DNA from: Candidatus Mediterraneibacter avicola
Lineage (GTDB): Bacteria; Bacillota; Clostridia; Lachnospirales; Lachnospiraceae
Reading direction: 5' to 3'
Assembly: GCA_019115385.1 (NCBI GenBank)
Contig: DXDR01000014.1
Location: forward strand, 62,001 to 126,000
Length of the DNA: 64,000 nt
Shown: piece after piece, positions 1-64,000 of the stretch
Layout of the letters: every line of letters begins with the position of its first letter
Numbering within the stretch: position 1 is the stretch's first letter
Position numbers and translations under genes: made by a program
Notes under the pieces: generated by a model
What the model was told of the DNA's origin: nothing
Databases searched by the model: none
The model's input: the letters and a program-made list of their open reading frames with translations, nothing else

Positions 1-1386
1 GCCGCCGATGGCAGCTGCAGATACAACGACACCGATCAGCTCACCGATCTGCTGTTTTTTCGGCGTAGCGCCGACAATAAATCCGGTCTTTAAGTCCTGT
101 GATGTATCTCCGGCGATAGCAGCAATAATACAGATAACACCGCCGATCGCGATAGCGCCGATCATACCTGTTGTGCCGTCTGTGCCTGTCACTTTAAGCA
201 GAACAGTGGCAATGATGATCGTTGCGATAGCCATACCGGATACCGGGTTGTTGGATGACCCGATCAGGCCTACCATACGGGAGGATACTGATGCAAAGAA
301 GAATCCGAAGATTACGATGATCAGTGATCCGATGGGGTTAACCGGGAATGTGGGGATAAGCCAGATCAGCACAACAATAGCAAGGATCAGGATCAGCAGC
401 ACGGGCATCGGAAGATCCTGCTGCGTACGCAGAGTATTTTTGTTCGTCTGCTTTTTGCCCATGCTTGCCATTGCCTGTTTGAAAGTGCGGACGATCAGCG
501 GGAATGTCTTGATCAGGCTGATCAGACCGCCTGCCGCAACGGCGCCGGCGCCAATGTATCTGACATAAGTACCCCACAGCTCATCGGGGCTGAGGGAAGA
601 AATCGGCCCTTCTCCCGGGAAAATTGTGGCATCTCCGCCGAACAGCGCGATCGCAGGCATAAGTACAAACCAGCTCAGCGTACCGCCGGCCAGCATATAG
701 CTGGAGATCTTCGGTCCGCAGATAAAGCCCACACCGGCCAGTGAGGGAAGTACCTGGATTCCGATCTGGGATCCGGCATAGCCTTTAAATGCATATCCGA
801 TCTCGCTGGGGAACAGTTTCAGGCCGTCTGCCACAAACTTATATACTGCGGCAATACCCAGGCCGGAGAATACAGCGCCTGCTTTGCTGCCGCCTTCTTC
901 TCCTGCAAGAAGAACCTCTGCACATGCAGTTCCCTCAGGGAACGGAAGCGTTCCGTGTTCTTCTACGATCAGCGCCTGACGAAGAGGTACCATAAAGCAG
1001 ACACCCAGGATACCGCCGAACAGCGCGATCAGGAAAATAGTCATTATGCTCGGGAATTCGATTTTTCCCTCCTCAGCCCAAAGAAACAGGGCAGGCAGCG
1101 TGAAGATTGCTCCCGCTGCAAGAGACTCACCGGCAGAACCGATAGTCTGTACCAGATTGTTCTCAAGGATGGAATCCCTGCGAAGAATGATACGGATAAT
1201 TCCCATCGAGATAACAGCCGCCGGAATAGAAGCAGATACTGTCATGCCGACAAGAAGTCCCAGATATGCGTTGGCAGCGCCAAACACAACCGCAAGGATG
1301 ACACCAATGAGAACAGAGGTTACCGTAAACTCCGGAACGATCTTGTTCGCCGGAATATACGGTTTGAACTCATTTTTGTTGTCCAT
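1..1386 (-). CDS. OPT family oligopeptide transporter (partial, C-terminus beyond window)
   Basis: Reverse-strand frame open from the ATG at 1386 (MDNKNEFKPYIPANKIVPEFTVTSVLIGVILAVVFGAANAYLGL...) to the window edge; many TM segments; OPT signature-like EEHGTLPFPEGTACAEVL. Missing from the ORF track because the stop lies outside the window. Confidence 0.88.
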   Translation of the reverse strand, partial: MDNKNEFKPYIPANKIVPEFTVTSVLIGVILAVVFGAANAYLGLLVGMTVSASIPAAVISMGIIRIILRRDSILENNLVQTIGSAGESLAAGAIFTLPALFLWAEEGKIEFPSIMTIFLIALFGGILGVCFMVPLRQALIVEEHGTLPFPEGTACAEVLLAGEEGGSKAGAVFSGLGIAAVYKFVADGLKLFPSEIGYAFKGYAGSQIGIQVLPSLAGVGFICGPKISSYMLAGGTLSWFVLMPAIALFGGDATIFPGEGPISSLSPDELWGTYVRYIGAGAVAAGGLISLIKTFPLIVRTFKQAMASMGKKQTNKNTLRTQQDLPMPVLLILILAIVVLIWLIPTFPVNPIGSLIIVIFGFFFASVSSRMVGLIGSSNNPVSGMAIATIIIATVLLKVTGTDGTTGMIGAIAIGGVICIIAAIAGDTSQDLKTGFIVGATPKKQQIGELIGVVVSAAAIGG

Positions 1387-1512
1387 GATGTTCATTCCTT
1401 TCTATATTTTTAACGACTTCTTAACACAGTCCAAACTATTATAGCACTTTGGCCTGATAAAGGAAAGAAGAAATTTATAGAGAAGAGAGGATTGTCCGTA
1501 ACAGCTCAGCCA

Positions 1513-2115
1513 TCAGGGCCGCAGTTCCAGTATTCTGTCCGCAGTTCTCCGGGCCAGATGCATATTATGGGTAATGACAATAACCCCCATATTCAGCCGG
1601 GAAGTTTCCCGGAGGACCACATCCCAGATCTGGGCCTGTGTGATCACATCCAGCATGGTGCTGATCTCATCGCAGATCAGATAGTCTGCTTTGCTCATCA
1701 GCGCCCGGGCCACGCAGAAACGCTGCAGTTCGCCGCCGGAGAGCTCCCGGGGAAAACGGTCGAGCCATGCGGGCTCAATGCCGAAAGCATTCAGCATATC
1801 TTCATTCAGTCCGCCGCTTTCTTCCAGTACGCGCCTGAGCCGCCAACGGGGATTTACCGCTTTTTCGGGATGCTGGAAGATCAGCTGGACGGGGCAGAGG
1901 CCTTTTGCCGGGAGAGGTTTCCCGTCAGCCAGAACCTGTCCTGCGGATGGTTTCAGATATCCGGCCAGTATCATAGCCAGTGTTGATTTGCCGCAGCCGC
2001 TTGGCGCAGACAGGGCAAGGCGTTCGCCCTTCTCTACTTTTAAACTCTGGTCTTCGAGGATCCAGGGTTTTTTCGCGTTATATCGGAAATAGATATTTTT
2101 TGCTTCAAGAGCCAT
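1513..2115 (-). CDS. ABC transporter ATP-binding protein, NikE/OppF-like
   Basis: Walker A APSGCGKST, signature LSGGELQRFCVARAL, Walker B DYLICDE; terminal gene of the Nik/Opp-type cassette. Confidence 0.88.
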   Translation of the reverse strand: MALEAKNIYFRYNAKKPWILEDQSLKVEKGERLALSAPSGCGKSTLAMILAGYLKPSAGQVLADGKPLPAKGLCPVQLIFQHPEKAVNPRWRLRRVLEESGGLNEDMLNAFGIEPAWLDRFPRELSGGELQRFCVARALMSKADYLICDEISTMLDVITQAQIWDVVLRETSRLNMGVIVITHNMHLARRTADRILELRP

Positions 2116-3040
2116 AGTAACACCTCACTTCCCCGCCCCTCACTCTGCGTACCGGGGGCACATTGGACGTACACCGTCCGGTCCGGAAAGGACAGCGGGG
2201 AGCAAAGAGACAGCCCCGGGGGAGATCTCCGGCATAGGGCTGAAAGCCTTCCAGAGGCTGAAACTCATTTTGCGGAAGGGCTTTCCACAGAGCTTTCGTG
2301 TACGGGTGACGCAGCGCGTCAGGGCCTTTCTTAAAATCAGACGCAGGTGCAGTCTCAACGGTGGTCCCTGCGTAAAAGACAGAGACTCTGTCAGCAAATT
2401 CAAACGCCAGGTCAATATCGTGAGTGATCAAAACAACAGCTCTGCCGGCGTCTGCCATTTCCCGGAACATCTGCAGGGCTTCCAGTGCCTGTCCAAGGCT
2501 CATGCCGGGGGTGGGTTCGTCCGCGATGATAAGCTCTGCATCTGTGAGCAGGGCGGTTGATACGAGAATTCTTCTTGCCATACCTCCGGACAGCTGAAAA
2601 GGATAGAGCTGTTCTGTTTTCTCCGGCAGCCCGAAACGGCGGAACAGCCCTTTCCGTTTTTCTGTGGGACGGGGCTTTTTGTGTCCGTCAGCCTGCGCGC
2701 CCGTCTTCATTAGCGGATCAAGATAGGAGACAGACTGAGGGACCAGGGCAATCTCTGTTCCGCGCAGCGCCTTCTGGCGTTCCGGGGTCAGTTCCTGTCC
2801 CTTATAATACATATGTCCGCGAATGGAGGCATTGCCGGGCAGAATACCCAAAACGGCAGAAGAAAGCAGGCTTTTCCCGGAGCCGGAGGAGCCTGCAACG
2901 GCAATGATCTCACCAGGATATACGGTAAAATGCAGATCAGATATTGCCTGAAGATCCGTCTGTTCCAGTCCGCGTCCATACATGCGGAAGGAAACAGACA
3001 GATCGCGGATTTCCAGTAAGGGTTCTTTTTTGTGTTCCAT
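2105..3040 (-). CDS. ABC transporter ATP-binding protein, NikD/OppD-like
   Basis: Walker A GSSGSGKSL, signature LSGGMARRI, OppD/DppD-type C-terminal Cys motif (GCLFAPRCPFRTGRC). Confidence 0.88.
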   Translation of the reverse strand: MEHKKEPLLEIRDLSVSFRMYGRGLEQTDLQAISDLHFTVYPGEIIAVAGSSGSGKSLLSSAVLGILPGNASIRGHMYYKGQELTPERQKALRGTEIALVPQSVSYLDPLMKTGAQADGHKKPRPTEKRKGLFRRFGLPEKTEQLYPFQLSGGMARRILVSTALLTDAELIIADEPTPGMSLGQALEALQMFREMADAGRAVVLITHDIDLAFEFADRVSVFYAGTTVETAPASDFKKGPDALRHPYTKALWKALPQNEFQPLEGFQPYAGDLPRGCLFAPRCPFRTGRCTSNVPPVRRVRGGEVRCYYGS

Positions 3041-3050
3041 AGTGTTCTCC

Positions 3051-3875
3051 TTATTCCTGTGCGTGGAAGGGATCCATGATCATTTTCAGATGTTCCCCCA
3101 GTCTGTCCACCAGCAGTATGATGAGTACGAGCATAAGACCGGGCAGCACTGCGGGCCACCACATTCCCGCAGAGAGATATCTCATGCTCTCTGACAGGAT
3201 GATGCCGATCGCAGGCTGCTCGGGAGACAGTCCGAATCCCAGAAACGATACAGAGGCTTCATGCAGCACCGCATGGGGAAACAAAAGGATCAGCCCGGTA
3301 AAAAACTGTGGCGCCAGATGGGGCAGCAGATGGTGCACCAGGATCCATCCGCCGGATTTCCCGAGCTTTCGTGATACAGCCACATACTGTTGTGTGTGCA
3401 GCTGAAGCACTTCTCCTCTGATGAGACGTGCCAGTGAACACCAGTGTGTGGCAGCGATTCCGACGAGCAGACCTTTCATCCCTCTTCCCAGTGCAAAAGA
3501 GATCAGGATAACCAGGATGGTATGCGGCACGCTCATCACAAGATCGATCACCCAGTTGATAAAAGCATCTGCATATTTGGAACCTGACGCCGCGGCAATG
3601 CCTGCGAATACGGCGATCACCGCGCTGATCAGGGAGGCTGCGATCCCTACCGTGATGCTGACGGACATACCTTTCAGAGTACGCATCAGAAGATCCCGTC
3701 CCAGGGCGTCTGTGCCAAAAGGGTGCTCCAGGGAAGGAGACTGCCCTGCTTCAAGAAAACTTCCTGCCGCTGCATCTTCGGGAAGGAAGATGCCCAGGAC
3801 ATATATGCCGGTCAGCACAAGAACTATAATGACAGAAAGAAGCACAGTTTTACTGCGCCGGTTTAATTTCTTCAT
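3051..3875 (-). CDS. ABC transporter permease, NikC/DppC-like
   Basis: LEHPFGTDALGRDLLMRTLKGMSVSITVG motif typical of DppC/NikC permeases; overlaps upstream permease gene. Confidence 0.9.
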   Translation of the reverse strand: MKKLNRRSKTVLLSVIIVLVLTGIYVLGIFLPEDAAAGSFLEAGQSPSLEHPFGTDALGRDLLMRTLKGMSVSITVGIAASLISAVIAVFAGIAAASGSKYADAFINWVIDLVMSVPHTILVILISFALGRGMKGLLVGIAATHWCSLARLIRGEVLQLHTQQYVAVSRKLGKSGGWILVHHLLPHLAPQFFTGLILLFPHAVLHEASVSFLGFGLSPEQPAIGIILSESMRYLSAGMWWPAVLPGLMLVLIILLVDRLGEHLKMIMDPFHAQE

Positions 3876-4882
3876 TCCTTCACCTCCCGGATCTGGGGGT
3901 CAATGATCCCGTAAAGCAGATCTGCAGCCATATTGCCTGCACAGACAAACAGGGCGGAAAACAGCGTGATGCCCAGGAGCAGCGGTATATCCGCGCTGAG
4001 GCCTGCTTCCGATACAGCGCTGCCAAGACCGGGATAGCTGAATACATTTTCTGCCAGGACGGAACCGCCGAACAGTTCCGAAAAGGAAGCAAACTGCAGG
4101 GTCAGTGCCGGAAGAAGAATATTTCGCAGCCCATGGCGGCGGAGAATGGACCATTCCCCTTCCCCTCTGGCCCGTGCAAAGAGAACGTATTCGCTGTCAA
4201 GTACGTCTGAGAGTTTCTGCCTTGTGTGCAGGGCGATGCTGGAAAAGGACATCAGAGCCAGCGTAAAAGCGGGCAGGATCAGGTGATGGATTTTCTGCCA
4301 GACAGTCACATTTTCACTGAGCACGCCTGCCGGAGCAGAAAATCCCACTGGAAACCATTTCAGCCACACGGAAAATACCAGCAGGAATACAAGTCCCAGC
4401 CAAAATGTGGGGACAGAGCTGAGGATATAACAGACTTTTTTAAGGATTTTATCCGGCCACCGCTCCCGGTACATTCCCATGACGCAGCCCAGAAGGAAGC
4501 CCAGCACGCCGGATATCACCCAGGCGCAGAGCATCAGAGCCAGGGAATTCAAAAAACGTTCGCCGATAATATCTGCCACAGGCCTGCGGTAAACGGAGGA
4601 TTCTTCCAGATCTCCGTGAAGAAGATCAGTGAGCCAGTTCATATACCGTTCTGCGGGCGGTTTATCCACGCCCCAGTAATCTTCGATCTGGGCGCGCTGT
4701 TCCGGGGAAACGGCGGTTCCCAGTCCTGTAATATACTGCTGCACCGGATCGACAGGCGACGCGCTTATCAGTACAAAGGAAATAATGCTTACAGCCAGCA
4801 GCAGAGAGATGATTTTAATACTATGCATGAAGAAAATGCGGCCCAGCCGCGGCAAGGTTCCTTTCAACAGATACGCCTCCAT
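3872..4882 (-). CDS. ABC transporter permease, NikB/DppB-like
   Basis: Multi-TM protein with DppB/NikB features (SPVDPVQQY..., EYVLFARARGEGEWSILRRHGLRNILLPALT). Confidence 0.9.
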   Translation of the reverse strand: MEAYLLKGTLPRLGRIFFMHSIKIISLLLAVSIISFVLISASPVDPVQQYITGLGTAVSPEQRAQIEDYWGVDKPPAERYMNWLTDLLHGDLEESSVYRRPVADIIGERFLNSLALMLCAWVISGVLGFLLGCVMGMYRERWPDKILKKVCYILSSVPTFWLGLVFLLVFSVWLKWFPVGFSAPAGVLSENVTVWQKIHHLILPAFTLALMSFSSIALHTRQKLSDVLDSEYVLFARARGEGEWSILRRHGLRNILLPALTLQFASFSELFGGSVLAENVFSYPGLGSAVSEAGLSADIPLLLGITLFSALFVCAGNMAADLLYGIIDPQIREVKE

Positions 4883-4887
4883 TTACA

Positions 4888-6495
4888 TTATACGTCCCAG
4901 GTCCACTCCTGAAGATTCTGGATCAGGGGCAGGCCGTGGCCATGCCCGTGGATCGGCTGCTCTCCTATGGAGAGTCCGTCCCGGACGTAGGTGACATGAT
5001 CCAGATTGACGATCCAGACCCAGGGGCAGGCTCCTTTCATGGCGGTGCCTGTCGTGCCGTCCCACTGTACATTTTTCCAGTTTTCATAGGCTTCTTCTAC
5101 AGTCAGCGCTTTCATGGCTGCATTCAGATATCCGTCAGTCACATCGCTCGTGTAGCCTTCCGGGTTGTAAAAATCATCCAGAAGAGCGCCCTCGGACCGG
5201 TACAGATAATAGGTTTCATTCGGGTTTGCAGAGCCCCAGCCCATCATCACGGCCTCGGAGAACATGCGCCGTGTGATGTCGTCCCAGCTTGTGCCCTCTA
5301 CATTGATCTGGATGCCAATTTCCCTTATCTGTTCTGAGGCGGCCATTGCGACAGCCTGGCGTACAGAATCCCCGGCAGGATAGAGACAGGAGAATTCCGC
5401 TTTCAGACCGTTCTTTTCCACAATGCCGTCTCCGTCCGTATCCGTCCATCCGGCGTCGGAGAGAAGCTGTTTTGCGTACTCCACATCTGTTTCGATCACG
5501 ACTTCCGGGTTGTTCCAGGGCATCCCGTCGTTTTCAGAGTAGGCCGGCCTTCCGTAGCCGTTTAGGACCACATCAGCGATCTGCTGACGGTCAATGGCAT
5601 AGGCGATGGCCTGCCGGATTTCCAGATTGCAGGTCACATTGTTCCCGACAGGAGCGCCGCTTTCTGTGGTTTGGCCTTCATCCGGCAGGACAGGGAGCGT
5701 AAAGCCCCGGTTGTCGGCGGAAGGAATGGCTTCTATATGATAACCATCCGCCTCTGCTGCAGCCAGAGCGGCAGAGGAGTATGCCACGTCTACTTCTCCC
5801 GCCTGGACGGCCGCAAGGGCCGCATCCTCGGACATGAACACAACCGTTACATTTTTAATGGCGGGTGTTTCGCCATAGTAATTTTCGTTGGCGGTGAAGA
5901 TGATCTGCTCCTGTGGATCCCACTCCACAAACCGATAGGGGCCGGAGCCGACAGGGTGGGTTCCGTAATCTTCATCATAGGCATGCTCGGGCACAATGCC
6001 GATGGACGCAAGCGTATTGAGAAAAACGGAAGTGGGACGGGACAGAGTTATGACGACCGTCGTATCATCCGGGGCGGATGCACTTTCCATATATGTCAGA
6101 TCAACGGAACTCTGTGCTTTTTTTGCGGTTTCAAGGGTAAAGGCAACATCAGAAGCAGTGACCTTTTCGCCGTCGGTAAAATATGCATCGTCCCGAAGCG
6201 TAAAGGTCCATGTGAGACCATCCTCAGATAAAGAATATCCGGTGGCCAGATCATTCTCAAAAGTCAGATCAGAAGTATACCTTACCAGGGTGCTCTGTAC
6301 GATCGGGGAATTTCCATGCCCCCAGCCCTGAGTGGGATCCAGTGTTTCCGGTTCAGAGCCGATGGCGATTATCACGCTGTCATTTTCCCGGGGAGAATCT
6401 GCTCCGGCCTGGCCGGAAACGCCGTTCCCGCATGAGGCAGATGAGACAACGGCGATCACGCTTAAAAGTATAGCTGAAATTTTTTTGAAGTTCAT
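4888..6495 (-). CDS. ABC transporter substrate-binding protein, family 5 (NikA/DppA-like), lipoprotein
   Basis: Lipoprotein signal (SASCG), SBP_bac_5 motifs (SEPETLDPTQGW, GYSLSEDGLTWTFTLRDDAYFTDGEKVTASDVAFT); HGHGHG near C-terminus; next to lar genes. Confidence 0.9.
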   Translation of the reverse strand: MNFKKISAILLSVIAVVSSASCGNGVSGQAGADSPRENDSVIIAIGSEPETLDPTQGWGHGNSPIVQSTLVRYTSDLTFENDLATGYSLSEDGLTWTFTLRDDAYFTDGEKVTASDVAFTLETAKKAQSSVDLTYMESASAPDDTTVVITLSRPTSVFLNTLASIGIVPEHAYDEDYGTHPVGSGPYRFVEWDPQEQIIFTANENYYGETPAIKNVTVVFMSEDAALAAVQAGEVDVAYSSAALAAAEADGYHIEAIPSADNRGFTLPVLPDEGQTTESGAPVGNNVTCNLEIRQAIAYAIDRQQIADVVLNGYGRPAYSENDGMPWNNPEVVIETDVEYAKQLLSDAGWTDTDGDGIVEKNGLKAEFSCLYPAGDSVRQAVAMAASEQIREIGIQINVEGTSWDDITRRMFSEAVMMGWGSANPNETYYLYRSEGALLDDFYNPEGYTSDVTDGYLNAAMKALTVEEAYENWKNVQWDGTTGTAMKGACPWVWIVNLDHVTYVRDGLSIGEQPIHGHGHGLPLIQNLQEWTWDV

Positions 6496-6527
6496 ATGCG
6501 ATTTCCTTTGTTATCAGTCAGTAATTT

Positions 6528-7850
6528 CTATTTCAGTTCGTTTATAAGAGAGAGCGCTTCAGAAAAACTGATCTTTTTTTCTTCTGCTATGCGGCAGATG
6601 TCATCATATTCATATTTGCGGCGCTCTGTTCCGTAACCGAATGAAACTTTGCGGCGGACGGCGCCGTAAGGCGTTTCCACTGTTTCAATGCGGCGTTCAA
6701 GGACATACCGGCGGAGCAGGTTTTCCCGGATCCCAATGGTAGTGGTATGCCGGAATACTGCGCGGATCACATCTTCTCTCTGCGCTTTGCGGCACATAAT
6801 ATGGATCAGAGTCCCGGGACGGTTTTTTTTCATGCCGACGGGTACGGTGTATACATCCAGCGCCCCGGCGGCGAAAAGCCGTTCTGTGGCAAACCCTATG
6901 GCTTCGCCGGTCATATCATCTACATTGCAGCTTAATTCGCAGATTTCATCCTCCGGAACGTCTGTCTCGCCCAGGATTGCCCGTATGCAGTTGGCGGCTT
7001 CAAAATCTTTCCGGCCCATGCCGTATCCGATAGCGAAAGGCTTCAGGACAGGCATTTCTCCGAAACGACCGGCAAAATATTTCAGAAGAGCTGCTCCTGT
7101 GGGCGTACAGAGTTCCCCCCTGATGCTTCCGCCATAGACAGGCACGCCCTGCAAAATATGTGCGGTGGCAGGCGCAGGAACAGGAAGAATGCCGTGGGCG
7201 CAGCGAACCTGGCCGCTGCCTGTGTGGACAGGCGAAACGACAACTTCATCAGGAGACAGCCGGTCCATCAGCAGGCAGACTGCCGTAATATCAGCAACAG
7301 CATCCATTGTTCCAACTTCATGGAAATGGATGTCAGAAACCGGTACCCCGTGAACATGGCTTTCTGCTTCTGCGATCAGTCCGTAGACCGCCATGATATC
7401 GTCCTGTACGTGCCCGGGCAGTGCAGGGAGACCCCGCACAATATGCCCGATCTCTTGTATGCTGCTGTGATGATGCCCGTGGGGGCGTCCGTGTTCGCCG
7501 CCATGGTGATGATGTCCATGTTCGCTGTCATGGTGGTGGTGCCCGCATTCGGCATCATGGACGTGTTCATCGCCGTGCCCGTGGTCATGACCGTGTATGT
7601 GCTCATGCGCGTCGGTTCCCGGCAGACAGACGTCAGCGCTTTCTTCCTCTGCGCCGTTTACCGTTACGGATATCTGCGTGCCGGTGATGCCGCATTTTAC
7701 AACTGTTTTTTTCTCAAAGGCCACGCCGGGGATCCCCAGCGCGTTCAGTTCGCTTATAAATTTATCGGGGTCGGGCAGAAGTTCCAGCAGGGCTGCTGTC
7801 AGCATATCTCCGGCCGCGCCCATTTGACAGTCCAGATATAAAGTACGCAA
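6528..7850 (-). CDS. larC: Nickel pincer cofactor biosynthesis protein LarC (single ORF, His-rich linker)
   Basis: MRTLYLDCQMGAAGDMLTAALLEL..., FHEVGTMDAVADI, CNVDDMTGEAIG; His-rich region; adjacent to larB and larE. Confidence 0.93.
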   Translation of the reverse strand: MRTLYLDCQMGAAGDMLTAALLELLPDPDKFISELNALGIPGVAFEKKTVVKCGITGTQISVTVNGAEEESADVCLPGTDAHEHIHGHDHGHGDEHVHDAECGHHHHDSEHGHHHHGGEHGRPHGHHHSSIQEIGHIVRGLPALPGHVQDDIMAVYGLIAEAESHVHGVPVSDIHFHEVGTMDAVADITAVCLLMDRLSPDEVVVSPVHTGSGQVRCAHGILPVPAPATAHILQGVPVYGGSIRGELCTPTGAALLKYFAGRFGEMPVLKPFAIGYGMGRKDFEAANCIRAILGETDVPEDEICELSCNVDDMTGEAIGFATERLFAAGALDVYTVPVGMKKNRPGTLIHIMCRKAQREDVIRAVFRHTTTIGIRENLLRRYVLERRIETVETPYGAVRRKVSFGYGTERRKYEYDDICRIAEEKKISFSEALSLINELK

Positions 7851-7852
7851 AA

Positions 7853-8614
7853 TTATCCCTCCCTTTTTCTGTTCATGTGGTTGATCCTGTCTGCAAGAAA
7901 TCCCGCGCCGAATCCATTGTCGATATTGACGACAGAGACACCGCTTGCACAGGAATTAAGCATTGCCAGCAGGGCCGACAGGCCGTTGAATGACGCGCCG
8001 TAGCCTACGCTTGTGGGAACACCGATTACCGGGCAGTCCGCAAGCCCTCCGATTACGCTGGTAAGAGCGCCTTCCATTCCGGCGACAGCGATGATCACGC
8101 TGGCGTTCATAATATCGTCCAGATGGGACAGTGTCCGGTGAAGCCCCGCCACGCCTACGTCATAAAGGCGGACAACTTCACTTCCAAGCACAGAAGCGGT
8201 CACGGCCGCTTCCTCGGCCACCGGGATATCGCTTGTACCCCCTGTGGCAACCACGATTTTACCAATCCCGTCAGGCTCGGGAACCGGTCCGATGATGCCG
8301 CATCGTGCATTTTTCTCGTAGCGCAGAGGATGCGCTTTCTGTACTTCCTGCGCGGATCCGTCCGATAATCGGGTAATCAGGATCGTTTCCTGCCCGTTTC
8401 GGAGCATGGCGTCTGCAATTCCCGCAATCTGTTCCGGTGTTTTGCCGGCGCCGTAAATTACCTCCGCGGCGCCCTGGCGCAGCGTCCGGTGTGTGTCGAC
8501 TTTGGCGTAGCCGATATCTTCAAATGGCTTTACTTTTAATTTTAATACAGCTTCTTCTACGGAAATTTTGCCGTCCCGGACATTTTCCAGGAGCTGCCTT
8601 GTGTCGTCATTCAT
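7853..8614 (-). CDS. larB: Nickel pincer cofactor biosynthesis protein LarB
   Basis: AIR carboxylase-like domain: VVATGGTSDIPVAEEAAVTASVLG, GMEGALTSVIGGLADCPVIGVPTSVGYGA. Confidence 0.93.
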   Translation of the reverse strand: MNDDTRQLLENVRDGKISVEEAVLKLKVKPFEDIGYAKVDTHRTLRQGAAEVIYGAGKTPEQIAGIADAMLRNGQETILITRLSDGSAQEVQKAHPLRYEKNARCGIIGPVPEPDGIGKIVVATGGTSDIPVAEEAAVTASVLGSEVVRLYDVGVAGLHRTLSHLDDIMNASVIIAVAGMEGALTSVIGGLADCPVIGVPTSVGYGASFNGLSALLAMLNSCASGVSVVNIDNGFGAGFLADRINHMNRKREG

Positions 8615-9357
8615 TTTCTTACCTCCAGATCAAGCACTATACTTTTATAGTATTTCTTCAGACGGGTCAAAATCTCTTCCCGCTTTTCAAGCAGCAGATA
8701 CAACTGGTCCTCCGGCAGCTGCAGCCTTGCATGCCCATTCTGCCAGCGGACGCGGAAATCTGTAAATCCCAGGGAAAACAGATAATCTTCCGCCAGTTCT
8801 GTTATTTTAAGCTTTTCAGTTGTGATTTTCTCTCCGGTGGAAATTCTTGTGGCAAGACAGGCGTAGGCCGGCTTGTTCCAGGTGAAAAGCCCTGCAGCCT
8901 TTGAAAGACGGCGGATTTCCTGCTTTGTCAGCCCACATTCGCGCAGAGGAGAGCGGACGGACAGTTCTCTCAGGGCGCGCATTCCCGGGCGGTCCTGTGC
9001 GTCGTCCGAAGCGTTCGTACCGTCCAGGAGGACAGAAAAGCCGTCTGCGTCCGCCGCTTTCATGACGGCGGTGAAAATTGCTGTTTTGCAGTGGTAACAG
9101 CGGTCTGCCGGATTTTCTGCCACCTGTGGGACAGAAAGCACAGACTGTTCAAGTACGGTTATATCTGTTCCGATATCCTGAGCAAGACGCACCGCATCTT
9201 CCAGTTCGAACCGTGGCTGAAATTCCGATTTTACATAATAAGCCCGCACTTCTTCGGCATATTTTTTTGCGGCGTACAAAAGGTATGCGGAATCCACGCC
9301 GCCTGAAAAGGCGATGGCGGTCTTTGGATGCGATGTAAAAAAATCCTGTAAAGTCAA
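8611..9357 (-). CDS. larE: ATP-dependent sacrificial sulfur transferase LarE
   Basis: PP-loop FSGGVDSAYLLYAA, RCYHCKTAIF, CLATRISTGEKIT; TTG start preceded by GGGAGG RBS. Confidence 0.93.
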   Translation of the reverse strand: MTLQDFFTSHPKTAIAFSGGVDSAYLLYAAKKYAEEVRAYYVKSEFQPRFELEDAVRLAQDIGTDITVLEQSVLSVPQVAENPADRCYHCKTAIFTAVMKAADADGFSVLLDGTNASDDAQDRPGMRALRELSVRSPLRECGLTKQEIRRLSKAAGLFTWNKPAYACLATRISTGEKITTEKLKITELAEDYLFSLGFTDFRVRWQNGHARLQLPEDQLYLLLEKREEILTRLKKYYKSIVLDLEVRK

Positions 9358-9378
9358 TAGTCATCCTCCCAACAGAAA

Positions 9379-9416
9379 CAGCACACAGATTCCCTTCAGA
9401 GAATATGTGTGCTGTC
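9379..9416 (-). promoter_or_regulatory. Hairpin next to the larE RBS
   Basis: 10-bp perfect arms ACAGCACACA / TGTGTGCTGT shortly upstream of GGGAGG and the TTG start. Confidence 0.5.
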
Positions 9417-9465
9417 TAAGCATACGGTTTCTTACAATAATAATATAAATGGAAAACAGAGTTCC

Positions 9466-9593
9466 TGCAGAAGCGGCAGGTCTGCCGCTTCGCAAATTTA
9501 TTTGCTCGTTTTAAAAATGTCAGCGCTTCTGCACTGATACAGGCAGCTTCCTGCTGCCGGAAAAATTTTACATGATTTGCGCTGCAAAGTCAA
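9466..9593 (-). promoter_or_regulatory. Promoter and structured 5' leader of the lar-nik operon (riboswitch-like candidate)
   Basis: Minus strand: TTGACT (9593-9588), 17-nt spacer, TAAAAT (9570-9565). Downstream hairpins GGCAGC/GCTGCC, GCAAAT/ATTTGC, AAGCGGCAG/CTGCCGCTT, plus a competing 10-bp pair TGCAGAAGCG(9466-9475)/CGCTTCTGCA(9524-9533). Confidence 0.5.
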
Positions 9594-9653
9594 GAATTTT
9601 ATATATGGAGCTGCTCTTCCATTTTTAAGCAGTTATATGGCTTCCCCGATGAT

Positions 9654-10076
9654 TTAGCGGCAGTTATTTTTATTAGACAGAACCGACAATTCGTCTAACA
9701 CGTCCTGGATCAGTTTACTGATGTTTAAACTGCTGACTCCTACTACAATATTATCGCAGTGATTGACAGGAATGAGAATACGTCGGGCGCTGCTCTGTGC
9801 TACTGCCTTTGCCATAGCCGGAGTGATCTCCCCGTGGAGGGCATCTGCGATCACAATGCCTACAGGGCCGGTGATAACATCTGCTTTCCGGCTGTTTACA
9901 ATGACTGCATTCTCCCCGGTGGCGGCGATGTCTGCTCCGGCTTTGAGCATAGCGGAAGTAGCTGCTGAGTTTGTGCCGACCGCTGTGACAAAAGCGTCGG
10001 GGATATTTTCTTTGACTGCGGAGACAAGCTGTCTTCCAATACCGCCTCCCTGGGCGTCGATAATAAGTATATTCAT
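9654..10076 (-). CDS. DUF3842 family protein
   Basis: MNILIIDAQGGGIGRQLVSAVKENIPDAFVTAVGTNSAATSAMLKAGADIAATGENAVIVN...; ATG at 10076 after AGGAGG. Confidence 0.8.
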   Translation of the reverse strand: MNILIIDAQGGGIGRQLVSAVKENIPDAFVTAVGTNSAATSAMLKAGADIAATGENAVIVNSRKADVITGPVGIVIADALHGEITPAMAKAVAQSSARRILIPVNHCDNIVVGVSSLNISKLIQDVLDELSVLSNKNNCR

Positions 10077-10258
10077 GTGAAATATTCCTCCTGTTCCTGC
10101 ACATTCTTCCATGTACATATATCATAAACGACACAGGCCGCCGCGTCTATCAAAAGTCTTATACAGATTCAAAATCCGGTGTCAAAATGATTTTACATCG
10201 AAGATCATGGGATTTCAAATGCAGCTTCTCTGAAATTTGATGTTATTTGCCGTAAAAT

Positions 10259-11068
10259 GTGGTACACTTTTATTCATGGGAGGATACACAGGTGGAAGCA
10301 TATACGAGTTTTGCGTCGGTGTACGACACGTTTATGGACAATGTCCCCTATGAGAAATGGGGGAGTTATATATGCAGTATGCTATGTAAATATGGTATTA
10401 ATGACGGCATTGTGCTGGATCTTGGATGTGGAACCGGGACGATGACAGAATTTCTTGCCGGGTACGGCTATGACATGATCGGAGTGGATAATTCGGAGGA
10501 CATGCTGGAACTGGCAATGGAAAAACGCCTGAAGTCCGGTCATGACATCCTGTATCTTCTGCAGGATATGCGTGCGTTTGAACTGTACGGCACAGTCAGG
10601 GCAGTCGTGAGTGTCTGTGATTCTGTCAACTATATGACAGAGCCGGAAGACTTAAGAGAGGTGTTCCGCCTTGTCAACAATTATCTGGATCCGGGCGGCA
10701 TTTTTCTTTTTGATTTTAACACAGACTATAAATACCGCGAAGTCATGGGAGACTGCACGATCGCGGAAGACAGAGGAGACTGCAGTTTTATCTGGGACAA
10801 TTACTATTATGAAGAGGAGCAGATCAACGAGTATGATCTGACTCTGTTTATCCGGGAAGCTGCAGCAGGTGAAGGTACAGGACAGCTGTACCGGAAGTAT
10901 ACAGAAACCCATTACCAGAGGGGGTATACTCTGGACGAGATCAAAGAGCTGCTTCAGAGCGCCGGGCTGATATTCCGGGAGGCGCACGATATGGAGACGG
11001 GCAGAGAAGTTTCGGAAAAAAGCGAGAGGATCTGCGTGATCGCAGAAGAATCAGGGAAGGAGATATAA
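10259..11068 (+). CDS. Class I SAM-dependent methyltransferase
   Basis: VLDLGCGTGTMTEFLAGYGYDMIGVDNSEDML motif I/II. Confidence 0.88.
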   Translation: MVHFYSWEDTQVEAYTSFASVYDTFMDNVPYEKWGSYICSMLCKYGINDGIVLDLGCGTGTMTEFLAGYGYDMIGVDNSEDMLELAMEKRLKSGHDILYLLQDMRAFELYGTVRAVVSVCDSVNYMTEPEDLREVFRLVNNYLDPGGIFLFDFNTDYKYREVMGDCTIAEDRGDCSFIWDNYYYEEEQINEYDLTLFIREAAAGEGTGQLYRKYTETHYQRGYTLDEIKELLQSAGLIFREAHDMETGREVSEKSERICVIAEESGKEI

Positions 11069-11071
11069 AGG

Positions 11072-11950
11072 ATGAAAGACTATATTGTAAGGGCGGCCGC
11101 CGCAAATACACAGATACGCGCGTTTGCCGCAGTGACCACGGATATTGTGGAGGAAGCCAGACAGAGACATAATACAAGTCCGGTGGCGACGGCGGCGTTG
11201 GGACGCCTGATGACTGGCGGAGTGATGATGGGAAGCATGATGAAAAATCCCGGGGATATCCTGACGCTTCAGATTAAATGTTCCGGCCCTGTCGGCGGCC
11301 TGACCGTAACTGCTGACAGCCAGGGCAGCGTGAAAGGATATGTACACAACCCGGATGTCATGCTGCCGCCGAAGAACGGCAAGCTGGATGTGGGAGGCGC
11401 GCTGGGACAGGGCGTGCTGACTGTGATACGGGATATGGGGATGAAGGAGCCTTATTCCGGTCAGACGATCCTCCAGACCGGAGAGATAGCGGAAGACCTG
11501 ACTTACTATTTTGCCACATCTGAACAGATCCCCTCTTCTGTAGGGCTGGGCGTGCTGATGGAGGGAGACAACACCGTGCGCTGCGCAGGCGGTTTTATCG
11601 TGCAGGTGATGCCCTTTGTGGAAGATAAGGTGCTTGATAAACTGGAAGAAAATATCGGAAAGATCCGTCCGGTAACGGCCATGCTGGACAACGGCCATAC
11701 CCCGGAAGAGATGCTCCGGGAGGTGCTGGAAGGGTTGGACGTAGAATTCACAGATACCCTGCCGGCACAGTTTTCCTGTAACTGTTCCAAAGAAAGGATC
11801 GAGAAAGCGATCATCAGTATCGGGAAGAAAGAAATTCAGTCCATGATCGACGACGGGAAAGATATCGAAGTGAAATGCCACTTCTGTAATACAGCATACA
11901 ACTATACCGTGGATGAACTGAAAGAGCTGTTGAAGAAGGCAAAAGTGTGA
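11072..11950 (+). CDS. hslO: Hsp33 redox-regulated chaperone
   Basis: Hsp33 fold signatures and C-terminal zinc motif CNC...CHFC. Confidence 0.92.
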   Translation: MKDYIVRAAAANTQIRAFAAVTTDIVEEARQRHNTSPVATAALGRLMTGGVMMGSMMKNPGDILTLQIKCSGPVGGLTVTADSQGSVKGYVHNPDVMLPPKNGKLDVGGALGQGVLTVIRDMGMKEPYSGQTILQTGEIAEDLTYYFATSEQIPSSVGLGVLMEGDNTVRCAGGFIVQVMPFVEDKVLDKLEENIGKIRPVTAMLDNGHTPEEMLREVLEGLDVEFTDTLPAQFSCNCSKERIEKAIISIGKKEIQSMIDDGKDIEVKCHFCNTAYNYTVDELKELLKKAKV

Positions 11951-11963
11951 AAAAAGTGTGAAC

Positions 11964-11998
11964 GGGGACGTAGTAAAACCGGGTTTTACTACGTCCCC
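11964..11998. repeat. 35-bp perfect inverted repeat between hslO and nadE
   Basis: GGGGACGTAGTAAAACC-G-GGTTTTACTACGTCCCC: 17-bp perfect arms, 1-nt centre. Confidence 0.85.
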
Positions 11999-12017
11999 AA
12001 TGAAAGAGGAGAAGAAA

Positions 12018-13946
12018 ATGAAACATGGATTTGTAAAGGTGGCAGCGGCCACTCCTGACATCCGGGTGGCGGATGTGAAGTTTAATACAGGGAAAATATG
12101 TGAGGCGATCGGGGAGGCGTCCGACAACAGGGCAAAGGTTATCGTATTTCCTGAACTGTGTGTGACAGGATATACCTGCGGGGATCTGTTTACACAGGAT
12201 ATCCTTCTGAAAGAAGCGAAAAAGGCGCTCTTCAGGATAGCGGAGTATACGGCAGACAAAGATATCCTTGCCTTTGTGGGCGTACCTCTTGAGATGGACG
12301 GCAAACTTTATAATGTGGCCGCCGCGCTCAATGAGGGAAAGGTGATCGGGCTTACCACGAAGACGTTTCTTCCCAATTATGGAGAGTTTTATGAGATGCG
12401 CCAGTTTACGCCGGGACCGGAGGAGGCGCGGTACATTTCATTCGGGGGAGAGGAGGTTCCGTTTGGGCCGCAGATTCTTTTCGCGGCTGACGGGATGGAC
12501 AGCCTGATCGTGGCGGCGGAGATCTGCGAGGATGTGTGGTCGCCCATTCCGCCAAGTATCCATGCGGCTCTGGAAGGCGCCACGGTAATTGTGAACTGCT
12601 CGGCCAGCGATGAGACGATTGGAAAAGATACCTATCGAAGAGAGCTGATCTCCGGGCAGTCGGCCCGCCTGATCGCAGGTTACGTCTATGCCAATGCGGG
12701 AGAGGGAGAGTCCACAACAGACGTGGTTTTCGGAGGTCACAATATTATCGCAGAAAACGGAGCTATCCTAAAACAGGCCCGCCGGTACCACAATGAGATC
12801 ATATATTCCGAACTGGACATTCAGAGGATCGTCAGTGAACGCCGCAGAAACACCACATTTAAGACTGCCGGGCGCCATTCGCTGATCAAGGTTCCTTTCC
12901 ATATAATAAATGAGAAAACTTCTCTTACCAGGCATTTTCCGAAGATGCCCTTTGTCCCGGCAAACGAGCGCATCCGTGCAAAACGGTGTGAGGAAATCCT
13001 CACCATCCAGGCTGTGGGACTGAAAAAACGACTTGCCCATACGAAAGCAAAGACAGCGGTCGTGGGTATTTCCGGTGGTCTGGACTCTACGTTGGCGCTT
13101 CTGGTGACCGGACGGGCTTTTGATATGCTGGGACGGGATAAAAAGGATATTATTGCGGTGACGATGCCCTGTTTCGGAACAACAGACCGCACCTATCAAA
13201 ATGCCTGTGAAATGTCCAAAAAAGTGGGAGCCACGCTGATGGAAGTGCCCATCGGCGAGGCGGTGAATATTCATTTCCGGGACATCGGCCAGGATCCTCA
13301 GTGCCATGATGTGACTTACGAGAATTCGCAGGCGAGAGAGAGAACGCAGGTGCTTATGGATATCGCCAACCGGACAGGGGGTATGGTGATCGGTACCGGA
13401 GATATGTCCGAGCTGGCTCTCGGCTGGGCTACCTACAATGGCGATCATATGTCCATGTACGGGGTAAACGCTTCGGTGCCTAAGACGCTGGTGCGCCACC
13501 TCGTTCAATATGCGGCAGATGAGACCGAGGACCGGGAACTGCGGAAAGTCCTCTATGATGTGCTTGATACCCCGGTGAGTCCCGAACTGCTTCCGCCCAA
13601 GGACGGAGAGATCGCCCAGCGCACGGAAGATCTTGTGGGTCCCTATGAACTGCATGATTTCTTCCTGTATTATATGCTGCGGTTTGGATATGAGCCGAGT
13701 AAGATATTCCGCCTGGCAGAGAGGGAGTTTTCAGACGAATATGACAATGTGACGATACTGAAATGGCTGGAGACATTCTGCCGGAGATTTTTCTCCCAGC
13801 AGTTCAAGCGCTCCTGCCTGCCGGACGGCCCGAAGGTAGGGACCGTGGCGCTGTCGCCCAGAGGAGACTGGAGAATGCCAAGCGATGCCTGTGTGGACGT
13901 ATGGATGAAAGACCTGGGGAATATTTCTCTGACGGACCGTATCTGA
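12018..13946 (+). CDS. nadE: NAD(+) synthase, glutamine-hydrolysing
   Basis: Nitrilase N-domain (VFPELCVTGYTCGDLF, ICEDVW, NCSASDE) and synthetase domain (GISGGLDSTLALLVT). Confidence 0.93.
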   Translation: MKHGFVKVAAATPDIRVADVKFNTGKICEAIGEASDNRAKVIVFPELCVTGYTCGDLFTQDILLKEAKKALFRIAEYTADKDILAFVGVPLEMDGKLYNVAAALNEGKVIGLTTKTFLPNYGEFYEMRQFTPGPEEARYISFGGEEVPFGPQILFAADGMDSLIVAAEICEDVWSPIPPSIHAALEGATVIVNCSASDETIGKDTYRRELISGQSARLIAGYVYANAGEGESTTDVVFGGHNIIAENGAILKQARRYHNEIIYSELDIQRIVSERRRNTTFKTAGRHSLIKVPFHIINEKTSLTRHFPKMPFVPANERIRAKRCEEILTIQAVGLKKRLAHTKAKTAVVGISGGLDSTLALLVTGRAFDMLGRDKKDIIAVTMPCFGTTDRTYQNACEMSKKVGATLMEVPIGEAVNIHFRDIGQDPQCHDVTYENSQARERTQVLMDIANRTGGMVIGTGDMSELALGWATYNGDHMSMYGVNASVPKTLVRHLVQYAADETEDRELRKVLYDVLDTPVSPELLPPKDGEIAQRTEDLVGPYELHDFFLYYMLRFGYEPSKIFRLAEREFSDEYDNVTILKWLETFCRRFFSQQFKRSCLPDGPKVGTVALSPRGDWRMPSDACVDVWMKDLGNISLTDRI

Positions 13947-14009
13947 CAGGAAGGATAGTATGGGAAAACAGTCGGGATTTGTTTTATGAAAAAAAGAAGG
14001 AGATACGCC

Positions 14010-15026
14010 ATGAAACTGATCAGAACCGAGGACGCTGTGGGGAGCGTGCTCTGCCACGATATTACACAGATCATACCGGGAGAGGTAAAAGACGCCGTGT
14101 TCCGCAAAGGGCATGTAGTGACTGAAGAGGACATCCCGGTCCTCCTCTCTGTGGGAAAGGAGCATCTGTATGTGTGGGAAGCACAGGAAGGGATGCTTCA
14201 CGAAAATGACGCGGCAGAAGTGCTGCGCCGGATCTGCCAGGGGGAGCATATGAAAGCTTCTGCGCCGAAGGAGGGGAAGATCGAGTTGACGGCGGAGTGC
14301 GATGGGCTTTTGAAGATTGACCGGGAAAAGCTGCAGCAGGTCAACGCCCTGGGCCAGATGGTGCTGGCCTCCCGGCACGGAGATTTCCCTGTGAAAAAAG
14401 GGGATAAGATCGTAGGGATGCGGGTCGTGCCTCTGGTGATCGAGGAAGAGAAGATGAACCGTGCAGAGGAGATCTGCGGGGGAAAACCGATCTTCCGCCT
14501 GCTTCCGTTCCAAAAGATGAGGGCGGGGATCGTGACAACCGGGAATGAAGTGCTTTCCGGCAGGATCAAAGATCAGTTTACTCCGGTGGTCGTAAGCAAA
14601 CTGGAAGAAGCAGGCATGGAAGTTATGGGAAATGTGCTGGCCGGAGACGATACAGAAAAAGTCACCGGGGCGATCCGGGAGTGGCTGGATAAAGGCGCGG
14701 AAATGGTAGTCTGCACCGGAGGTATGAGTGTGGATCCGGATGACAGGACGCCTCTGGCTATCCGCAACGCGTCGGATACTGTGGTCACCTACGGCGCTCC
14801 GGTGCTGCCCGGAGCCATGTTCATGCTGGCCTATGCAGGAAAAGTGCCGGTAGTGGGACTTCCGGGATGTGTGATGTATGCCAGGAGAACGATATTTGAT
14901 CTGGTACTCCCGCGGCTCGCGGCAGGCGAGAGACTGCAGGCGGAAGATTTTACCGGAATGGGGGAAGGCGGACTGTGCCTGAACTGTGAAGTGTGCACAT
15001 ATCCGAACTGCGGATTCGGAAAATAG
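14010..15026 (+). CDS. Molybdopterin-binding protein, MoeA/MogA-like
   Basis: MKLIRTEDAVGSVLCHDITQIIPGEVKDAVFRKGHVV...; MoCF-like GNEVLSGRIKDQF, CTGGMSVDPDD. Confidence 0.85.
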   Translation: MKLIRTEDAVGSVLCHDITQIIPGEVKDAVFRKGHVVTEEDIPVLLSVGKEHLYVWEAQEGMLHENDAAEVLRRICQGEHMKASAPKEGKIELTAECDGLLKIDREKLQQVNALGQMVLASRHGDFPVKKGDKIVGMRVVPLVIEEEKMNRAEEICGGKPIFRLLPFQKMRAGIVTTGNEVLSGRIKDQFTPVVVSKLEEAGMEVMGNVLAGDDTEKVTGAIREWLDKGAEMVVCTGGMSVDPDDRTPLAIRNASDTVVTYGAPVLPGAMFMLAYAGKVPVVGLPGCVMYARRTIFDLVLPRLAAGERLQAEDFTGMGEGGLCLNCEVCTYPNCGFGK

Positions 15027-15040
15027 AAGGGGGATAAAAG

Positions 15041-16024
15041 TTGAACAATTTTTACGCCAGGCTTTTAGAGGAACTGGAAAATACGGAAAACGACATCTGG
15101 GTCGAGACAGTTCTGACCGGCGAACATGCAGGGGAGAAGCGCATATCCCGCTCAGAGGGAAACGGAAGAAGTGAAGACCCTGCAAATTCAGCGCAGGAGC
15201 CCCGGCGAATTTTCCGGGAGCAGGCCGGCCATGTGCCGCGTCTGATCATCTGCGGCGCCGGCCATGTGTCTGCGCCCATTATCCAGATGGGAAAAATGCT
15301 GGGCTTTTTTGTTACCGTGCTGGAAGACCGGCCGAAGTTTGCAGATAACGCCAGAGCCGCAGGAGCGGATGAAGTGATCTGCCAGCCCTTTGGGGAAGGT
15401 CTGGCCGGAATAAAGGGAAACGCGAATTCCTGGTTTGTGATCGTCACCCGGGGGCACCGCTATGACATGGAGTGTCTGGAATCCATCCTTGGAAAGCAGT
15501 ATGCTTATGTGGGGATGATGGGCAGCAGGCGCAGGACGCAGATCGTCAAAGAGCAGCTTCACAAAAAGGGAGTGGACCGGGCCGTGCTGGACGGAGTACA
15601 CACACCCATCGGGCTTAAGATCCATGCGGAGACGCCGGAAGAGATCGCAGTGTCCGTGATGGCAGAAATCATCCAGATTAAAAACAGCGAAAAGAAAACC
15701 GGGGGATATTCACCGGAACTGCTTCAGGCGCTGACTCAGGATGACGGGAGAAAGAAGGTGCTGGCAGTCATCATCTCAAGAAAGGGCTCCGCGCCCCGGA
15801 GTGTGGGAACAAAGATGCTGATCCGTGAGGACGGCACATGCCTGGGGACGATAGGCGGAGGCTGTATTGAAAGCGAAGTGATACAGAAGGCTCTGCTTAT
15901 GATGCGGGCCGGGCAGCCGGCCTTCCGGCTGTGTACCGTGGATATGACGGCGGACGCGGCGGAAGAGGAAGGAATGGTCTGTGGAGGAACCGTGGAGGTT
16001 ATGCTGGAGATGGAGCCGGTATGA
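15041..16024 (+). CDS. XdhC/CoxI family protein with permuted domain order
   Basis: N-terminal XdhC Rossmann part (LIICGAGHVSAPIIQMGKMLGF...VIVTRGHRYDMECL) then C-terminal CoxI-like part (ISRKGSAPRSVGTKMLIREDGTCLGTIGGGCIE). Confidence 0.88.
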   Translation: MNNFYARLLEELENTENDIWVETVLTGEHAGEKRISRSEGNGRSEDPANSAQEPRRIFREQAGHVPRLIICGAGHVSAPIIQMGKMLGFFVTVLEDRPKFADNARAAGADEVICQPFGEGLAGIKGNANSWFVIVTRGHRYDMECLESILGKQYAYVGMMGSRRRTQIVKEQLHKKGVDRAVLDGVHTPIGLKIHAETPEEIAVSVMAEIIQIKNSEKKTGGYSPELLQALTQDDGRKKVLAVIISRKGSAPRSVGTKMLIREDGTCLGTIGGGCIESEVIQKALLMMRAGQPAFRLCTVDMTADAAEEEGMVCGGTVEVMLEMEPV

Positions 16025-16187
16025 GAAAATCCATTTAACGGAGCGGCGGCCGTTTACGCCCGCGCCGGCAGACAGCGGCAATGGGCGGAAATTTCAAGTA
16101 TTCTGTCATTTTTTTCTATATCAATTCAAAATTTTCCCCTGCTATAATCGTGGTACATATGTACAAAACGAAAGGCAGGGGAAAGTC

Positions 16188-16802
16188 ATGGAAATCAAAA
16201 ATCCCATTCTTCGGGGATTCAATTCAGACCCAAGTATTGTAAGGGTGGATGGCACCTATTATATTGCAACCTCTACGTTTGAGTGGTGGCCGGGAGTGCA
16301 GATCCATATGTCAAAAGATCTGGCGAACTGGAAGCTGATCACGCATCCGCTGAACGAAAAGAGGCTGCTTGATATGACAGGCAACCTGGATTCCGGCGGG
16401 ATCTGGGCGCCGGATCTCTCCTATTATGACGGAAAATTTTATCTTGTATATACAGACGTGAAGGTGACCGACGGATCCTTTAAGGACTGTATCAATTATC
16501 TGATCACGGCCGAGGACATTATGGGGCCCTGGTCCGACCCGGTCATGCTCAATACGGCCGGATTCGACGCGTCATTGTTTCACGATGACGACGGCAGAAA
16601 ATATCTTGTAAACCAGTACTGGGATCCGAGAGGATGGCATCATCCCTTCTACGGCATTATGTGTACGGAGTATTCTGAGGCAGAGAAAAAACTGATCGGC
16701 AAACCCTGGGTCATCTATAAGGGGACGGAGGAGAAGTTTACAGAAGGCCCCCATTCCGTGTGTTTCAGAACCGTCATCCTGACATCACGCTTACAGTGGT
16801 GA
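16188..16802 (+). pseudogene. Truncated glycoside hydrolase family 43 protein
   Basis: GH43 N-terminal part (NPILRGFNSDPSIVRVDGTYYIATSTFEWWPGVQIHMSKDLANW, IWAPDLSYYDGKFYLVYTD) ends abruptly after TEGPH with an unrelated tail and stop at 204 aa. Confidence 0.75.
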
Positions 16803-16875
16803 ATGCAAATAAAGCGGTACAGGGAATGATACGCCATGTCACATATCAGCAATAAATGCACCCTTCACAGATGAG

Positions 16876-16914
16876 GCGGAGCCGGCTTCTTTTCAAATAA
16901 GAAGCCGGCTCCGC
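16876..16914. terminator. Terminator-like hairpin between convergent genes
   Basis: GCGGAGCCGGCTTCTT ... AAGAAGCCGGCTCCGC, 16-bp perfect stem. Confidence 0.8.
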
Positions 16915-16938
16915 TGCATTTATGAAGAGCGCTGTGCC

Positions 16939-17883
16939 TTACAGATGAATCCTCGTTCCGGTCTTTCCAAGGATTCCGTCTTTTGCTTTTTCCAGAAGAG
17001 TGATAAGGGCCTGTCTGCCGGGCTTGGATTCGGCAAACTCTACAGCTGCCTGTACTTTCGGCAGCATAGAACCCGGTGCAAAATGACCTTCTTCTATGTA
17101 CTGTTTCGCCTCTTCAACCGTGATGTCATCCAGCCATTTTTCGTCCGGTTTTCCGTAGTTAATGGCTGCCTTTTCCACGGCGGTCAGGATAATGAGAAAA
17201 TCCGCGTCCAGTTCTTTTGCCAGCAGACAGCTTGCAAAATCTTTGTCGATAACCGCGCTGGCTCCCTTTAAGTGATTGCCCTGACGGGTAACCGGAATAC
17301 CGCCGCCTCCGCAGGCGATTACAAGATCGCCGGAATCTACCATTGTGCGGATCGTTCCGATCTCTATGATCTCCTGTGGTTTTGGAGAAGCGACAACACG
17401 ACGATAGCCGCGGCCGGCGTCTTCTTTCATTATATAATCATATTTCTCTGCCATCAGATCAGCCTGTTCCTTTGTCAGGAAACGTCCGATGGGCTTTGAC
17501 GGTTTCTCAAATGCCGGGTCATCCGCATCCACGCGCACCTGTGTGATCATAGTTGCCACGGGAATATCGTCGATTCCCCGGTTTAGCAGCTCCTCCCTGA
17601 GGGCGTTCTGCAGGTCGTAGCCGATATACGCCTGGCTCATGGCAACACAGACGGACAGCGGCGTGTTCGGCTGCTGGGGATCTTCATGGGTCAGAGCGAT
17701 CATGGCGTTGTTTACCATTCCGACCTGAGGGCCGTTGCCGTGGGCGACCACGACTTCACAGCCTTCCTGGATAAGATCTACGATAGCCCTGGAAGTGATT
17801 TTAACTGCTTTCATCTGTTCCGGCAGGGTATTGCCGAGAGCATTTCCGCCCAGGGCAATGACGATACGTTTTTTCTTTTCCAT
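16939..17883 (-). CDS. arcC: Carbamate kinase
   Basis: RIVIALGGNALGNTLPEQ, VVAHGNGPQVGMVNNAM, GSMLPKVQAAVEF. Confidence 0.95.
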   Translation of the reverse strand: MEKKKRIVIALGGNALGNTLPEQMKAVKITSRAIVDLIQEGCEVVVAHGNGPQVGMVNNAMIALTHEDPQQPNTPLSVCVAMSQAYIGYDLQNALREELLNRGIDDIPVATMITQVRVDADDPAFEKPSKPIGRFLTKEQADLMAEKYDYIMKEDAGRGYRRVVASPKPQEIIEIGTIRTMVDSGDLVIACGGGGIPVTRQGNHLKGASAVIDKDFASCLLAKELDADFLIILTAVEKAAINYGKPDEKWLDDITVEEAKQYIEEGHFAPGSMLPKVQAAVEFAESKPGRQALITLLEKAKDGILGKTGTRIHL

Positions 17884-17898
17884 AGCGGGCCTCCTGTA

Positions 17899-18282
17899 TC
17901 AGTCCTCTTTGACAGCGGCGATCGTCTCTACCTCGCAGAGAACGCCTTTCGGAAGCGCCTTTACAGCCACGCAGGAGCGGGCCGGCTTTCCGGTAAAGTA
18001 TTTTGCATAAATTTCATTAAATGCTGCAAAATCTCCCATATCTGCAAGGAAGCAGGTTGTCTTTACCACGTCTGTGAAGGAGGCACCCTGGCTTTCCAAA
18101 AGTGCCTTTACATTCTGCATTACCTGCTCTGTCTGCTCTTCGATGGTAGTTCCTACAACTTCTCCTGTTTCCGGTGAGAGAGGAATCTGTCCGGAAAAGA
18201 ACGCGATGCCGTTCAGGATGATTCCCTGAGAATAAGGGCCGATAGCTGCGGGTGCGTTTTTTGTATCTACATATTTTAACAT
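17899..18282 (-). CDS. RidA family enamine/imine deaminase
   Basis: [26 protein letters not shown]...[12 protein letters not shown]. Confidence 0.93.
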
Positions 18283-18357
18283 GGTTCGTTTTCCTCCTGA
18301 TGATAAGATTACTTTTGGTGAGTAGATGTTCGGCCGCGTCAGATGGCTGAACGGTTA

Positions 18358-19551
18358 TTATTTAAAGATCCTCGGTGTTGATCTTTCTTCCAGTTTTTTC
18401 AGGATGTCAGCCGGATCGGCGAATTTTGCAAGGAAGATCATAGCTGCGATAATATACGGCTTGTAGCTTGCCTCTTTGTAAAGCGGATCTCTGTAGCGGT
18501 CAAATACACTTGCGTCAACTTCGCCTTCTTCGCAGCTTACGCCTGTGATGTCGGCCGGCAGACAGTGCAGATACAGAGCTTTTCCGTCTTTTGTTGTTTT
18601 CATCAGTTCTTCTGTGCATGCCCAGTCCTTGTGCTGTGCATTCTGAGCCAGCAGCTCTTTCTCCAGTTCCTTGATTCCCTCGAAGTCACCGTTTCCGTAC
18701 AGTTCCGTACGTTTTTCCATAGCTGCGAAAGGAGCCCAGCTCTTCGGATATACGATATCTGCGTCCTTAAACGCCTCTTCCATGCTGTTTGTCTTTGTGA
18801 AGGAGCCGCCGGATTTCTTTGCATTTTCAGCAGCGACAGCCTCAACCTCCGGGAATACCTCGTATCCTTCGGGATGAGCCAGGACAACGTCCATTCCGAA
18901 ACGTGTCATCAGGCCGATCACACCCTGGGGAACAGAGAGCGGCTTTCCGTAGGACGGAGAGTAAGCCCAGGACATTGCAATCTTCTTTCCTTTGAGATTT
19001 TCAACTCCTCCGAACTCGTGGATAATGTGGAGCATATCCGCCATTGCCTGTGTCGGGTGGTCAATATCGCACTGCAGGTTTACAAGAGTCGGTTTCTGCT
19101 CCAGGATCCCGTCTTTATTTCCCTGGGTTACCGCGTCAACAACTTCGTGCATGTAAGCATTTCCCTTTCCGATGTACATATCGTCGCGGATGCCGATGAC
19201 GTCAGCCATAAAGGAAATCATGTTTGCCGTCTCCCGGACCGTCTCGCCGTGTGCCACCTGGGATTTGCCCTCGTCCAGATCCTGCACCTCAAGGCCTAAC
19301 AGATTGCAGGCAGACGCAAATGAGAAACGGGTACGTGTAGAGTTGTCGCGGAAAAGAGAAATACCCAGGCCGCTTTCAAATACCTTTGTGGAAATGTTGT
19401 TCTCTCTCATGTAGCGCAGTGCGTCTGCAACAGTAAATACAGCTTCCAGCTCGTCGTCTGTCTTCTCCCATGTCAGGAAAAAGTCTCCATTGTACATCTC
19501 CTTGAAGTTCAGCTTGTTCAGCTTATCAATATAATCCTGTAATGTTTTCAT
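18358..19551 (-). CDS. ygeW: Knotted carbamoyltransferase YgeW
   Basis: Carbamoyltransferase motifs DNSTRTRFSFASACNLLG, HPTQAMADM, LYLHCLPADITGVSC; neighbours ygeX/ygeY/arcC. Confidence 0.92.
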   Translation of the reverse strand: MKTLQDYIDKLNKLNFKEMYNGDFFLTWEKTDDELEAVFTVADALRYMRENNISTKVFESGLGISLFRDNSTRTRFSFASACNLLGLEVQDLDEGKSQVAHGETVRETANMISFMADVIGIRDDMYIGKGNAYMHEVVDAVTQGNKDGILEQKPTLVNLQCDIDHPTQAMADMLHIIHEFGGVENLKGKKIAMSWAYSPSYGKPLSVPQGVIGLMTRFGMDVVLAHPEGYEVFPEVEAVAAENAKKSGGSFTKTNSMEEAFKDADIVYPKSWAPFAAMEKRTELYGNGDFEGIKELEKELLAQNAQHKDWACTEELMKTTKDGKALYLHCLPADITGVSCEEGEVDASVFDRYRDPLYKEASYKPYIIAAMIFLAKFADPADILKKLEERSTPRIFK

Positions 19552-19592
19552 GTTGTGTATCCTCCTTAATTACTGAAATTTAAAATCGATGT

Positions 19593-20903
19593 TTACTTGC
19601 AGTAGCATTCCGGCAGCGCTGCATACACAGCCGCGCATGTCACCAGATCCTGTTTCCATGTCTTTTCGTTCGGTGCGTGTGCCTGTGCTTCTGCTCCGGG
19701 CCCGAATCCGATGCACGGGATTCCGTTTCTTCCCATGATGGACACACCGTTGGTGGAGAAGGTCCACTTGTCTGTCAGCGGGCGGCTCTGGCGCATTTCC
19801 AGTGTTTCCTCAGCGCCGATCCTCTTGTCTCCGTAGAGGGAAGTATATGCTTTTTCGAGAGCCTTTGTGACCTTGTGGTCTTTCGGGATCGCCCATGTGG
19901 GGAAGTAGCACTCGATCTCATATACACATCCTGTGTAGGACGGGCGGTCATAGTTGTACATGGATACGACTACGTCGTCGCCGTATTTCTGTACGCTGGG
20001 AAGTGCGCGGATCTCGTCCAGGCAGCTCTCCCATGTTTCACCGAACGTCATGCGGCGGTCAAGAGATACCGCACAGGAGTCGGCAACCGCACAGCGGCTG
20101 GGGGATGTATAGAAGATCTGAGATACGGTTACAGTGCCCCGGCCCAGGAAACGTGCCTCCTCCCAATCCGGGTTATATTTCGGGTTCAGCATTTTTACGA
20201 GACCTTTGATCTCTGTCTCATCTGCGTCATCGTTTTCATTGAGGGCGCGTACATCCTGAAGGATATCGGCCATCTTGTAGATCGCGTTGTCGCCGCGTTC
20301 TGGAGCAGAACCATGGCAGGAAACGCCTTTTACGTCAATACGGATTTCCATACGTCCGCGCTGCCCACGGTAGATGCCTCCGTCTGTAGGCTCTGTGGAA
20401 ACAACGAATTCCGGGCGGATTTTATCTTCATTAATAATGTACTGCCAGCACAGTCCGTCGCAGTCCTCTTCCTGTACGGTTCCCACGACCATTATCTTGC
20501 ATCCCTCAGGGATCAGATCCAGATCCTTCATGATCCTGGCTCCGTAAACTGCGGATACAAGGCCTCCGCACTGATCGGATACGCCGCGGCCGCCGATTTC
20601 AGTCTCGTTTTCATAGCCTTCGTAAGGATCAAATGTCCAGTTGTCGATATTTCCAATGCCAACGGTATCGATATGTGCATCGTATGCGATGATCTTTTCA
20701 CCGGTTCCCATATAGCCGATTACATTTCCCTGAGGATCTATGATAACTTCGTCAAAATCCAGCTTCTTCATTTCAGCTGCGATCGTATCAATGTGCGCTT
20801 TTTCATCGCAGCTCTCCCCCGGGTTTCTTACAATAGCGCGCAGAAATGCGGTCATGTCCTTCTGATATCCCTGCGCAGCTTCTTTGATTTTGTTGAAATC
20901 CAT
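19593..20903 (-). CDS. ygeY: YgeY family selenium metabolism-linked hydrolase (M20-like)
   Basis: M20 motifs ([20 protein letters not shown]) and cluster context. Confidence 0.92.
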
Positions 20904-21041
20904 AATTTTTCTCTCCTTTTAATAAGTGATAAAATGATAACGACATGGTGCGGCCAGGTTTCCGGGCGGCGGAGGGAGCCGTCCCGGAATACCCTGACAC
21001 AAAAAGTTGAAAGGTTGCTTTATGGTAAGGAAACAGCCGGA

Positions 21042-22247
21042 TTATCTGTCGTTTCCGTCCCAAACAATGGATTTGTAGCGGTCCGGATCTGTGTCGCCTT
21101 CCGTGGAGAAGAGGAGGACCTTAGAGGTCTCGTCCAGTCCCAGATGTTCTCTGAGAGGGCGATATTCTTCCATAGTCATAATGCAGGCCAGCACGCCGAA
21201 AGGCGCGGCGCCGGATTCGCCGGATGTTACAGGCTGGTCTCCTTTAATGGGAGCGGCCAGCATACGCATTCCCTTTGCAGCCGCCCAGTCAGGAGCAGCG
21301 ACAAAAGTATCTACATGATTTTTCAGGATATCCCAGGAAATCGTGTTCGGTTCACCGCAGGCAAGCCCTGCCATGATCGTCTCCATATCTCCGTCAACAA
21401 TACGGATATCTCCGTCTGCAGCACAGGCTCCTTTGTACAGGCAGGCAGCGGCTTCTGCTTCTACAACGACTACCTTTGGCGGATTGTCGGGATAGCGGTT
21501 GGCAAAATATCCCTGAACAGCTCCGGCCAAGGAGCCGACTCCGGCCTGGATAAAGACATGAGTGGGGCGGTCACATCCTGCGCTGTGAAGCTGTTCGTCA
21601 GCCTCCATCGCCATTGTCCCGTATCCCTGCATGATCCAGGAAGGAATCTCTTCATATCCGTCCCATGCAGTATCCTGTACCATAACGCCGTTCTCTGTCT
21701 TTTCCGCCATCGCATTTGCCATACGGACGCATTCGTCATAGTTATATTCCTCGATCGTTGCCTGGGCGCCTTCGGCAAGAATGTTGTTCAGTCGTGTCTG
21801 CGTGCTGCCCTTTGGCATAAGAACAACTGCTTTCTGTCCAAGTTTGTTTGCAGCCCAGGCTACGCCGCGGCCGTGATTGCCGTCTGTTGCAGTAAAGAAA
21901 GTGGCCTGGCCGAATTCTTTTCGGAGTTCATCAGAAGTAAGCACGTTGTAGGGAAGCTCTGAGACATCTTTCCCCGTCTGTTTGGCTATGTAGCGTGCCA
22001 TTGCAAATGAGCCGCCCAGCACTTTAAAGGCATTCAGGCCAAAGCGATAGGACTCGTCTTTTACATAGACTTCTTTCAGGCCCAGATATTCAGCCATCTT
22101 TTCAAGTCCGGCCAGAGGCGTTACAGTGTACTGCGGGAAACTTTCGTGAAAAGCCCGTGCCTTTCTGACATTATCGAGATCCATGACCTTAAGCTGAGCA
22201 TCATCTGTTTTGGGCATCTTGTTGACAGCCCACTTTATTGTTTCCAT
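21042..22247 (-). CDS. ygeX: Diaminopropionate ammonia-lyase
   Basis: PLP fold-type II protein (DESYRFGLNAFKVLGGSFAMARY, TDGNHGRGVAWAA); neighbours. Confidence 0.93.
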   Translation of the reverse strand: METIKWAVNKMPKTDDAQLKVMDLDNVRKARAFHESFPQYTVTPLAGLEKMAEYLGLKEVYVKDESYRFGLNAFKVLGGSFAMARYIAKQTGKDVSELPYNVLTSDELRKEFGQATFFTATDGNHGRGVAWAANKLGQKAVVLMPKGSTQTRLNNILAEGAQATIEEYNYDECVRMANAMAEKTENGVMVQDTAWDGYEEIPSWIMQGYGTMAMEADEQLHSAGCDRPTHVFIQAGVGSLAGAVQGYFANRYPDNPPKVVVVEAEAAACLYKGACAADGDIRIVDGDMETIMAGLACGEPNTISWDILKNHVDTFVAAPDWAAAKGMRMLAAPIKGDQPVTSGESGAAPFGVLACIMTMEEYRPLREHLGLDETSKVLLFSTEGDTDPDRYKSIVWDGNDR

Positions 22248-22280
22248 AAAGAAACCTCCTTAAATAAAATATCTGACTGC

Positions 22281-22540
22281 TGCCGATAATCTCCCGAACA
22301 TGCGCCAGCTCGAATGCGCCGCGGTGCGGCTCCTTCTCGCTGCATGGCGACCGCCATATGCCGGTATCGTCCCTATCTGCCGTCTGCAAGCCAGCTTGCA
22401 CGGCAACTGTTGCCGATAATCTCCAGAACATGCGCCAGCTCGAATGTGCCGCCAGACGGCCCCTTCTCGCTGCATGGCGTTCGCCATATGCCGGTATCGT
22501 CCCTATCTGCCGTCTGCAAGCCAGCTTGCACGGCATATAT
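22281..22540. repeat. Two tandem ~130-bp imperfect repeats with internal hairpins
   Basis: TGCCGATAATCTCC... at 22281 and again at 22411 (period 130, roughly 90% identity by eye); each unit has ATGGCG-NN-CGCCAT and GCAAGC-CA-GCTTGC hairpins. Confidence 0.9.
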
Positions 22541-22578
22541 TGACGATACCGGGCGCATGTTCGTTCTTTTGCGCATGT

Positions 22579-23226
22579 TCATCCTTTGTCCATATAGCTG
22601 TATAATGTAAATTTTGATATTCCCAGAAGGGAAGAGACTTTATCGCCGGATTTTGTGATGAGGAATGCCCCGGCGTTGTTCAGGTACTGCACCACGGCGA
22701 CTTTGTCGTCCTTGTTCATCAAGGCTACAGGTTTTCCGACTTTCGCGATCGCCTGCTCAATGAGAAGATCAAGCAGTTCTGTTACATTGTGAGTGATTTT
22801 CTGAGGTGTGTCAGAACTGTCTGCTTCAGGATTTTCTTCCGGTGTGGTCTGAATCAGGCTGCGGATGGAATTCTCAGCCGCAAGCAGGGCAGTGATGTCA
22901 TAATTTACCGAAAATATGTAGGCGATCCTGCCTTTTTCATTGCGGATGTAAAGTGTACTGGATTTTAAGATCCTTCCATCGTCTGTTCTTGTCAGATAGG
23001 CCAGTTTATCGTTGATCTTCCCGGGATCAGACCGGAGAGTTTCAAATACGATACCCGAAGGTCCGTCGCCGGTATGACGGTTGGACACCTGCCCGTTCTC
23101 AATATACACGATAGATTTGTCCAGGTCCTTTTTCGTCAGATCGTGGATAACGACCTCACAGGAACTGCCGAACTGTACTGCAAGTCCGTGAGCGAGCTGT
23201 TTTAGAAAATCAAGCTTCTGATCCAT
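22579..23226 (-). CDS. YheO-like PAS + HTH transcriptional regulator
   Basis: N-terminal YheO/PAS-like part (FGSSCEVVIHDLTKKDLDKSIVYIENGQVSNRHTGDGPS) and C-terminal HTH (VVQYLNNAGAFLITKSGDKVSSLLGISKFTLYSYMDK). Confidence 0.85.
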   Translation of the reverse strand: MDQKLDFLKQLAHGLAVQFGSSCEVVIHDLTKKDLDKSIVYIENGQVSNRHTGDGPSGIVFETLRSDPGKINDKLAYLTRTDDGRILKSSTLYIRNEKGRIAYIFSVNYDITALLAAENSIRSLIQTTPEENPEADSSDTPQKITHNVTELLDLLIEQAIAKVGKPVALMNKDDKVAVVQYLNNAGAFLITKSGDKVSSLLGISKFTLYSYMDKG

Positions 23227-23322
23227 TGTTTCACCTGCCTTTTCCGAACTTATATATCACAGAAGAAAAACGTGTGTCTCTAAACTCATCATAGCATAAA
23301 AAAATACAGAGTCAATACTTTT

Positions 23323-23359
23323 TCTAAAACTTTTTTAGGTAATCTAAAAAATATTTAGG
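23323..23359. promoter_or_regulatory. Operator-like box pair A
   Basis: TCTAAAACTTTTTTAGG (23323-23339) and TCTAAAAAATATTTAGG (23343-23359), start-to-start 20 bp. Confidence 0.65.
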
Positions 23360-23409
23360 AATACGGATCGCGCTTGAAAATTCACAGTAAAAAAACAGAA
23401 ATATTGATT

Positions 23410-23446
23410 TCTAAAAAAAATTTAGGGGTTCTAAAAATTAGTTAGA
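23410..23446. promoter_or_regulatory. Operator-like box pair B
   Basis: TCTAAAAAAAATTTAGG (23410-23426) and TCTAAAAATTAGTTAGA (23430-23446), start-to-start 20 bp. Confidence 0.65.
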
Positions 23447-23453
23447 ATCTATG

Positions 23454-23482
23454 TTGCATTTATACAATATTAATGGTATTCT
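23454..23482 (+). promoter_or_regulatory. Putative sigma-A promoter for ssnA operon
   Basis: TTGCAT - 17 nt - TATTCT, 8 bp downstream of box pair B. Confidence 0.5.
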
Positions 23483-23579
23483 ATAAGAAGTGACAGGACT
23501 TAGTGTGCGAATTGCACAGTTATGTGCGGGGATGCACTAGGAACAGTATGTGGAAAATAAATAAAAAGGAGAAATTAAC

Positions 23580-24914
23580 ATGCTGGTTTTAGGGAATGGA
23601 AGAGTTATCACAAGAGATGCTGCATGTCCCCTGATCGAAAATGGAGCGGTGGCGATCGACGGAACTGCAATCTGCCAGGTGGGCTGCACCGAAGAAATCA
23701 GGGAGGCGTATCCGGGTGCGGAGTACATTGACGCAAAAGGCGGCCTGATCATGCCTGCTTTTATCAATGTACACGAACATATCTATAGTTCATTTGCAAG
23801 AGGGCTTTCCATAAAAGGCTATGATCCGAAAGGATTTCTCGATATCCTGGATGGTATGTGGTGGACCATTGACCGCAATCTCACGCTGCATGATACATAT
23901 TTAAGCGCTATGGCTACTTATATTGACTGTATCAGGAACGGTGTGACCACGATTTTTGACCATCACGCAAGTTTCGGCTCTGTCGGCGGTTCTCTTTTTG
24001 AGATTGAGAAAGCGGCGAAGGAAACAGGCGTGCGTTCCTGTCTCTGCTATGAGATCTCAGACAGAGACGGCATGGACAAGGCGAAAGCCTCCGTAATGGA
24101 AAATGCAGAGTTTATCCGGCATGCTTTAAAAGACGACACCGGGATGATCGCAGGAATGATGGGAATGCACGCACAGTTTACCATCTCAGATGAAACGATG
24201 GAACTGGCTGCCGCCAATAAACCGGATGAAGTTGGATATCACATTCATGTGGCGGAAGGGATCGAAGACCTGCACCACTGTCTGAAACACTATGGCAAAC
24301 GGATCGTGGACCGGTTGATGGATCACGGCATTCTTGGAGAAAAGACTCTGCTCGGACACTGTATCTACATTAATCCCCACGAGATGGATTTAATTAAGGA
24401 AACAGACACAATGGTCGTACACAATCCAGAGTCAAATATGGGGAATGCCTGTGGATGCCCTCCGACCATGGAACTGGTACACCGGGGGATCCTTACCGGC
24501 CTGGGGACGGATGGATACACCCATGACATGATGGAATCTTTCAAGGTGGCGAATGTGCTGCACAAGCATCACCTGTGTGACCCGAACGCAGCATGGGGAG
24601 AAGTGCCGCAGATGCTTTTTGAAAACAATGCAAAGATCGCGGGAAGATACTTCAGACAGGAGATGGGCGTACTGAAAGAAGGGGCGGCAGGAGATGTGAT
24701 TATTGTAGATTATAATCCTCTGACTCCACTGAATGAAAGCAACATTAACGGACATCTGGTGTTCGGCGTAACCGGCCATGATGTGGTGACGACAGTAGCC
24801 AACGGCAAAGTCCTGATGAAAGACAGAAAACTGACAGAGATTGACACGGAAAAAGTTATGGCTGACTGCAGGCAGGCGGCAAAAGAACTGGCCTACAGGA
24901 TCAACAGCCGTTAG
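23580..24914 (+). CDS. ssnA: Putative aminohydrolase SsnA
   Basis: Amidohydrolase motifs (PAFINVHEHIYSSFARGL, TTIFDHHAS, GLGTDGYTHDMMES) and cluster position. Confidence 0.92.
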   Translation: MLVLGNGRVITRDAACPLIENGAVAIDGTAICQVGCTEEIREAYPGAEYIDAKGGLIMPAFINVHEHIYSSFARGLSIKGYDPKGFLDILDGMWWTIDRNLTLHDTYLSAMATYIDCIRNGVTTIFDHHASFGSVGGSLFEIEKAAKETGVRSCLCYEISDRDGMDKAKASVMENAEFIRHALKDDTGMIAGMMGMHAQFTISDETMELAAANKPDEVGYHIHVAEGIEDLHHCLKHYGKRIVDRLMDHGILGEKTLLGHCIYINPHEMDLIKETDTMVVHNPESNMGNACGCPPTMELVHRGILTGLGTDGYTHDMMESFKVANVLHKHHLCDPNAAWGEVPQMLFENNAKIAGRYFRQEMGVLKEGAAGDVIIVDYNPLTPLNESNINGHLVFGVTGHDVVTTVANGKVLMKDRKLTEIDTEKVMADCRQAAKELAYRINSR

Positions 24915-24957
24915 CAGCATAAACTTTCAGTATGAAAGGAATGGAGGACAAACAAAA

Positions 24958-26388
24958 ATGAGTGACACGAAAGTAAGAAAAGACAACAGCGAACTGTTTA
25001 AGTGGGATGGAAAGCCGTCGTTCGGACAGGTCCTTCCTCTGGCGGCCCAGCATGTGCTGGCCGCGGTAGTAGGATGCGTAACGCCGGCGATCCTTGTGGC
25101 AAATGCTGCAAACAATGCAGGCGGCAATGTGGATATGGGCCTTCTGATCCAGGTATCCCTTGTGTTTGCGGCGTTATCTACACTGCTGCAGTTATATGCG
25201 AAAAAAATTAAACTTGGAAGCGGACTTCCGGTTATCATCGGCGTCAGCTTTGCATACGTACCGACAATGACGGCCATCGCCGCACAGGCAAAGGATGTAA
25301 ATACGATCTTTGGGGCCATGATCATAGGCGGTGTCGTAGCGATTCTTGTAGGCCTGTTTATCCGCCAGATACGAAAAGTATTCCCGCCGCTTGTTATCGG
25401 TACGGTCATCCTGGCGATCGGACTGTCGCTTTATAGTACTGCAGTCAATTATATGGCTGGAAATTCTTCCAATACATATGAAGTGGTCGTAGAACAGCAG
25501 GGCAAGACAGAGGCTCTGGTATTCGGTTCCTGGCAGAACTGGCTGGTAGCGTTTATCACACTGGCTATCGTAGTGCTGCTCAATCATTATGGAAAAGGTC
25601 TGTTTAAACTGGCGTCCATCCTGATCGGACTGCTCTGCGGCTATGTGGTGGCGCTCTGCTTCGGTATGGTGGACTTTTCCGCGCTTTCCTCCGCCGGTTG
25701 GTTTGAAGTGCCGATGCCGCTGGCATTCGGTATGAAATTTGACATATCCGCGATCCTGCCTCTTGGGATCCTGTTCCTTGTGAATTCGATCCAGGCTATG
25801 GGAGACTTTTCCGCGACGACGACAGGCGGCATGGACAGACTGCCCACCGACGAAGAACTGAACGGCGGTATTATCGGCTATGGCGTCAGCAACATGGTAG
25901 GCGCGGTATTCGGATGCCCGCCGACGGCAACATACAGCCAGAATGTAGGTATCGTGGGATCCACAAGAGTTGTGGCGAGAAGAGTTTTCACTGCTTCCGC
26001 GATCATTCTGCTTATTGCCGGTCTGATTCCGAAATTCTCCGCACTTCTGCGGACAATTCCGCAGTGCGTGCTGGGCGGCGCGGTAGCATCCGTATTTGCT
26101 TCCATCGCCATGACAGGCATCAAACTGCTTGTAACTGAGAAACTGACATACAGAAATACAACTGTTGCAGGACTTTCCATTGCCATTGGCATGGGTGTTT
26201 CCTTAAGCGAAGGCTGCCTGAACCAGATGACGGCAAGCATCCACAACGCTCTCAATATGAGCATGAGCCTGGAAAGTTTCCAGTCTATCATTAATAACAC
26301 ATTTGCATCTTCACCGGTAGTTCTGGCGACGATATTTGCAGTGATCCTGAATCTGATCCTGCCGAAAGACAAGCCGGACGCCCAGTGA
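24958..26388 (+). CDS. NCS2-family nucleobase (xanthine/urate-type) permease
   Basis: QHVLAAVVGCVTPAILVANAA, GNSSNTYEVV, NMVGAVFGCPPTATYSQNVGIVGSTRVVARRVF. Confidence 0.9.
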   Translation: MSDTKVRKDNSELFKWDGKPSFGQVLPLAAQHVLAAVVGCVTPAILVANAANNAGGNVDMGLLIQVSLVFAALSTLLQLYAKKIKLGSGLPVIIGVSFAYVPTMTAIAAQAKDVNTIFGAMIIGGVVAILVGLFIRQIRKVFPPLVIGTVILAIGLSLYSTAVNYMAGNSSNTYEVVVEQQGKTEALVFGSWQNWLVAFITLAIVVLLNHYGKGLFKLASILIGLLCGYVVALCFGMVDFSALSSAGWFEVPMPLAFGMKFDISAILPLGILFLVNSIQAMGDFSATTTGGMDRLPTDEELNGGIIGYGVSNMVGAVFGCPPTATYSQNVGIVGSTRVVARRVFTASAIILLIAGLIPKFSALLRTIPQCVLGGAVASVFASIAMTGIKLLVTEKLTYRNTTVAGLSIAIGMGVSLSEGCLNQMTASIHNALNMSMSLESFQSIINNTFASSPVVLATIFAVILNLILPKDKPDAQ

Positions 26389-26419
26389 AACCCGGCCGGA
26401 ATAACAGGAGGAAAGAATT

Positions 26420-29413
26420 ATGAGTGATATTATGAGACCCATGTCCTTTGAACAGCTTTTAAACTGGACATTGACAGAGCATAAGGAAAGAGGGACTGTG
26501 TTCGGAGAGCATCATCCCTATCATGCAGATGCCAGATATGACCGGACGATCTTTGAGCGTGCGCTGGAGACGCCGGTAGGTCCGGCAGCAGGACCCCATA
26601 CACAGCTTGCCCAGAATATCGTGGCAGCTTACTATACCGGAAGCCGTTTCTTTGAATTGAAGACGGTACAGATCATGGACGGTGCAGACCTTTCTGCATG
26701 TGTGAACAAACCGTGCATTAAGGCGGACGATGAGTGCTACAACTGCGAGTGGTCCACAGAACTTTATGTGCCCCAGGCTATGGAAGAGTATATCAAGGCA
26801 TGGTTCCTGTGCAAAGTGATCGCAAAGGAATTCGGTCTGGGCAGCATGGACGGATTCCAGTTCAACATCAGCGTAGGATACGACCTGGAAGGCATTAAGT
26901 CGGAGAAAATTGATACCTTCCTCAATACAATGAAACATGCCCAGGATTCGGACATTTTTACAACCTGTAAAAAATATCTGCTGGATCATGCGGATCTGTT
27001 TGAAAAAGTGACGAAAGAAGACATTGAGAGCATCTCAGGGGATATATGCAATTCCGTGACGATTTCAACCCTTCACGGATGTCCTCCTGAGGAGATTGAG
27101 AAGATCGCCATGCATCTGATCACCGAGAAAGGATTTCATACCTTTATCAAGTGCAATCCGACTCTGCTTGGCTATGAGTATGCGAGAAAGATCATGGACG
27201 ACATGGGGTATGATTATGTCGCGTTCGGCGATTTCCACTTTAAGGATGATCTGCAGTATGAAGATGCAGTCCCCATGCTGACGAGACTGATGAAAGTCTG
27301 TCAGGAGAGAAATCTGGAGTTCGGTGTAAAGATCACCAATACATTTCCGGTGGATGTGAAGCAGAACGAGCTTCCAAGCAAAGAGATGTATATGTCAGGA
27401 AAATCCCTGTATCCGCTGTCTATTTCACTGGCGGCGAAGCTGGCGGAGGAGTTTGACGGCAGGCTGCGCATTTCCTATTCCGGCGGCGCGGATTATCACA
27501 ATATCAAGGAGATCGTGGACGCGGGCATCTGGCCTGTGACTGTGGCAACCACGCTTCTGAAACCCGGAGGATATGACAGAATGACGCAGATGGCGTCCCT
27601 CCTGGAAGAGGAAAATGTTGTATTTACACGTGTGGATCCTGAGGCAGTGCGGAAACTGGCGGACGATGCGAGGACAAATCCCCATCATGTGAAAGCAGTG
27701 AAACCGCTGCCCTCCAGAAAGATGAAAAAACAGGTTCCGCTTCTGGACTGTTTTGTGGCTCCGTGTAAGGACGGATGTCCCATCCATCAGGATATCCCGG
27801 CTTACCTGCAGCTCGTAAAAGAAGGAAAGTATGAGGAAGCAATGAAAGTCATCACGGAAAAGAATCCGCTTCCGTTTATCACGGGAACGATCTGTGCGCA
27901 TCCGTGTATGAATAAGTGTACCCGCAATTTCTATGAGGAGTCCGTATATATCCGGGGGATGAAGCTGACTGCGGCGGAGAACGGATATGATGCGCTGATG
28001 GATCAGATCACGGCTCCGCCTGTCACAAAGAACGGAAAAGCGGCTGTGATCGGCGGCGGTCCGGCGGGAATGGCTGCGGCATATTTTCTGCGCCGGGCAG
28101 GTATGGAGACTACACTGTTTGAAAAGACAGACTCTCTGGGCGGCGTAGTGCGCCATGTGATCCCCGGATTCCGGATTTCCGGCAGCGCCATAGACAAAGA
28201 CGCGGCGCTTCTGGAAAAGATGGGAGTAAACATTTGCCTGAACTCAGAGATCACCGATCTGGATATGCTCAAAAATGCCGGATACACGGCGGTCATCCTT
28301 GCCGTAGGCGCTTCTGAGCCGGGAGTGCTCCGGCTGGAAAAAGGCGAGCCGGTCAATGCGCTGCAGTTCCTTGAGGAGTTTAAGGAAAAAGACGGCGATC
28401 TCGATATCGGAAAGAACGTGGTCGTGATCGGCGGCGGCAATACGGCGATGGATACGGCAAGAGCGGCGAAACGCACAAAAGGCGTGGAACACGTATATCT
28501 TGTCTACAGAAGAACGAAGCGATATATGCCGGCGGACGAGGAAGAACTTGTCATGGCGGTAGACGACGGCGTAGAGCTTATGGAACTGCTTTCTCCGGTG
28601 AAGCTGGAGAACGGAAAGCTTCTCTGCAAAGTGATGAAACTGGGCGACTATGACGCTTCCGGAAGAAGAGGCGTGGTGGAGACCGACGGGGAAAAGGAGA
28701 TTCCGGCGGATACTGTTATTGCAGCCGTAGGCGAGAGAGTGCCGACAGCCTTCTATCAGGCCTGCGGGATCAATGTAAATGACAGAGGACGGGCGATCGT
28801 CAATGAAGAAACCTGTGAGACAAGCCGTCCGGGCGTATATCTTGCAGGAGACGGCCTTGGCGGACCGGCTACGGTAGTGGAAGGCATCAGCGACGCCTTA
28901 AGAGCTGCACAGGCTGTAATCGGAGAAACTCTGGTAAAAGACTGTGAACCAAAGATCGATGAGGGAGAAATCTACAGCAGAAAAGGCAATCTCTCCGATA
29001 AGAAAGCTGGTAAGGAAGAGAGCGGAAGATGTCTCGGATGTTCCGGTATCTGCGAAAACTGCGTCGAGGTATGTCCGAACAGAGCAAATATCTCTATCCG
29101 CGTACCAGGCATGGAGAAGCACCAGATCATTCACGTGGACTATATGTGCAATGAGTGCGGCAACTGTAAAAGCTTCTGTCCCTATGACAGCGCGCCCTAT
29201 CTTGACAAATTTACACTGTTCGCAGACGAGAAAGACATGGAAGACAGCAAAAACCAGGGTTTCACAGTGCTGGATGCAGAATCGGTGAAGTGTAAAGTCC
29301 GTTTCTTTGGAGAAACCTATGTGTGGACCAAAGGGGAAGAGACAAGAATTCCCGACGGCCTGTTAAAGCTTATGGAAACCGTGATCAGCGACTATTCGTA
29401 TCTGCTGAGATAG
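26420..29413 (+). CDS. ygfK: Putative selenate reductase subunit YgfK (Fe-S/FAD oxidoreductase)
   Basis: 997 aa; GltD-like FAD domain (AAVIGGGPAGMAAAYFLRRAGMETTLFEKTDSLGGVV), C-terminal CxxCxxxC clusters; cluster context. Confidence 0.92.
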   Translation: MSDIMRPMSFEQLLNWTLTEHKERGTVFGEHHPYHADARYDRTIFERALETPVGPAAGPHTQLAQNIVAAYYTGSRFFELKTVQIMDGADLSACVNKPCIKADDECYNCEWSTELYVPQAMEEYIKAWFLCKVIAKEFGLGSMDGFQFNISVGYDLEGIKSEKIDTFLNTMKHAQDSDIFTTCKKYLLDHADLFEKVTKEDIESISGDICNSVTISTLHGCPPEEIEKIAMHLITEKGFHTFIKCNPTLLGYEYARKIMDDMGYDYVAFGDFHFKDDLQYEDAVPMLTRLMKVCQERNLEFGVKITNTFPVDVKQNELPSKEMYMSGKSLYPLSISLAAKLAEEFDGRLRISYSGGADYHNIKEIVDAGIWPVTVATTLLKPGGYDRMTQMASLLEEENVVFTRVDPEAVRKLADDARTNPHHVKAVKPLPSRKMKKQVPLLDCFVAPCKDGCPIHQDIPAYLQLVKEGKYEEAMKVITEKNPLPFITGTICAHPCMNKCTRNFYEESVYIRGMKLTAAENGYDALMDQITAPPVTKNGKAAVIGGGPAGMAAAYFLRRAGMETTLFEKTDSLGGVVRHVIPGFRISGSAIDKDAALLEKMGVNICLNSEITDLDMLKNAGYTAVILAVGASEPGVLRLEKGEPVNALQFLEEFKEKDGDLDIGKNVVVIGGGNTAMDTARAAKRTKGVEHVYLVYRRTKRYMPADEEELVMAVDDGVELMELLSPVKLENGKLLCKVMKLGDYDASGRRGVVETDGEKEIPADTVIAAVGERVPTAFYQACGINVNDRGRAIVNEETCETSRPGVYLAGDGLGGPATVVEGISDALRAAQAVIGETLVKDCEPKIDEGEIYSRKGNLSDKKAGKEESGRCLGCSGICENCVEVCPNRANISIRVPGMEKHQIIHVDYMCNECGNCKSFCPYDSAPYLDKFTLFADEKDMEDSKNQGFTVLDAESVKCKVRFFGETYVWTKGEETRIPDGLLKLMETVISDYSYLLR

Positions 29414-29431
29414 GGACACAAAAACAACAAT

Positions 29432-30190
29432 ATGATATATATTTACAGAGATCATAAACTATGTGAAACACATTCCCTGCTTCAGGCTGCGGGGCTTGCC
29501 GGATGGAAACATCCGGTAGTCTCCGCAGTCGGAGCCGGGGGAAAGACGACCCTGCTCCGGCGTCTGGCCCGGGAATATGCGGACGAGGGACGGGGAGCGG
29601 TTGTCACAACAACTACCCATATTTTAAAGGAAGACCTGCCCTGGTTTCTCACAGAGCCGTCAGAGAACGCTTTGAAAGAGAGGCTGAAACAGTGGGGACA
29701 GGCATGGATCGGGATTCCGGGGGCAAAAGGACGGCTTGGGAGCGTGCCGGAATCTTTTTTTTCAATAATAGAGGGCATGGGCGTACCGGTATTGATCGAG
29801 GCGGACGGAGCAAGAATGCTGCCTTTGAAGTGCCCCGGTTCCAAAGAACCGGTGATTCCCGGCAGAACGACCCATGTGCTTTCCGTCTATGGCCTGGACG
29901 CAGTCGGACAGAGAATGGAAGAGATCTGTTTCCGGCCGGAGAGGGCGGCAAAATTGCTGGATAAGAAAATAACAGAACCGGTTGCCGCAGAGGATATCGG
30001 GAGGCTGGCCGCTTCAGAGGAAGCAGGCAGAAAAGGCTGCCCGGAGAATGCGGTTTATACGGTCGTTTTAAATAAAGCGGATGATTCTCAGAGAATAGAA
30101 ATGGCAGCCGAAATCGGCGCTTTTCTGGAACAGCAGGGCGTCACCCGCGTCATTGTGACATCTTTTAGGAGGCCGGAAAGAGGAACATGA
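29432..30190 (+). CDS. yqeC: Selenium-dependent hydroxylase accessory protein YqeC
   Basis: SAVGAGGKTTLLRRLAREYADEGRGAVVTTTTHI; between ygfK and yqeB. Confidence 0.9.
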   Translation: MIYIYRDHKLCETHSLLQAAGLAGWKHPVVSAVGAGGKTTLLRRLAREYADEGRGAVVTTTTHILKEDLPWFLTEPSENALKERLKQWGQAWIGIPGAKGRLGSVPESFFSIIEGMGVPVLIEADGARMLPLKCPGSKEPVIPGRTTHVLSVYGLDAVGQRMEEICFRPERAAKLLDKKITEPVAAEDIGRLAASEEAGRKGCPENAVYTVVLNKADDSQRIEMAAEIGAFLEQQGVTRVIVTSFRRPERGT

Positions 30191-31596
30191 AAATACTGAT
30201 AAAAGGAGCCGGAGACCTGGCGACGGGAATTGCGGTCCGGCTTTTCCGGGCAGGACATCAGATCCTGATGACAGAGATCCCGGCGCCCCTGACTGTGCGG
30301 AGGACAGTGGCCTTTTCCCCCGCTGTCTATGAGGGAAGAGCGCAGGTGGAAGAGACAGAGGCATATCTTGCAGGCACAAAAGCAGAGGCGGAAAGGATTA
30401 TGTCCCGGGGGGATATTGCTGTAATGGTTGACCCGGATGCATCCTGCAGGGAGTGGTTTTGTCCGGATGTGATCGTGGACGCGATTCTTGCCAAAAAGAA
30501 TCTGGGAACGGATATCTCGGACGCGCCCTTTGTGATCGGCGTGGGGCCGGGATTTACGGCAGGAACAGACTGCAACTGTGTAGTAGAGACGAAACGGGGA
30601 CACTTTCTGGGCCGGGTGATCTGGCGGGGAAGCGCTATCCCCAATACAGGCGTACCCGGTGATGTGGGCGGCTATACGACAGAGCGTCTGTTAAAAGCAT
30701 CGGCGGACGGGATTATGGAACCCAGGGTTCAGATCGGAGACCGGGTGGAACCGGGCCAGGTTGTCGCACTTACCGGAGGCGTTCCTGTCTGCGCGCAGAT
30801 GCCGGGGATTGTAAGAGGAATGCTGCAGGAAGGTACAGAAGTCAGAAAGGGCCTGAAGATCGGAGATATAGATGCCAGGGCAGAAACCTCCCACTGCAAT
30901 ACCATATCCGACAAAGCGAGGGCAGTAGGAGGAGCTGTGCTGGAGGCGGCGGCTCTTTATGAGAAGACCGCAGGCCGGTATGCATATGTGACATTGGCGG
31001 CAGGACAGGGAAGAAGATTTGGCGGCGGCAAACTGGAGACGGAAATTGACGGAAAACCGCTTTATGTTCACGCATTGGAGCGAATGCAGGCGTTCGGCGG
31101 TTTTCCGGCTTATCTGGTTGCCGGGCCGGGACACATGTCAGAAGAAGCCCTGGAATATGGGGTCACCCCTGTGGAAAACTGTGAACCGGAGAAGGGAATC
31201 TCCCATTCTCTGCGGCTGGGACTTCGCAGGGCTCTGGAGCATGATCCGAATCTGAAAGGCGTACTTTTTTCGGTCTGCGACCAGCCCTGGCTGGGCGCCG
31301 CGACGATCCAGGAGATTTTTAATGCGGCGGCTCTTCACCCGGGCAGCATTGTCTGTGCAGGATGCGGGGAAAAGAGAGGAAACCCGGTTTTGTGGGACAG
31401 AAAGTATTTTTCTGAACTGATGACGCTTGCCGGGGACCGGGGCGGAAGACAGATCATGGAGAAACACAGGGATAACCTGCGGATCGTCCAGGCAGAAGAG
31501 GAAGAGTTAAGAGATATCGACGTGAGAGAAGACCTGCCGGAGGCAGGACGGTTAAAAAAGCGGCGAGGAGATGAGAACTATGGCTCAGAAGCGTAA
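30187..31596 (+). CDS. yqeB: YqeB (EF2563-type selenium-dependent molybdenum hydroxylase system protein) fused to a MocA-like nucleotidyltransferase
   Basis: N-terminal ILIKGAGDLATGIAVRLFRAGHQILMTEIPAPLTVRRTVAFS (YqeB), C-terminal VTLAAGQGRRFGGGKLETEIDGKPLYVHALERM (MocA/MobA-like). Confidence 0.9.
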   Translation: MKILIKGAGDLATGIAVRLFRAGHQILMTEIPAPLTVRRTVAFSPAVYEGRAQVEETEAYLAGTKAEAERIMSRGDIAVMVDPDASCREWFCPDVIVDAILAKKNLGTDISDAPFVIGVGPGFTAGTDCNCVVETKRGHFLGRVIWRGSAIPNTGVPGDVGGYTTERLLKASADGIMEPRVQIGDRVEPGQVVALTGGVPVCAQMPGIVRGMLQEGTEVRKGLKIGDIDARAETSHCNTISDKARAVGGAVLEAAALYEKTAGRYAYVTLAAGQGRRFGGGKLETEIDGKPLYVHALERMQAFGGFPAYLVAGPGHMSEEALEYGVTPVENCEPEKGISHSLRLGLRRALEHDPNLKGVLFSVCDQPWLGAATIQEIFNAAALHPGSIVCAGCGEKRGNPVLWDRKYFSELMTLAGDRGGRQIMEKHRDNLRIVQAEEEELRDIDVREDLPEAGRLKKRRGDENYGSEA

Positions 31597-32161
31597 GAAA
31601 AAAACAGCGGTTGTACAGTGTGCCGGAGGATGCCGCGCGGGTTCTCCTGCACAGGGAGAAAACGGAAAGGGCAGCGAGAGCCGGCTGTACGAAAACTGTG
31701 CAGATGCGGCTCAGAAGCTTTCGCAGGACAGTTCACTGTGCCGGTGGGGCTGTCTGGGACTGGGAAGCTGTGTGGAGGTATGCCGGCTGGGGGCTGTGTT
31801 CATAAACAGCGGCGGGACGGCGGAGATAGACAGAAGCAGATGTGTTGGCTGCGGCCTGTGTGTGAAGGCCTGTCCCCGCCATCTGATCCGTCTTACCGAA
31901 CCGGAATATCATATATATCCGGCCTGTGTAAGTGAGGCGCCCGGAGCACAGACGAAAAAAGAATGTGCCGCGGGCTGCATTGCATGCGGGATCTGTGTGA
32001 AAAACTGTCCGGCAGACGCCATACAGATCGAGGAGAATCACGCGGTGATCGACGAGGAGAAATGTATTTCATGCGGCATGTGTGCGGTGAAATGTCCCAG
32101 AGGAATCATCCGGGATTATGACGGGATTTTTGCGGCAGGGAGCTCGCAGAGAAAAGAGTGA
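31580..32161 (+). CDS. RnfB-like 4Fe-4S ferredoxin protein
   Basis: VVQCAGGCRAG...SSLCRWGCLGLGSCVEVC (RnfB-like) plus CVGCGLCVKACP, CIACGICVKNCP, CISCGMCAVKCP. Confidence 0.88.
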   Translation: MAQKRKKKTAVVQCAGGCRAGSPAQGENGKGSESRLYENCADAAQKLSQDSSLCRWGCLGLGSCVEVCRLGAVFINSGGTAEIDRSRCVGCGLCVKACPRHLIRLTEPEYHIYPACVSEAPGAQTKKECAAGCIACGICVKNCPADAIQIEENHAVIDEEKCISCGMCAVKCPRGIIRDYDGIFAAGSSQRKE

Positions 32162-32173
32162 CAGGAGGCGGCA

Positions 32174-34768
32174 ATGAAAGAGAAGTATTGTTTTAAGGTA
32201 AATGGTGTTGTGCGCAGCACAGAAGAGAACAAGCCTCTGCTGCGCTACCTGAGAGATGACCTGCATCTGCATTCTGTCAAGGACGGCTGCAGTGAAGGAG
32301 CCTGCGGGACCTGCACGATCATAGTAGACGGAAAAGCGGTCAAATCCTGTGTGCTGACCACGAAGCTTGCCGTGGGGCGCAATATTATCACTACAGAAGG
32401 ACTCAGCGAAGAAGAGAAGGAAGCTTTTGTATATGCCTTTGGCTCAAAAGGATCCGTTCAGTGCGGATTCTGCATTCCGGGCATGGTGATGGCAGGAAAG
32501 GCTCTGATCGACCGGGTGCCTGATCCTACGGAAGAGGAGATCAAAACTGCCCTGAAAGGAAATATCTGCCGCTGTACCGGCTATAAGAAGATCATAGAAG
32601 GCATTCAGCTGGCTGCGGCCATACTCCGGGGCGACGCGTCTATAGAAGAGGAACTGGAAAAAGGGGATGAATACGGCGTCGGGAAAAAGGCTTTCCGCCT
32701 GGATGTGCGGGAAAAAGTGCTGGGTTACGGCGAGTATCCCGATGATGTGGAGATGGAGGGCATGGTGTATGCTTCGGCGGTGCGCTCCCGGTACCCGCGG
32801 GCCAGGATCCTGGATATTGATTATGAAAAGGCGCTTGCCCTGCCAGGCGTGCTGGCTGTTCTGACAGCGGAGGATGTGCCGAACAACAAGGTGGGTCATC
32901 TGCAGCAGGACTGGGATGTGATGATCGCAAAGGGCAGTATTACCCGCTGTGTGGGAGATGCGATCTGTCTGGTTGTGGCTGAGACGAGAAATACACTGGA
33001 GAAAGCAAAGAAGCTTATTAAAATCGACTATGAAGAATTAAAGCCTGTGACAAATATCCGTGAGGCAATGGCGGAGGACGCGCCGAAAGTCCATTCAAAA
33101 GGAAATCTGTGCCAGAGCCGTCATGTGACAAGAGGAGATGCAAAAAAAGCGCTGGCACAATCCAAGTATGTGGTGACCCAGAAATATACGACGCCCTTTA
33201 CAGAACATGCATTTTTGGAGCCTGAGTGTGCCGTCGCTTTTCCGTACAAGGACGGGGTAAAAGTGTATTCCACAGACCAGGGCGTCTATGATACCCGGCA
33301 TGAGATTTCCATTATGCTTGGGTGGGAGCCGGAGCGGATCGTGGTGGAAAACAAGCTGGTGGGCGGCGGATTCGGAGGAAAGGAAGACGTGTCAGCCCAG
33401 CATATCGCGGCGCTGGCTGCGATTAAAGTGCAGCGTCCGGTAAAGGTGGTCTTTTCCAGGCAGGAGTCCATTAATTTTCATCCGAAGCGTCATGCCATGG
33501 AGGGCACATTTACTCTGGGGTGTGACGAAAACGGCATATTTACGGGTATGGACTGTGAGATTTATTTTGACACAGGAGCCTACGCGTCGCTGTGCGGGCC
33601 GGTCCTGGAGCGGGCCTGCACCCATTCGGTAGGGCCTTACTGCTATCAGAATACAGATATCCGTGGTTATGGATATTATACGAATAACCCGCCGGCAGGA
33701 GCATTTCGGGGATTTGGGGTGTGCCAGAGTGAGTTTGCCCTTGAATCCAATATCAATCTGCTGGCGGAGAAAGTGGGAATTTCCCCGTGGGAAATCCGCT
33801 ACCGCAATGCCATTGAGCCTGGCAAGGTACTTCCCAATGGGCAGATCGCGGACTGTTCAACCGCGCTGAAGGAAGCGCTCCTGGCGGTCAAAGACGCCTA
33901 TGAGAGCAATCCTGGGCGGGCAGGGATCGCCTGCGCCATGAAAAATGCCGGCGTGGGCGTGGGACTTCCCGATAAAGGAAGAGCAAAGCTGGTCGTTCAC
34001 GGCGGCAAAGTGGAACTGTACAGCGCTGCTTCGGATATCGGACAGGGCTGCGCAACGGTATTTGTCCAGATGGTTGCCGAGGCTACAGGGCTTGGCAGGG
34101 CATATATTAAAAATATGGGCTCCAATTCAGAGGTGGCCCCGGATTCGGGAACAACATCCGGTTCCCGTCAGACTCTCATTACCGGAGAGGCTGTTCGGAT
34201 GGCGGCAGCGGAACTTGATGACGCTTTAAAAGAAGCCGGAGGGGATCTTGGCAAACTGGAAGGGCGGGAGTTCTTCGCAGAGTTTTTTGATCCCACAGAC
34301 AAGCTGGGGGCTGACGTGCCCTATCCGAAGAGCCATGTGGCGTACGGATTTGCCGCTCATGTGGTGATCCTGGATGATGATGGCAGGGTAAAGGAAGTCT
34401 ATGCGGCCCATGATTCCGGCAAGGTGGTCAATCCCATTGCGATTCAGGGGCAGATCGAGGGCGGCGTGCTTATGGGGCTGGGCTATGCACTGACGGAGGA
34501 TTTCCCGCTGAAAGACGGCGTACCCCAGGCAAAATACGGGACGCTGGGACTGATGCGGGCGCCTCAGATTCCCGATATACATGCAATTTACGTTGAGAAA
34601 GAAAAACTGCTTCCTTTTGCCTACGGCGCCAAGGGAATCGGAGAGATTGCGACCATTCCCACCGCTCCGGCGGCCCAGGGGGCATATTATGCAAAGGATC
34701 ACGTGCTGCGTACAAGCCTGCCCATGAAGGATACCTATTATTCCAAGAAGCAGAAGGCGGTGAAGTAG
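32174..34768 (+). CDS. Selenium-dependent xanthine dehydrogenase / molybdenum hydroxylase
   Basis: N-terminal 2Fe-2S (KDGCSEGACGTCTIIVDGKAVKSC, QCGFCIPGMVM, GNICRCTGYKKI) and Moco domains (GGGFGGKEDVSAQHIAALAA, RGFGVCQSEFALE, GAKGIGEIATIPTAPA). Confidence 0.92.
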   Translation: MKEKYCFKVNGVVRSTEENKPLLRYLRDDLHLHSVKDGCSEGACGTCTIIVDGKAVKSCVLTTKLAVGRNIITTEGLSEEEKEAFVYAFGSKGSVQCGFCIPGMVMAGKALIDRVPDPTEEEIKTALKGNICRCTGYKKIIEGIQLAAAILRGDASIEEELEKGDEYGVGKKAFRLDVREKVLGYGEYPDDVEMEGMVYASAVRSRYPRARILDIDYEKALALPGVLAVLTAEDVPNNKVGHLQQDWDVMIAKGSITRCVGDAICLVVAETRNTLEKAKKLIKIDYEELKPVTNIREAMAEDAPKVHSKGNLCQSRHVTRGDAKKALAQSKYVVTQKYTTPFTEHAFLEPECAVAFPYKDGVKVYSTDQGVYDTRHEISIMLGWEPERIVVENKLVGGGFGGKEDVSAQHIAALAAIKVQRPVKVVFSRQESINFHPKRHAMEGTFTLGCDENGIFTGMDCEIYFDTGAYASLCGPVLERACTHSVGPYCYQNTDIRGYGYYTNNPPAGAFRGFGVCQSEFALESNINLLAEKVGISPWEIRYRNAIEPGKVLPNGQIADCSTALKEALLAVKDAYESNPGRAGIACAMKNAGVGVGLPDKGRAKLVVHGGKVELYSAASDIGQGCATVFVQMVAEATGLGRAYIKNMGSNSEVAPDSGTTSGSRQTLITGEAVRMAAAELDDALKEAGGDLGKLEGREFFAEFFDPTDKLGADVPYPKSHVAYGFAAHVVILDDDGRVKEVYAAHDSGKVVNPIAIQGQIEGGVLMGLGYALTEDFPLKDGVPQAKYGTLGLMRAPQIPDIHAIYVEKEKLLPFAYGAKGIGEIATIPTAPAAQGAYYAKDHVLRTSLPMKDTYYSKKQKAVK

Positions 34769-34771
34769 TCC

Positions 34772-35686
34772 ATGAGAGTCGGCGCGGTAATTGCGGCAGC
34801 CGGTATTCCCGGCGGGTTTGCCGCATATGACAGAACAGAGTATGCAAACGGTCCGGATATGGTGAAACGGATGATACAGGTATTTCACCAGGCCGGGGTG
34901 GAGGATGTGGCTGTTGTAACAGGCTACAGGGCAAAGGAGACAGAAAAAAGTCTGTCAAAGCTGGGCGCTGTATTTCTGCGGAGCCCGGACTACGCCGGGG
35001 AACAGATGCTGGACTATGCGGCAAGAGGACTGGATTACCTCAGGAAAAGCTGTGAAAGAATCTTTTTCTGTCCGGCAGACGTGCCGCTGTTTTCCGTACA
35101 GACAGTGCAGGCAATGATAAAGACAGAAGGCCGGGCAGTGATTCCAGTGTATGAGGGCAGAAAAGGCCATCCGATCCTTATCGGCGCAGAACTTGTGCCG
35201 GGAATCTGTGCATACAGGGGTGAAAGAGGGCTGAAGGGAGCGGTTGACGCTTCTGGAGCGGATATTTCTTTCCTCCCCGTAGAAGATGCGGGAGTCGCGG
35301 TGCGCGCGGGCGCGGACGGTGTATTTGAAAAAATGGCTGTCAGCAGGGATATACGTCAGATTTATCCGCGGGTAAAGGTGCAGCTCGTGAGGAGCGAGCC
35401 CTTTTTCGGACCGGGCATGGCAACGCTTTTAAAGCAGATACAGGCCCTGGGGTCTGTACGGGAAGCATGCGAAAAGACGGGGATGTCCTACAGCAAGGGT
35501 TGGAGCCTGATCCGCACGGCGGAGCGTGAGCTGGGATGTACGATCGTGGAACGCAGTCCGGGCGGGATCGGCGGAGGGGCGGCCAGGGTAAGCGAACAGG
35601 GCCTTAACCTCCTGAACCGGTATGAGCAGTTTGAAAAAGAGATCGCCCGGATCGCGCAGGAAAAATACAGGGAGATTTTTGACTGA
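34772..35686 (+). CDS. Degenerate NTP-transferase (MobA/MocA-like) fused to ModE-like winged HTH
   Basis: N-terminal VGAVIAAAGIPGGFAAYDR...FFCPADVPLFSVQTVQAM; C-terminal GPGMATLLKQIQALGSVREACEKTGMSYSKGWSLIRTAERELGCTIVERSPGGIGGGAARVSEQG. Confidence 0.88.
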   Translation: MRVGAVIAAAGIPGGFAAYDRTEYANGPDMVKRMIQVFHQAGVEDVAVVTGYRAKETEKSLSKLGAVFLRSPDYAGEQMLDYAARGLDYLRKSCERIFFCPADVPLFSVQTVQAMIKTEGRAVIPVYEGRKGHPILIGAELVPGICAYRGERGLKGAVDASGADISFLPVEDAGVAVRAGADGVFEKMAVSRDIRQIYPRVKVQLVRSEPFFGPGMATLLKQIQALGSVREACEKTGMSYSKGWSLIRTAERELGCTIVERSPGGIGGGAARVSEQGLNLLNRYEQFEKEIARIAQEKYREIFD

Positions 35687-35716
35687 ACCAAGAGGAAAAT
35701 ATAGTTTACATACAAT

Positions 35717-35743
35717 AAAAAGGCAGTATGCGGCTGCCTTTTT
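35717..35743 (+). terminator. Rho-independent terminator
   Basis: AAAAAGGCAG-TATGCGG-CTGCCTTTTT followed by ATT. Confidence 0.85.
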
Positions 35744-35756
35744 ATTGGCTCACCGA

Positions 35757-35785
35757 TTGTTTTTTAAAAACTAATCGGATATAAT
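35757..35785 (+). promoter_or_regulatory. Putative sigma-A promoter for modABC
   Basis: TTGTTT - 17 nt - TATAAT. Confidence 0.6.
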
Positions 35786-35948
35786 ATATACATATTGCGG
35801 ATGAAGAGATCTATCGCACAAAAAGAGCCATGCCGGTTTGGAGCAGCCAGGGAGTCAGTGGAAAAGGAATGTTTTCATCCCGGGTATTACAGATCCAGAA
35901 CTGCGAAGAGCGGTATGGAATATAAAAAAGAAACAGGAGGAACGTATT

Positions 35949-36821
35949 TTGAAGAGAAGAGTATTGGCGGCAATGCTGGCAGCGGTTATGGTATTTTCTA
36001 TGGCGGCGTGCGGAAACGGCGGAGAAGATTCGGGAGAAAGCGGAAACCAGGGTGAAAGTTCAGCGGAAGAAGAGACAGAGATCCAGGTGTTCATTGCAGC
36101 CAGCCTGAATACAGTCATGACAGAACTGGCGGAGAAGTACAATGAGGATCATCCGAATGTAAAAATCACATTTAACGCAGACAGTTCAGGAACGCTGCTG
36201 ACCCAGATCCGGGAAGGGTATGAGTGTGATATTTTCTTCTCGGCAGCTCAGAAACAGATGGACGATCTGGAGGCGGACGGCCTTATGGTGGAAGGTACAC
36301 GGGCAGATGTAGTTAATAACCAGGTTGTTGTAGTGACATTAAAAGACAGCGGGACAAAAGTGACAGGTCTTGAAAATCTGGGAGACGCGGAGAGTATCGC
36401 CCTGGCGGGCGGCAGCGTTCCGGTAGGCAGATATACAAGACAGGCACTGATTAATCTGGGCATGCTTCCAGAGGCAGATGATCCGGCTTCTGTTACGACA
36501 GAGGAAGTGTCCGAAGCACTCGGCGGTGTGGAGATCAGCGAACAGGACAACGTAAGCAAGGTGCTGACGGCGGTTGTGGAAGGATCCTGCGAGGTTGGCA
36601 CAACCTATTATTCTGATACATACGGATATGAGGACGATCTTGAGATTCTTGAGACAGTCAGCTATGATCTGACCGGAAACGTAATTTATCCGATCGCGAG
36701 AGTGGTAAACGAGGAGGCGGACGACGCCCAGACGGCAGCTGCAGAAGACTTCCTTGAATACGTGCTCTCTGATGAGGCGGAAGAAGTTTTTGAAGCGTAC
36801 TATTTTGATACAAACGTCTGA
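35949..36821 (+). CDS. modA: Molybdate ABC transporter substrate-binding protein
   Basis: TTG start after AGGAGG; lipoprotein signal MVFSMAACGNG; ModA motifs FIAASLNTVMTELAEKY, FNADSSGTLLTQI, DIFFSA. Confidence 0.92.
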   Translation: MKRRVLAAMLAAVMVFSMAACGNGGEDSGESGNQGESSAEEETEIQVFIAASLNTVMTELAEKYNEDHPNVKITFNADSSGTLLTQIREGYECDIFFSAAQKQMDDLEADGLMVEGTRADVVNNQVVVVTLKDSGTKVTGLENLGDAESIALAGGSVPVGRYTRQALINLGMLPEADDPASVTTEEVSEALGGVEISEQDNVSKVLTAVVEGSCEVGTTYYSDTYGYEDDLEILETVSYDLTGNVIYPIARVVNEEADDAQTAAAEDFLEYVLSDEAEEVFEAYYFDTNV

Positions 36822-36865
36822 TAATTGAAAACGGCGCCGCACCAGTATTTTGCAGGAGGAAATAC

Positions 36866-37570
36866 ATGGAAGAGATAATGGATATTTTAAAAGAACTGGA
36901 CTGGAGTCCGCTGTTTATTTCACTGAAAACCGGAGTGGTAGCCACAGTGATATCCTTCTTTCTGGGCATATTTGCGGCCAGAAAAGTGGTGAAAGCGTCT
37001 CCCGGAAAGAAAGCAGTGATCGACGGGATCCTGACACTGCCAATGGTGCTTCCTCCAACAGTCGCGGGATTTTTCCTGCTGCTCCTGTTCAGCCGGAGGC
37101 GGCCCCTGGGAGAATTTCTGTTTGAAGAATTCGGCTTTAAAGTAGTGCAGACCTGGCTGGGGTGTATTATCGCGGCCACAGTAATCGCGTTTCCGCTTAT
37201 GTACCGCAATGCCCGGGCGGCTATGGAACAGGTGGACGTCAATCTGATCTATGCGGGACGCACGCTTGGCATGTCAGATGTGCAGATTTTCTGGAAGGTG
37301 GTAGTCCCTGCGGCCGGGCCCGGTATTGTGTCGGGCACCATCCTGACCTTTGCCAGGGCGCTGGGAGAATACGGAGCCACATCTATGCTGGCGGGGAATA
37401 TACCAGGCAAGACGGGAACCATTTCCCAGAAGATCGCAATGGTCATCCAGGACGGAGATTATCTGACCGCCGGGATCTGGGTGGCAGTTGTTATGGTGAT
37501 TGCATTTCTTGTGATCTTTCTGATGAATCTCATTTCCGGGAAAAAGATGAAGAACGTGGGGAGGTGGTAG
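36866..37570 (+). CDS. modB: Molybdate ABC transporter permease
   Basis: LPMVLPPTVAGFFLLLLF, RTLGMSDVQIFWKVVVPAAGPGIVSGTILTFARALGEYGAT. Confidence 0.93.
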   Translation: MEEIMDILKELDWSPLFISLKTGVVATVISFFLGIFAARKVVKASPGKKAVIDGILTLPMVLPPTVAGFFLLLLFSRRRPLGEFLFEEFGFKVVQTWLGCIIAATVIAFPLMYRNARAAMEQVDVNLIYAGRTLGMSDVQIFWKVVVPAAGPGIVSGTILTFARALGEYGATSMLAGNIPGKTGTISQKIAMVIQDGDYLTAGIWVAVVMVIAFLVIFLMNLISGKKMKNVGRW

Positions 37571-37573
37571 GAC

Positions 37574-38611
37574 GTGGGCGTATCCGTGCATATAAAAAAG
37601 CGTCTGGACAACTTTTTGCTTGATATCAGCTTTGAGAGCGAAGCAAAAAGGATCGGTATCCTGGGGGCTTCCGGGTGCGGGAAAAGTATGACGCTTAAAA
37701 GCATTGCCGGGATTGCGGTTCCGGATGAAGGCAAGATTGAGGCGGGCGGCAGAACATTTTTTGACAGCAGCGCCAGGATAAATCTGAAGCCCCAGAAGCG
37801 CAATGCAGGATATCTGTTTCAGAATTATGCCCTGTTCCCTACTATGACGGTGGAGAAGAATATCGCGGCAGGGCTTCGCGGAAACCGGGCGGAAACTGCA
37901 CGGCGGGTAAAGGAGATGGTGGAGAAGTTTCAGCTCCGGGGGCTGGAGAAGCGGCTGCCGTCAGAACTGTCCGGCGGACAGCAGCAGAGAACAGCCCTGG
38001 CCCGCATCATGGCCTATGAGCCGGATATTATTCTGCTGGACGAACCTTTTTCCGCTCTTGATATGTACCTGAAAGACCAGCTCCAGAGGGAACTGGCAGA
38101 AATGCTGGAAGATTATGAAGGAACCGTGATCCTGGTCTCCCACAACAGAGACGAAGTGTACCGGTTCAGCGAGGAACTTCTGGTTATAGATCAGGGGAAA
38201 ATCGCGGTCAGAGGAAAGACAAAAGATATATTTGAGAATCCGGTGAGCCTGGAAGCTGCCCGTCTGACCGGCTGCAAAAACTTTTCCCGTGCCCGCAGGC
38301 TGGACGCACATACTGCGGAGGCGCTGGACTGGGGAGTTGCCTTGAGAACTTCCAGGGAGATCCCGGAGGACACGCTGTGGGTGGGCTACCGGGCCCATGA
38401 TTTTGTTCCCGTATGGGGAGAGGGCGGAGACAATCTGCTGAAATTTGATCTGGAGAGCAGCGCGGAGCTTCCATTCGAACACAATTATTACATAAAAGCA
38501 GGGGAAACTGTGTGCTGGTTTGTTCAGCGGGAGAAGATGAGTGAAATAGAAGAAAAGGGACTGCCGGACTATCTCAGGCTGGCAGAGGATAAGATACTGT
38601 TTTTGAAGTGA
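37574..38611 (+). CDS. modC: Molybdate ABC transporter ATP-binding protein
   Basis: GASGCGKSMTLKSIAG, LSGGQQQRTALARIM, ILLDEPFSALD; follows modAB. Confidence 0.92.
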   Translation: MGVSVHIKKRLDNFLLDISFESEAKRIGILGASGCGKSMTLKSIAGIAVPDEGKIEAGGRTFFDSSARINLKPQKRNAGYLFQNYALFPTMTVEKNIAAGLRGNRAETARRVKEMVEKFQLRGLEKRLPSELSGGQQQRTALARIMAYEPDIILLDEPFSALDMYLKDQLQRELAEMLEDYEGTVILVSHNRDEVYRFSEELLVIDQGKIAVRGKTKDIFENPVSLEAARLTGCKNFSRARRLDAHTAEALDWGVALRTSREIPEDTLWVGYRAHDFVPVWGEGGDNLLKFDLESSAELPFEHNYYIKAGETVCWFVQREKMSEIEEKGLPDYLRLAEDKILFLK

Positions 38612-38708
38612 AATTAATATTAAAGTAAAATTTTGCAAAAGTGTATTTACACTCTGTCTCTTCTGTTATATAATCTGCATCTGGATTTTAGTAACGGGGG
38701 AAGATATT

Positions 38709-40091
38709 ATGAAAGCAGTTCAGTCTGATATGACAACTGGAAATCCGATGAATATCATCTTTAACTTTACTCTGCCGATCTTCATCGGAAATGTGTTTCA
38801 GCAGTTTTATAATATGGCAGATGCGGTGATCGTAGGGAAGTTTGTGGGAAATAAAGCCCTTGCAGCCGTGGGCAGTACCGGCACGATCATGTTTCTGATC
38901 TACGGGTTTGTGGTCGGCATGACAGCAGGATTTACGGTGCTGACCGCCCAGAAATTCGGAGCCGGGGATATGCCGGCCATGCGCAGGACAGTGGCGGGAG
39001 CGTCGTTTCTGTCTTTACTCGTGGGCCTTGTACTTACAGCAGCTTTTATGGCGTTTATGAAGCCCTGGCTTACTCTGATGCACACACCGGAAGATATTTT
39101 TGCGGATGCTTACGCGTATATTATGATCATCAGCGCCGGGATCCTGGCCCAGATGCTCTATAACCTTCTGGCCAGCATTCTGCGCGCTCTGGGCAACAGC
39201 AGGGTACCGCTGTATTTTCTGATTCTGTCGGCGCTGCTCAATATTGTGCTGGATCTTGTATTTATTATTGTGTTTCATATGGGGGCAGCAGGGGCTGCAG
39301 CGGCAACTGTGATCTCCCAGGGAGTGTCCGGGGCTCTGTGTCTGGTCTATATCGTGAAAAAAGTGCCCCTTCTGCATATGACCAGAGAAGACTGGAAGCT
39401 GTCCGGGGCTCTTCTGGGCACCCAGATCCGAATTGGCATTCCCATGGCCCTGCAGTATTCCATTACTGCTGTGGGAACGATGATGGTACAGGCCTCCCTG
39501 AATATTCTTGGTTCCACACTGGTAGCTGCTTATACGGCGGCAGGGAAGATCGAGCAGATCGTCACTCAGGCATATGTAGCCATGGGCACGACGATGGCTA
39601 CATATGGAGCCCAGAACATGGGAGCGGGCAACATATCACGGATCCGTCAGGGATTTAAGGCGTCCACCGTTATCGGAGTTGTCTATGCAGTTGTCTCTGC
39701 TGCGCTGGTGATGACAGTGGGAAAATACATGACGTATCTGTTTGTGTCGGAAGATGTGGCGTTGATTATGGATTCGGTAAATACATATCTTGTCTGCGCG
39801 GGAATCTTTTTCATCCCTCTGGCCATTGTGAACATTTACCGGAACGGCATTCAGGGCCTGGGTTACGGGCTGCTTCCCATGATGGCCGGCGTGGCTGAAC
39901 TGGCAGGGAGAGGTGTGGTCGCGGTGATAGCGGCCAGGCAGAAAAGTTATCTGGGAGTGTGTCTTGCAAGTCCCGCAGCCTGGGTGCTGGCCGCCCTTCT
40001 TCTGATCGGAATGTACTACTATGTGGTGAAGATCGACCTGAAAAAAATATTCCCGGACAGGTATGCCGGGAACCAGATACAGAGCGATTAA
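38709..40091 (+). CDS. MATE family efflux transporter
   Basis: 12-TM protein; FTLPIFIGNVFQQFYNMADAVIVGKFVG, LASILRALGNSRVPL. Confidence 0.93.
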   Translation: MKAVQSDMTTGNPMNIIFNFTLPIFIGNVFQQFYNMADAVIVGKFVGNKALAAVGSTGTIMFLIYGFVVGMTAGFTVLTAQKFGAGDMPAMRRTVAGASFLSLLVGLVLTAAFMAFMKPWLTLMHTPEDIFADAYAYIMIISAGILAQMLYNLLASILRALGNSRVPLYFLILSALLNIVLDLVFIIVFHMGAAGAAAATVISQGVSGALCLVYIVKKVPLLHMTREDWKLSGALLGTQIRIGIPMALQYSITAVGTMMVQASLNILGSTLVAAYTAAGKIEQIVTQAYVAMGTTMATYGAQNMGAGNISRIRQGFKASTVIGVVYAVVSAALVMTVGKYMTYLFVSEDVALIMDSVNTYLVCAGIFFIPLAIVNIYRNGIQGLGYGLLPMMAGVAELAGRGVVAVIAARQKSYLGVCLASPAAWVLAALLLIGMYYYVVKIDLKKIFPDRYAGNQIQSD

Positions 40092-40249
40092 ACGTTCTGT
40101 GTAATATTCATTTAGGCGAAGTCCAATGGCCGTGCACACAAGCTGTATGAACAGCCATTGTCTTCTGTTTTCATGTTTACAGGATAACAGGAAAATGTGA
40201 ATCCGGTGTGTCAATATATGGAAGAAATCTTAAAAATTATAAAAAGAAA

Positions 40250-40561
40250 CTAAACTTTTTTTGCGATGGTATGCATGGTGTCCTGAGCGGCCTGCAGCCA
40301 TCGCTTTTTTTCAGTTTCAAACCGTTCATTAAGCCAGGCCATCGCCTGATCCATCCCTTCTTCAGAGAGAGGGAAGGTGGCGCTTTCTTTCTGGTCCTCC
40401 GGTGTCTGTTCAAAACACCAGGGTTCGGGATAGACATAGGCCGTAAATGTAGTGCTGTTTTTACCGTCGTCGCCCGCCAGCAAATAGCGCATTCCGTGAT
40501 GGCTTCCCGAAAATGGTTCTTTTTTCAGCCCGCCGAAGGGCACAAGTCTTTTATCGATCAT
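40250..40561 (-). CDS. Hypothetical protein
   Basis: 103-aa ORF with protein-like composition (VPFGGLKKEPFSGSHHGMRYLLAGDDGKN...AYVYPEPWCFEQTPED). Confidence 0.55.
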   Translation of the reverse strand: MIDKRLVPFGGLKKEPFSGSHHGMRYLLAGDDGKNSTTFTAYVYPEPWCFEQTPEDQKESATFPLSEEGMDQAMAWLNERFETEKKRWLQAAQDTMHTIAKKV

Positions 40562-40708
40562 AATCTGCTGAAAATTCCTTTCGTGAGTTATGGAAGAGGA
40601 GGAGCGCAGCGCATCCCCGGTACGTTTTGCGCGTATGCAGCCGCAGCCCGGAATCCGTGCATACAGCCGCTTCCGGGCTGGGCATATCTGTTTCCTTTGA
40701 ATATTATA

Positions 40709-41770
40709 TCACTGTGCTGCGATTGCCGCAAATTTTGTTGTGACCAGATCTTCATAGGGCGCTCTCTTTTCCAGTTCGCCCGCGCTTTCCAGAATATCCT
40801 GGAGAAGGTCGAAGCTGCTCTCCTCAAATATCAGATTGCTCTTCCATGTGTCCTGGTCATAATAGCGGGTTACTATGGTAGTAATAGTCTCCAGATTGGT
40901 CTCCGGGAACTGAGGCTCAATGACGGCGGCAATTTCTTCCGGCGTGTGGGACTGCACATAGTCCATACCTTTTTGAAGAGCATTTGTAAAGCCCTGTATG
41001 ATATCCGGGTTCTCGTCGATATAACTCTTTTTTGCGCTGAAGGCGGTATAAGGAACATAGCCGCTGTCTTCGCCAAGGGAGGCCACTACATAGCCTTTCC
41101 CTTCGGACTCAAGGGTGGTCGCGCCCGGCTCAAACTCGACGGTGAAATCTCCCTGGCCTTCTGCAAACGCCGCGGCAGTGGAACCAAAATCAATGTTCTG
41201 GTTGATTTCCAGATCGGTCTCCGGGTCAATGCCGTTTTCTTTCAGGATATACTCAAATACCATTTCGGGCATACCGCCTTTGCGCCCGCCAAGCACCAGG
41301 CGCCCTTTCAGATCCTCCCAGGAGAAATCCTCCATTTCTTCCCGGGCTACCAGGAAGTTGCCCGCCCTTTGGGTCAGCTGGGCAAAGTTGACAACATAGT
41401 CGTTTGCGCCTTCGTTGTAGGTGTAAATAGAGGCTTCAGAACCCATAAATCCGATATCGGCTTCGCCGGAAATAACAGCAGTCATCGTTTTATCTGCCCC
41501 AAATCCGCAGACCAGATCCAGCTCGATGCCTTCTTCCTCAAAATATCCTTCTTCAATAGCCACATACATTGGGGCGTAGAAGATAGAGTGGGCGACTTCG
41601 TTTAAAGTCACTTTTGTAAGTTCTTTTTCTTCTTCCTGGACAGCAGGATCGCCGTTGTTCTTCTTACTGTCTTTGTCATCTGCTCCGTCTGAGCAGGCAG
41701 TGAGAAGTCCTGCGGTCAGGGCAGCACAGAGAAGCGAGGCAAGTATACGCTTTTTCATATAATCCTCCAT
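40709..41770 (-). CDS. ABC transporter substrate-binding protein (NMT1/SsuA-like), orphan
   Basis: Lipoprotein signal LLTACSDG; VTLNEVAHSIFYAPMYVAIEEGYFEEEGIELDLVCGFGADKTMTAVISGEADIGFMG. Confidence 0.9.
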   Translation of the reverse strand: MEDYMKKRILASLLCAALTAGLLTACSDGADDKDSKKNNGDPAVQEEEKELTKVTLNEVAHSIFYAPMYVAIEEGYFEEEGIELDLVCGFGADKTMTAVISGEADIGFMGSEASIYTYNEGANDYVVNFAQLTQRAGNFLVAREEMEDFSWEDLKGRLVLGGRKGGMPEMVFEYILKENGIDPETDLEINQNIDFGSTAAAFAEGQGDFTVEFEPGATTLESEGKGYVVASLGEDSGYVPYTAFSAKKSYIDENPDIIQGFTNALQKGMDYVQSHTPEEIAAVIEPQFPETNLETITTIVTRYYDQDTWKSNLIFEESSFDLLQDILESAGELEKRAPYEDLVTTKFAAIAAQ

Positions 41771-41827
41771 GAATCTGTTCTTATTCCCTTATACTATATG
41801 AAAATCAGGAAAAATGTGTTCAGATAA

Positions 41828-41915
41828 AAAGAACTGCTGAAAATCCATCTCCTGTTTCCGGCGGACGGATTGTCCGCTTCTGAAAACAGCAGAGGAGGAA
41901 TTTCAGCAGTTCTTT
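41828..41915. other. Long imperfect hairpin in intergenic region
   Basis: Outer 15-bp perfect arms AAAGAACTGCTGAAA (41828-41842) / TTTCAGCAGTTCTTT (41901-41915); inner GCGGAC/GTCCGC. Confidence 0.75.
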
Positions 41916-41968
41916 GAAAAATCCTGTAATGGATCGGAGGACTTTAATTATATCTCTGACCGGTTGGT

Positions 41969-43213
41969 TCAGTCTGCATAATCGTCGTCAAAAGGATCAT
42001 CGTAATCATCTTCTTCATCCGCCGCGCCTCTGGACACGATTGCCAGGATCAGAGAAACGATAGCCATGACTCCGCCGGCAGCGGCGCAGATCAGAAGTAT
42101 TGTGTCCCCGTCCCGCATGAAAAATGCCGCGACGGCGCTGCCCAGATAGAACAGCATGGGAAGCAGGAAAGCGAACACAGTGTTTTTCCCGATCAGGATA
42201 AAATACAGCATGGCGGATACAAGGAAGCAGAGCGCCAATATAATATATGTAGTGCCAGAAGAACCGCTTCCGGCAGAAATGCCCTGAAGGCCGGCCGCAA
42301 ATCCTTTGTATATGAAGAATGCAAAACCGATCAGGGAAAGAACTCCCATCACAATGCGCGCTGGACGGAATCTGGGATATTCTTCGTACTCATCGTAATC
42401 ATCCATTTCTGGTTCCGGTTCCGGCATGCGGCGCGAGGCCTTTGCATCATCACGGCGTCTTTTTGCAGCAGCTCTCTCTCTGTCTTCAGAGTTCTCCTGC
42501 GCTGATTTTTTGCGGACAGGCTTGTGCCTGGGGTCTGTAGAAAGCATATCCTCATATCCCTTGCGGACAGCCTGTTCCCGTTTTTCCCGGACTTTTTCAG
42601 ACGGGATATTTGCGTAACGCTTTTCGTCGCTGCTTCCAGATGAATCCGTTCCGGCAGGACGCTTTCTGACGGGACGCTTGTCGGACGCGGGGGCAGATTT
42701 TGCCGTGCGCCCGGGATTTTTCCCTGATGGGATTGCTTTCGTCTCGTCCGTATCAGGTTTTCTGGTTCGACTTTCCGCGGAAGAGGCGGGTTTTTTCCTT
42801 GGCTGCGGGGAGGAAGCATCTCTGCGGGGAGCCGGCTTCCTGACAGGGCGTTCCTTTGGAGCAGACGCTTCCTGATCTGCGTTCTCTTTAGCAGGGGCGG
42901 CTTTCTTTACAGAGGCGCTGTTTTCTGCCGCAGTTTTTTTCGGTACTGCATTTTTTTGTGCAGGTTCTTTTTTTACAGCATTTTCCTTATCCGGCTCAGC
43001 TTTTTTAACCGGTTTCTCTTTGGCCGGCGCCGCCTTTTTTACAGGTTCTTCTTTGTGCCCAGCGGCTTTCTTTGCGCGCTGTTTATCAAGGTTCCACTGT
43101 TTTTTACAGTCACGGCAGACTGCATATTCATTAAAGACCGGTTCGCCGTTTTCATCAGTGCCAACCTGTCTGTTTTTTAATTCTACATCTTTACCACATA
43201 TAGGACACTTCAT
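41969..43213 (-). CDS. Zinc-ribbon protein with Lys/Ala/Pro-rich low-complexity middle and C-terminal TM domain
   Basis: N-terminal CPICGK...CRDCKKQW; repeated KKAAPAKE-type segments; four TM-like helices; acidic C-terminus. Confidence 0.8.
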   Translation of the reverse strand: MKCPICGKDVELKNRQVGTDENGEPVFNEYAVCRDCKKQWNLDKQRAKKAAGHKEEPVKKAAPAKEKPVKKAEPDKENAVKKEPAQKNAVPKKTAAENSASVKKAAPAKENADQEASAPKERPVRKPAPRRDASSPQPRKKPASSAESRTRKPDTDETKAIPSGKNPGRTAKSAPASDKRPVRKRPAGTDSSGSSDEKRYANIPSEKVREKREQAVRKGYEDMLSTDPRHKPVRKKSAQENSEDRERAAAKRRRDDAKASRRMPEPEPEMDDYDEYEEYPRFRPARIVMGVLSLIGFAFFIYKGFAAGLQGISAGSGSSGTTYIILALCFLVSAMLYFILIGKNTVFAFLLPMLFYLGSAVAAFFMRDGDTILLICAAAGGVMAIVSLILAIVSRGAADEEDDYDDPFDDDYAD

Positions 43214-43377
43214 GTATATACTCCTCTCTTTTGTACTCCGCTCATTTTAATTGACAAAATCTGCAATCAACACCACTATTATAACATTTAGAAAAGGCTC
43301 CGACAATGGAAAAATGCAGGAAAATGTGTTATACTTTGCGATATGGTCTGAATCTTGAAAAGGAGGAAAGGAAAATT

Positions 43378-44112
43378 ATGAGGATTCTTGTAGACACCCA
43401 TTCTCATACAATAGCCAGCGGTCATGCCTACAGCACTTTGTCTGAAATGGCCAGGGCGGCGGGCGGCAGAGGGCTGCAGGCGCTGGCGATCACTGAACAT
43501 GCCCCGGAAATGGAAAATTCCTGCGGCAGGTTTTATTTTATGAATTATGATGTGGTTCCCAGGGAGATGAACGGAGTGAGGCTGCTGATGGGAGCGGAGC
43601 TCAATATCCTGGATGCACAGGGGACAGTCGATCTGCCGGAGAATGTGTGCCGGGATCTTGATATTGCCGTGGCAAGCATCCATCCGCCCTGCTACCGCAG
43701 CGAGCCGACTAAGGAGAACAATACCAGGGCGTATGTGGAGGCTATGAAAAAGCCTTATATTAATATCATTGGACATCCAGATGACAGTCGGGTTCCGGTG
43801 GACTATGAGATACTGGTAAAAACTGCAAAAGAGACGGGAACACTGCTGGAACTTAATAATTCGTCCCTCCGGCCCCAGAGCAGCAGAGTGGGAGCCAGGG
43901 AAAACATGCTCGTTATGCTGGATCTGTGCCGGCAGTATGAGGTCCCGATAACAACAGGAAGCGACGCCCATATTGATGTGGATGCAGGAAATTTCACCCG
44001 GGCGGAAGAACTGCTGGAATACTGCGGCTTCCCGGAAGAGTTGGTGGTGACGACGGATTTTGAGAAGATCAGACCGTTCATAAATTTTGGAAAAATACCT
44101 GGAAACAGATAA
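43378..44112 (+). CDS. PHP domain phosphatase/hydrolase (YcdX-like)
   Basis: VDTHSHTIASGHAYSTLSEMARAA, ITEHAPEM, GHPDDSRVPVDYE, GSDAHIDVDAG. Confidence 0.9.
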   Translation: MRILVDTHSHTIASGHAYSTLSEMARAAGGRGLQALAITEHAPEMENSCGRFYFMNYDVVPREMNGVRLLMGAELNILDAQGTVDLPENVCRDLDIAVASIHPPCYRSEPTKENNTRAYVEAMKKPYINIIGHPDDSRVPVDYEILVKTAKETGTLLELNNSSLRPQSSRVGARENMLVMLDLCRQYEVPITTGSDAHIDVDAGNFTRAEELLEYCGFPEELVVTTDFEKIRPFINFGKIPGNR

Positions 44113-44157
44113 ATCTGATAAAAAGGTGGACTTTAAGAATTTAGTGTGCTAAAATGT

Positions 44158-44190
44158 AACGGTAGCTTCTGGAAAGATTAAGCTGCCGTT
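44158..44190 (+). terminator. Terminator after PHP gene
   Basis: AACGGTAGCTT ... AAGCTGCCGTT followed by TTTATTAT. Confidence 0.7.
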
Positions 44191-44226
44191 TTTATTATAT
44201 TTATCTGGATCTGAAAAGGAGATTGG

Positions 44227-44520
44227 ATGATTATGAGCAAAAAAATCAGGACAGAGGCGGTAGACTATCTGTTTAGCGCCATTCTCAGTCTGGAAAATAA
44301 AGAAGAGTGTTATACATTTTTTGAGGATATCTGTACCATCAATGAGCTTCTTTCGCTGTCGCAGCGGTTTGAAGTCGCAAAAATGCTCCGGGAACAGAAA
44401 ACATATCTTGAGATCGCAGAGAAAACCGGTGCTTCCACTGCGACGATCAGCCGTGTAAACCGTTCGCTGAATTATGGAAATGATGGATATGACATGGTGT
44501 TTGAAAGAATTAACAGATAA
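44227..44520 (+). CDS. YerC/YecD family TrpR-related regulator
   Basis: FEDICTINELLSLSQRFEVAKMLREQKTYLEIAEKTGASTATISRVNRSLNYG. Confidence 0.92.
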   Translation: MIMSKKIRTEAVDYLFSAILSLENKEECYTFFEDICTINELLSLSQRFEVAKMLREQKTYLEIAEKTGASTATISRVNRSLNYGNDGYDMVFERINR

Positions 44521-44527
44521 ATGAAGC

Positions 44528-44558
44528 GCGGCGCTGTTCCAAAAGGGATCAGCGCCGC
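44528..44558. terminator. Bidirectional terminator-like hairpin
   Basis: GCGGCGCTG ... CAGCGCCGC followed by TGTTTTATT, between convergent genes. Confidence 0.75.
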
Positions 44559-44562
44559 TGTT

Positions 44563-45171
44563 TTATTCTTCCTCTGTATTTTGGGCGGCCAGCCCGTCAA
44601 TGATTTTTTCGATCATTGTTTTTTTAAGATAGACATCAAAACTCAGATTACAGATAAACGCGAAAAGCTGCAGTTCATCTTGATTTTTCCTGTCGGAAAT
44701 ATCGGAAAATGCTTCCAGCGATTTGTCGTAAGCTGCCCGGACCGTCTCCTGGAGCTGTTTGATCCGGCTCTTTTCCATTTCACAGATTTCTTGATAGAGG
44801 CCGGAGAGCTCTACGTCTTCTTCCCCGGAAAAATATTTTTCTCTGAGAGGTTTTAAAACGGTTTCAATATCCTTGATGGACAGGATATTTTTAAAATAAT
44901 AAATAAAAATCAACAGGAGCACATGCTCTTTGGAATATTTTTTCTTTACAGGAGGCGGCAGAAGATTATTTTTTGTGTAATTGTTGATCATAGTTTTTGT
45001 CAGAATCTTATCTTCGTCGTATCTCTTTGTAGATGCAAGCTGTGTGTCCATGAACGTGGTGACCTGATCCATATACAGGTCTATATTCGGGATTTCTTCC
45101 GGACGGATATAGTCAATGCGGGAGAGACTCTCCAGAATACTGTTCAGTATATCGTTTGTATCAACTGTCAT
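44563..45171 (-). CDS. DUF1836 domain-containing protein
   Basis: SRIDYIRPEEIPNIDLYMDQVTTFMDTQL...LTKTMINNYTKNNLLPPPVKKKYSKEHVLLLIFIYYFKNILSIKDI. Confidence 0.88.
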   Translation of the reverse strand: MTVDTNDILNSILESLSRIDYIRPEEIPNIDLYMDQVTTFMDTQLASTKRYDEDKILTKTMINNYTKNNLLPPPVKKKYSKEHVLLLIFIYYFKNILSIKDIETVLKPLREKYFSGEEDVELSGLYQEICEMEKSRIKQLQETVRAAYDKSLEAFSDISDRKNQDELQLFAFICNLSFDVYLKKTMIEKIIDGLAAQNTEEE

Positions 45172-45252
45172 ATTATCACCTCAGTACAGCTATTATATAG
45201 TAATTGAAACCAGATGGCAAGAAGAACTGAAGAAAAAGGCGGCAAAATCAGG

Positions 45253-45281
45253 TTGACAATCGGGAATGTGCGTTCGATAAT
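45253..45281 (+). promoter_or_regulatory. pcrA promoter with LexA-like box in the spacer
   Basis: TTGACA (45253-45258), 17-nt spacer, GATAAT (45276-45281); GAATGTGCGTTC (45264-45275) resembles GAAC-N4-GTTC with one mismatch. Confidence 0.55.
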
Positions 45282-45363
45282 AGTAATACTCAGATCAGTA
45301 TTCCGGGACGGACAGGTATATACCGGTAATTGATATTTTTTGATTGAAGCAAAGGAGAAATTT

Positions 45364-47643
45364 ATGAATATACACGAACAACTGAATGCCCCTCAGAGAG
45401 AAGCGGTGCTGTACACAGATGGTCCGCTGCTGATCCTGGCCGGCGCAGGGTCGGGGAAGACAAGAGTACTTACACACCGTATTGCGTATCTCATTGAAGA
45501 AAAAGGAGTCAATCCCTGGAATATTCTCGCCATTACTTTTACCAATAAAGCGGCCGGAGAGATGCGCCAGAGAGTGGATGACCTTGTAGGGTTCGGATCG
45601 GAGAGTATCTGGGTGAGTACGTTTCACTCGGCATGTGTGAGGATCCTTCGGAGATATATTGACAGACTGGGATATGACAGTCGGTTTACGATTTATGACA
45701 CAGATGACCAGAAGACGCTGATGAAAGAAGTATGCAGGAAGGCCGACATTGATACGAAAAAATTTAAAGAGCGTATGCTTCTGTCTGTTATTTCTTCGGC
45801 AAAAAATGAAATGATCCTGCCGGAAGAGTTTGAACTGAATGCCGGGGGTGACTTCGCACAGCTTAAGATCGCGAGGGCATACCGTGAGTATGAGGCTCAG
45901 CTTAAGGCAAACAATGCATTGGATTTTGACGATCTGCTGCTGAAGACAGTGCAGCTTCTTGAGACGCAGCCAGATGTGAGGGATAATTATCAGGAACGGT
46001 TCCGCTATATCATGGTGGACGAATATCAGGATACAAACACCGTGCAGTTCCGGCTTGTAAGCCTGCTGGCCGGAAAATACAGGAATCTCTGTGTGGTAGG
46101 TGATGACGATCAGTCCATCTATAAGTTCCGCGGCGCAAATATTCGGAATATCCTGGATTTTGAAAAAGAGTTCCCTGACGCCCGGGTGATCAAGCTGGAG
46201 CAGAATTATCGGTCAACGGCAAATATTCTGAACGCTGCAAATCACGTTATACGAAACAACAGGGGGCGTAAAGAGAAAACGCTCTGGACAGACAAGGGAG
46301 CAGGGGAAAAGATACAGCTGCGGCAGTTTGACACCGCTTATGATGAGGCGGAGTTTATCGCGGAGGATATTGCCTCGGAAGTACGCGGCGGCGCGTCTTA
46401 TAAGGACAGCGCAGTGCTTTACCGGACCAACGCCCAGTCCCGTATGCTGGAAGAAAAATTTGTGGCAATGAGCATTCCCTATAAAATCGTGGGAGGAATA
46501 AATTTCTATGCCCGCAGGGAGATCAAAGATGTTCTGGCCTATTTAAAGACCATTGACAATGGCAGGGACGACCTGGCGGTGCGACGGATCATCAATGTGC
46601 CGAAACGAGGGATCGGACTGACAACGATAAACCGTATTCAGGAGTCGGCTGCCGCCAGGGAAATCAGCTTTTATGATGCGCTCCTGGCTCCGGAACTGAT
46701 CCCCGGTGTGGGGAGAAGCGCATCAAAGCTGGATTCATTTGCGGCTCTCATTGAGTATTTTAAAGAGCAGGCTCGGAAGGAAAGCCTGACAGATCTGATC
46801 AATGAGGTGATTGAAAAGACCGGCTATATAGAGAATCTGGACGCAGACGATCCCCTGGAGGCCCAGGCCAGGATTGAGAATATTGACGAACTATTGAACA
46901 AGGCGGCAGCATATGAAGAGGAATGTGCCGACCGGGATGAAAAAGCAGATCTGAGCAGTTTCCTGGAGGAAGTGGCGCTGGTGGCAGACATTGACAGCCT
47001 GGATGAGAACCAGGATTATGTGGTGCTCATGACTCTGCACAGTGCAAAAGGTCTGGAGTTTCCCCATGTGTACCTTGCAGGAATGGAGGACGGCCTTTTT
47101 CCAAGTTACATGACGATCACTGCGGATGACAGAGAAGAACTGGAAGAAGAGCGCAGACTCTGCTATGTGGGGATCACCCGTGCTGAAGAAAAGCTGACCC
47201 TGACATGTGCGCGCCGTCGGATGATCCGGGGAGAAACTCAGTACAATAGGATATCCCGTTTTGTAGGTGAGATTCCCGTAGAAATCCTGGACACGGGAAG
47301 CCGCAGGGCGGAAGAAGGAGAAAGCTTCCCCACGCAGGATACATATCGCAGTGCAAGGGCTGCATTTCAGGCCAGACCATTCGCAGCCGATTATTCACAG
47401 GGGCGGTCCGGCAGTTCAGAAAGACAGCCTTTTTCCTCCCTGCAGAAGGGAAGCCAGCTTGCGGCCGGAACAGGCGGCGGTCTCTCCTATGGCCCGGGCG
47501 ACAGGGTCCGTCATGTAAAATTCGGTGAGGGGACTGTGCTGGATATAAAAGAAGGAGGCAGAGACTACGAAGTGACCGTCAATTTTGACGGCGCAGGTAT
47601 AAGAAAGATGTTTGCCATGTTTGCGAAGCTGATTAAAATATAA
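45364..47643 (+). CDS. pcrA: ATP-dependent DNA helicase PcrA/UvrD
   Basis: LNAPQREAVLYTDGPLLILAGAGSGKTRVLTHRIAYLI, VDEYQDTN, GDDDQSIYKFRGA, TLHSAKGLEFPHV. Confidence 0.95.
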   Translation: MNIHEQLNAPQREAVLYTDGPLLILAGAGSGKTRVLTHRIAYLIEEKGVNPWNILAITFTNKAAGEMRQRVDDLVGFGSESIWVSTFHSACVRILRRYIDRLGYDSRFTIYDTDDQKTLMKEVCRKADIDTKKFKERMLLSVISSAKNEMILPEEFELNAGGDFAQLKIARAYREYEAQLKANNALDFDDLLLKTVQLLETQPDVRDNYQERFRYIMVDEYQDTNTVQFRLVSLLAGKYRNLCVVGDDDQSIYKFRGANIRNILDFEKEFPDARVIKLEQNYRSTANILNAANHVIRNNRGRKEKTLWTDKGAGEKIQLRQFDTAYDEAEFIAEDIASEVRGGASYKDSAVLYRTNAQSRMLEEKFVAMSIPYKIVGGINFYARREIKDVLAYLKTIDNGRDDLAVRRIINVPKRGIGLTTINRIQESAAAREISFYDALLAPELIPGVGRSASKLDSFAALIEYFKEQARKESLTDLINEVIEKTGYIENLDADDPLEAQARIENIDELLNKAAAYEEECADRDEKADLSSFLEEVALVADIDSLDENQDYVVLMTLHSAKGLEFPHVYLAGMEDGLFPSYMTITADDREELEEERRLCYVGITRAEEKLTLTCARRRMIRGETQYNRISRFVGEIPVEILDTGSRRAEEGESFPTQDTYRSARAAFQARPFAADYSQGRSGSSERQPFSSLQKGSQLAAGTGGGLSYGPGDRVRHVKFGEGTVLDIKEGGRDYEVTVNFDGAGIRKMFAMFAKLIKI

Positions 47644-47795
47644 ACCGTATTGACCGGCGGAATGACCGAAGCAGACAGGGAGACCAGATCAGAAAATCAA
47701 TCAATTTGTAATAAATTAGTAGTAAATTGAAAATGTTAGTGTTATAATAACAGAAAGTAAACCGCTGTCGGCAGGACAGGGAAAGGACGTGAATT

Positions 47796-48035
47796 ATGAG
47801 CAAGGTAGAAGAGTTTATTGCTGAATCGAAATTAAGTGACTTACTGAAAAGGAATGGCGAAGAAAAACAAAAAAACACAGTAATCTGGGTGCTGGCCATC
47901 ATAGGAGCAATAGCGGCAGTAGCTGGAATCGCATATGCAGTGTACCGCTTCTTCACACCGGACTATCTGGAAGATTTCGAAGACGACTTTGACGATGACT
48001 TCGATGATTATTTCAGTGAGGAAGATCAGGTATAA
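47796..48035 (+). CDS. Small single-TM protein with acidic C-terminus, unknown function
   Basis: 79 aa, RBS GGAAAGGACG, TM segment, DDDFDDYFSEEDQV tail. Confidence 0.7.
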   Translation: MSKVEEFIAESKLSDLLKRNGEEKQKNTVIWVLAIIGAIAAVAGIAYAVYRFFTPDYLEDFEDDFDDDFDDYFSEEDQV

Positions 48036-48106
48036 AAATTAGCGGAAAAATATAAGAACAGAATAAAGGCGGGATGCAGAAGAGCACCCTGCCTCTTTTA
48101 TTGCTT

Positions 48107-48198
48107 CAAAAGGGGCCAGACCCCTTTGAAGAAAATTGTCTGAAAACTTGAGCAAAAGGGGTCAGGCCCCTTTTGAAAGAATTATCTGAAAACTTGGA
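48107..48198. repeat. Two tandem 46-bp repeats, each containing a palindrome
   Basis: CAAAAGGGGCCAGACCCCTTTGAAGAAAATTGTCTGAAAACTTGAG then CAAAAGGGGTCAGGCCCCTTTTGAAAGAATTATCTGAAAACTTGGA. Confidence 0.85.
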
Positions 48199-48205
48199 GA
48201 GAAGA

Positions 48206-49570
48206 ATGAAAAAGGGACAGATTTTTGAAGGTATTATTGAGAGGGTGGATTTTCCGAATAAGGGATTTGTCCATATTTCGGAAGAAGACGGATATGTTAC
48301 GGTGAAGAACGGAATCCCGGGGCAGAAAGTCCGGTTTGTAATTAATAAGTTTAAGAGGGGCAATGCAGAGGGCCGCCTTCTGGAGGTGCTGGAACAGTCT
48401 CCTCTTGAAACGAGAAAGCCGGTGTGCAGTATTTTCCCGGCCTGCGGGGGATGTATGTATCAGACTATGCCCTATGAAGAGCAGATGAAGATGAAGGAAG
48501 GGCAGATACGCAGGCTTATGGATGAGGCGGTTAAAGGCGAATATGTCTTTGAAGGCGTGAAAGCCAGTCCGAAAGAATTCGGCTATCGTAACAAGATGGA
48601 GTTTTCTTTTGGGGATGAGTACAAGGACGGCCCGCTTTCCCTCGGACTGCATAAAAAAGGCAGCACATATGATGTGCTGACAGCGGGAGACTGCAGACTT
48701 GTGCATGAGGATATGAATAAGATTCTCCTTTGTGTACTGGAGTATTTCCGTGAGAGGAATGTCAGCTATTATAGAAAAATGCAGCACAGCGGATATCTGC
48801 GGCATCTGCTCTTAAGAAGAGGGGATGCGACGGGAGAGATTCTGGTTAATCTGGTGACAACGACTCAGGAAGAACACGATCTTACTCATCTTGTGAGCAG
48901 GCTATTGGAACTGAAGCTGGAGGGCCGGATCGTGGGAATCCTCCATATCCTAAATGACGCGCTTTCCGATGTGGTGAAAAGCGACGAGACAAGGGTGCTG
49001 TACGGACAGGACTTTTTCTATGAAAAGATTCTCGGGCTGGAATTCAAGATAACACCATTCTCTTTTTTTCAGCCAAATACAAAAGGAGCGGAAGTGCTGT
49101 ATGAAACAGTGAGAGAATACATTGGCGATATCCATGAACTGACGGTATTTGATCTGTTCAGCGGCACAGGAACTATCAGCCAGGTGCTGGCTCCGGTGGC
49201 AAAACAGGTAGTGGGTGTGGAAATTGTCGAAGAAGCGGTGGAGGCTGCACGGGAAAATGCCGCGCACAACAGTATTTCCAACTGTAAATTCATAGCAGGC
49301 GATGTATTTCAGGCGCTGGATGAGATTGAGGAAAAGCCGGATGTGATCGTGTTAGACCCGCCCCGGGACGGAATACATCCGAAGGCGCTGCCAAAGATCC
49401 TGAACTATGGTGTGGATAGGATCGTGTACATCTCATGTAAGATGACAAGTCTGGCGCGGGATCTGGAGATGATGCAGCTTGCGGGGTACAGAGTGGAGAA
49501 GATGACGGCAGTGGATCAGTTTTGTGAGACAGTGCATGTGGAGACCGTAGTTTTGCTATCACACAAATAA
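48206..49570 (+). CDS. rlmD: 23S rRNA (uracil-5)-methyltransferase, RlmD/RumA family
   Basis: TRAM domain, CGGCMYQ motif, FDLFSGTGTISQVLA, VIVLDPPRDGIHPKAL, YISCKMTSLARDL; ATG at 48206 after GGAGAG. Confidence 0.92.
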   Translation: MKKGQIFEGIIERVDFPNKGFVHISEEDGYVTVKNGIPGQKVRFVINKFKRGNAEGRLLEVLEQSPLETRKPVCSIFPACGGCMYQTMPYEEQMKMKEGQIRRLMDEAVKGEYVFEGVKASPKEFGYRNKMEFSFGDEYKDGPLSLGLHKKGSTYDVLTAGDCRLVHEDMNKILLCVLEYFRERNVSYYRKMQHSGYLRHLLLRRGDATGEILVNLVTTTQEEHDLTHLVSRLLELKLEGRIVGILHILNDALSDVVKSDETRVLYGQDFFYEKILGLEFKITPFSFFQPNTKGAEVLYETVREYIGDIHELTVFDLFSGTGTISQVLAPVAKQVVGVEIVEEAVEAARENAAHNSISNCKFIAGDVFQALDEIEEKPDVIVLDPPRDGIHPKALPKILNYGVDRIVYISCKMTSLARDLEMMQLAGYRVEKMTAVDQFCETVHVETVVLLSHK

Positions 49571-49597
49571 AGAAAAGGGCTGATAATGCCTTGAAAT

Positions 49598-49653
49598 AAA
49601 GGAGTTCTTACTACCGTGGCGGTTGACACCTCCGGTAATGAGAACTCCTTTTT
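49598..49653 (+). terminator. Terminator after rlmD
   Basis: AAGGAGTTCT ... AGAACTCCTTTTTC with inner TACCG...CGGTA. Confidence 0.8.
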
Positions 49654-49681
49654 CTTTTTGTCAGAACATGTCGAAGATAGG

Positions 49682-49736
49682 GGTTGTGGATACGATTCTA
49701 CTTTTTCGGGTGGTTGTGGCTATGATTTTGCTTTTT
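49682..49736. repeat. Two imperfect 25-nt direct repeats, period 30 bp
   Basis: GGTTGTGGATACGATTCTACTTTTT (49682) and GGTTGTGGCTATGATTTTGCTTTTT (49712). Confidence 0.75.
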
Positions 49737-49858
49737 AGAGTCTTTCTGTGGTGGATAAGGATATGGCATCAATAGCTTGACATTTGTCAACAGCGTGTTG
49801 AGTGTATGTAGATTCTCGTTGTAATAGTAATTACTTTTTTACTGAGAAATTAGTTTGT

Positions 49859-49906
49859 AAACAGGTTGTAATTCATATTGTAATTACAATCTGTTTATGC
49901 TACAAT
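49859..49906 (+). promoter_or_regulatory. 38-bp dyad overlapping promoter of antitoxin-like/hsd operon
   Basis: AAACAG-G-TTGTAATT ... AATTACAA-T-CTGTTT (49859-49896); promoter TTGTAA (49878-49883) - 17 nt - TACAAT (49901-49906). Confidence 0.65.
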
Positions 49907-49945
49907 GGATAGTGGGAAACTAGAAAACAGAGAGGAGGTTTTGGG

Positions 49946-50149
49946 GTGAATAAAAAAAGCAAAGAGCCAATGCAACATTTTAATATAGGGGAGTTCAATC
50001 GCGGTCAATCATCAAAGCTGTTGCGAGAATTGGCTGAAAACGACAAAACAGCCTACATACTGAAAAACGGAAAACCGTTAGCTGTTGTTATATCCAATGC
50101 GAGATATGAACGACTGCTGGAGGCGGGAATTGACATAAGGGATTATTGA
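49946..50149 (+). CDS. Phd/YefM-type antitoxin-like DNA-binding protein, no adjacent toxin
   Basis: 67 aa: FNIGEFNRGQSSKLLRELAENDKTAYILKNGKPLAVVISNARYERLLEAG, Phd/YefM-like. Confidence 0.82.
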   Translation: MNKKSKEPMQHFNIGEFNRGQSSKLLRELAENDKTAYILKNGKPLAVVISNARYERLLEAGIDIRDY

Positions 50150-50188
50150 GACACGTAATATAAACCATAGAATGGAGGAACTTGCTAT

Positions 50189-52933
50189 ATGAATAAACGA
50201 CAATTGGCTGCCGCGATATGGAAATCGGCCAACGAGATGCGTTCTAAAATAGAGGCCAATGAATACAAGGATTATATCCTGGGATTTATCTTTTATAGAT
50301 ATCTGTCTGAAAAGGAATTGCGTTTCTTTAAGGAACAAAGGATGTCGGATGAAGATATAAAAGAGATGAATGAATCTGATGAGGAGTTTGTAGATTTCAC
50401 CAAAGAATCTATCGGCTATTTTATTTCCTACGAGAATTTGTTTTCTACATGGCTGGAAAAAGGTAGCGATTTTGATGTTTCTGATGTAAGGCGTGCTCTG
50501 ACTGCTTTTGACCGGCTTATCAGTCCGTCTCACAAAAAGGTGTTCGAGAAAATATTCAATACCCTTCAAACTGGCTTATCAAAGCTGGGAGAAACAGCAA
50601 CCACACAGACAAAATCCATAAATGCCCTTATTAAGTTGATCAGACGTATCCCTATGGATGGACGTCAGGATTATGATGTTCTCGGCTTTATTTACGAGTA
50701 TTTAATTGGTCAGTTTGCCGCCAATGCAGGAAAAAAAGCGGGTGAGTTCTACACGCCGCATGAAGTGTCGATGCTTATGTCTGAGATTGTGGCAAACCAC
50801 CTGAAAGACAGGACAGAAATCCGCATATATGATCCCACTTCAGGCTCCGGTTCCCTATTAATTAACATGGGCGCTGCTGCATCCAAGTATATTAGTGGAG
50901 GAAAACGAATCAGTTATTATGCACAGGAATTGAAAGAGAATACATATAACCTAACCAGAATGAATCTTGTGATGAGAGATATCGATCCGGCTAATATTTA
51001 TGTGAGAAATGGTGATACGTTGGAAGAGGATTGGCCTTTTTTTGAGGAAGGCGACATTGAACATTATCAGCTTGTTCGCGTGGATGCTGTAGTATCAAAT
51101 CCTCCTTATTCACAGAAGTGGGATCCCAAAAACAAGGAACATGATGCACGCTTTTCTGATTATGGAATAGCGCCCAGAGGTAAGGCCGATTATGCGTTTC
51201 TGCTGCACGATTTGTATCATTTGGAGAAGGATGGCATCATGGCGATAGTTCTTCCCCACGGTGTCCTTTTTCGTGGAAATGAAGAATATACAATTCGAAA
51301 AAATCTGATAGAAAAAAACAACATTGATGCGATTATTGGACTTCCCGGCAATATTTTCTTCGGTACATCTATTCAGACGTTAATCATGGTGCTAAAGAGG
51401 GAGAGGGCAGAGACGGATGTTCTTATTATCGATGCGTCGAAAGGATTCGAAAAAGCAGGAAAGAGCAACCGACTGCGTTCTTCGGATATCAAACGTATTG
51501 TGGATTGTATGCGTACCCGTGCTGTTATTCCTGGATTTTCTGAGCGCGTAAGTAAGGAAAGGATTAAGGAAAACGATTATAATCTGAATATTCCTCGTTA
51601 CGTTGATTCCTATGAAAAGCCGGAACCTTGGGATTTGCATTCCATCATGTTTGGAGGCATTCCAAATATAGAGCTGGATGCGCTGGAAGAGTATTGGAAG
51701 GCGTTTCCGACACTCAGAGATTATCTATATAAGCCGATCTCTGAGCGATATGTACAAATTGCATTTTCTGACATTGGACAGGCAGTGAATAATGAAGCGT
51801 CTGTTATTAGATACAAGGATGCGTATGCCGACGCTTTTGCCGATTTACGGAAAAAACTGCGATCTGTTCTGATTGAGCAGTATTCCACGATATCTCCACA
51901 GGCCGAGGAGGAAAAGTTTACAGCGGACATTTTCAAGAGGTTGGAAACTATTGCGGTGATAGACAGATATGAGGCATTTCAAGTATTGGATAATGTGTGG
52001 AATCAGATATCTGCCGATGTGGAGATAATACAGACAGAGGGTGAAGCTGCCATAGTACAGGTGGACCCTCATATGGTGACAAAGAAAAAGGATGACAAGG
52101 AAGTAGAAGTTCAAGATGGCTGGGAGGGACATATTCTGCCCTTTGAGCTGGTGCAGGAGATGTATCTTACGGAAGATTTGCATCAACTACAGGAGCTTCA
52201 AAGGAAGGCGGCAACAATATCCGCTTCCTACAGCGATATGATTGATGGCTTTACGGACGAGGAAAAAGAAACTGGAATTTTGAATGATGCAGGTACAGAA
52301 TTTATCAGTAAGGAAGTCAAATCTAAGGCAGATGAAGTGCTGGAGGAAATTGAATCTGATGAGATAAATGCCCTTCTGGAATATTTGACACTGCCACAAA
52401 AGAAAAAGGCTGAATTTGTTAAATCTGCTACTGCTGTGGATTGGTCTGCAATGACAGCCAACAAGAATGGCATTTATACCAAGGCGGTAGTTACTGCTCG
52501 TGTGAAGGAGCTTAAGGCAAATTGGGTGTTCCCAGAGGATTCCTTTGAGCAGAAGTTGCTTAATATTGTGGCTACTATGGAGCAAGAAGCTGCATTGAAA
52601 CGTGAAATCAAGACAAGGAGTGCCGAGTTGCATGAGAAGACAAAGAGTCTGATTGAGGGCATGGAACCTGAAAAGGCTAAAGCAGTGCTGGAAGAAAAAT
52701 GGATTACGCCTATTGTGAACGGCATCATGGAACTTCCGGAGAAACTCATTAGTGGGTTTATAACAAGACTTGCTGTTTTGCAACAGAAATACTCTGTGAC
52801 GTTTGCTGCAGTGGGAAAACGGATCGCAGAAAGTGAAGAGGAAATTTCTGGCTATGTTTCCAAACTCAGAGGTGATGAATTTGATATGGCTGGGTTAGCA
52901 GAGTTGCAGAAACTGTTAGGAGGTGATGATTGA
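50189..52933 (+). CDS. hsdM: Type I restriction-modification system methyltransferase subunit HsdM (long form)
   Basis: GEFYTPHEVSMLM, DPTSGSGSLLINMG, VSNPPYSQKWDP, VLPHGVLFRGNEEYTIRKNLIE; ~430-aa C-terminal extension. Confidence 0.95.
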   Translation: MNKRQLAAAIWKSANEMRSKIEANEYKDYILGFIFYRYLSEKELRFFKEQRMSDEDIKEMNESDEEFVDFTKESIGYFISYENLFSTWLEKGSDFDVSDVRRALTAFDRLISPSHKKVFEKIFNTLQTGLSKLGETATTQTKSINALIKLIRRIPMDGRQDYDVLGFIYEYLIGQFAANAGKKAGEFYTPHEVSMLMSEIVANHLKDRTEIRIYDPTSGSGSLLINMGAAASKYISGGKRISYYAQELKENTYNLTRMNLVMRDIDPANIYVRNGDTLEEDWPFFEEGDIEHYQLVRVDAVVSNPPYSQKWDPKNKEHDARFSDYGIAPRGKADYAFLLHDLYHLEKDGIMAIVLPHGVLFRGNEEYTIRKNLIEKNNIDAIIGLPGNIFFGTSIQTLIMVLKRERAETDVLIIDASKGFEKAGKSNRLRSSDIKRIVDCMRTRAVIPGFSERVSKERIKENDYNLNIPRYVDSYEKPEPWDLHSIMFGGIPNIELDALEEYWKAFPTLRDYLYKPISERYVQIAFSDIGQAVNNEASVIRYKDAYADAFADLRKKLRSVLIEQYSTISPQAEEEKFTADIFKRLETIAVIDRYEAFQVLDNVWNQISADVEIIQTEGEAAIVQVDPHMVTKKKDDKEVEVQDGWEGHILPFELVQEMYLTEDLHQLQELQRKAATISASYSDMIDGFTDEEKETGILNDAGTEFISKEVKSKADEVLEEIESDEINALLEYLTLPQKKKAEFVKSATAVDWSAMTANKNGIYTKAVVTARVKELKANWVFPEDSFEQKLLNIVATMEQEAALKREIKTRSAELHEKTKSLIEGMEPEKAKAVLEEKWITPIVNGIMELPEKLISGFITRLAVLQQKYSVTFAAVGKRIAESEEEISGYVSKLRGDEFDMAGLAELQKLLGGDD

Positions 52934-54180
52934 TGGAAAAAAAACCGGTAATCCGATTTGAGGGATACACCGAGGAATGGAAACAGAGGAAATTTAAGGA
53001 TATTTTTGATTTGCTAACAAACAACACTCTTTCAAGAGCAGAATTAAATGATGAGCATGGAACAGTTCAGAATGTTCACTACGGTGATATTCTTGTTAAG
53101 TTTGGAGAGATAATAAACGTTAAGACCGACAAGTTGCCTTTTATCACCGATGAATCAAAAGCTTTAAAATCTGACTTTTTACAGAATGGTGATATTATTA
53201 TTGCAGATACCGCAGAAGACACTACGGTAGGAAAATGTATTGAAATCACAGGGATTTCTGATATAGATGTAGTTGCTGGACTTCATACTATTCCCTGTAG
53301 ACATCGAGGGCAATATGCACAAGGATATCTTGGATATTATATGAACTCGTCAACGTATCATAATCAACTATTGCCTTTAATGCAGGGAACGAAGGTAACT
53401 TCCGTGTCAAAATCAGCTCTTCAAGATACAACTATATGTTATCCAATAGATATCAAAGAGCAAGCTTATATCGGTGACTGCTTCCTGAAACTAGATCACC
53501 TTATTACTCTTCATCAGAGAAACTACGAGAAAATGGTATCAACGAAGAAGTCTATGCTGGATAAACTTTTTCCTCAAGGTAAAGCTAAGGTGCCAGCAAT
53601 TCGCTTTGAAGGCTTTGAAGGAGATTGGGGAAAAAAGTCGCTTGGTGCCATTGTGATTCCATATTCAGATCCAGTCGAAGTGCCACATAGTGGTTACGAA
53701 AGATTGGGTATTCGCAGTTACGGAAGAGGTGTCTTTCATGAATATGTAGAAGCTGGGAAAGAGATAACCACAGCTCAATTGCACAGGGTGGCGGCACATA
53801 ATTTAATTGTAAACATCACCTTTGCGTGGGAACATGCGGTAGCAGTTACCAGTGATGAGGATGCAGGCAAGCTTGTTTCGCATCGTTTTCCACAATTTTC
53901 AATGGCAGATGGAGTTCATGATCAATTTCTGAAATATTTGATTCTGGATGCAAGATTCCGTCATCACCTTTTGCTGTCTTCGCCAGGTGGTGCGGGGAGA
54001 AATCGTGTGCTGAAAATTCCAGAAATGCTGGAATATGAAATGAGGATTCCTGACATCGAGGAGCAGAAACAAATAGCGGGTTATCTGAATTCATTGGATA
54101 ATCTTATAGAGCTGTATCGGATACGAGTAGAAAAATTGAAGAATATCAAAGCGGCATGCCTGCAGGGGATGTTCGTGTAG
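52930..54180 (+). CDS. hsdS: Type I restriction-modification specificity subunit HsdS
   Basis: Two TRD/conserved-helix modules (EWKQRKFKDIFDLLTNN..., IRFEGFEGDWGKKSLGAI...IPDIEEQKQIAGYLNSLDNLIELY). Confidence 0.93.
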   Translation: MMEKKPVIRFEGYTEEWKQRKFKDIFDLLTNNTLSRAELNDEHGTVQNVHYGDILVKFGEIINVKTDKLPFITDESKALKSDFLQNGDIIIADTAEDTTVGKCIEITGISDIDVVAGLHTIPCRHRGQYAQGYLGYYMNSSTYHNQLLPLMQGTKVTSVSKSALQDTTICYPIDIKEQAYIGDCFLKLDHLITLHQRNYEKMVSTKKSMLDKLFPQGKAKVPAIRFEGFEGDWGKKSLGAIVIPYSDPVEVPHSGYERLGIRSYGRGVFHEYVEAGKEITTAQLHRVAAHNLIVNITFAWEHAVAVTSDEDAGKLVSHRFPQFSMADGVHDQFLKYLILDARFRHHLLLSSPGGAGRNRVLKIPEMLEYEMRIPDIEEQKQIAGYLNSLDNLIELYRIRVEKLKNIKAACLQGMFV

Positions 54181-54192
54181 GGGGTATGGAAA

Positions 54193-57100
54193 ATGACCTT
54201 TGACGATGAGAAAAAATTTGAGGATGCTGTCATAGAACAGTTGAAAGAATACGGATGGGAAAAGGAAGTCATAGAATATCCTACAGAGGAGGAACTGATT
54301 CACAATTGGGCAGACATCCTTTTTGCGAATAATCGGCAGCAGGATGTTCTGAATGACTGTCCCCTTACCGATGGCGAAATGCAACAGATTCTCGAACAGG
54401 TTATTTCTTTACGCACACCTGTAAGATTAAATGAATTTATCAATGGAAAGAGCGTAGGTATCAAGCGTGAGAATCCTGATGATACACAGAATTTCGGGAA
54501 GGAAGTAAGTCTTAAAATCTACGACAGGCGCGAGATTGCTTTGGGATCAAGCCGCTATCAGATTGTGAGGCAACCTAAGTTTAAGACGGCACCACGGTTG
54601 AATGATCGCCGTGGGGATTTGATGCTGCTTATTAATGGGATGCCTGTCATACACATCGAATTAAAGAAAAGCGGCATACCTGTCAGTAATGCCTACAATC
54701 AGATAGAAAAATATGCTCATGAGGGTGTGTTCACGGGGCTGTTTTCACTGATTCAGGTATTTGTAGCCATGGAGCCGGAAGAAGCAGTCTACTTTGCAAA
54801 TCCCGGTCCCGATGGTGTGTTTAACAAGGCATTTTATTTCCATTGGGCAGACTTTGATAATGTTCCATATTCGGATTGGCAGGATGTAGTGAAGTACCTT
54901 TTGAATATTCCGATGGCACATGAGCTCATTGGCTACTACACAATCCCAGATGGAAAAGACGATACCTTGAAAGTTATGCGCAGCTATCAATATTATGCTG
55001 CAAGAGAAATATCGGCTGCGGTTGCTGCCAAGGACTGGAAAGATACCAACATTCTCGGCGGACATATCTGGCACACTACAGGATCCGGGAAGACACTGAC
55101 CAGCTTTAAATCAGCCCAGCTTATTGTAAGCAGCGGAATGGCTGATAAGGTTGTCTTTCTGGTGGATAGAAAGGCATTAGGCAAGCAGTCATTTGATGAT
55201 TACAGAGCCTTTTCCAGTGCATCTGAAGAAATACAGGATACGGCGGATACAAATATTCTTGTGGGCAAATTGAAGAGCGATGATAAAGACGACACGCTTA
55301 TTATCACATCTATCCAGAAACTGAGTAATGTGACGAGAGATGCAGAAAACATCAAAACGTCGGATATTGATAAGATAGTAGCCAAGCGGATCGTGATTAT
55401 TATTGACGAAGCACATCGCTCTACTTTCGGAGAGATGTTAACCAACATCAAGAATACTTTTATTCATGCCATTATTTTTGGATTTACCGGTACACCGATC
55501 CAGGATGCTAATAGCAAGAAGGATAACACCACAACTACTGTATTTGGCAACGAGCTTCATAGATATACTTTGGGCGATGGAATTCGAGACAAGAATGTCC
55601 TTGGCTTTGATCCATATATGGAGTCTACGTTTTTGGATATAGAGCTTCGTGAAAAAGTAGCCTTGATGAAAGCCAAAGCGCAGTCGTATGACGAGGTAAA
55701 AGGAGATCCCAAAAAAGAAAAGATATATCATAAATTCATGAATCCTACACAGGTCAAGATGTATGGGGAGCAGAGAGGCAGAAAGTACGTTAAAGGAATC
55801 GAGGATTACATCCCAAACTCTCAGTATGAGGAGGAGAAGCATCAAAAAGCCGTTGTTGAAAATATTGTAAAATACTGGAATATATTTAGCAGAGGCGGGA
55901 TGTTTCATGCGATTTTCGCCACAAGCAGTATTCCGGAAGCAGTGGCCTATTATCGATTGTTTAAAACTGAAGCTCCTCATTTGAGGATTACAGCGGTGTT
56001 TGATCCAAATATCGATAATGAGGGCGGCGGCTCTCTGGAAAAGGAAGATGGTATTGTAGAAATCCTTGAAGACTATGAAACTATTTTTGGACCTTCTTTT
56101 GGACTGCCGACCTATGATTCTTTCAGGGAGGACGTGCAGCTGCGTCTGGCGCATAAGAAGCCTTATAATCGCATTCCAGTGGACAAGCAGATAAATCTTC
56201 TGATTGTGGTAAACCAAATGTTGACAGGGTTTGATTCAAAATGGATTAATGCTCTGTATCTCGATAAAGTTATGGAGTACGAGAATCTTATTCAGGCATT
56301 CTCCAGAACAAACAGGTTATATGGAGATGAGAAGCCTTTTGGAATTATCAAATATTACCGCCGGACTCACACTATGAGAAGGAATATTGAGATCGCGGTA
56401 AAGGCATATTCGGGGGATATTCCTACAGGACTGTTCGTTGATAAGCTTCCAGGCAATCTCAATAGCATGAATCGATTCTTTGATGAGATTGCTGACCTTT
56501 TTAAAAATGCGGGCATTGAGAATTTTGAAAAGCTTCCAGAAGAAAAGTCTGAACAACGTAAATTCGCAAAGCTGTTTAAGATGTTTAATCAGCGACTGGA
56601 GGCGGCACAAATACAGGGATTTAATTGGTCAAAGGACACTTATACAGTCAGCGAATCGGATGAATCGGAATCTTATATCGTAATGCATTTTGATTACAAT
56701 ACGTATCTTGCACTGCTGCAGCGATACAAGGAACTTCCATCCGCTGGTGGAGGCGGGGCTGGTGAAGAGCCACCGTTTGAAATTGATACACACATTACAG
56801 AAATCAATACAGATGCCATTGATGCGGATTACATGAATTCCCGGTTTGATAAGTTCTTCAGGTTACTTCAGCAAGGTGATGTAGATAAAGAAACGCTGGA
56901 TCAGGTGCTAAAAGACCTTCACAAGTCATATTCGATGCTTCCGAGAGAGCAGCAAAGGTATGCAAATCTCTTTATCAGTGATGTGCAGTCAGGAGAAATT
57001 ACAATTGATCCGACAATGACATTTCGTGATTACATCGCCTTGTATATGCGGAGGTCTGAGGATGCTCGTATTGCCCGTATTGTCCGGCGGCTTGGGTGCT

Positions 57101-58167
57101 ATGAGAACCTGCTGCGAAAGCTGTTAGATAGGAAGGTGACGGAGACAAATTATAAAGAGTTCGGTTATTTCGATGAGCTTGTTGCATCTGTGGATAAAGG
57201 CAAAGCCAAAAAGTTTTTTGTTGTTATTGAACGGGATAACTATAAAGACTATCGCCTGAATATGTACATCTCAGCTTATTTGAAAAAATTTGTAATAAGC
57301 GGGGGCGTTGATCCATATGCCGACATAATTGACAGCGGAAGAAAATCGACCAAAAAGGGTGCAGATGAATATACTCACACTTCATCTGGAGATTACGTAG
57401 TTGTAGTTGATACAGCGAATGATGATGAAGCCGTCGGCGATGTCATTGTGAGAACGACGGTTAAAAGTCAGAAACTAAATCAGTGGTATCAGTCCAGTCA
57501 AGCTGTGGCTTGTATGATGAATACTGGCTGCTTCGCCTATGTTGAAAATAAAGTATGTTTAGATGAGCCCAAATATGTAGAGCGACAGGAATCCGGAAAA
57601 ATGCGTTTAACATCTTATGCAAAGGAGCATGAAGAAGAATGCTTCCTGCAGTTTAAGGTGGACGCAGATGGAAATTTGCATTATGTAAAATTACCTGAGA
57701 GTGTAGCAGACAAAGAATTTCGTTATTCCGATCATATCTCTGAAGAGATTTTGACACAGTATGGTCTTGTGAATGAAATCGCAAATCAGATGCTTGCCGC
57801 TATTAGGGACATGGAGTTTGGAGATGCTCTGAAAGAACTAATGAGTGAAAGAATCTGTCACTATAGTGTGGGATTGTTGAAAAGCACAACCGGCCTCGAT
57901 AATCGCACGATAAGCAATATGAGAGAAGGAAAGAATCTCACAGATGTGAATGTGGTTTCAGCCTGCTTAGGCATCCATCTCCCGTTCCCCGTTTCAAACA
58001 ATATGTTGGAATTGGCGAATTTGATTTTTCGTATGGATAAAGGCCCGGATAAGAACAAAACCTACATACAACTGCTAACGCTCCGCTGGGCTTCTGACTA
58101 TGGTGACATCTATGACGATTTAGAAGAGCAAGGTCTTGAAGCGTTAATTAAGAAGCCTCCAATTTGA
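54193..58167 (+). CDS. hsdR: Type I restriction endonuclease subunit HsdR with C-terminal HTH-like domain
   Basis: Nuclease DLMLLINGMPVIHIELKKS, Walker A WHTTGSGKTLTSFKSA, DEAH, FGFTGTPI; C-terminal TTGLDNRTISNMREGKNLTDVNVVSACLGIHLPFPVSNNMLELANL. Confidence 0.94.
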   Translation: MTFDDEKKFEDAVIEQLKEYGWEKEVIEYPTEEELIHNWADILFANNRQQDVLNDCPLTDGEMQQILEQVISLRTPVRLNEFINGKSVGIKRENPDDTQNFGKEVSLKIYDRREIALGSSRYQIVRQPKFKTAPRLNDRRGDLMLLINGMPVIHIELKKSGIPVSNAYNQIEKYAHEGVFTGLFSLIQVFVAMEPEEAVYFANPGPDGVFNKAFYFHWADFDNVPYSDWQDVVKYLLNIPMAHELIGYYTIPDGKDDTLKVMRSYQYYAAREISAAVAAKDWKDTNILGGHIWHTTGSGKTLTSFKSAQLIVSSGMADKVVFLVDRKALGKQSFDDYRAFSSASEEIQDTADTNILVGKLKSDDKDDTLIITSIQKLSNVTRDAENIKTSDIDKIVAKRIVIIIDEAHRSTFGEMLTNIKNTFIHAIIFGFTGTPIQDANSKKDNTTTTVFGNELHRYTLGDGIRDKNVLGFDPYMESTFLDIELREKVALMKAKAQSYDEVKGDPKKEKIYHKFMNPTQVKMYGEQRGRKYVKGIEDYIPNSQYEEEKHQKAVVENIVKYWNIFSRGGMFHAIFATSSIPEAVAYYRLFKTEAPHLRITAVFDPNIDNEGGGSLEKEDGIVEILEDYETIFGPSFGLPTYDSFREDVQLRLAHKKPYNRIPVDKQINLLIVVNQMLTGFDSKWINALYLDKVMEYENLIQAFSRTNRLYGDEKPFGIIKYYRRTHTMRRNIEIAVKAYSGDIPTGLFVDKLPGNLNSMNRFFDEIADLFKNAGIENFEKLPEEKSEQRKFAKLFKMFNQRLEAAQIQGFNWSKDTYTVSESDESESYIVMHFDYNTYLALLQRYKELPSAGGGGAGEEPPFEIDTHITEINTDAIDADYMNSRFDKFFRLLQQGDVDKETLDQVLKDLHKSYSMLPREQQRYANLFISDVQSGEITIDPTMTFRDYIALYMRRSEDARIARIVRRLGCYENLLRKLLDRKVTETNYKEFGYFDELVASVDKGKAKKFFVVIERDNYKDYRLNMYISAYLKKFVISGGVDPYADIIDSGRKSTKKGADEYTHTSSGDYVVVVDTANDDEAVGDVIVRTTVKSQKLNQWYQSSQAVACMMNTGCFAYVENKVCLDEPKYVERQESGKMRLTSYAKEHEEECFLQFKVDADGNLHYVKLPESVADKEFRYSDHISEEILTQYGLVNEIANQMLAAIRDMEFGDALKELMSERICHYSVGLLKSTTGLDNRTISNMREGKNLTDVNVVSACLGIHLPFPVSNNMLELANLIFRMDKGPDKNKTYIQLLTLRWASDYGDIYDDLEEQGLEALIKKPPI

Positions 58168-58184
58168 TGAATTCTGTTTTGCAC

Positions 58185-58218
58185 AGAGGTCAGAGTAAAA
58201 TCTGGCCTCTTTTTTTTG
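58185..58218 (+). terminator. Terminator after hsdR
   Basis: AGAGGTCAGA-GTAAAA-TCTGGCCTCT followed by T-tract. Confidence 0.85.
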
Positions 58219-58242
58219 TGCAAAAAATCTTAAAAAATTTTT

Positions 58243-58371
58243 GTTGAACTTTTTTCAACGGCATAGGAGAAAGAAACGCTCTTAATGATGGCGTATAAAT
58301 GGTCATTTCAATTTAATCCCTATCGTGATGGTAAAATCTCGTGATTTTTCTGTTGAACTTTCTTCAACGGC
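58243..58371. repeat. Two copies of palindromic GTTGAACTTTYTTCAACGGC
   Basis: 58243-58262 and 58352-58371, one mismatch; each contains the inverted repeat GTTGAA-N6-TTCAAC. Confidence 0.85.
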
Positions 58372-58437
58372 CTCAAAATACAAATCTGCTAAATTAAAGG
58401 CACAATAAATCTCTTAGTCCGAATAGCGCTATAAGGA

Positions 58438-58596
58438 CGGAGGGATGCATAAGAGTTCGGAACACAGCAATAAAAGCTGTGTTTGGAATGAAGATGCTCC
58501 CACCGTAGTTTCGTGCGCCTATTTTCTGCTATCGGAGCCTGTGGTCATCTTCAACTGCAGGCTCTTTTTGTGTCCCTCCGTACCGCTCGGACGGAA
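58438..58596 (+). ncRNA. Candidate structured leader RNA upstream of 58608 ORF
   Basis: Outer CGGAGGGA (58438-58445)/TCCCTCCG (58573-58580); inner AACACAGC/GCTGTGTT; terminator-like GAGCCTG...CAGGCTC-TTTTT; competing local TCCGT/ACGGA hairpin. Confidence 0.4.
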
Positions 58597-58607
58597 AGGA
58601 CACTGCT

Positions 58608-59222
58608 ATGAAGAGCAAGAAAACAAAGAACCGTAAAAGCAATTTCAACTCCAATCGTCCCTGCTATCTTTCGGCAGATGGAAAGTTCTACTGCTATGAG
58701 GTTTATGATCCTGAAACTGATCGGGTAGTAACCCAGAAGTTTGAGGTCGGCAAGGGGGACTACTCCGTAGATTGGACGATTTTTCTTGATGAGACAGACC
58801 ACGATATGGATCTGAATGATCGTTACCAGCAGGAATTCAAAGATCCTCTGTTTGAAGCCAAGGCAAAAAGCTATAAGGCAGATCCGGAGAATGAGGACAA
58901 GGTCAATCCATGGGACACAATTCCCGATAAAAGCGCCAGCCCGGAAGAGGTGCTGTTTTCCGAACCGGAAGCAGAGAATCCGGACGCAGCGAAAGTTCGT
59001 GAGGTAATCGACACCAGATGCACTGCACGTCAGCAGGAACTGTTCTTCTCACATTTTGGCGAGGGAAAGCAGTTGGAGCAGATCCGTCAGGATGAGGTTT
59101 CAAAGGAAGGTAAGGAGAAAAAACTGCAGGCAATCGTAAATGTCAAGAATGACGTGATTAAAAAGGTTTCCGATGCACTTGGAGTAACACCTGTTAAGCG
59201 CCGCAAATCAAAAAAGGACTGA
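58608..59222 (+). CDS. Mobile-element protein with sigma-region-4-like HTH
   Basis: 204 aa; RCTARQQELFFSHFGEGKQLEQIRQDEVSKEGKEKKLQAIVNVKNDVIKKVSDALGV. Confidence 0.7.
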   Translation: MKSKKTKNRKSNFNSNRPCYLSADGKFYCYEVYDPETDRVVTQKFEVGKGDYSVDWTIFLDETDHDMDLNDRYQQEFKDPLFEAKAKSYKADPENEDKVNPWDTIPDKSASPEEVLFSEPEAENPDAAKVREVIDTRCTARQQELFFSHFGEGKQLEQIRQDEVSKEGKEKKLQAIVNVKNDVIKKVSDALGVTPVKRRKSKKD

Positions 59223-59350
59223 TCCAAGTGGAGACAGTCTTGCTGCCGGAGTCCTCCCCGGCAGCCCTCCTGGATGGGGGTTGATTTTTACGTTAGTCAG
59301 TGAGGAAGGAAATAGCTCCATCCTCTATCAAACGTAAAGGAGGACAATCC

Positions 59351-59554
59351 ATGAAGCAAAACCATAAGATACGAATCAACATCGCTGATAAAAGCGGCAA
59401 TAAGCAGAAAGTCCTGCAGAGCGAGCACAGGAGCATTCCCAAAAGGCTGCTCACCTTTCTCTTCGGCGAATTCTGCGAGGTTCTTGTGCTGACACCGGGG
59501 GAAACGGTGCGGGGAATTGAGATTAAGGAAATGCGGGGTGACGGCAATGACTGA
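59351..59554 (+). CDS. Small mobile-element-associated protein, unknown function
   Basis: MKQNHKIRINIADKSGNKQKVLQSEHRSIPKRLLTFLFGEFCEVLVLTPGETVRGIEIKEM; overlaps the start of the helicase gene. Confidence 0.65.
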   Translation: MKQNHKIRINIADKSGNKQKVLQSEHRSIPKRLLTFLFGEFCEVLVLTPGETVRGIEIKEMRGDGND

Positions 59555-61448
59555 GAACATCGAACTGATGATGCCGACCAGGGCTGTTCCCTATGAGCAT
59601 CAGAAGCGTGCTTTTCTGTTTGCCTGCGAAATCTTTGGAGTGTTCCGGGAAGAAGGTGGTGGCCATGCCGATGGTAAGAGTAACCTGCAACCTTTGCGGG
59701 AAGGATTTCCAGAAGCTGCAGATAGAAATCCATAAGCACAATTTCTGCTGCCGGGAGCATATCTATCAATGGAATTCAAAACGGATCTCCAAATATAACA
59801 GGACGGAAAATCCTATGAATCAGCCAGGTGGCGTGCTGGAATCCCGGCTCAAAAGAAGTCAGGAAATGAGGGACAGCGGAGAAGGGAGAACCTACCGCAA
59901 GTTTCTCGGACGGCATGAGCACCGGGTAGTAGCTGAACAAAAACTTGGCAGGTCATTAAGGAATGGTGAGATCGTCCATCACATCGATGGTGATCACAGG
60001 AACAATGATCCGGATAACCTGATGGTTCTGCCTTCTCAGTCAGACCATTGCAAAATCCATGGTTTTGGCAAAAAGAAGAAAGAAGGTGATGCACATGACT
60101 CCAATCAATAAAAGCGGAAAAGGCTGCGCTCTATTGATGGAGATGTAGCCTGGGAACAGGGAAAACGCTCGTATCAATAGCCATTGCAGGCTGTATGTAT
60201 CAGTTTGGGAAAGTAGACCGGGTGCTGATCGTGGCTCCGCTTTCCATTCTCGGTGTCTGGGAAGAGGAGTTTGAGAAGTTTGCGGACTTCCCCTACACAC
60301 TGACAGTCTTAAAGGGCACGGTGGCGAAGAAAAAGAAGCAGCTGGAAGAATTGTCCGGGGAAGGGCTGCAGGTGGTAGTCGTGAATTATGAATCTGCATG
60401 GCGGCTTGAAAAGGAACTGCTGGCATATAACGCCGACCTGGTGATTGCGGATGAAGCCCACAAGCTGAAAGAGAATCGATCGAAGCAGAGCCAGGGGATG
60501 CACCATATCGGAGATAAAGCCAGGTATAAACTGCTTCTGACCGGAACGGTGATCACAAATAAGGAACTGGATGTGTTCTCGCAGTATCGTTTTCTCAATC
60601 CACAGATATTCGGGACATCTTTCTATGCCTTCCGAAATCAGTATTTTGACATGGGTGGTTACGGCAATCACACGCCGATCTTCCGCAAATGGATGACCGA
60701 TGATTTCTTACGGAGACTTCATTCGGTGGCGTTTCGCGTGACGAAAAGCGAGTGCCTGGATCTGCCAGAAATCACAGAGGAAGTCCGTACCGTGGATCTG
60801 GAGAAGGATGCTGCAAAGATTTATGACAGCATTGAAGCGGAAAGTTATGCGGAGCTTGATGAATCCGAGGTTACCACAGCGAACATTCTTACAAGGCTCT
60901 TGCGCCTGTCGCAGATTACTGGCGGCCATCTGACCGATGATGATGGGATCGTTAAAAACGTGAGCAAAGCCAAGCTGGATGCGCTCTCCGATATCATCGA
61001 CTCCGCTATGGCTGAGGATAAGAAGCTTGTGATTATGGCTCGTTTCGTACCGGAACTGGACGATATTCAGGAACTTTTGGAAAAGAAAAAAGTCGGCTAT
61101 GCCGTGGTGCGCGGCGGGGTAAAAGACCGTGAGACAGAGATTCATCGCTTCCAGTATGACGATAAGTGCCGGGTGTTTGTGGGTCAGATCGCAGCTGCGG
61201 GGCTGGGTATCACGCTGACTGCAGCATCCACGATGGTTTTTTATTCCCTTGATTACAGCATGAGCAATTTCGAGCAGGCGAAGGCCCGCATCCACAGGGC
61301 AGGTCAGAAAGAGAACTGTCATTATATCTATCTTGTCTGCAGGGGCACGGTTGACCGCAAGGTTTTGTATGCCCTGCGCCAGAAGATGAACCTGGCAAAA
61401 ATGCTTGTGGATGACTACCGCAAGGGCAGGAATCCGTTCAGACAGTAA
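59547..61448 (+). pseudogene. SNF2/DEAD-type helicase, split by HNH ORF and a 7-nt Walker A insertion
   Basis: N-fragment MTENIELMMPTRAVPYEHQKRAFLFACEIFGVFREEGG (from 59547), then MHMTPINKSGKGCALLMEM (60089-60145), then TAGCCTG, then GTGKTLVSIAIAGCMYQF...SLDYSMSNFEQAKARIHRAGQKENCHYIYL to 61448. Confidence 0.85.
59665..60111 (+). CDS. HNH endonuclease (homing-type candidate)
   Basis: Zn-binding CNLCGKDF...FCCREH; HNH core EHRVVAEQKLGRSLRNGEIVHHIDGDHRNNDPDNLMVLPSQSDHCKIHG. Confidence 0.85.
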   Translation: MPMVRVTCNLCGKDFQKLQIEIHKHNFCCREHIYQWNSKRISKYNRTENPMNQPGGVLESRLKRSQEMRDSGEGRTYRKFLGRHEHRVVAEQKLGRSLRNGEIVHHIDGDHRNNDPDNLMVLPSQSDHCKIHGFGKKKKEGDAHDSNQ

Positions 61449-61456
61449 AATCAATT

Positions 61457-61500
61457 AAGAAATCTGCAGCTAATGGGAAAGGTCGACTGCAGATTTCTTT
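61457..61500 (+). terminator. Terminator after helicase
   Basis: AAGAAATCTGCAG ... CTGCAGATTTCTTT, T-rich tail. Confidence 0.8.
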
Positions 61501-61589
61501 TTATGTCAGATAGTATTGAAAAATAAGGAAGGGTGTGTTAGTACAAAGTAAATAAATTGACTGTCAAGAAATTGAAAAGGAGCTGCGAA

Positions 61590-62069
61590 ATGACAAAGGA
61601 AGACAGGAAAAATGCATATCTCTATTGCAAATTCCGGGATGAACAGTTTGCTCTTTACGATGAGTATGCCAAGCGGCATGGAATGCTGATGAAAACACTT
61701 CTGGTCGCAAATGTGCTGTTTTACGCAAAGGAAGGAATGACGCAGACGGAAATCTGCCAGAGAACCTTTCAATCCAAACAAACGGTGAATCTGATCATCA
61801 AAAATTTTCTGTCTGCCAGCTATGTGACTGTCACAGAGGTACCGGAAAATAAGCGTAATAAGATCGTTAAAATGACAGATGCCGGAAGGGATCACTGCGA
61901 AAAAGTAGTGAGGCATATTACCTGGGCGGAGGACAAAGTCATGTCTATGTTTACGCCGGAGGAGCAAAAAACACTGATAGACCTTTCAAGGACTTTTACA
62001 AAACGGCTTACAGAGCTCGTCAATCAGGAAGGGTCGGAAATGGAGGAATCAGAAGGTGGAGTTTTATGA
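61590..62069 (+). CDS. MarR family transcriptional regulator
   Basis: MTQTEICQRTFQSKQTVNLIIKNFLSASYVTVTEVPENKRNKIVKMTDAGRDHCEKV winged HTH. Confidence 0.9.
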   Translation: MTKEDRKNAYLYCKFRDEQFALYDEYAKRHGMLMKTLLVANVLFYAKEGMTQTEICQRTFQSKQTVNLIIKNFLSASYVTVTEVPENKRNKIVKMTDAGRDHCEKVVRHITWAEDKVMSMFTPEEQKTLIDLSRTFTKRLTELVNQEGSEMEESEGGVL

Positions 62070-62682
62070 AGCAATCAGCAAAAGAAGGACAGTGCGGGAG
62101 TTCCTGGATAAAGAGGTGGACTTTGAAATCATCAAACGGATTCTGGAGGCAGGAAATAAAGCTCCCACATGGAACCATAATCGTAACTGGAGTTATATCA
62201 TCCTAAGAACGGATGAGGAGAAGGAATATGCCTTTGAATATGCGAAGAAAATCGCTGACAAATTTGATGCAGATAAATATCTGAATGCGCCGAGACCGTA
62301 TCCAACTACCCTTGCTCAGAAGATGTACGGTTATGCCATGCCCAGACAGTTCACGATGCTCAAAAGTGCTCCCTATGTGGTTATCCCGGTCTTTAAGTGC
62401 AAGGAGTTAAACGGACAATATGTCTCTAAACTGAATCCTTTTTCAACCATCTGGTGTGTGATCGAGAACATATTTCTGGCCGCAACCGCAGAAGGGCTGG
62501 GCTGTTCCATGCGGATACCGCTGAACGAAGAGCACGATATTGTAAAAGCTAAGTTGAAAGTTCCGCCCACCTACATGATTCCTGTGTTCATTGGCATCGG
62601 ATATGCGGATCCGGAAGAAACGGTGTTAGAGCAGAATATGGCGGATCTTGAAAAACAACTTCATTTCGGAAGGTGGAAATAA
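62056..62682 (+). CDS. Nitroreductase family protein
   Basis: MEFYEAISKRRTVREFLDKEVDFEIIKRILEAGNKAPTWNHNRNW; GLGCSMRIPL. Confidence 0.9.
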   Translation: MEFYEAISKRRTVREFLDKEVDFEIIKRILEAGNKAPTWNHNRNWSYIILRTDEEKEYAFEYAKKIADKFDADKYLNAPRPYPTTLAQKMYGYAMPRQFTMLKSAPYVVIPVFKCKELNGQYVSKLNPFSTIWCVIENIFLAATAEGLGCSMRIPLNEEHDIVKAKLKVPPTYMIPVFIGIGYADPEETVLEQNMADLEKQLHFGRWK

Positions 62683-62683
62683 A

Positions 62684-63568
62684 ATGGAGCCGATGATAAG
62701 AGAAATTGAAGTGAAATCCGTTCTGACAAAATCCAATCTTCCCGTGGGAGACTATTCCGTAAATCCTTACGTGGGATGTACACACGCCTGCAAATACTGC
62801 TATGCCTGTTTTATGAAGAGGTTTACAAATCACCAGGAGGAGTGGGGAACATTTCTGGATGTGAAATATTGGCCTGAGATGAAACGTCCGGAAAAGTACG
62901 CCGGAAAGGAGATGTTTTTTGGCTCTGTAACGGATCCCTACAATCCCCAGGAGGAAACCTATGAGCGTACCCGTTCCCTGCTTATGCAGCTTGCGGGCAG
63001 CGGCATCCGCCTCAGCATTCAGACAAAATCGGATCTGGTGCTGCGCGATATGGATCTGATTAAGACGTTTCCGGACGCAAGAGTAGGCTTTTCAATCAAT
63101 ACACTGGATGAGGAGTTTAAGAATGATATGGATCAGGCGGTCAGTATCGAACGAAGGCTTGCCGCCATGAAGAAGCTCCATGATGCGGGGATTCGTACTA
63201 CCTGCTTCATTTCCCCGATTTTTCCCGGCATCACTGACTGCGAGGAGATCATAGACAGGGTAAAGAATCAGTGTAATCTTATCTGGCTGGAGAATCTGAA
63301 TCTGCGAGGCAGCTATAAGGCGGTCATTCTGGACTATATCAGGGAAAAATACCCGGATCTTTTGCCTCTTTATAAGGAAATCTATATCCATGGAAGCCGT
63401 CTGTATTGGGAGGCTCTGGATATGCGCCTGAAAGAATATGCGAAGGAAAGCGCTCTGAAATATGTCCGGGATGATGACAGTATCAAAAATCCCTTTGACG
63501 CTCCGCCGGTAATTGTGAATTATTTTTATCATGAGGAAGTGAAGAAGTCCGCAAAGAAAGGAAAGTGA
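62684..63568 (+). CDS. Radical SAM protein (SPL/'radical SAM mobile pair protein B'-like)
   Basis: NPYVGCTHACKYCYACFM (CX3CX2C), FFGSVTDPYNPQEETYERTR, LSIQTKSDLVLRDMDLI. Confidence 0.87.
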   Translation: MEPMIREIEVKSVLTKSNLPVGDYSVNPYVGCTHACKYCYACFMKRFTNHQEEWGTFLDVKYWPEMKRPEKYAGKEMFFGSVTDPYNPQEETYERTRSLLMQLAGSGIRLSIQTKSDLVLRDMDLIKTFPDARVGFSINTLDEEFKNDMDQAVSIERRLAAMKKLHDAGIRTTCFISPIFPGITDCEEIIDRVKNQCNLIWLENLNLRGSYKAVILDYIREKYPDLLPLYKEIYIHGSRLYWEALDMRLKEYAKESALKYVRDDDSIKNPFDAPPVIVNYFYHEEVKKSAKKGK

Positions 63569-63572
63569 ATGT

Positions 63573-64000
63573 ATGCCGGAATTGCCTGAAGTTGAGACGA
63601 TAAAGAGAATCCTTGCGCCGCAGATAACAGGTCAAAGCATTGTATCTACAGAAATGCGCAATGCGCAGGTTATAGCGTATCCATCCCCGGATATTTTCGC
63701 AAGTATGGTATGCAGAAGGACAATTACAGGTATGAGCAGACGAGGAAAGTATCTTGCTGTTCACCTGACAGGCGGAGACAGGATCATTATTCACCTTCGC
63801 ATGACGGGGCAACTCCTTGTGACGCCTGCGGATTATCCGGAAGAGAAACACATGCATTTAATATTGAATCTTTCAGGAGGGAAACAGATTCGATATATTG
63901 ATGTTCGACGTTTTGGGCGCTTCTGGTTTTTGAGCAGCGGAGAGAACAATGAGATTGCCGGAATGGATAAGCTGGGTATTGAGCCGACAGATGATAGACT
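63573..64000 (+). CDS. Formamidopyrimidine-DNA glycosylase Fpg/MutM (partial, runs off window)
   Basis: MPELPEVETIKRILAPQITGQSI, RRGKYLAVHL, IIHLRMTGQLLV, HLILNLSGGKQIRYIDVRRFGRFWF. Confidence 0.93.
   Translation, partial: MPELPEVETIKRILAPQITGQSIVSTEMRNAQVIAYPSPDIFASMVCRRTITGMSRRGKYLAVHLTGGDRIIIHLRMTGQLLVTPADYPEEKHMHLILNLSGGKQIRYIDVRRFGRFWFLSSGENNEIAGMDKLGIEPTDDR

Follow-up and report, generated by a model that had tools for sequence, protein, structure and literature searches.

The window, the whole 64,000-nucleotide stretch of Candidatus Mediterraneibacter avicola DNA analysed here, contains the gene of a YheO-like regulator that is transcribed divergently from ssnA, with four short boxes lying between the two genes (Table 1). 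On the plus strand, ssnA (NCBIfam SsnA, 1.5e-202) leads an arm in the order ssnA, permease, ygfK, yqeC, yqeB, ferredoxin and selenium-dependent xdh, and on the minus strand the regulator gene is followed by ygeX, ygeY and ygeW, past which come a Rid-family gene and a carbamate kinase gene. The NCBIfam equivalog or subfamily matches to ssnA, ygfK, ygeW, ygeX, ygeY and xdh together identified the locus as a reductive urate-degradation cluster. A reductive uric-acid degradation cluster with these six genes has been described (PMC12507026), and the same genes flank the present boxes on both sides.

The regulator carries a PAS_6 domain (PF08348, residues 5-119, E 2e-34) at its N terminus and an HTH_22 domain (PF13309, residues 152-212, E 1.8e-20) at its C terminus. 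Its AlphaFold model (mean pLDDT 84) shows a PAS fold and C-terminal helices at residues 172-184, 193-201 and 205-213, and the recognition-helix segment ISK[FY]TLY was nearly invariant among 28 homologues. A PDB sequence search with the regulator gave no match, and a fold search with the model returned generic PAS/LOV folds only, without a clue to the ligand. The stretch between the regulator gene and ygeX is occupied by a REP/BIME-like inverted-repeat element, which was also seen at G000:C60:13205-13420, with short repeated units at C60:30030-30350.

Table 1. Features of the regulator/ssnA locus (positions in the window)
Feature	Coordinates	Strand	Remarks
Rid-family gene	17899-18282
ygeX, ygeY, ygeW arm	18358-22247	minus	downstream of regulator; NCBIfam equivalogs
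Inverted-repeat element	22295-22580
YheO-like regulator, PAS_6 + HTH_22, 215 aa	22579-23226	minus	Pfam domains; probable binder of the boxes
Half-site TCTAAA	23279-23284		at predicted regulator transcript start; weak, possibly no operator
Regulator promoter TTGACT-N16-TATGAT	23288-23315	minus	-35 at 23315-23310; -10 hexamer at 23293-23288
Box A1, TCTAAAACTTTTTTAGG	23323-23339		proximal to regulator promoter
Box A2, TCTAAAAAATATTTAGG	23343-23359		20 bp from A1
Spacer between pairs A and B, 50 bp	23360-23409		from comparison of intergenic regions
Box B1, TCTAAAAAAAATTTAGG	23410-23426
Box B2, TCTAAAAATTAGTTAGA	23430-23446		proximal to ssnA promoter
ssnA promoter TTGCAT-N17-TATTCT	23454-23482	plus	7 bp from B2
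Palindrome in ssnA 5' untranslated region	23504-23519
ssnA	23580-24914	plus	first gene of plus-strand arm

Boxes and promoters

An earlier note on this DNA had reported four boxes, a TCTAAA half-site, the TTGCAT-N17-TATTCT promoter and an identical start-to-start distance of 20 bp within both pairs, and all of these were found in the sequence as described. The motif, given there in the asymmetric form TCTAAA-N5-TTTAGG, is better written as the palindrome YCTAAA-N5-TTTAGR, from which B2 departs by one mismatch (two from the asymmetric form), and the gap between pair B and the -35 hexamer of ssnA, put at 8 bp, measured 7 bp. The regulator's own minus-strand promoter, absent from that note, has the same geometry, with 7 bp separating A1 from its -35 hexamer, mirroring pair B and the ssnA promoter.

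The regulator promoter, TTGACT-16-TGCTATGAT, has an extended -10 element with TGC before the -10 hexamer, and a consensus promoter scan gave it 10 of 12 matches with the TG present. The ssnA promoter is weak, matching 4/6 positions in both hexamers, and fell under the threshold of the consensus scanner. Relative to the predicted starts, the sites are centred near -50/-70 and -51/-71, the latter pair on the ssnA side, and they lie on one helical face upstream of the -35 hexamers, overlapping neither core promoter. The activator-type position claimed earlier for pair B is a reasonable description, which in itself is no proof of activation.

The half-site coincides with the place where the regulator transcript is predicted to begin and was conserved mainly in close relatives, and it is on these grounds that we regard it as weaker than the four boxes. 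Autorepression through it was considered and is a tentative reading only, given that its conservation was confined to close relatives. In the 5' untranslated region of ssnA lies another palindrome, TGTGCGAATTGCACAG, of which the window holds one exact copy; it was partly conserved in close relatives and might represent a second operator or an RNA element.

Conservation of the box geometry

Relatives of the regulator were gathered from public genomes and inspected together with their neighbour genes, and the usual setting in close relatives was a divergent ssnA on one side and ygeX-ygeY-ygeW on the other. Using a palindromic matrix, we obtained 150 box matches in 85 non-redundant regulator/ssnA intergenic regions versus 2.2 expected, this being the mean of first-order Markov resamples, of which the highest gave 5. 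As strict matches in these very regions had served to train the matrix, the excess is partly circular; the spacing played no part in that training. The spacing between neighbouring boxes was exactly 20 bp in 64 of 77 cases. A regulator promoter was found without any box constraint in nearly all relatives, and in 70 of the 73 regions the best regulator-sense promoter from this box-independent search had a box at a distance of exactly 7 bp. In the ssnA sense, 49 regions had a box 7 bp from the promoter and a further 5 had one at 6 or 8 bp; in 8 regions with a degenerate proximal box the promoter stood 27 bp from the distal one. Where several boxes were present, the one closest to 7 bp was taken, which biases the offset slightly toward 7; since boxes are 20 bp apart, this choice cannot produce the offset observed. 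The comparison with related genomes that the earlier note had proposed thus turned out in its favour, as orthologous regulators are accompanied by the boxes with the spacing of 20 bp and the offset of 7 bp preserved. Many regulators with an identity under about 60% had one degenerate box or two, which we counted against the operator reading. In remote homologues (with a divergent ygeY, or with ssnA in other lineages), the geometry was often kept and the outer bases were changed, as in TCAAA-N7-TTTGA or ATACAA...

The usual layout is a single 37-bp pair between back-to-back promoters, found at 48 loci in the order -10/16/-35/7/box/3/box/7/-35/17/-10. Over these loci, the two boxes averaged 1.83 and 1.52 bits, versus 0.69 bits for the 3 bp between them and 0.75 bits for the flanks, both of which are poorly conserved. 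Two pairs, 18 to about 200 bp apart, occurred in seven non-redundant regions including the window, each promoter being adjoined by its own pair, and the 50-bp spacer of the window is missing from the single-pair layout of most relatives. The simplest reading of this comparison is that the two pairs would be a duplicated single operator with spacer DNA added between the copies. At four loci (L041, L044, L158 and L132), the inter-pair spacer contains a sequence resembling a promoter and a hairpin with T's after it, exemplified at L041 by TTGACA-17-TATATT and then AAGGCGC...GCGCCTTTTT, so that a small transcript may be made within it. These four spacers had no Rfam match, and an Rfam search of the region and the duplicated-pair spacers yielded nothing credible.

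Occurrence of the boxes in genomes

Genome-wide work on the 2.58-Mb genome consisted of pattern searches. All three exact matches to the palindrome fell at this locus; a reversed control pattern also matched three times genome-wide, which means that single boxes are not very rare and that the cluster is. With one mismatch allowed, the palindrome was found at 15 places versus 65 for the reversed control, and lone loose boxes therefore mean little. The 37-bp pair pattern matched twice, both times here, versus no control match at up to one mismatch. Thus, the evidence rests on clustering, spacing and offset and not on single boxes.

Next, the pair pattern was followed through related genomes; the resulting counts cover related sequences and not independent events, and co-absence may reflect loss of the whole locus. 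Among 58 genomes of the genus, 53 carried the pair (up to 2 mismatches), usually in one copy, and 52 carried the regulator. One genome (G167) has the regulator with a pair spaced by 19 bp; in two others a contig end cuts the regulator (G200) or the contig stops just after the pair (G185); and the four remaining pair-less genomes gave no regulator match. Regulator and pair thus co-occur in essentially all 58 genomes. Across 397 genomes of the family, the pair pattern (up to one mismatch) occurred at 12 places, 11 of them at regulator or ygeX promoters, compared with one match for the control pattern. Extra single boxes in genus genomes, located at the start of a carbamoyl-phosphate synthase gene, at MATE and NCS1 permease promoters and at a pyrophosphatase gene, were set aside as chance occurrences, as they have no partner at 20 bp, and a pair match near a pyrophosphatase gene in the family (G378:C24) was treated likewise.

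Three genomes informed us about targets away from the usual arrangement. In G366, about 47 kb separate a ygeX-ygeY-ygeW operon from the regulator/ssnA locus, and this operon is served by a pair of its own, with boxes 7 bp and 27 bp away from the -35 hexamer. In G138, no regulator gene stands between ygeX and ssnA, a 54% identical regulator being encoded elsewhere in the genome, and a strong box is found 7 bp from the ygeX promoter and 27 bp from that of ssnA. In G158, the boxes before a second xdh (L167, G158:C5) lie 19 bp apart, with distances of 7 and 26 bp to the -35 hexamer, and this xdh-like gene is possibly a further regulon member. These cases speak for an element that serves the urate genes rather than being just a component of the promoter of the regulator. 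Across the genus the boxes go with the regulator, and where ygeX or a second xdh lies elsewhere, boxes are found there as well. At another locus, L251 (G160:C1:1164931-1165563), the palindromes of a second regulator gene are spaced by 19 bp, and the proximal one overlaps the -35 hexamer by 4 bp, about one helical turn closer than in the 7-bp placing.

Discussion

The earlier note had proposed that the adjacent YheO-like regulator binds the boxes and controls both arms jointly, and the comparison supports this proposal. The conservation described above makes binding by this regulator very likely. That they form the operator of this PAS_6/HTH_22 protein and serve to co-control both arms of the reductive urate cluster we also regard as likely, with good confidence, a judgement that covers operator and co-control and not the sign of regulation. 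Each box would be a dimer site, and two sites 20 bp, or two helical turns, apart would constitute one operator, both being turned to the same side of the DNA. Most relatives would have just one such operator for two back-to-back sigma-A promoters, and it would therefore set the regulator-ygeX-ygeY-ygeW and ssnA-permease-ygfK-...-xdh arms together; in this genome the operator would have undergone duplication, its two copies being separated by spacer DNA and the original geometry being kept at each promoter. The spacing and the 7-bp offset suggest that regulator dimers contact RNA polymerase at each promoter. Activation of ssnA appears somewhat more probable than its repression, and the weak ssnA promoter fits this. 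For the proposal that the PAS domain senses a purine-pathway metabolite, we see the chances as evenly balanced.

The same boxes and the same protein could instead bring about repression, which we consider a serious but less probable alternative. The regulator would displace the alpha C-terminal domain of RNA polymerase, or bend or close the divergent region, and a purine ligand would release it. CfiR, a YheO-like PAS_6/HTH regulator, represses cj1388 (PMC4519771), so that activation should not be taken for granted. With its near-consensus sequence, the regulator promoter hardly needs an activator, and the core of the proximal box, AAAAATTTTTT, lies, judging from the coordinates, about where an UP element would sit, so that repression through displacement of the alpha C-terminal domain is conceivable; the 7 bp on the regulator side are moreover A-rich and conserved. 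Against repression, no box overlaps a -35 or -10 hexamer at either promoter, the 4/6 matches leave the ssnA promoter weak, and strict phasing upstream of the -35 hexamer is typical of activators.

It is improbable that the boxes belong to another, co-occurring regulator while the YheO-like protein binds elsewhere or nothing. Sequence alone would allow a second protein with the same phylogenetic distribution, but regulator and pair co-occur tightly, and the element stays before the regulator gene whatever the divergent gene is (ssnA, permease or ygeY). Still less probable, and indeed very unlikely, is that the boxes are mere A-tract or UP-like promoter elements without a dedicated protein. The DNA directly upstream of the -35 hexamer is A/T-rich, as an UP element would be, both in the box core and in the A-rich regulator-side 7-bp gap. 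However, an UP element has no sequence requirement outside its A/T tracts and needs no second copy, whereas the outer CTA/TAG bases, including the outer C/G, and a copy 20 bp further upstream are conserved, and the genome has no exact copy of the palindrome outside this locus. Single boxes do arise by chance, as the three control matches in this genome show; as an explanation of the whole arrangement, fortuitous repeats in A/T-rich DNA between genes are refuted almost beyond doubt by the box excess and fixed spacing in the 85 regions and by the promoter offset.

Divergent promoters with one common operator form a general class, for example in AraC or LysR-type systems, and an autoregulatory divergent operator is a known kind of system. 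As in those systems, regulator and target stand back to back with the sites between them; unlike them, the present operator is symmetric, with two palindromes placed 7 bp from both -35 hexamers, and its probable binder is a PAS_6/HTH_22 protein. DauR of Pseudomonas, a YheO-like repressor of D-arginine catabolism, belongs to the same domain family and acts in a different pathway. CfiR (Cj1387c) of Campylobacter jejuni is the only YheO-like relative found in the searched papers whose effect on a neighbouring gene is known; it resembles the present regulator in joining a YheO-like PAS domain to an HTH, in having an adjacent target gene and in its link to Rid (L-PSP) genes, one of which also lies in the present cluster, but it represses a downstream Rid gene and is not tied to urate genes in Campylobacter (PMC4519771). 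A term search of that paper gave no binding site for CfiR. A term search of PMC12507026 gave no mention of a regulator, PAS or YheO, and the E. coli promoter work in that paper deals with a Crp site located between ygeV and ygeW. Among open-licence papers, we found neither a published DNA site for a PAS_6/HTH_22 regulator nor a described regulator of the clostridial urate cluster.

Gut bacteria able to break down urate affect urate levels and gout in the host, and it is only recently that the enzymes of the reductive pathway have been elucidated. The box pair probably switches the whole anaerobic urate pathway in gut Clostridia (Lachnospiraceae). With a defined operator and a likely regulator, it becomes possible to test directly which conditions or factors induce the pathway, a simple pattern search could find regulon members, and the poorly studied PAS_6/HTH_22 family gains its first candidate DNA site. 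More tentatively, and with rather more doubt than belief, the YheO-like clade could be a dedicated urate master switch, in which the PAS domain would sense a purine intermediate and one symmetric operator would drive both arms, lineages such as the present one having later duplicated the operator, in some cases around a small transcription unit, so as to uncouple the arms.

Elsewhere in the genome, a second PAS_6/HTH_22 regulator, 59% identical to the first, is encoded divergently from a D-hydantoinase gene (L126, G000:C98:11217-11837), with degenerate boxes about 19 bp apart, and perhaps the hydantoinase step of urate degradation is under the control of this sister regulator.
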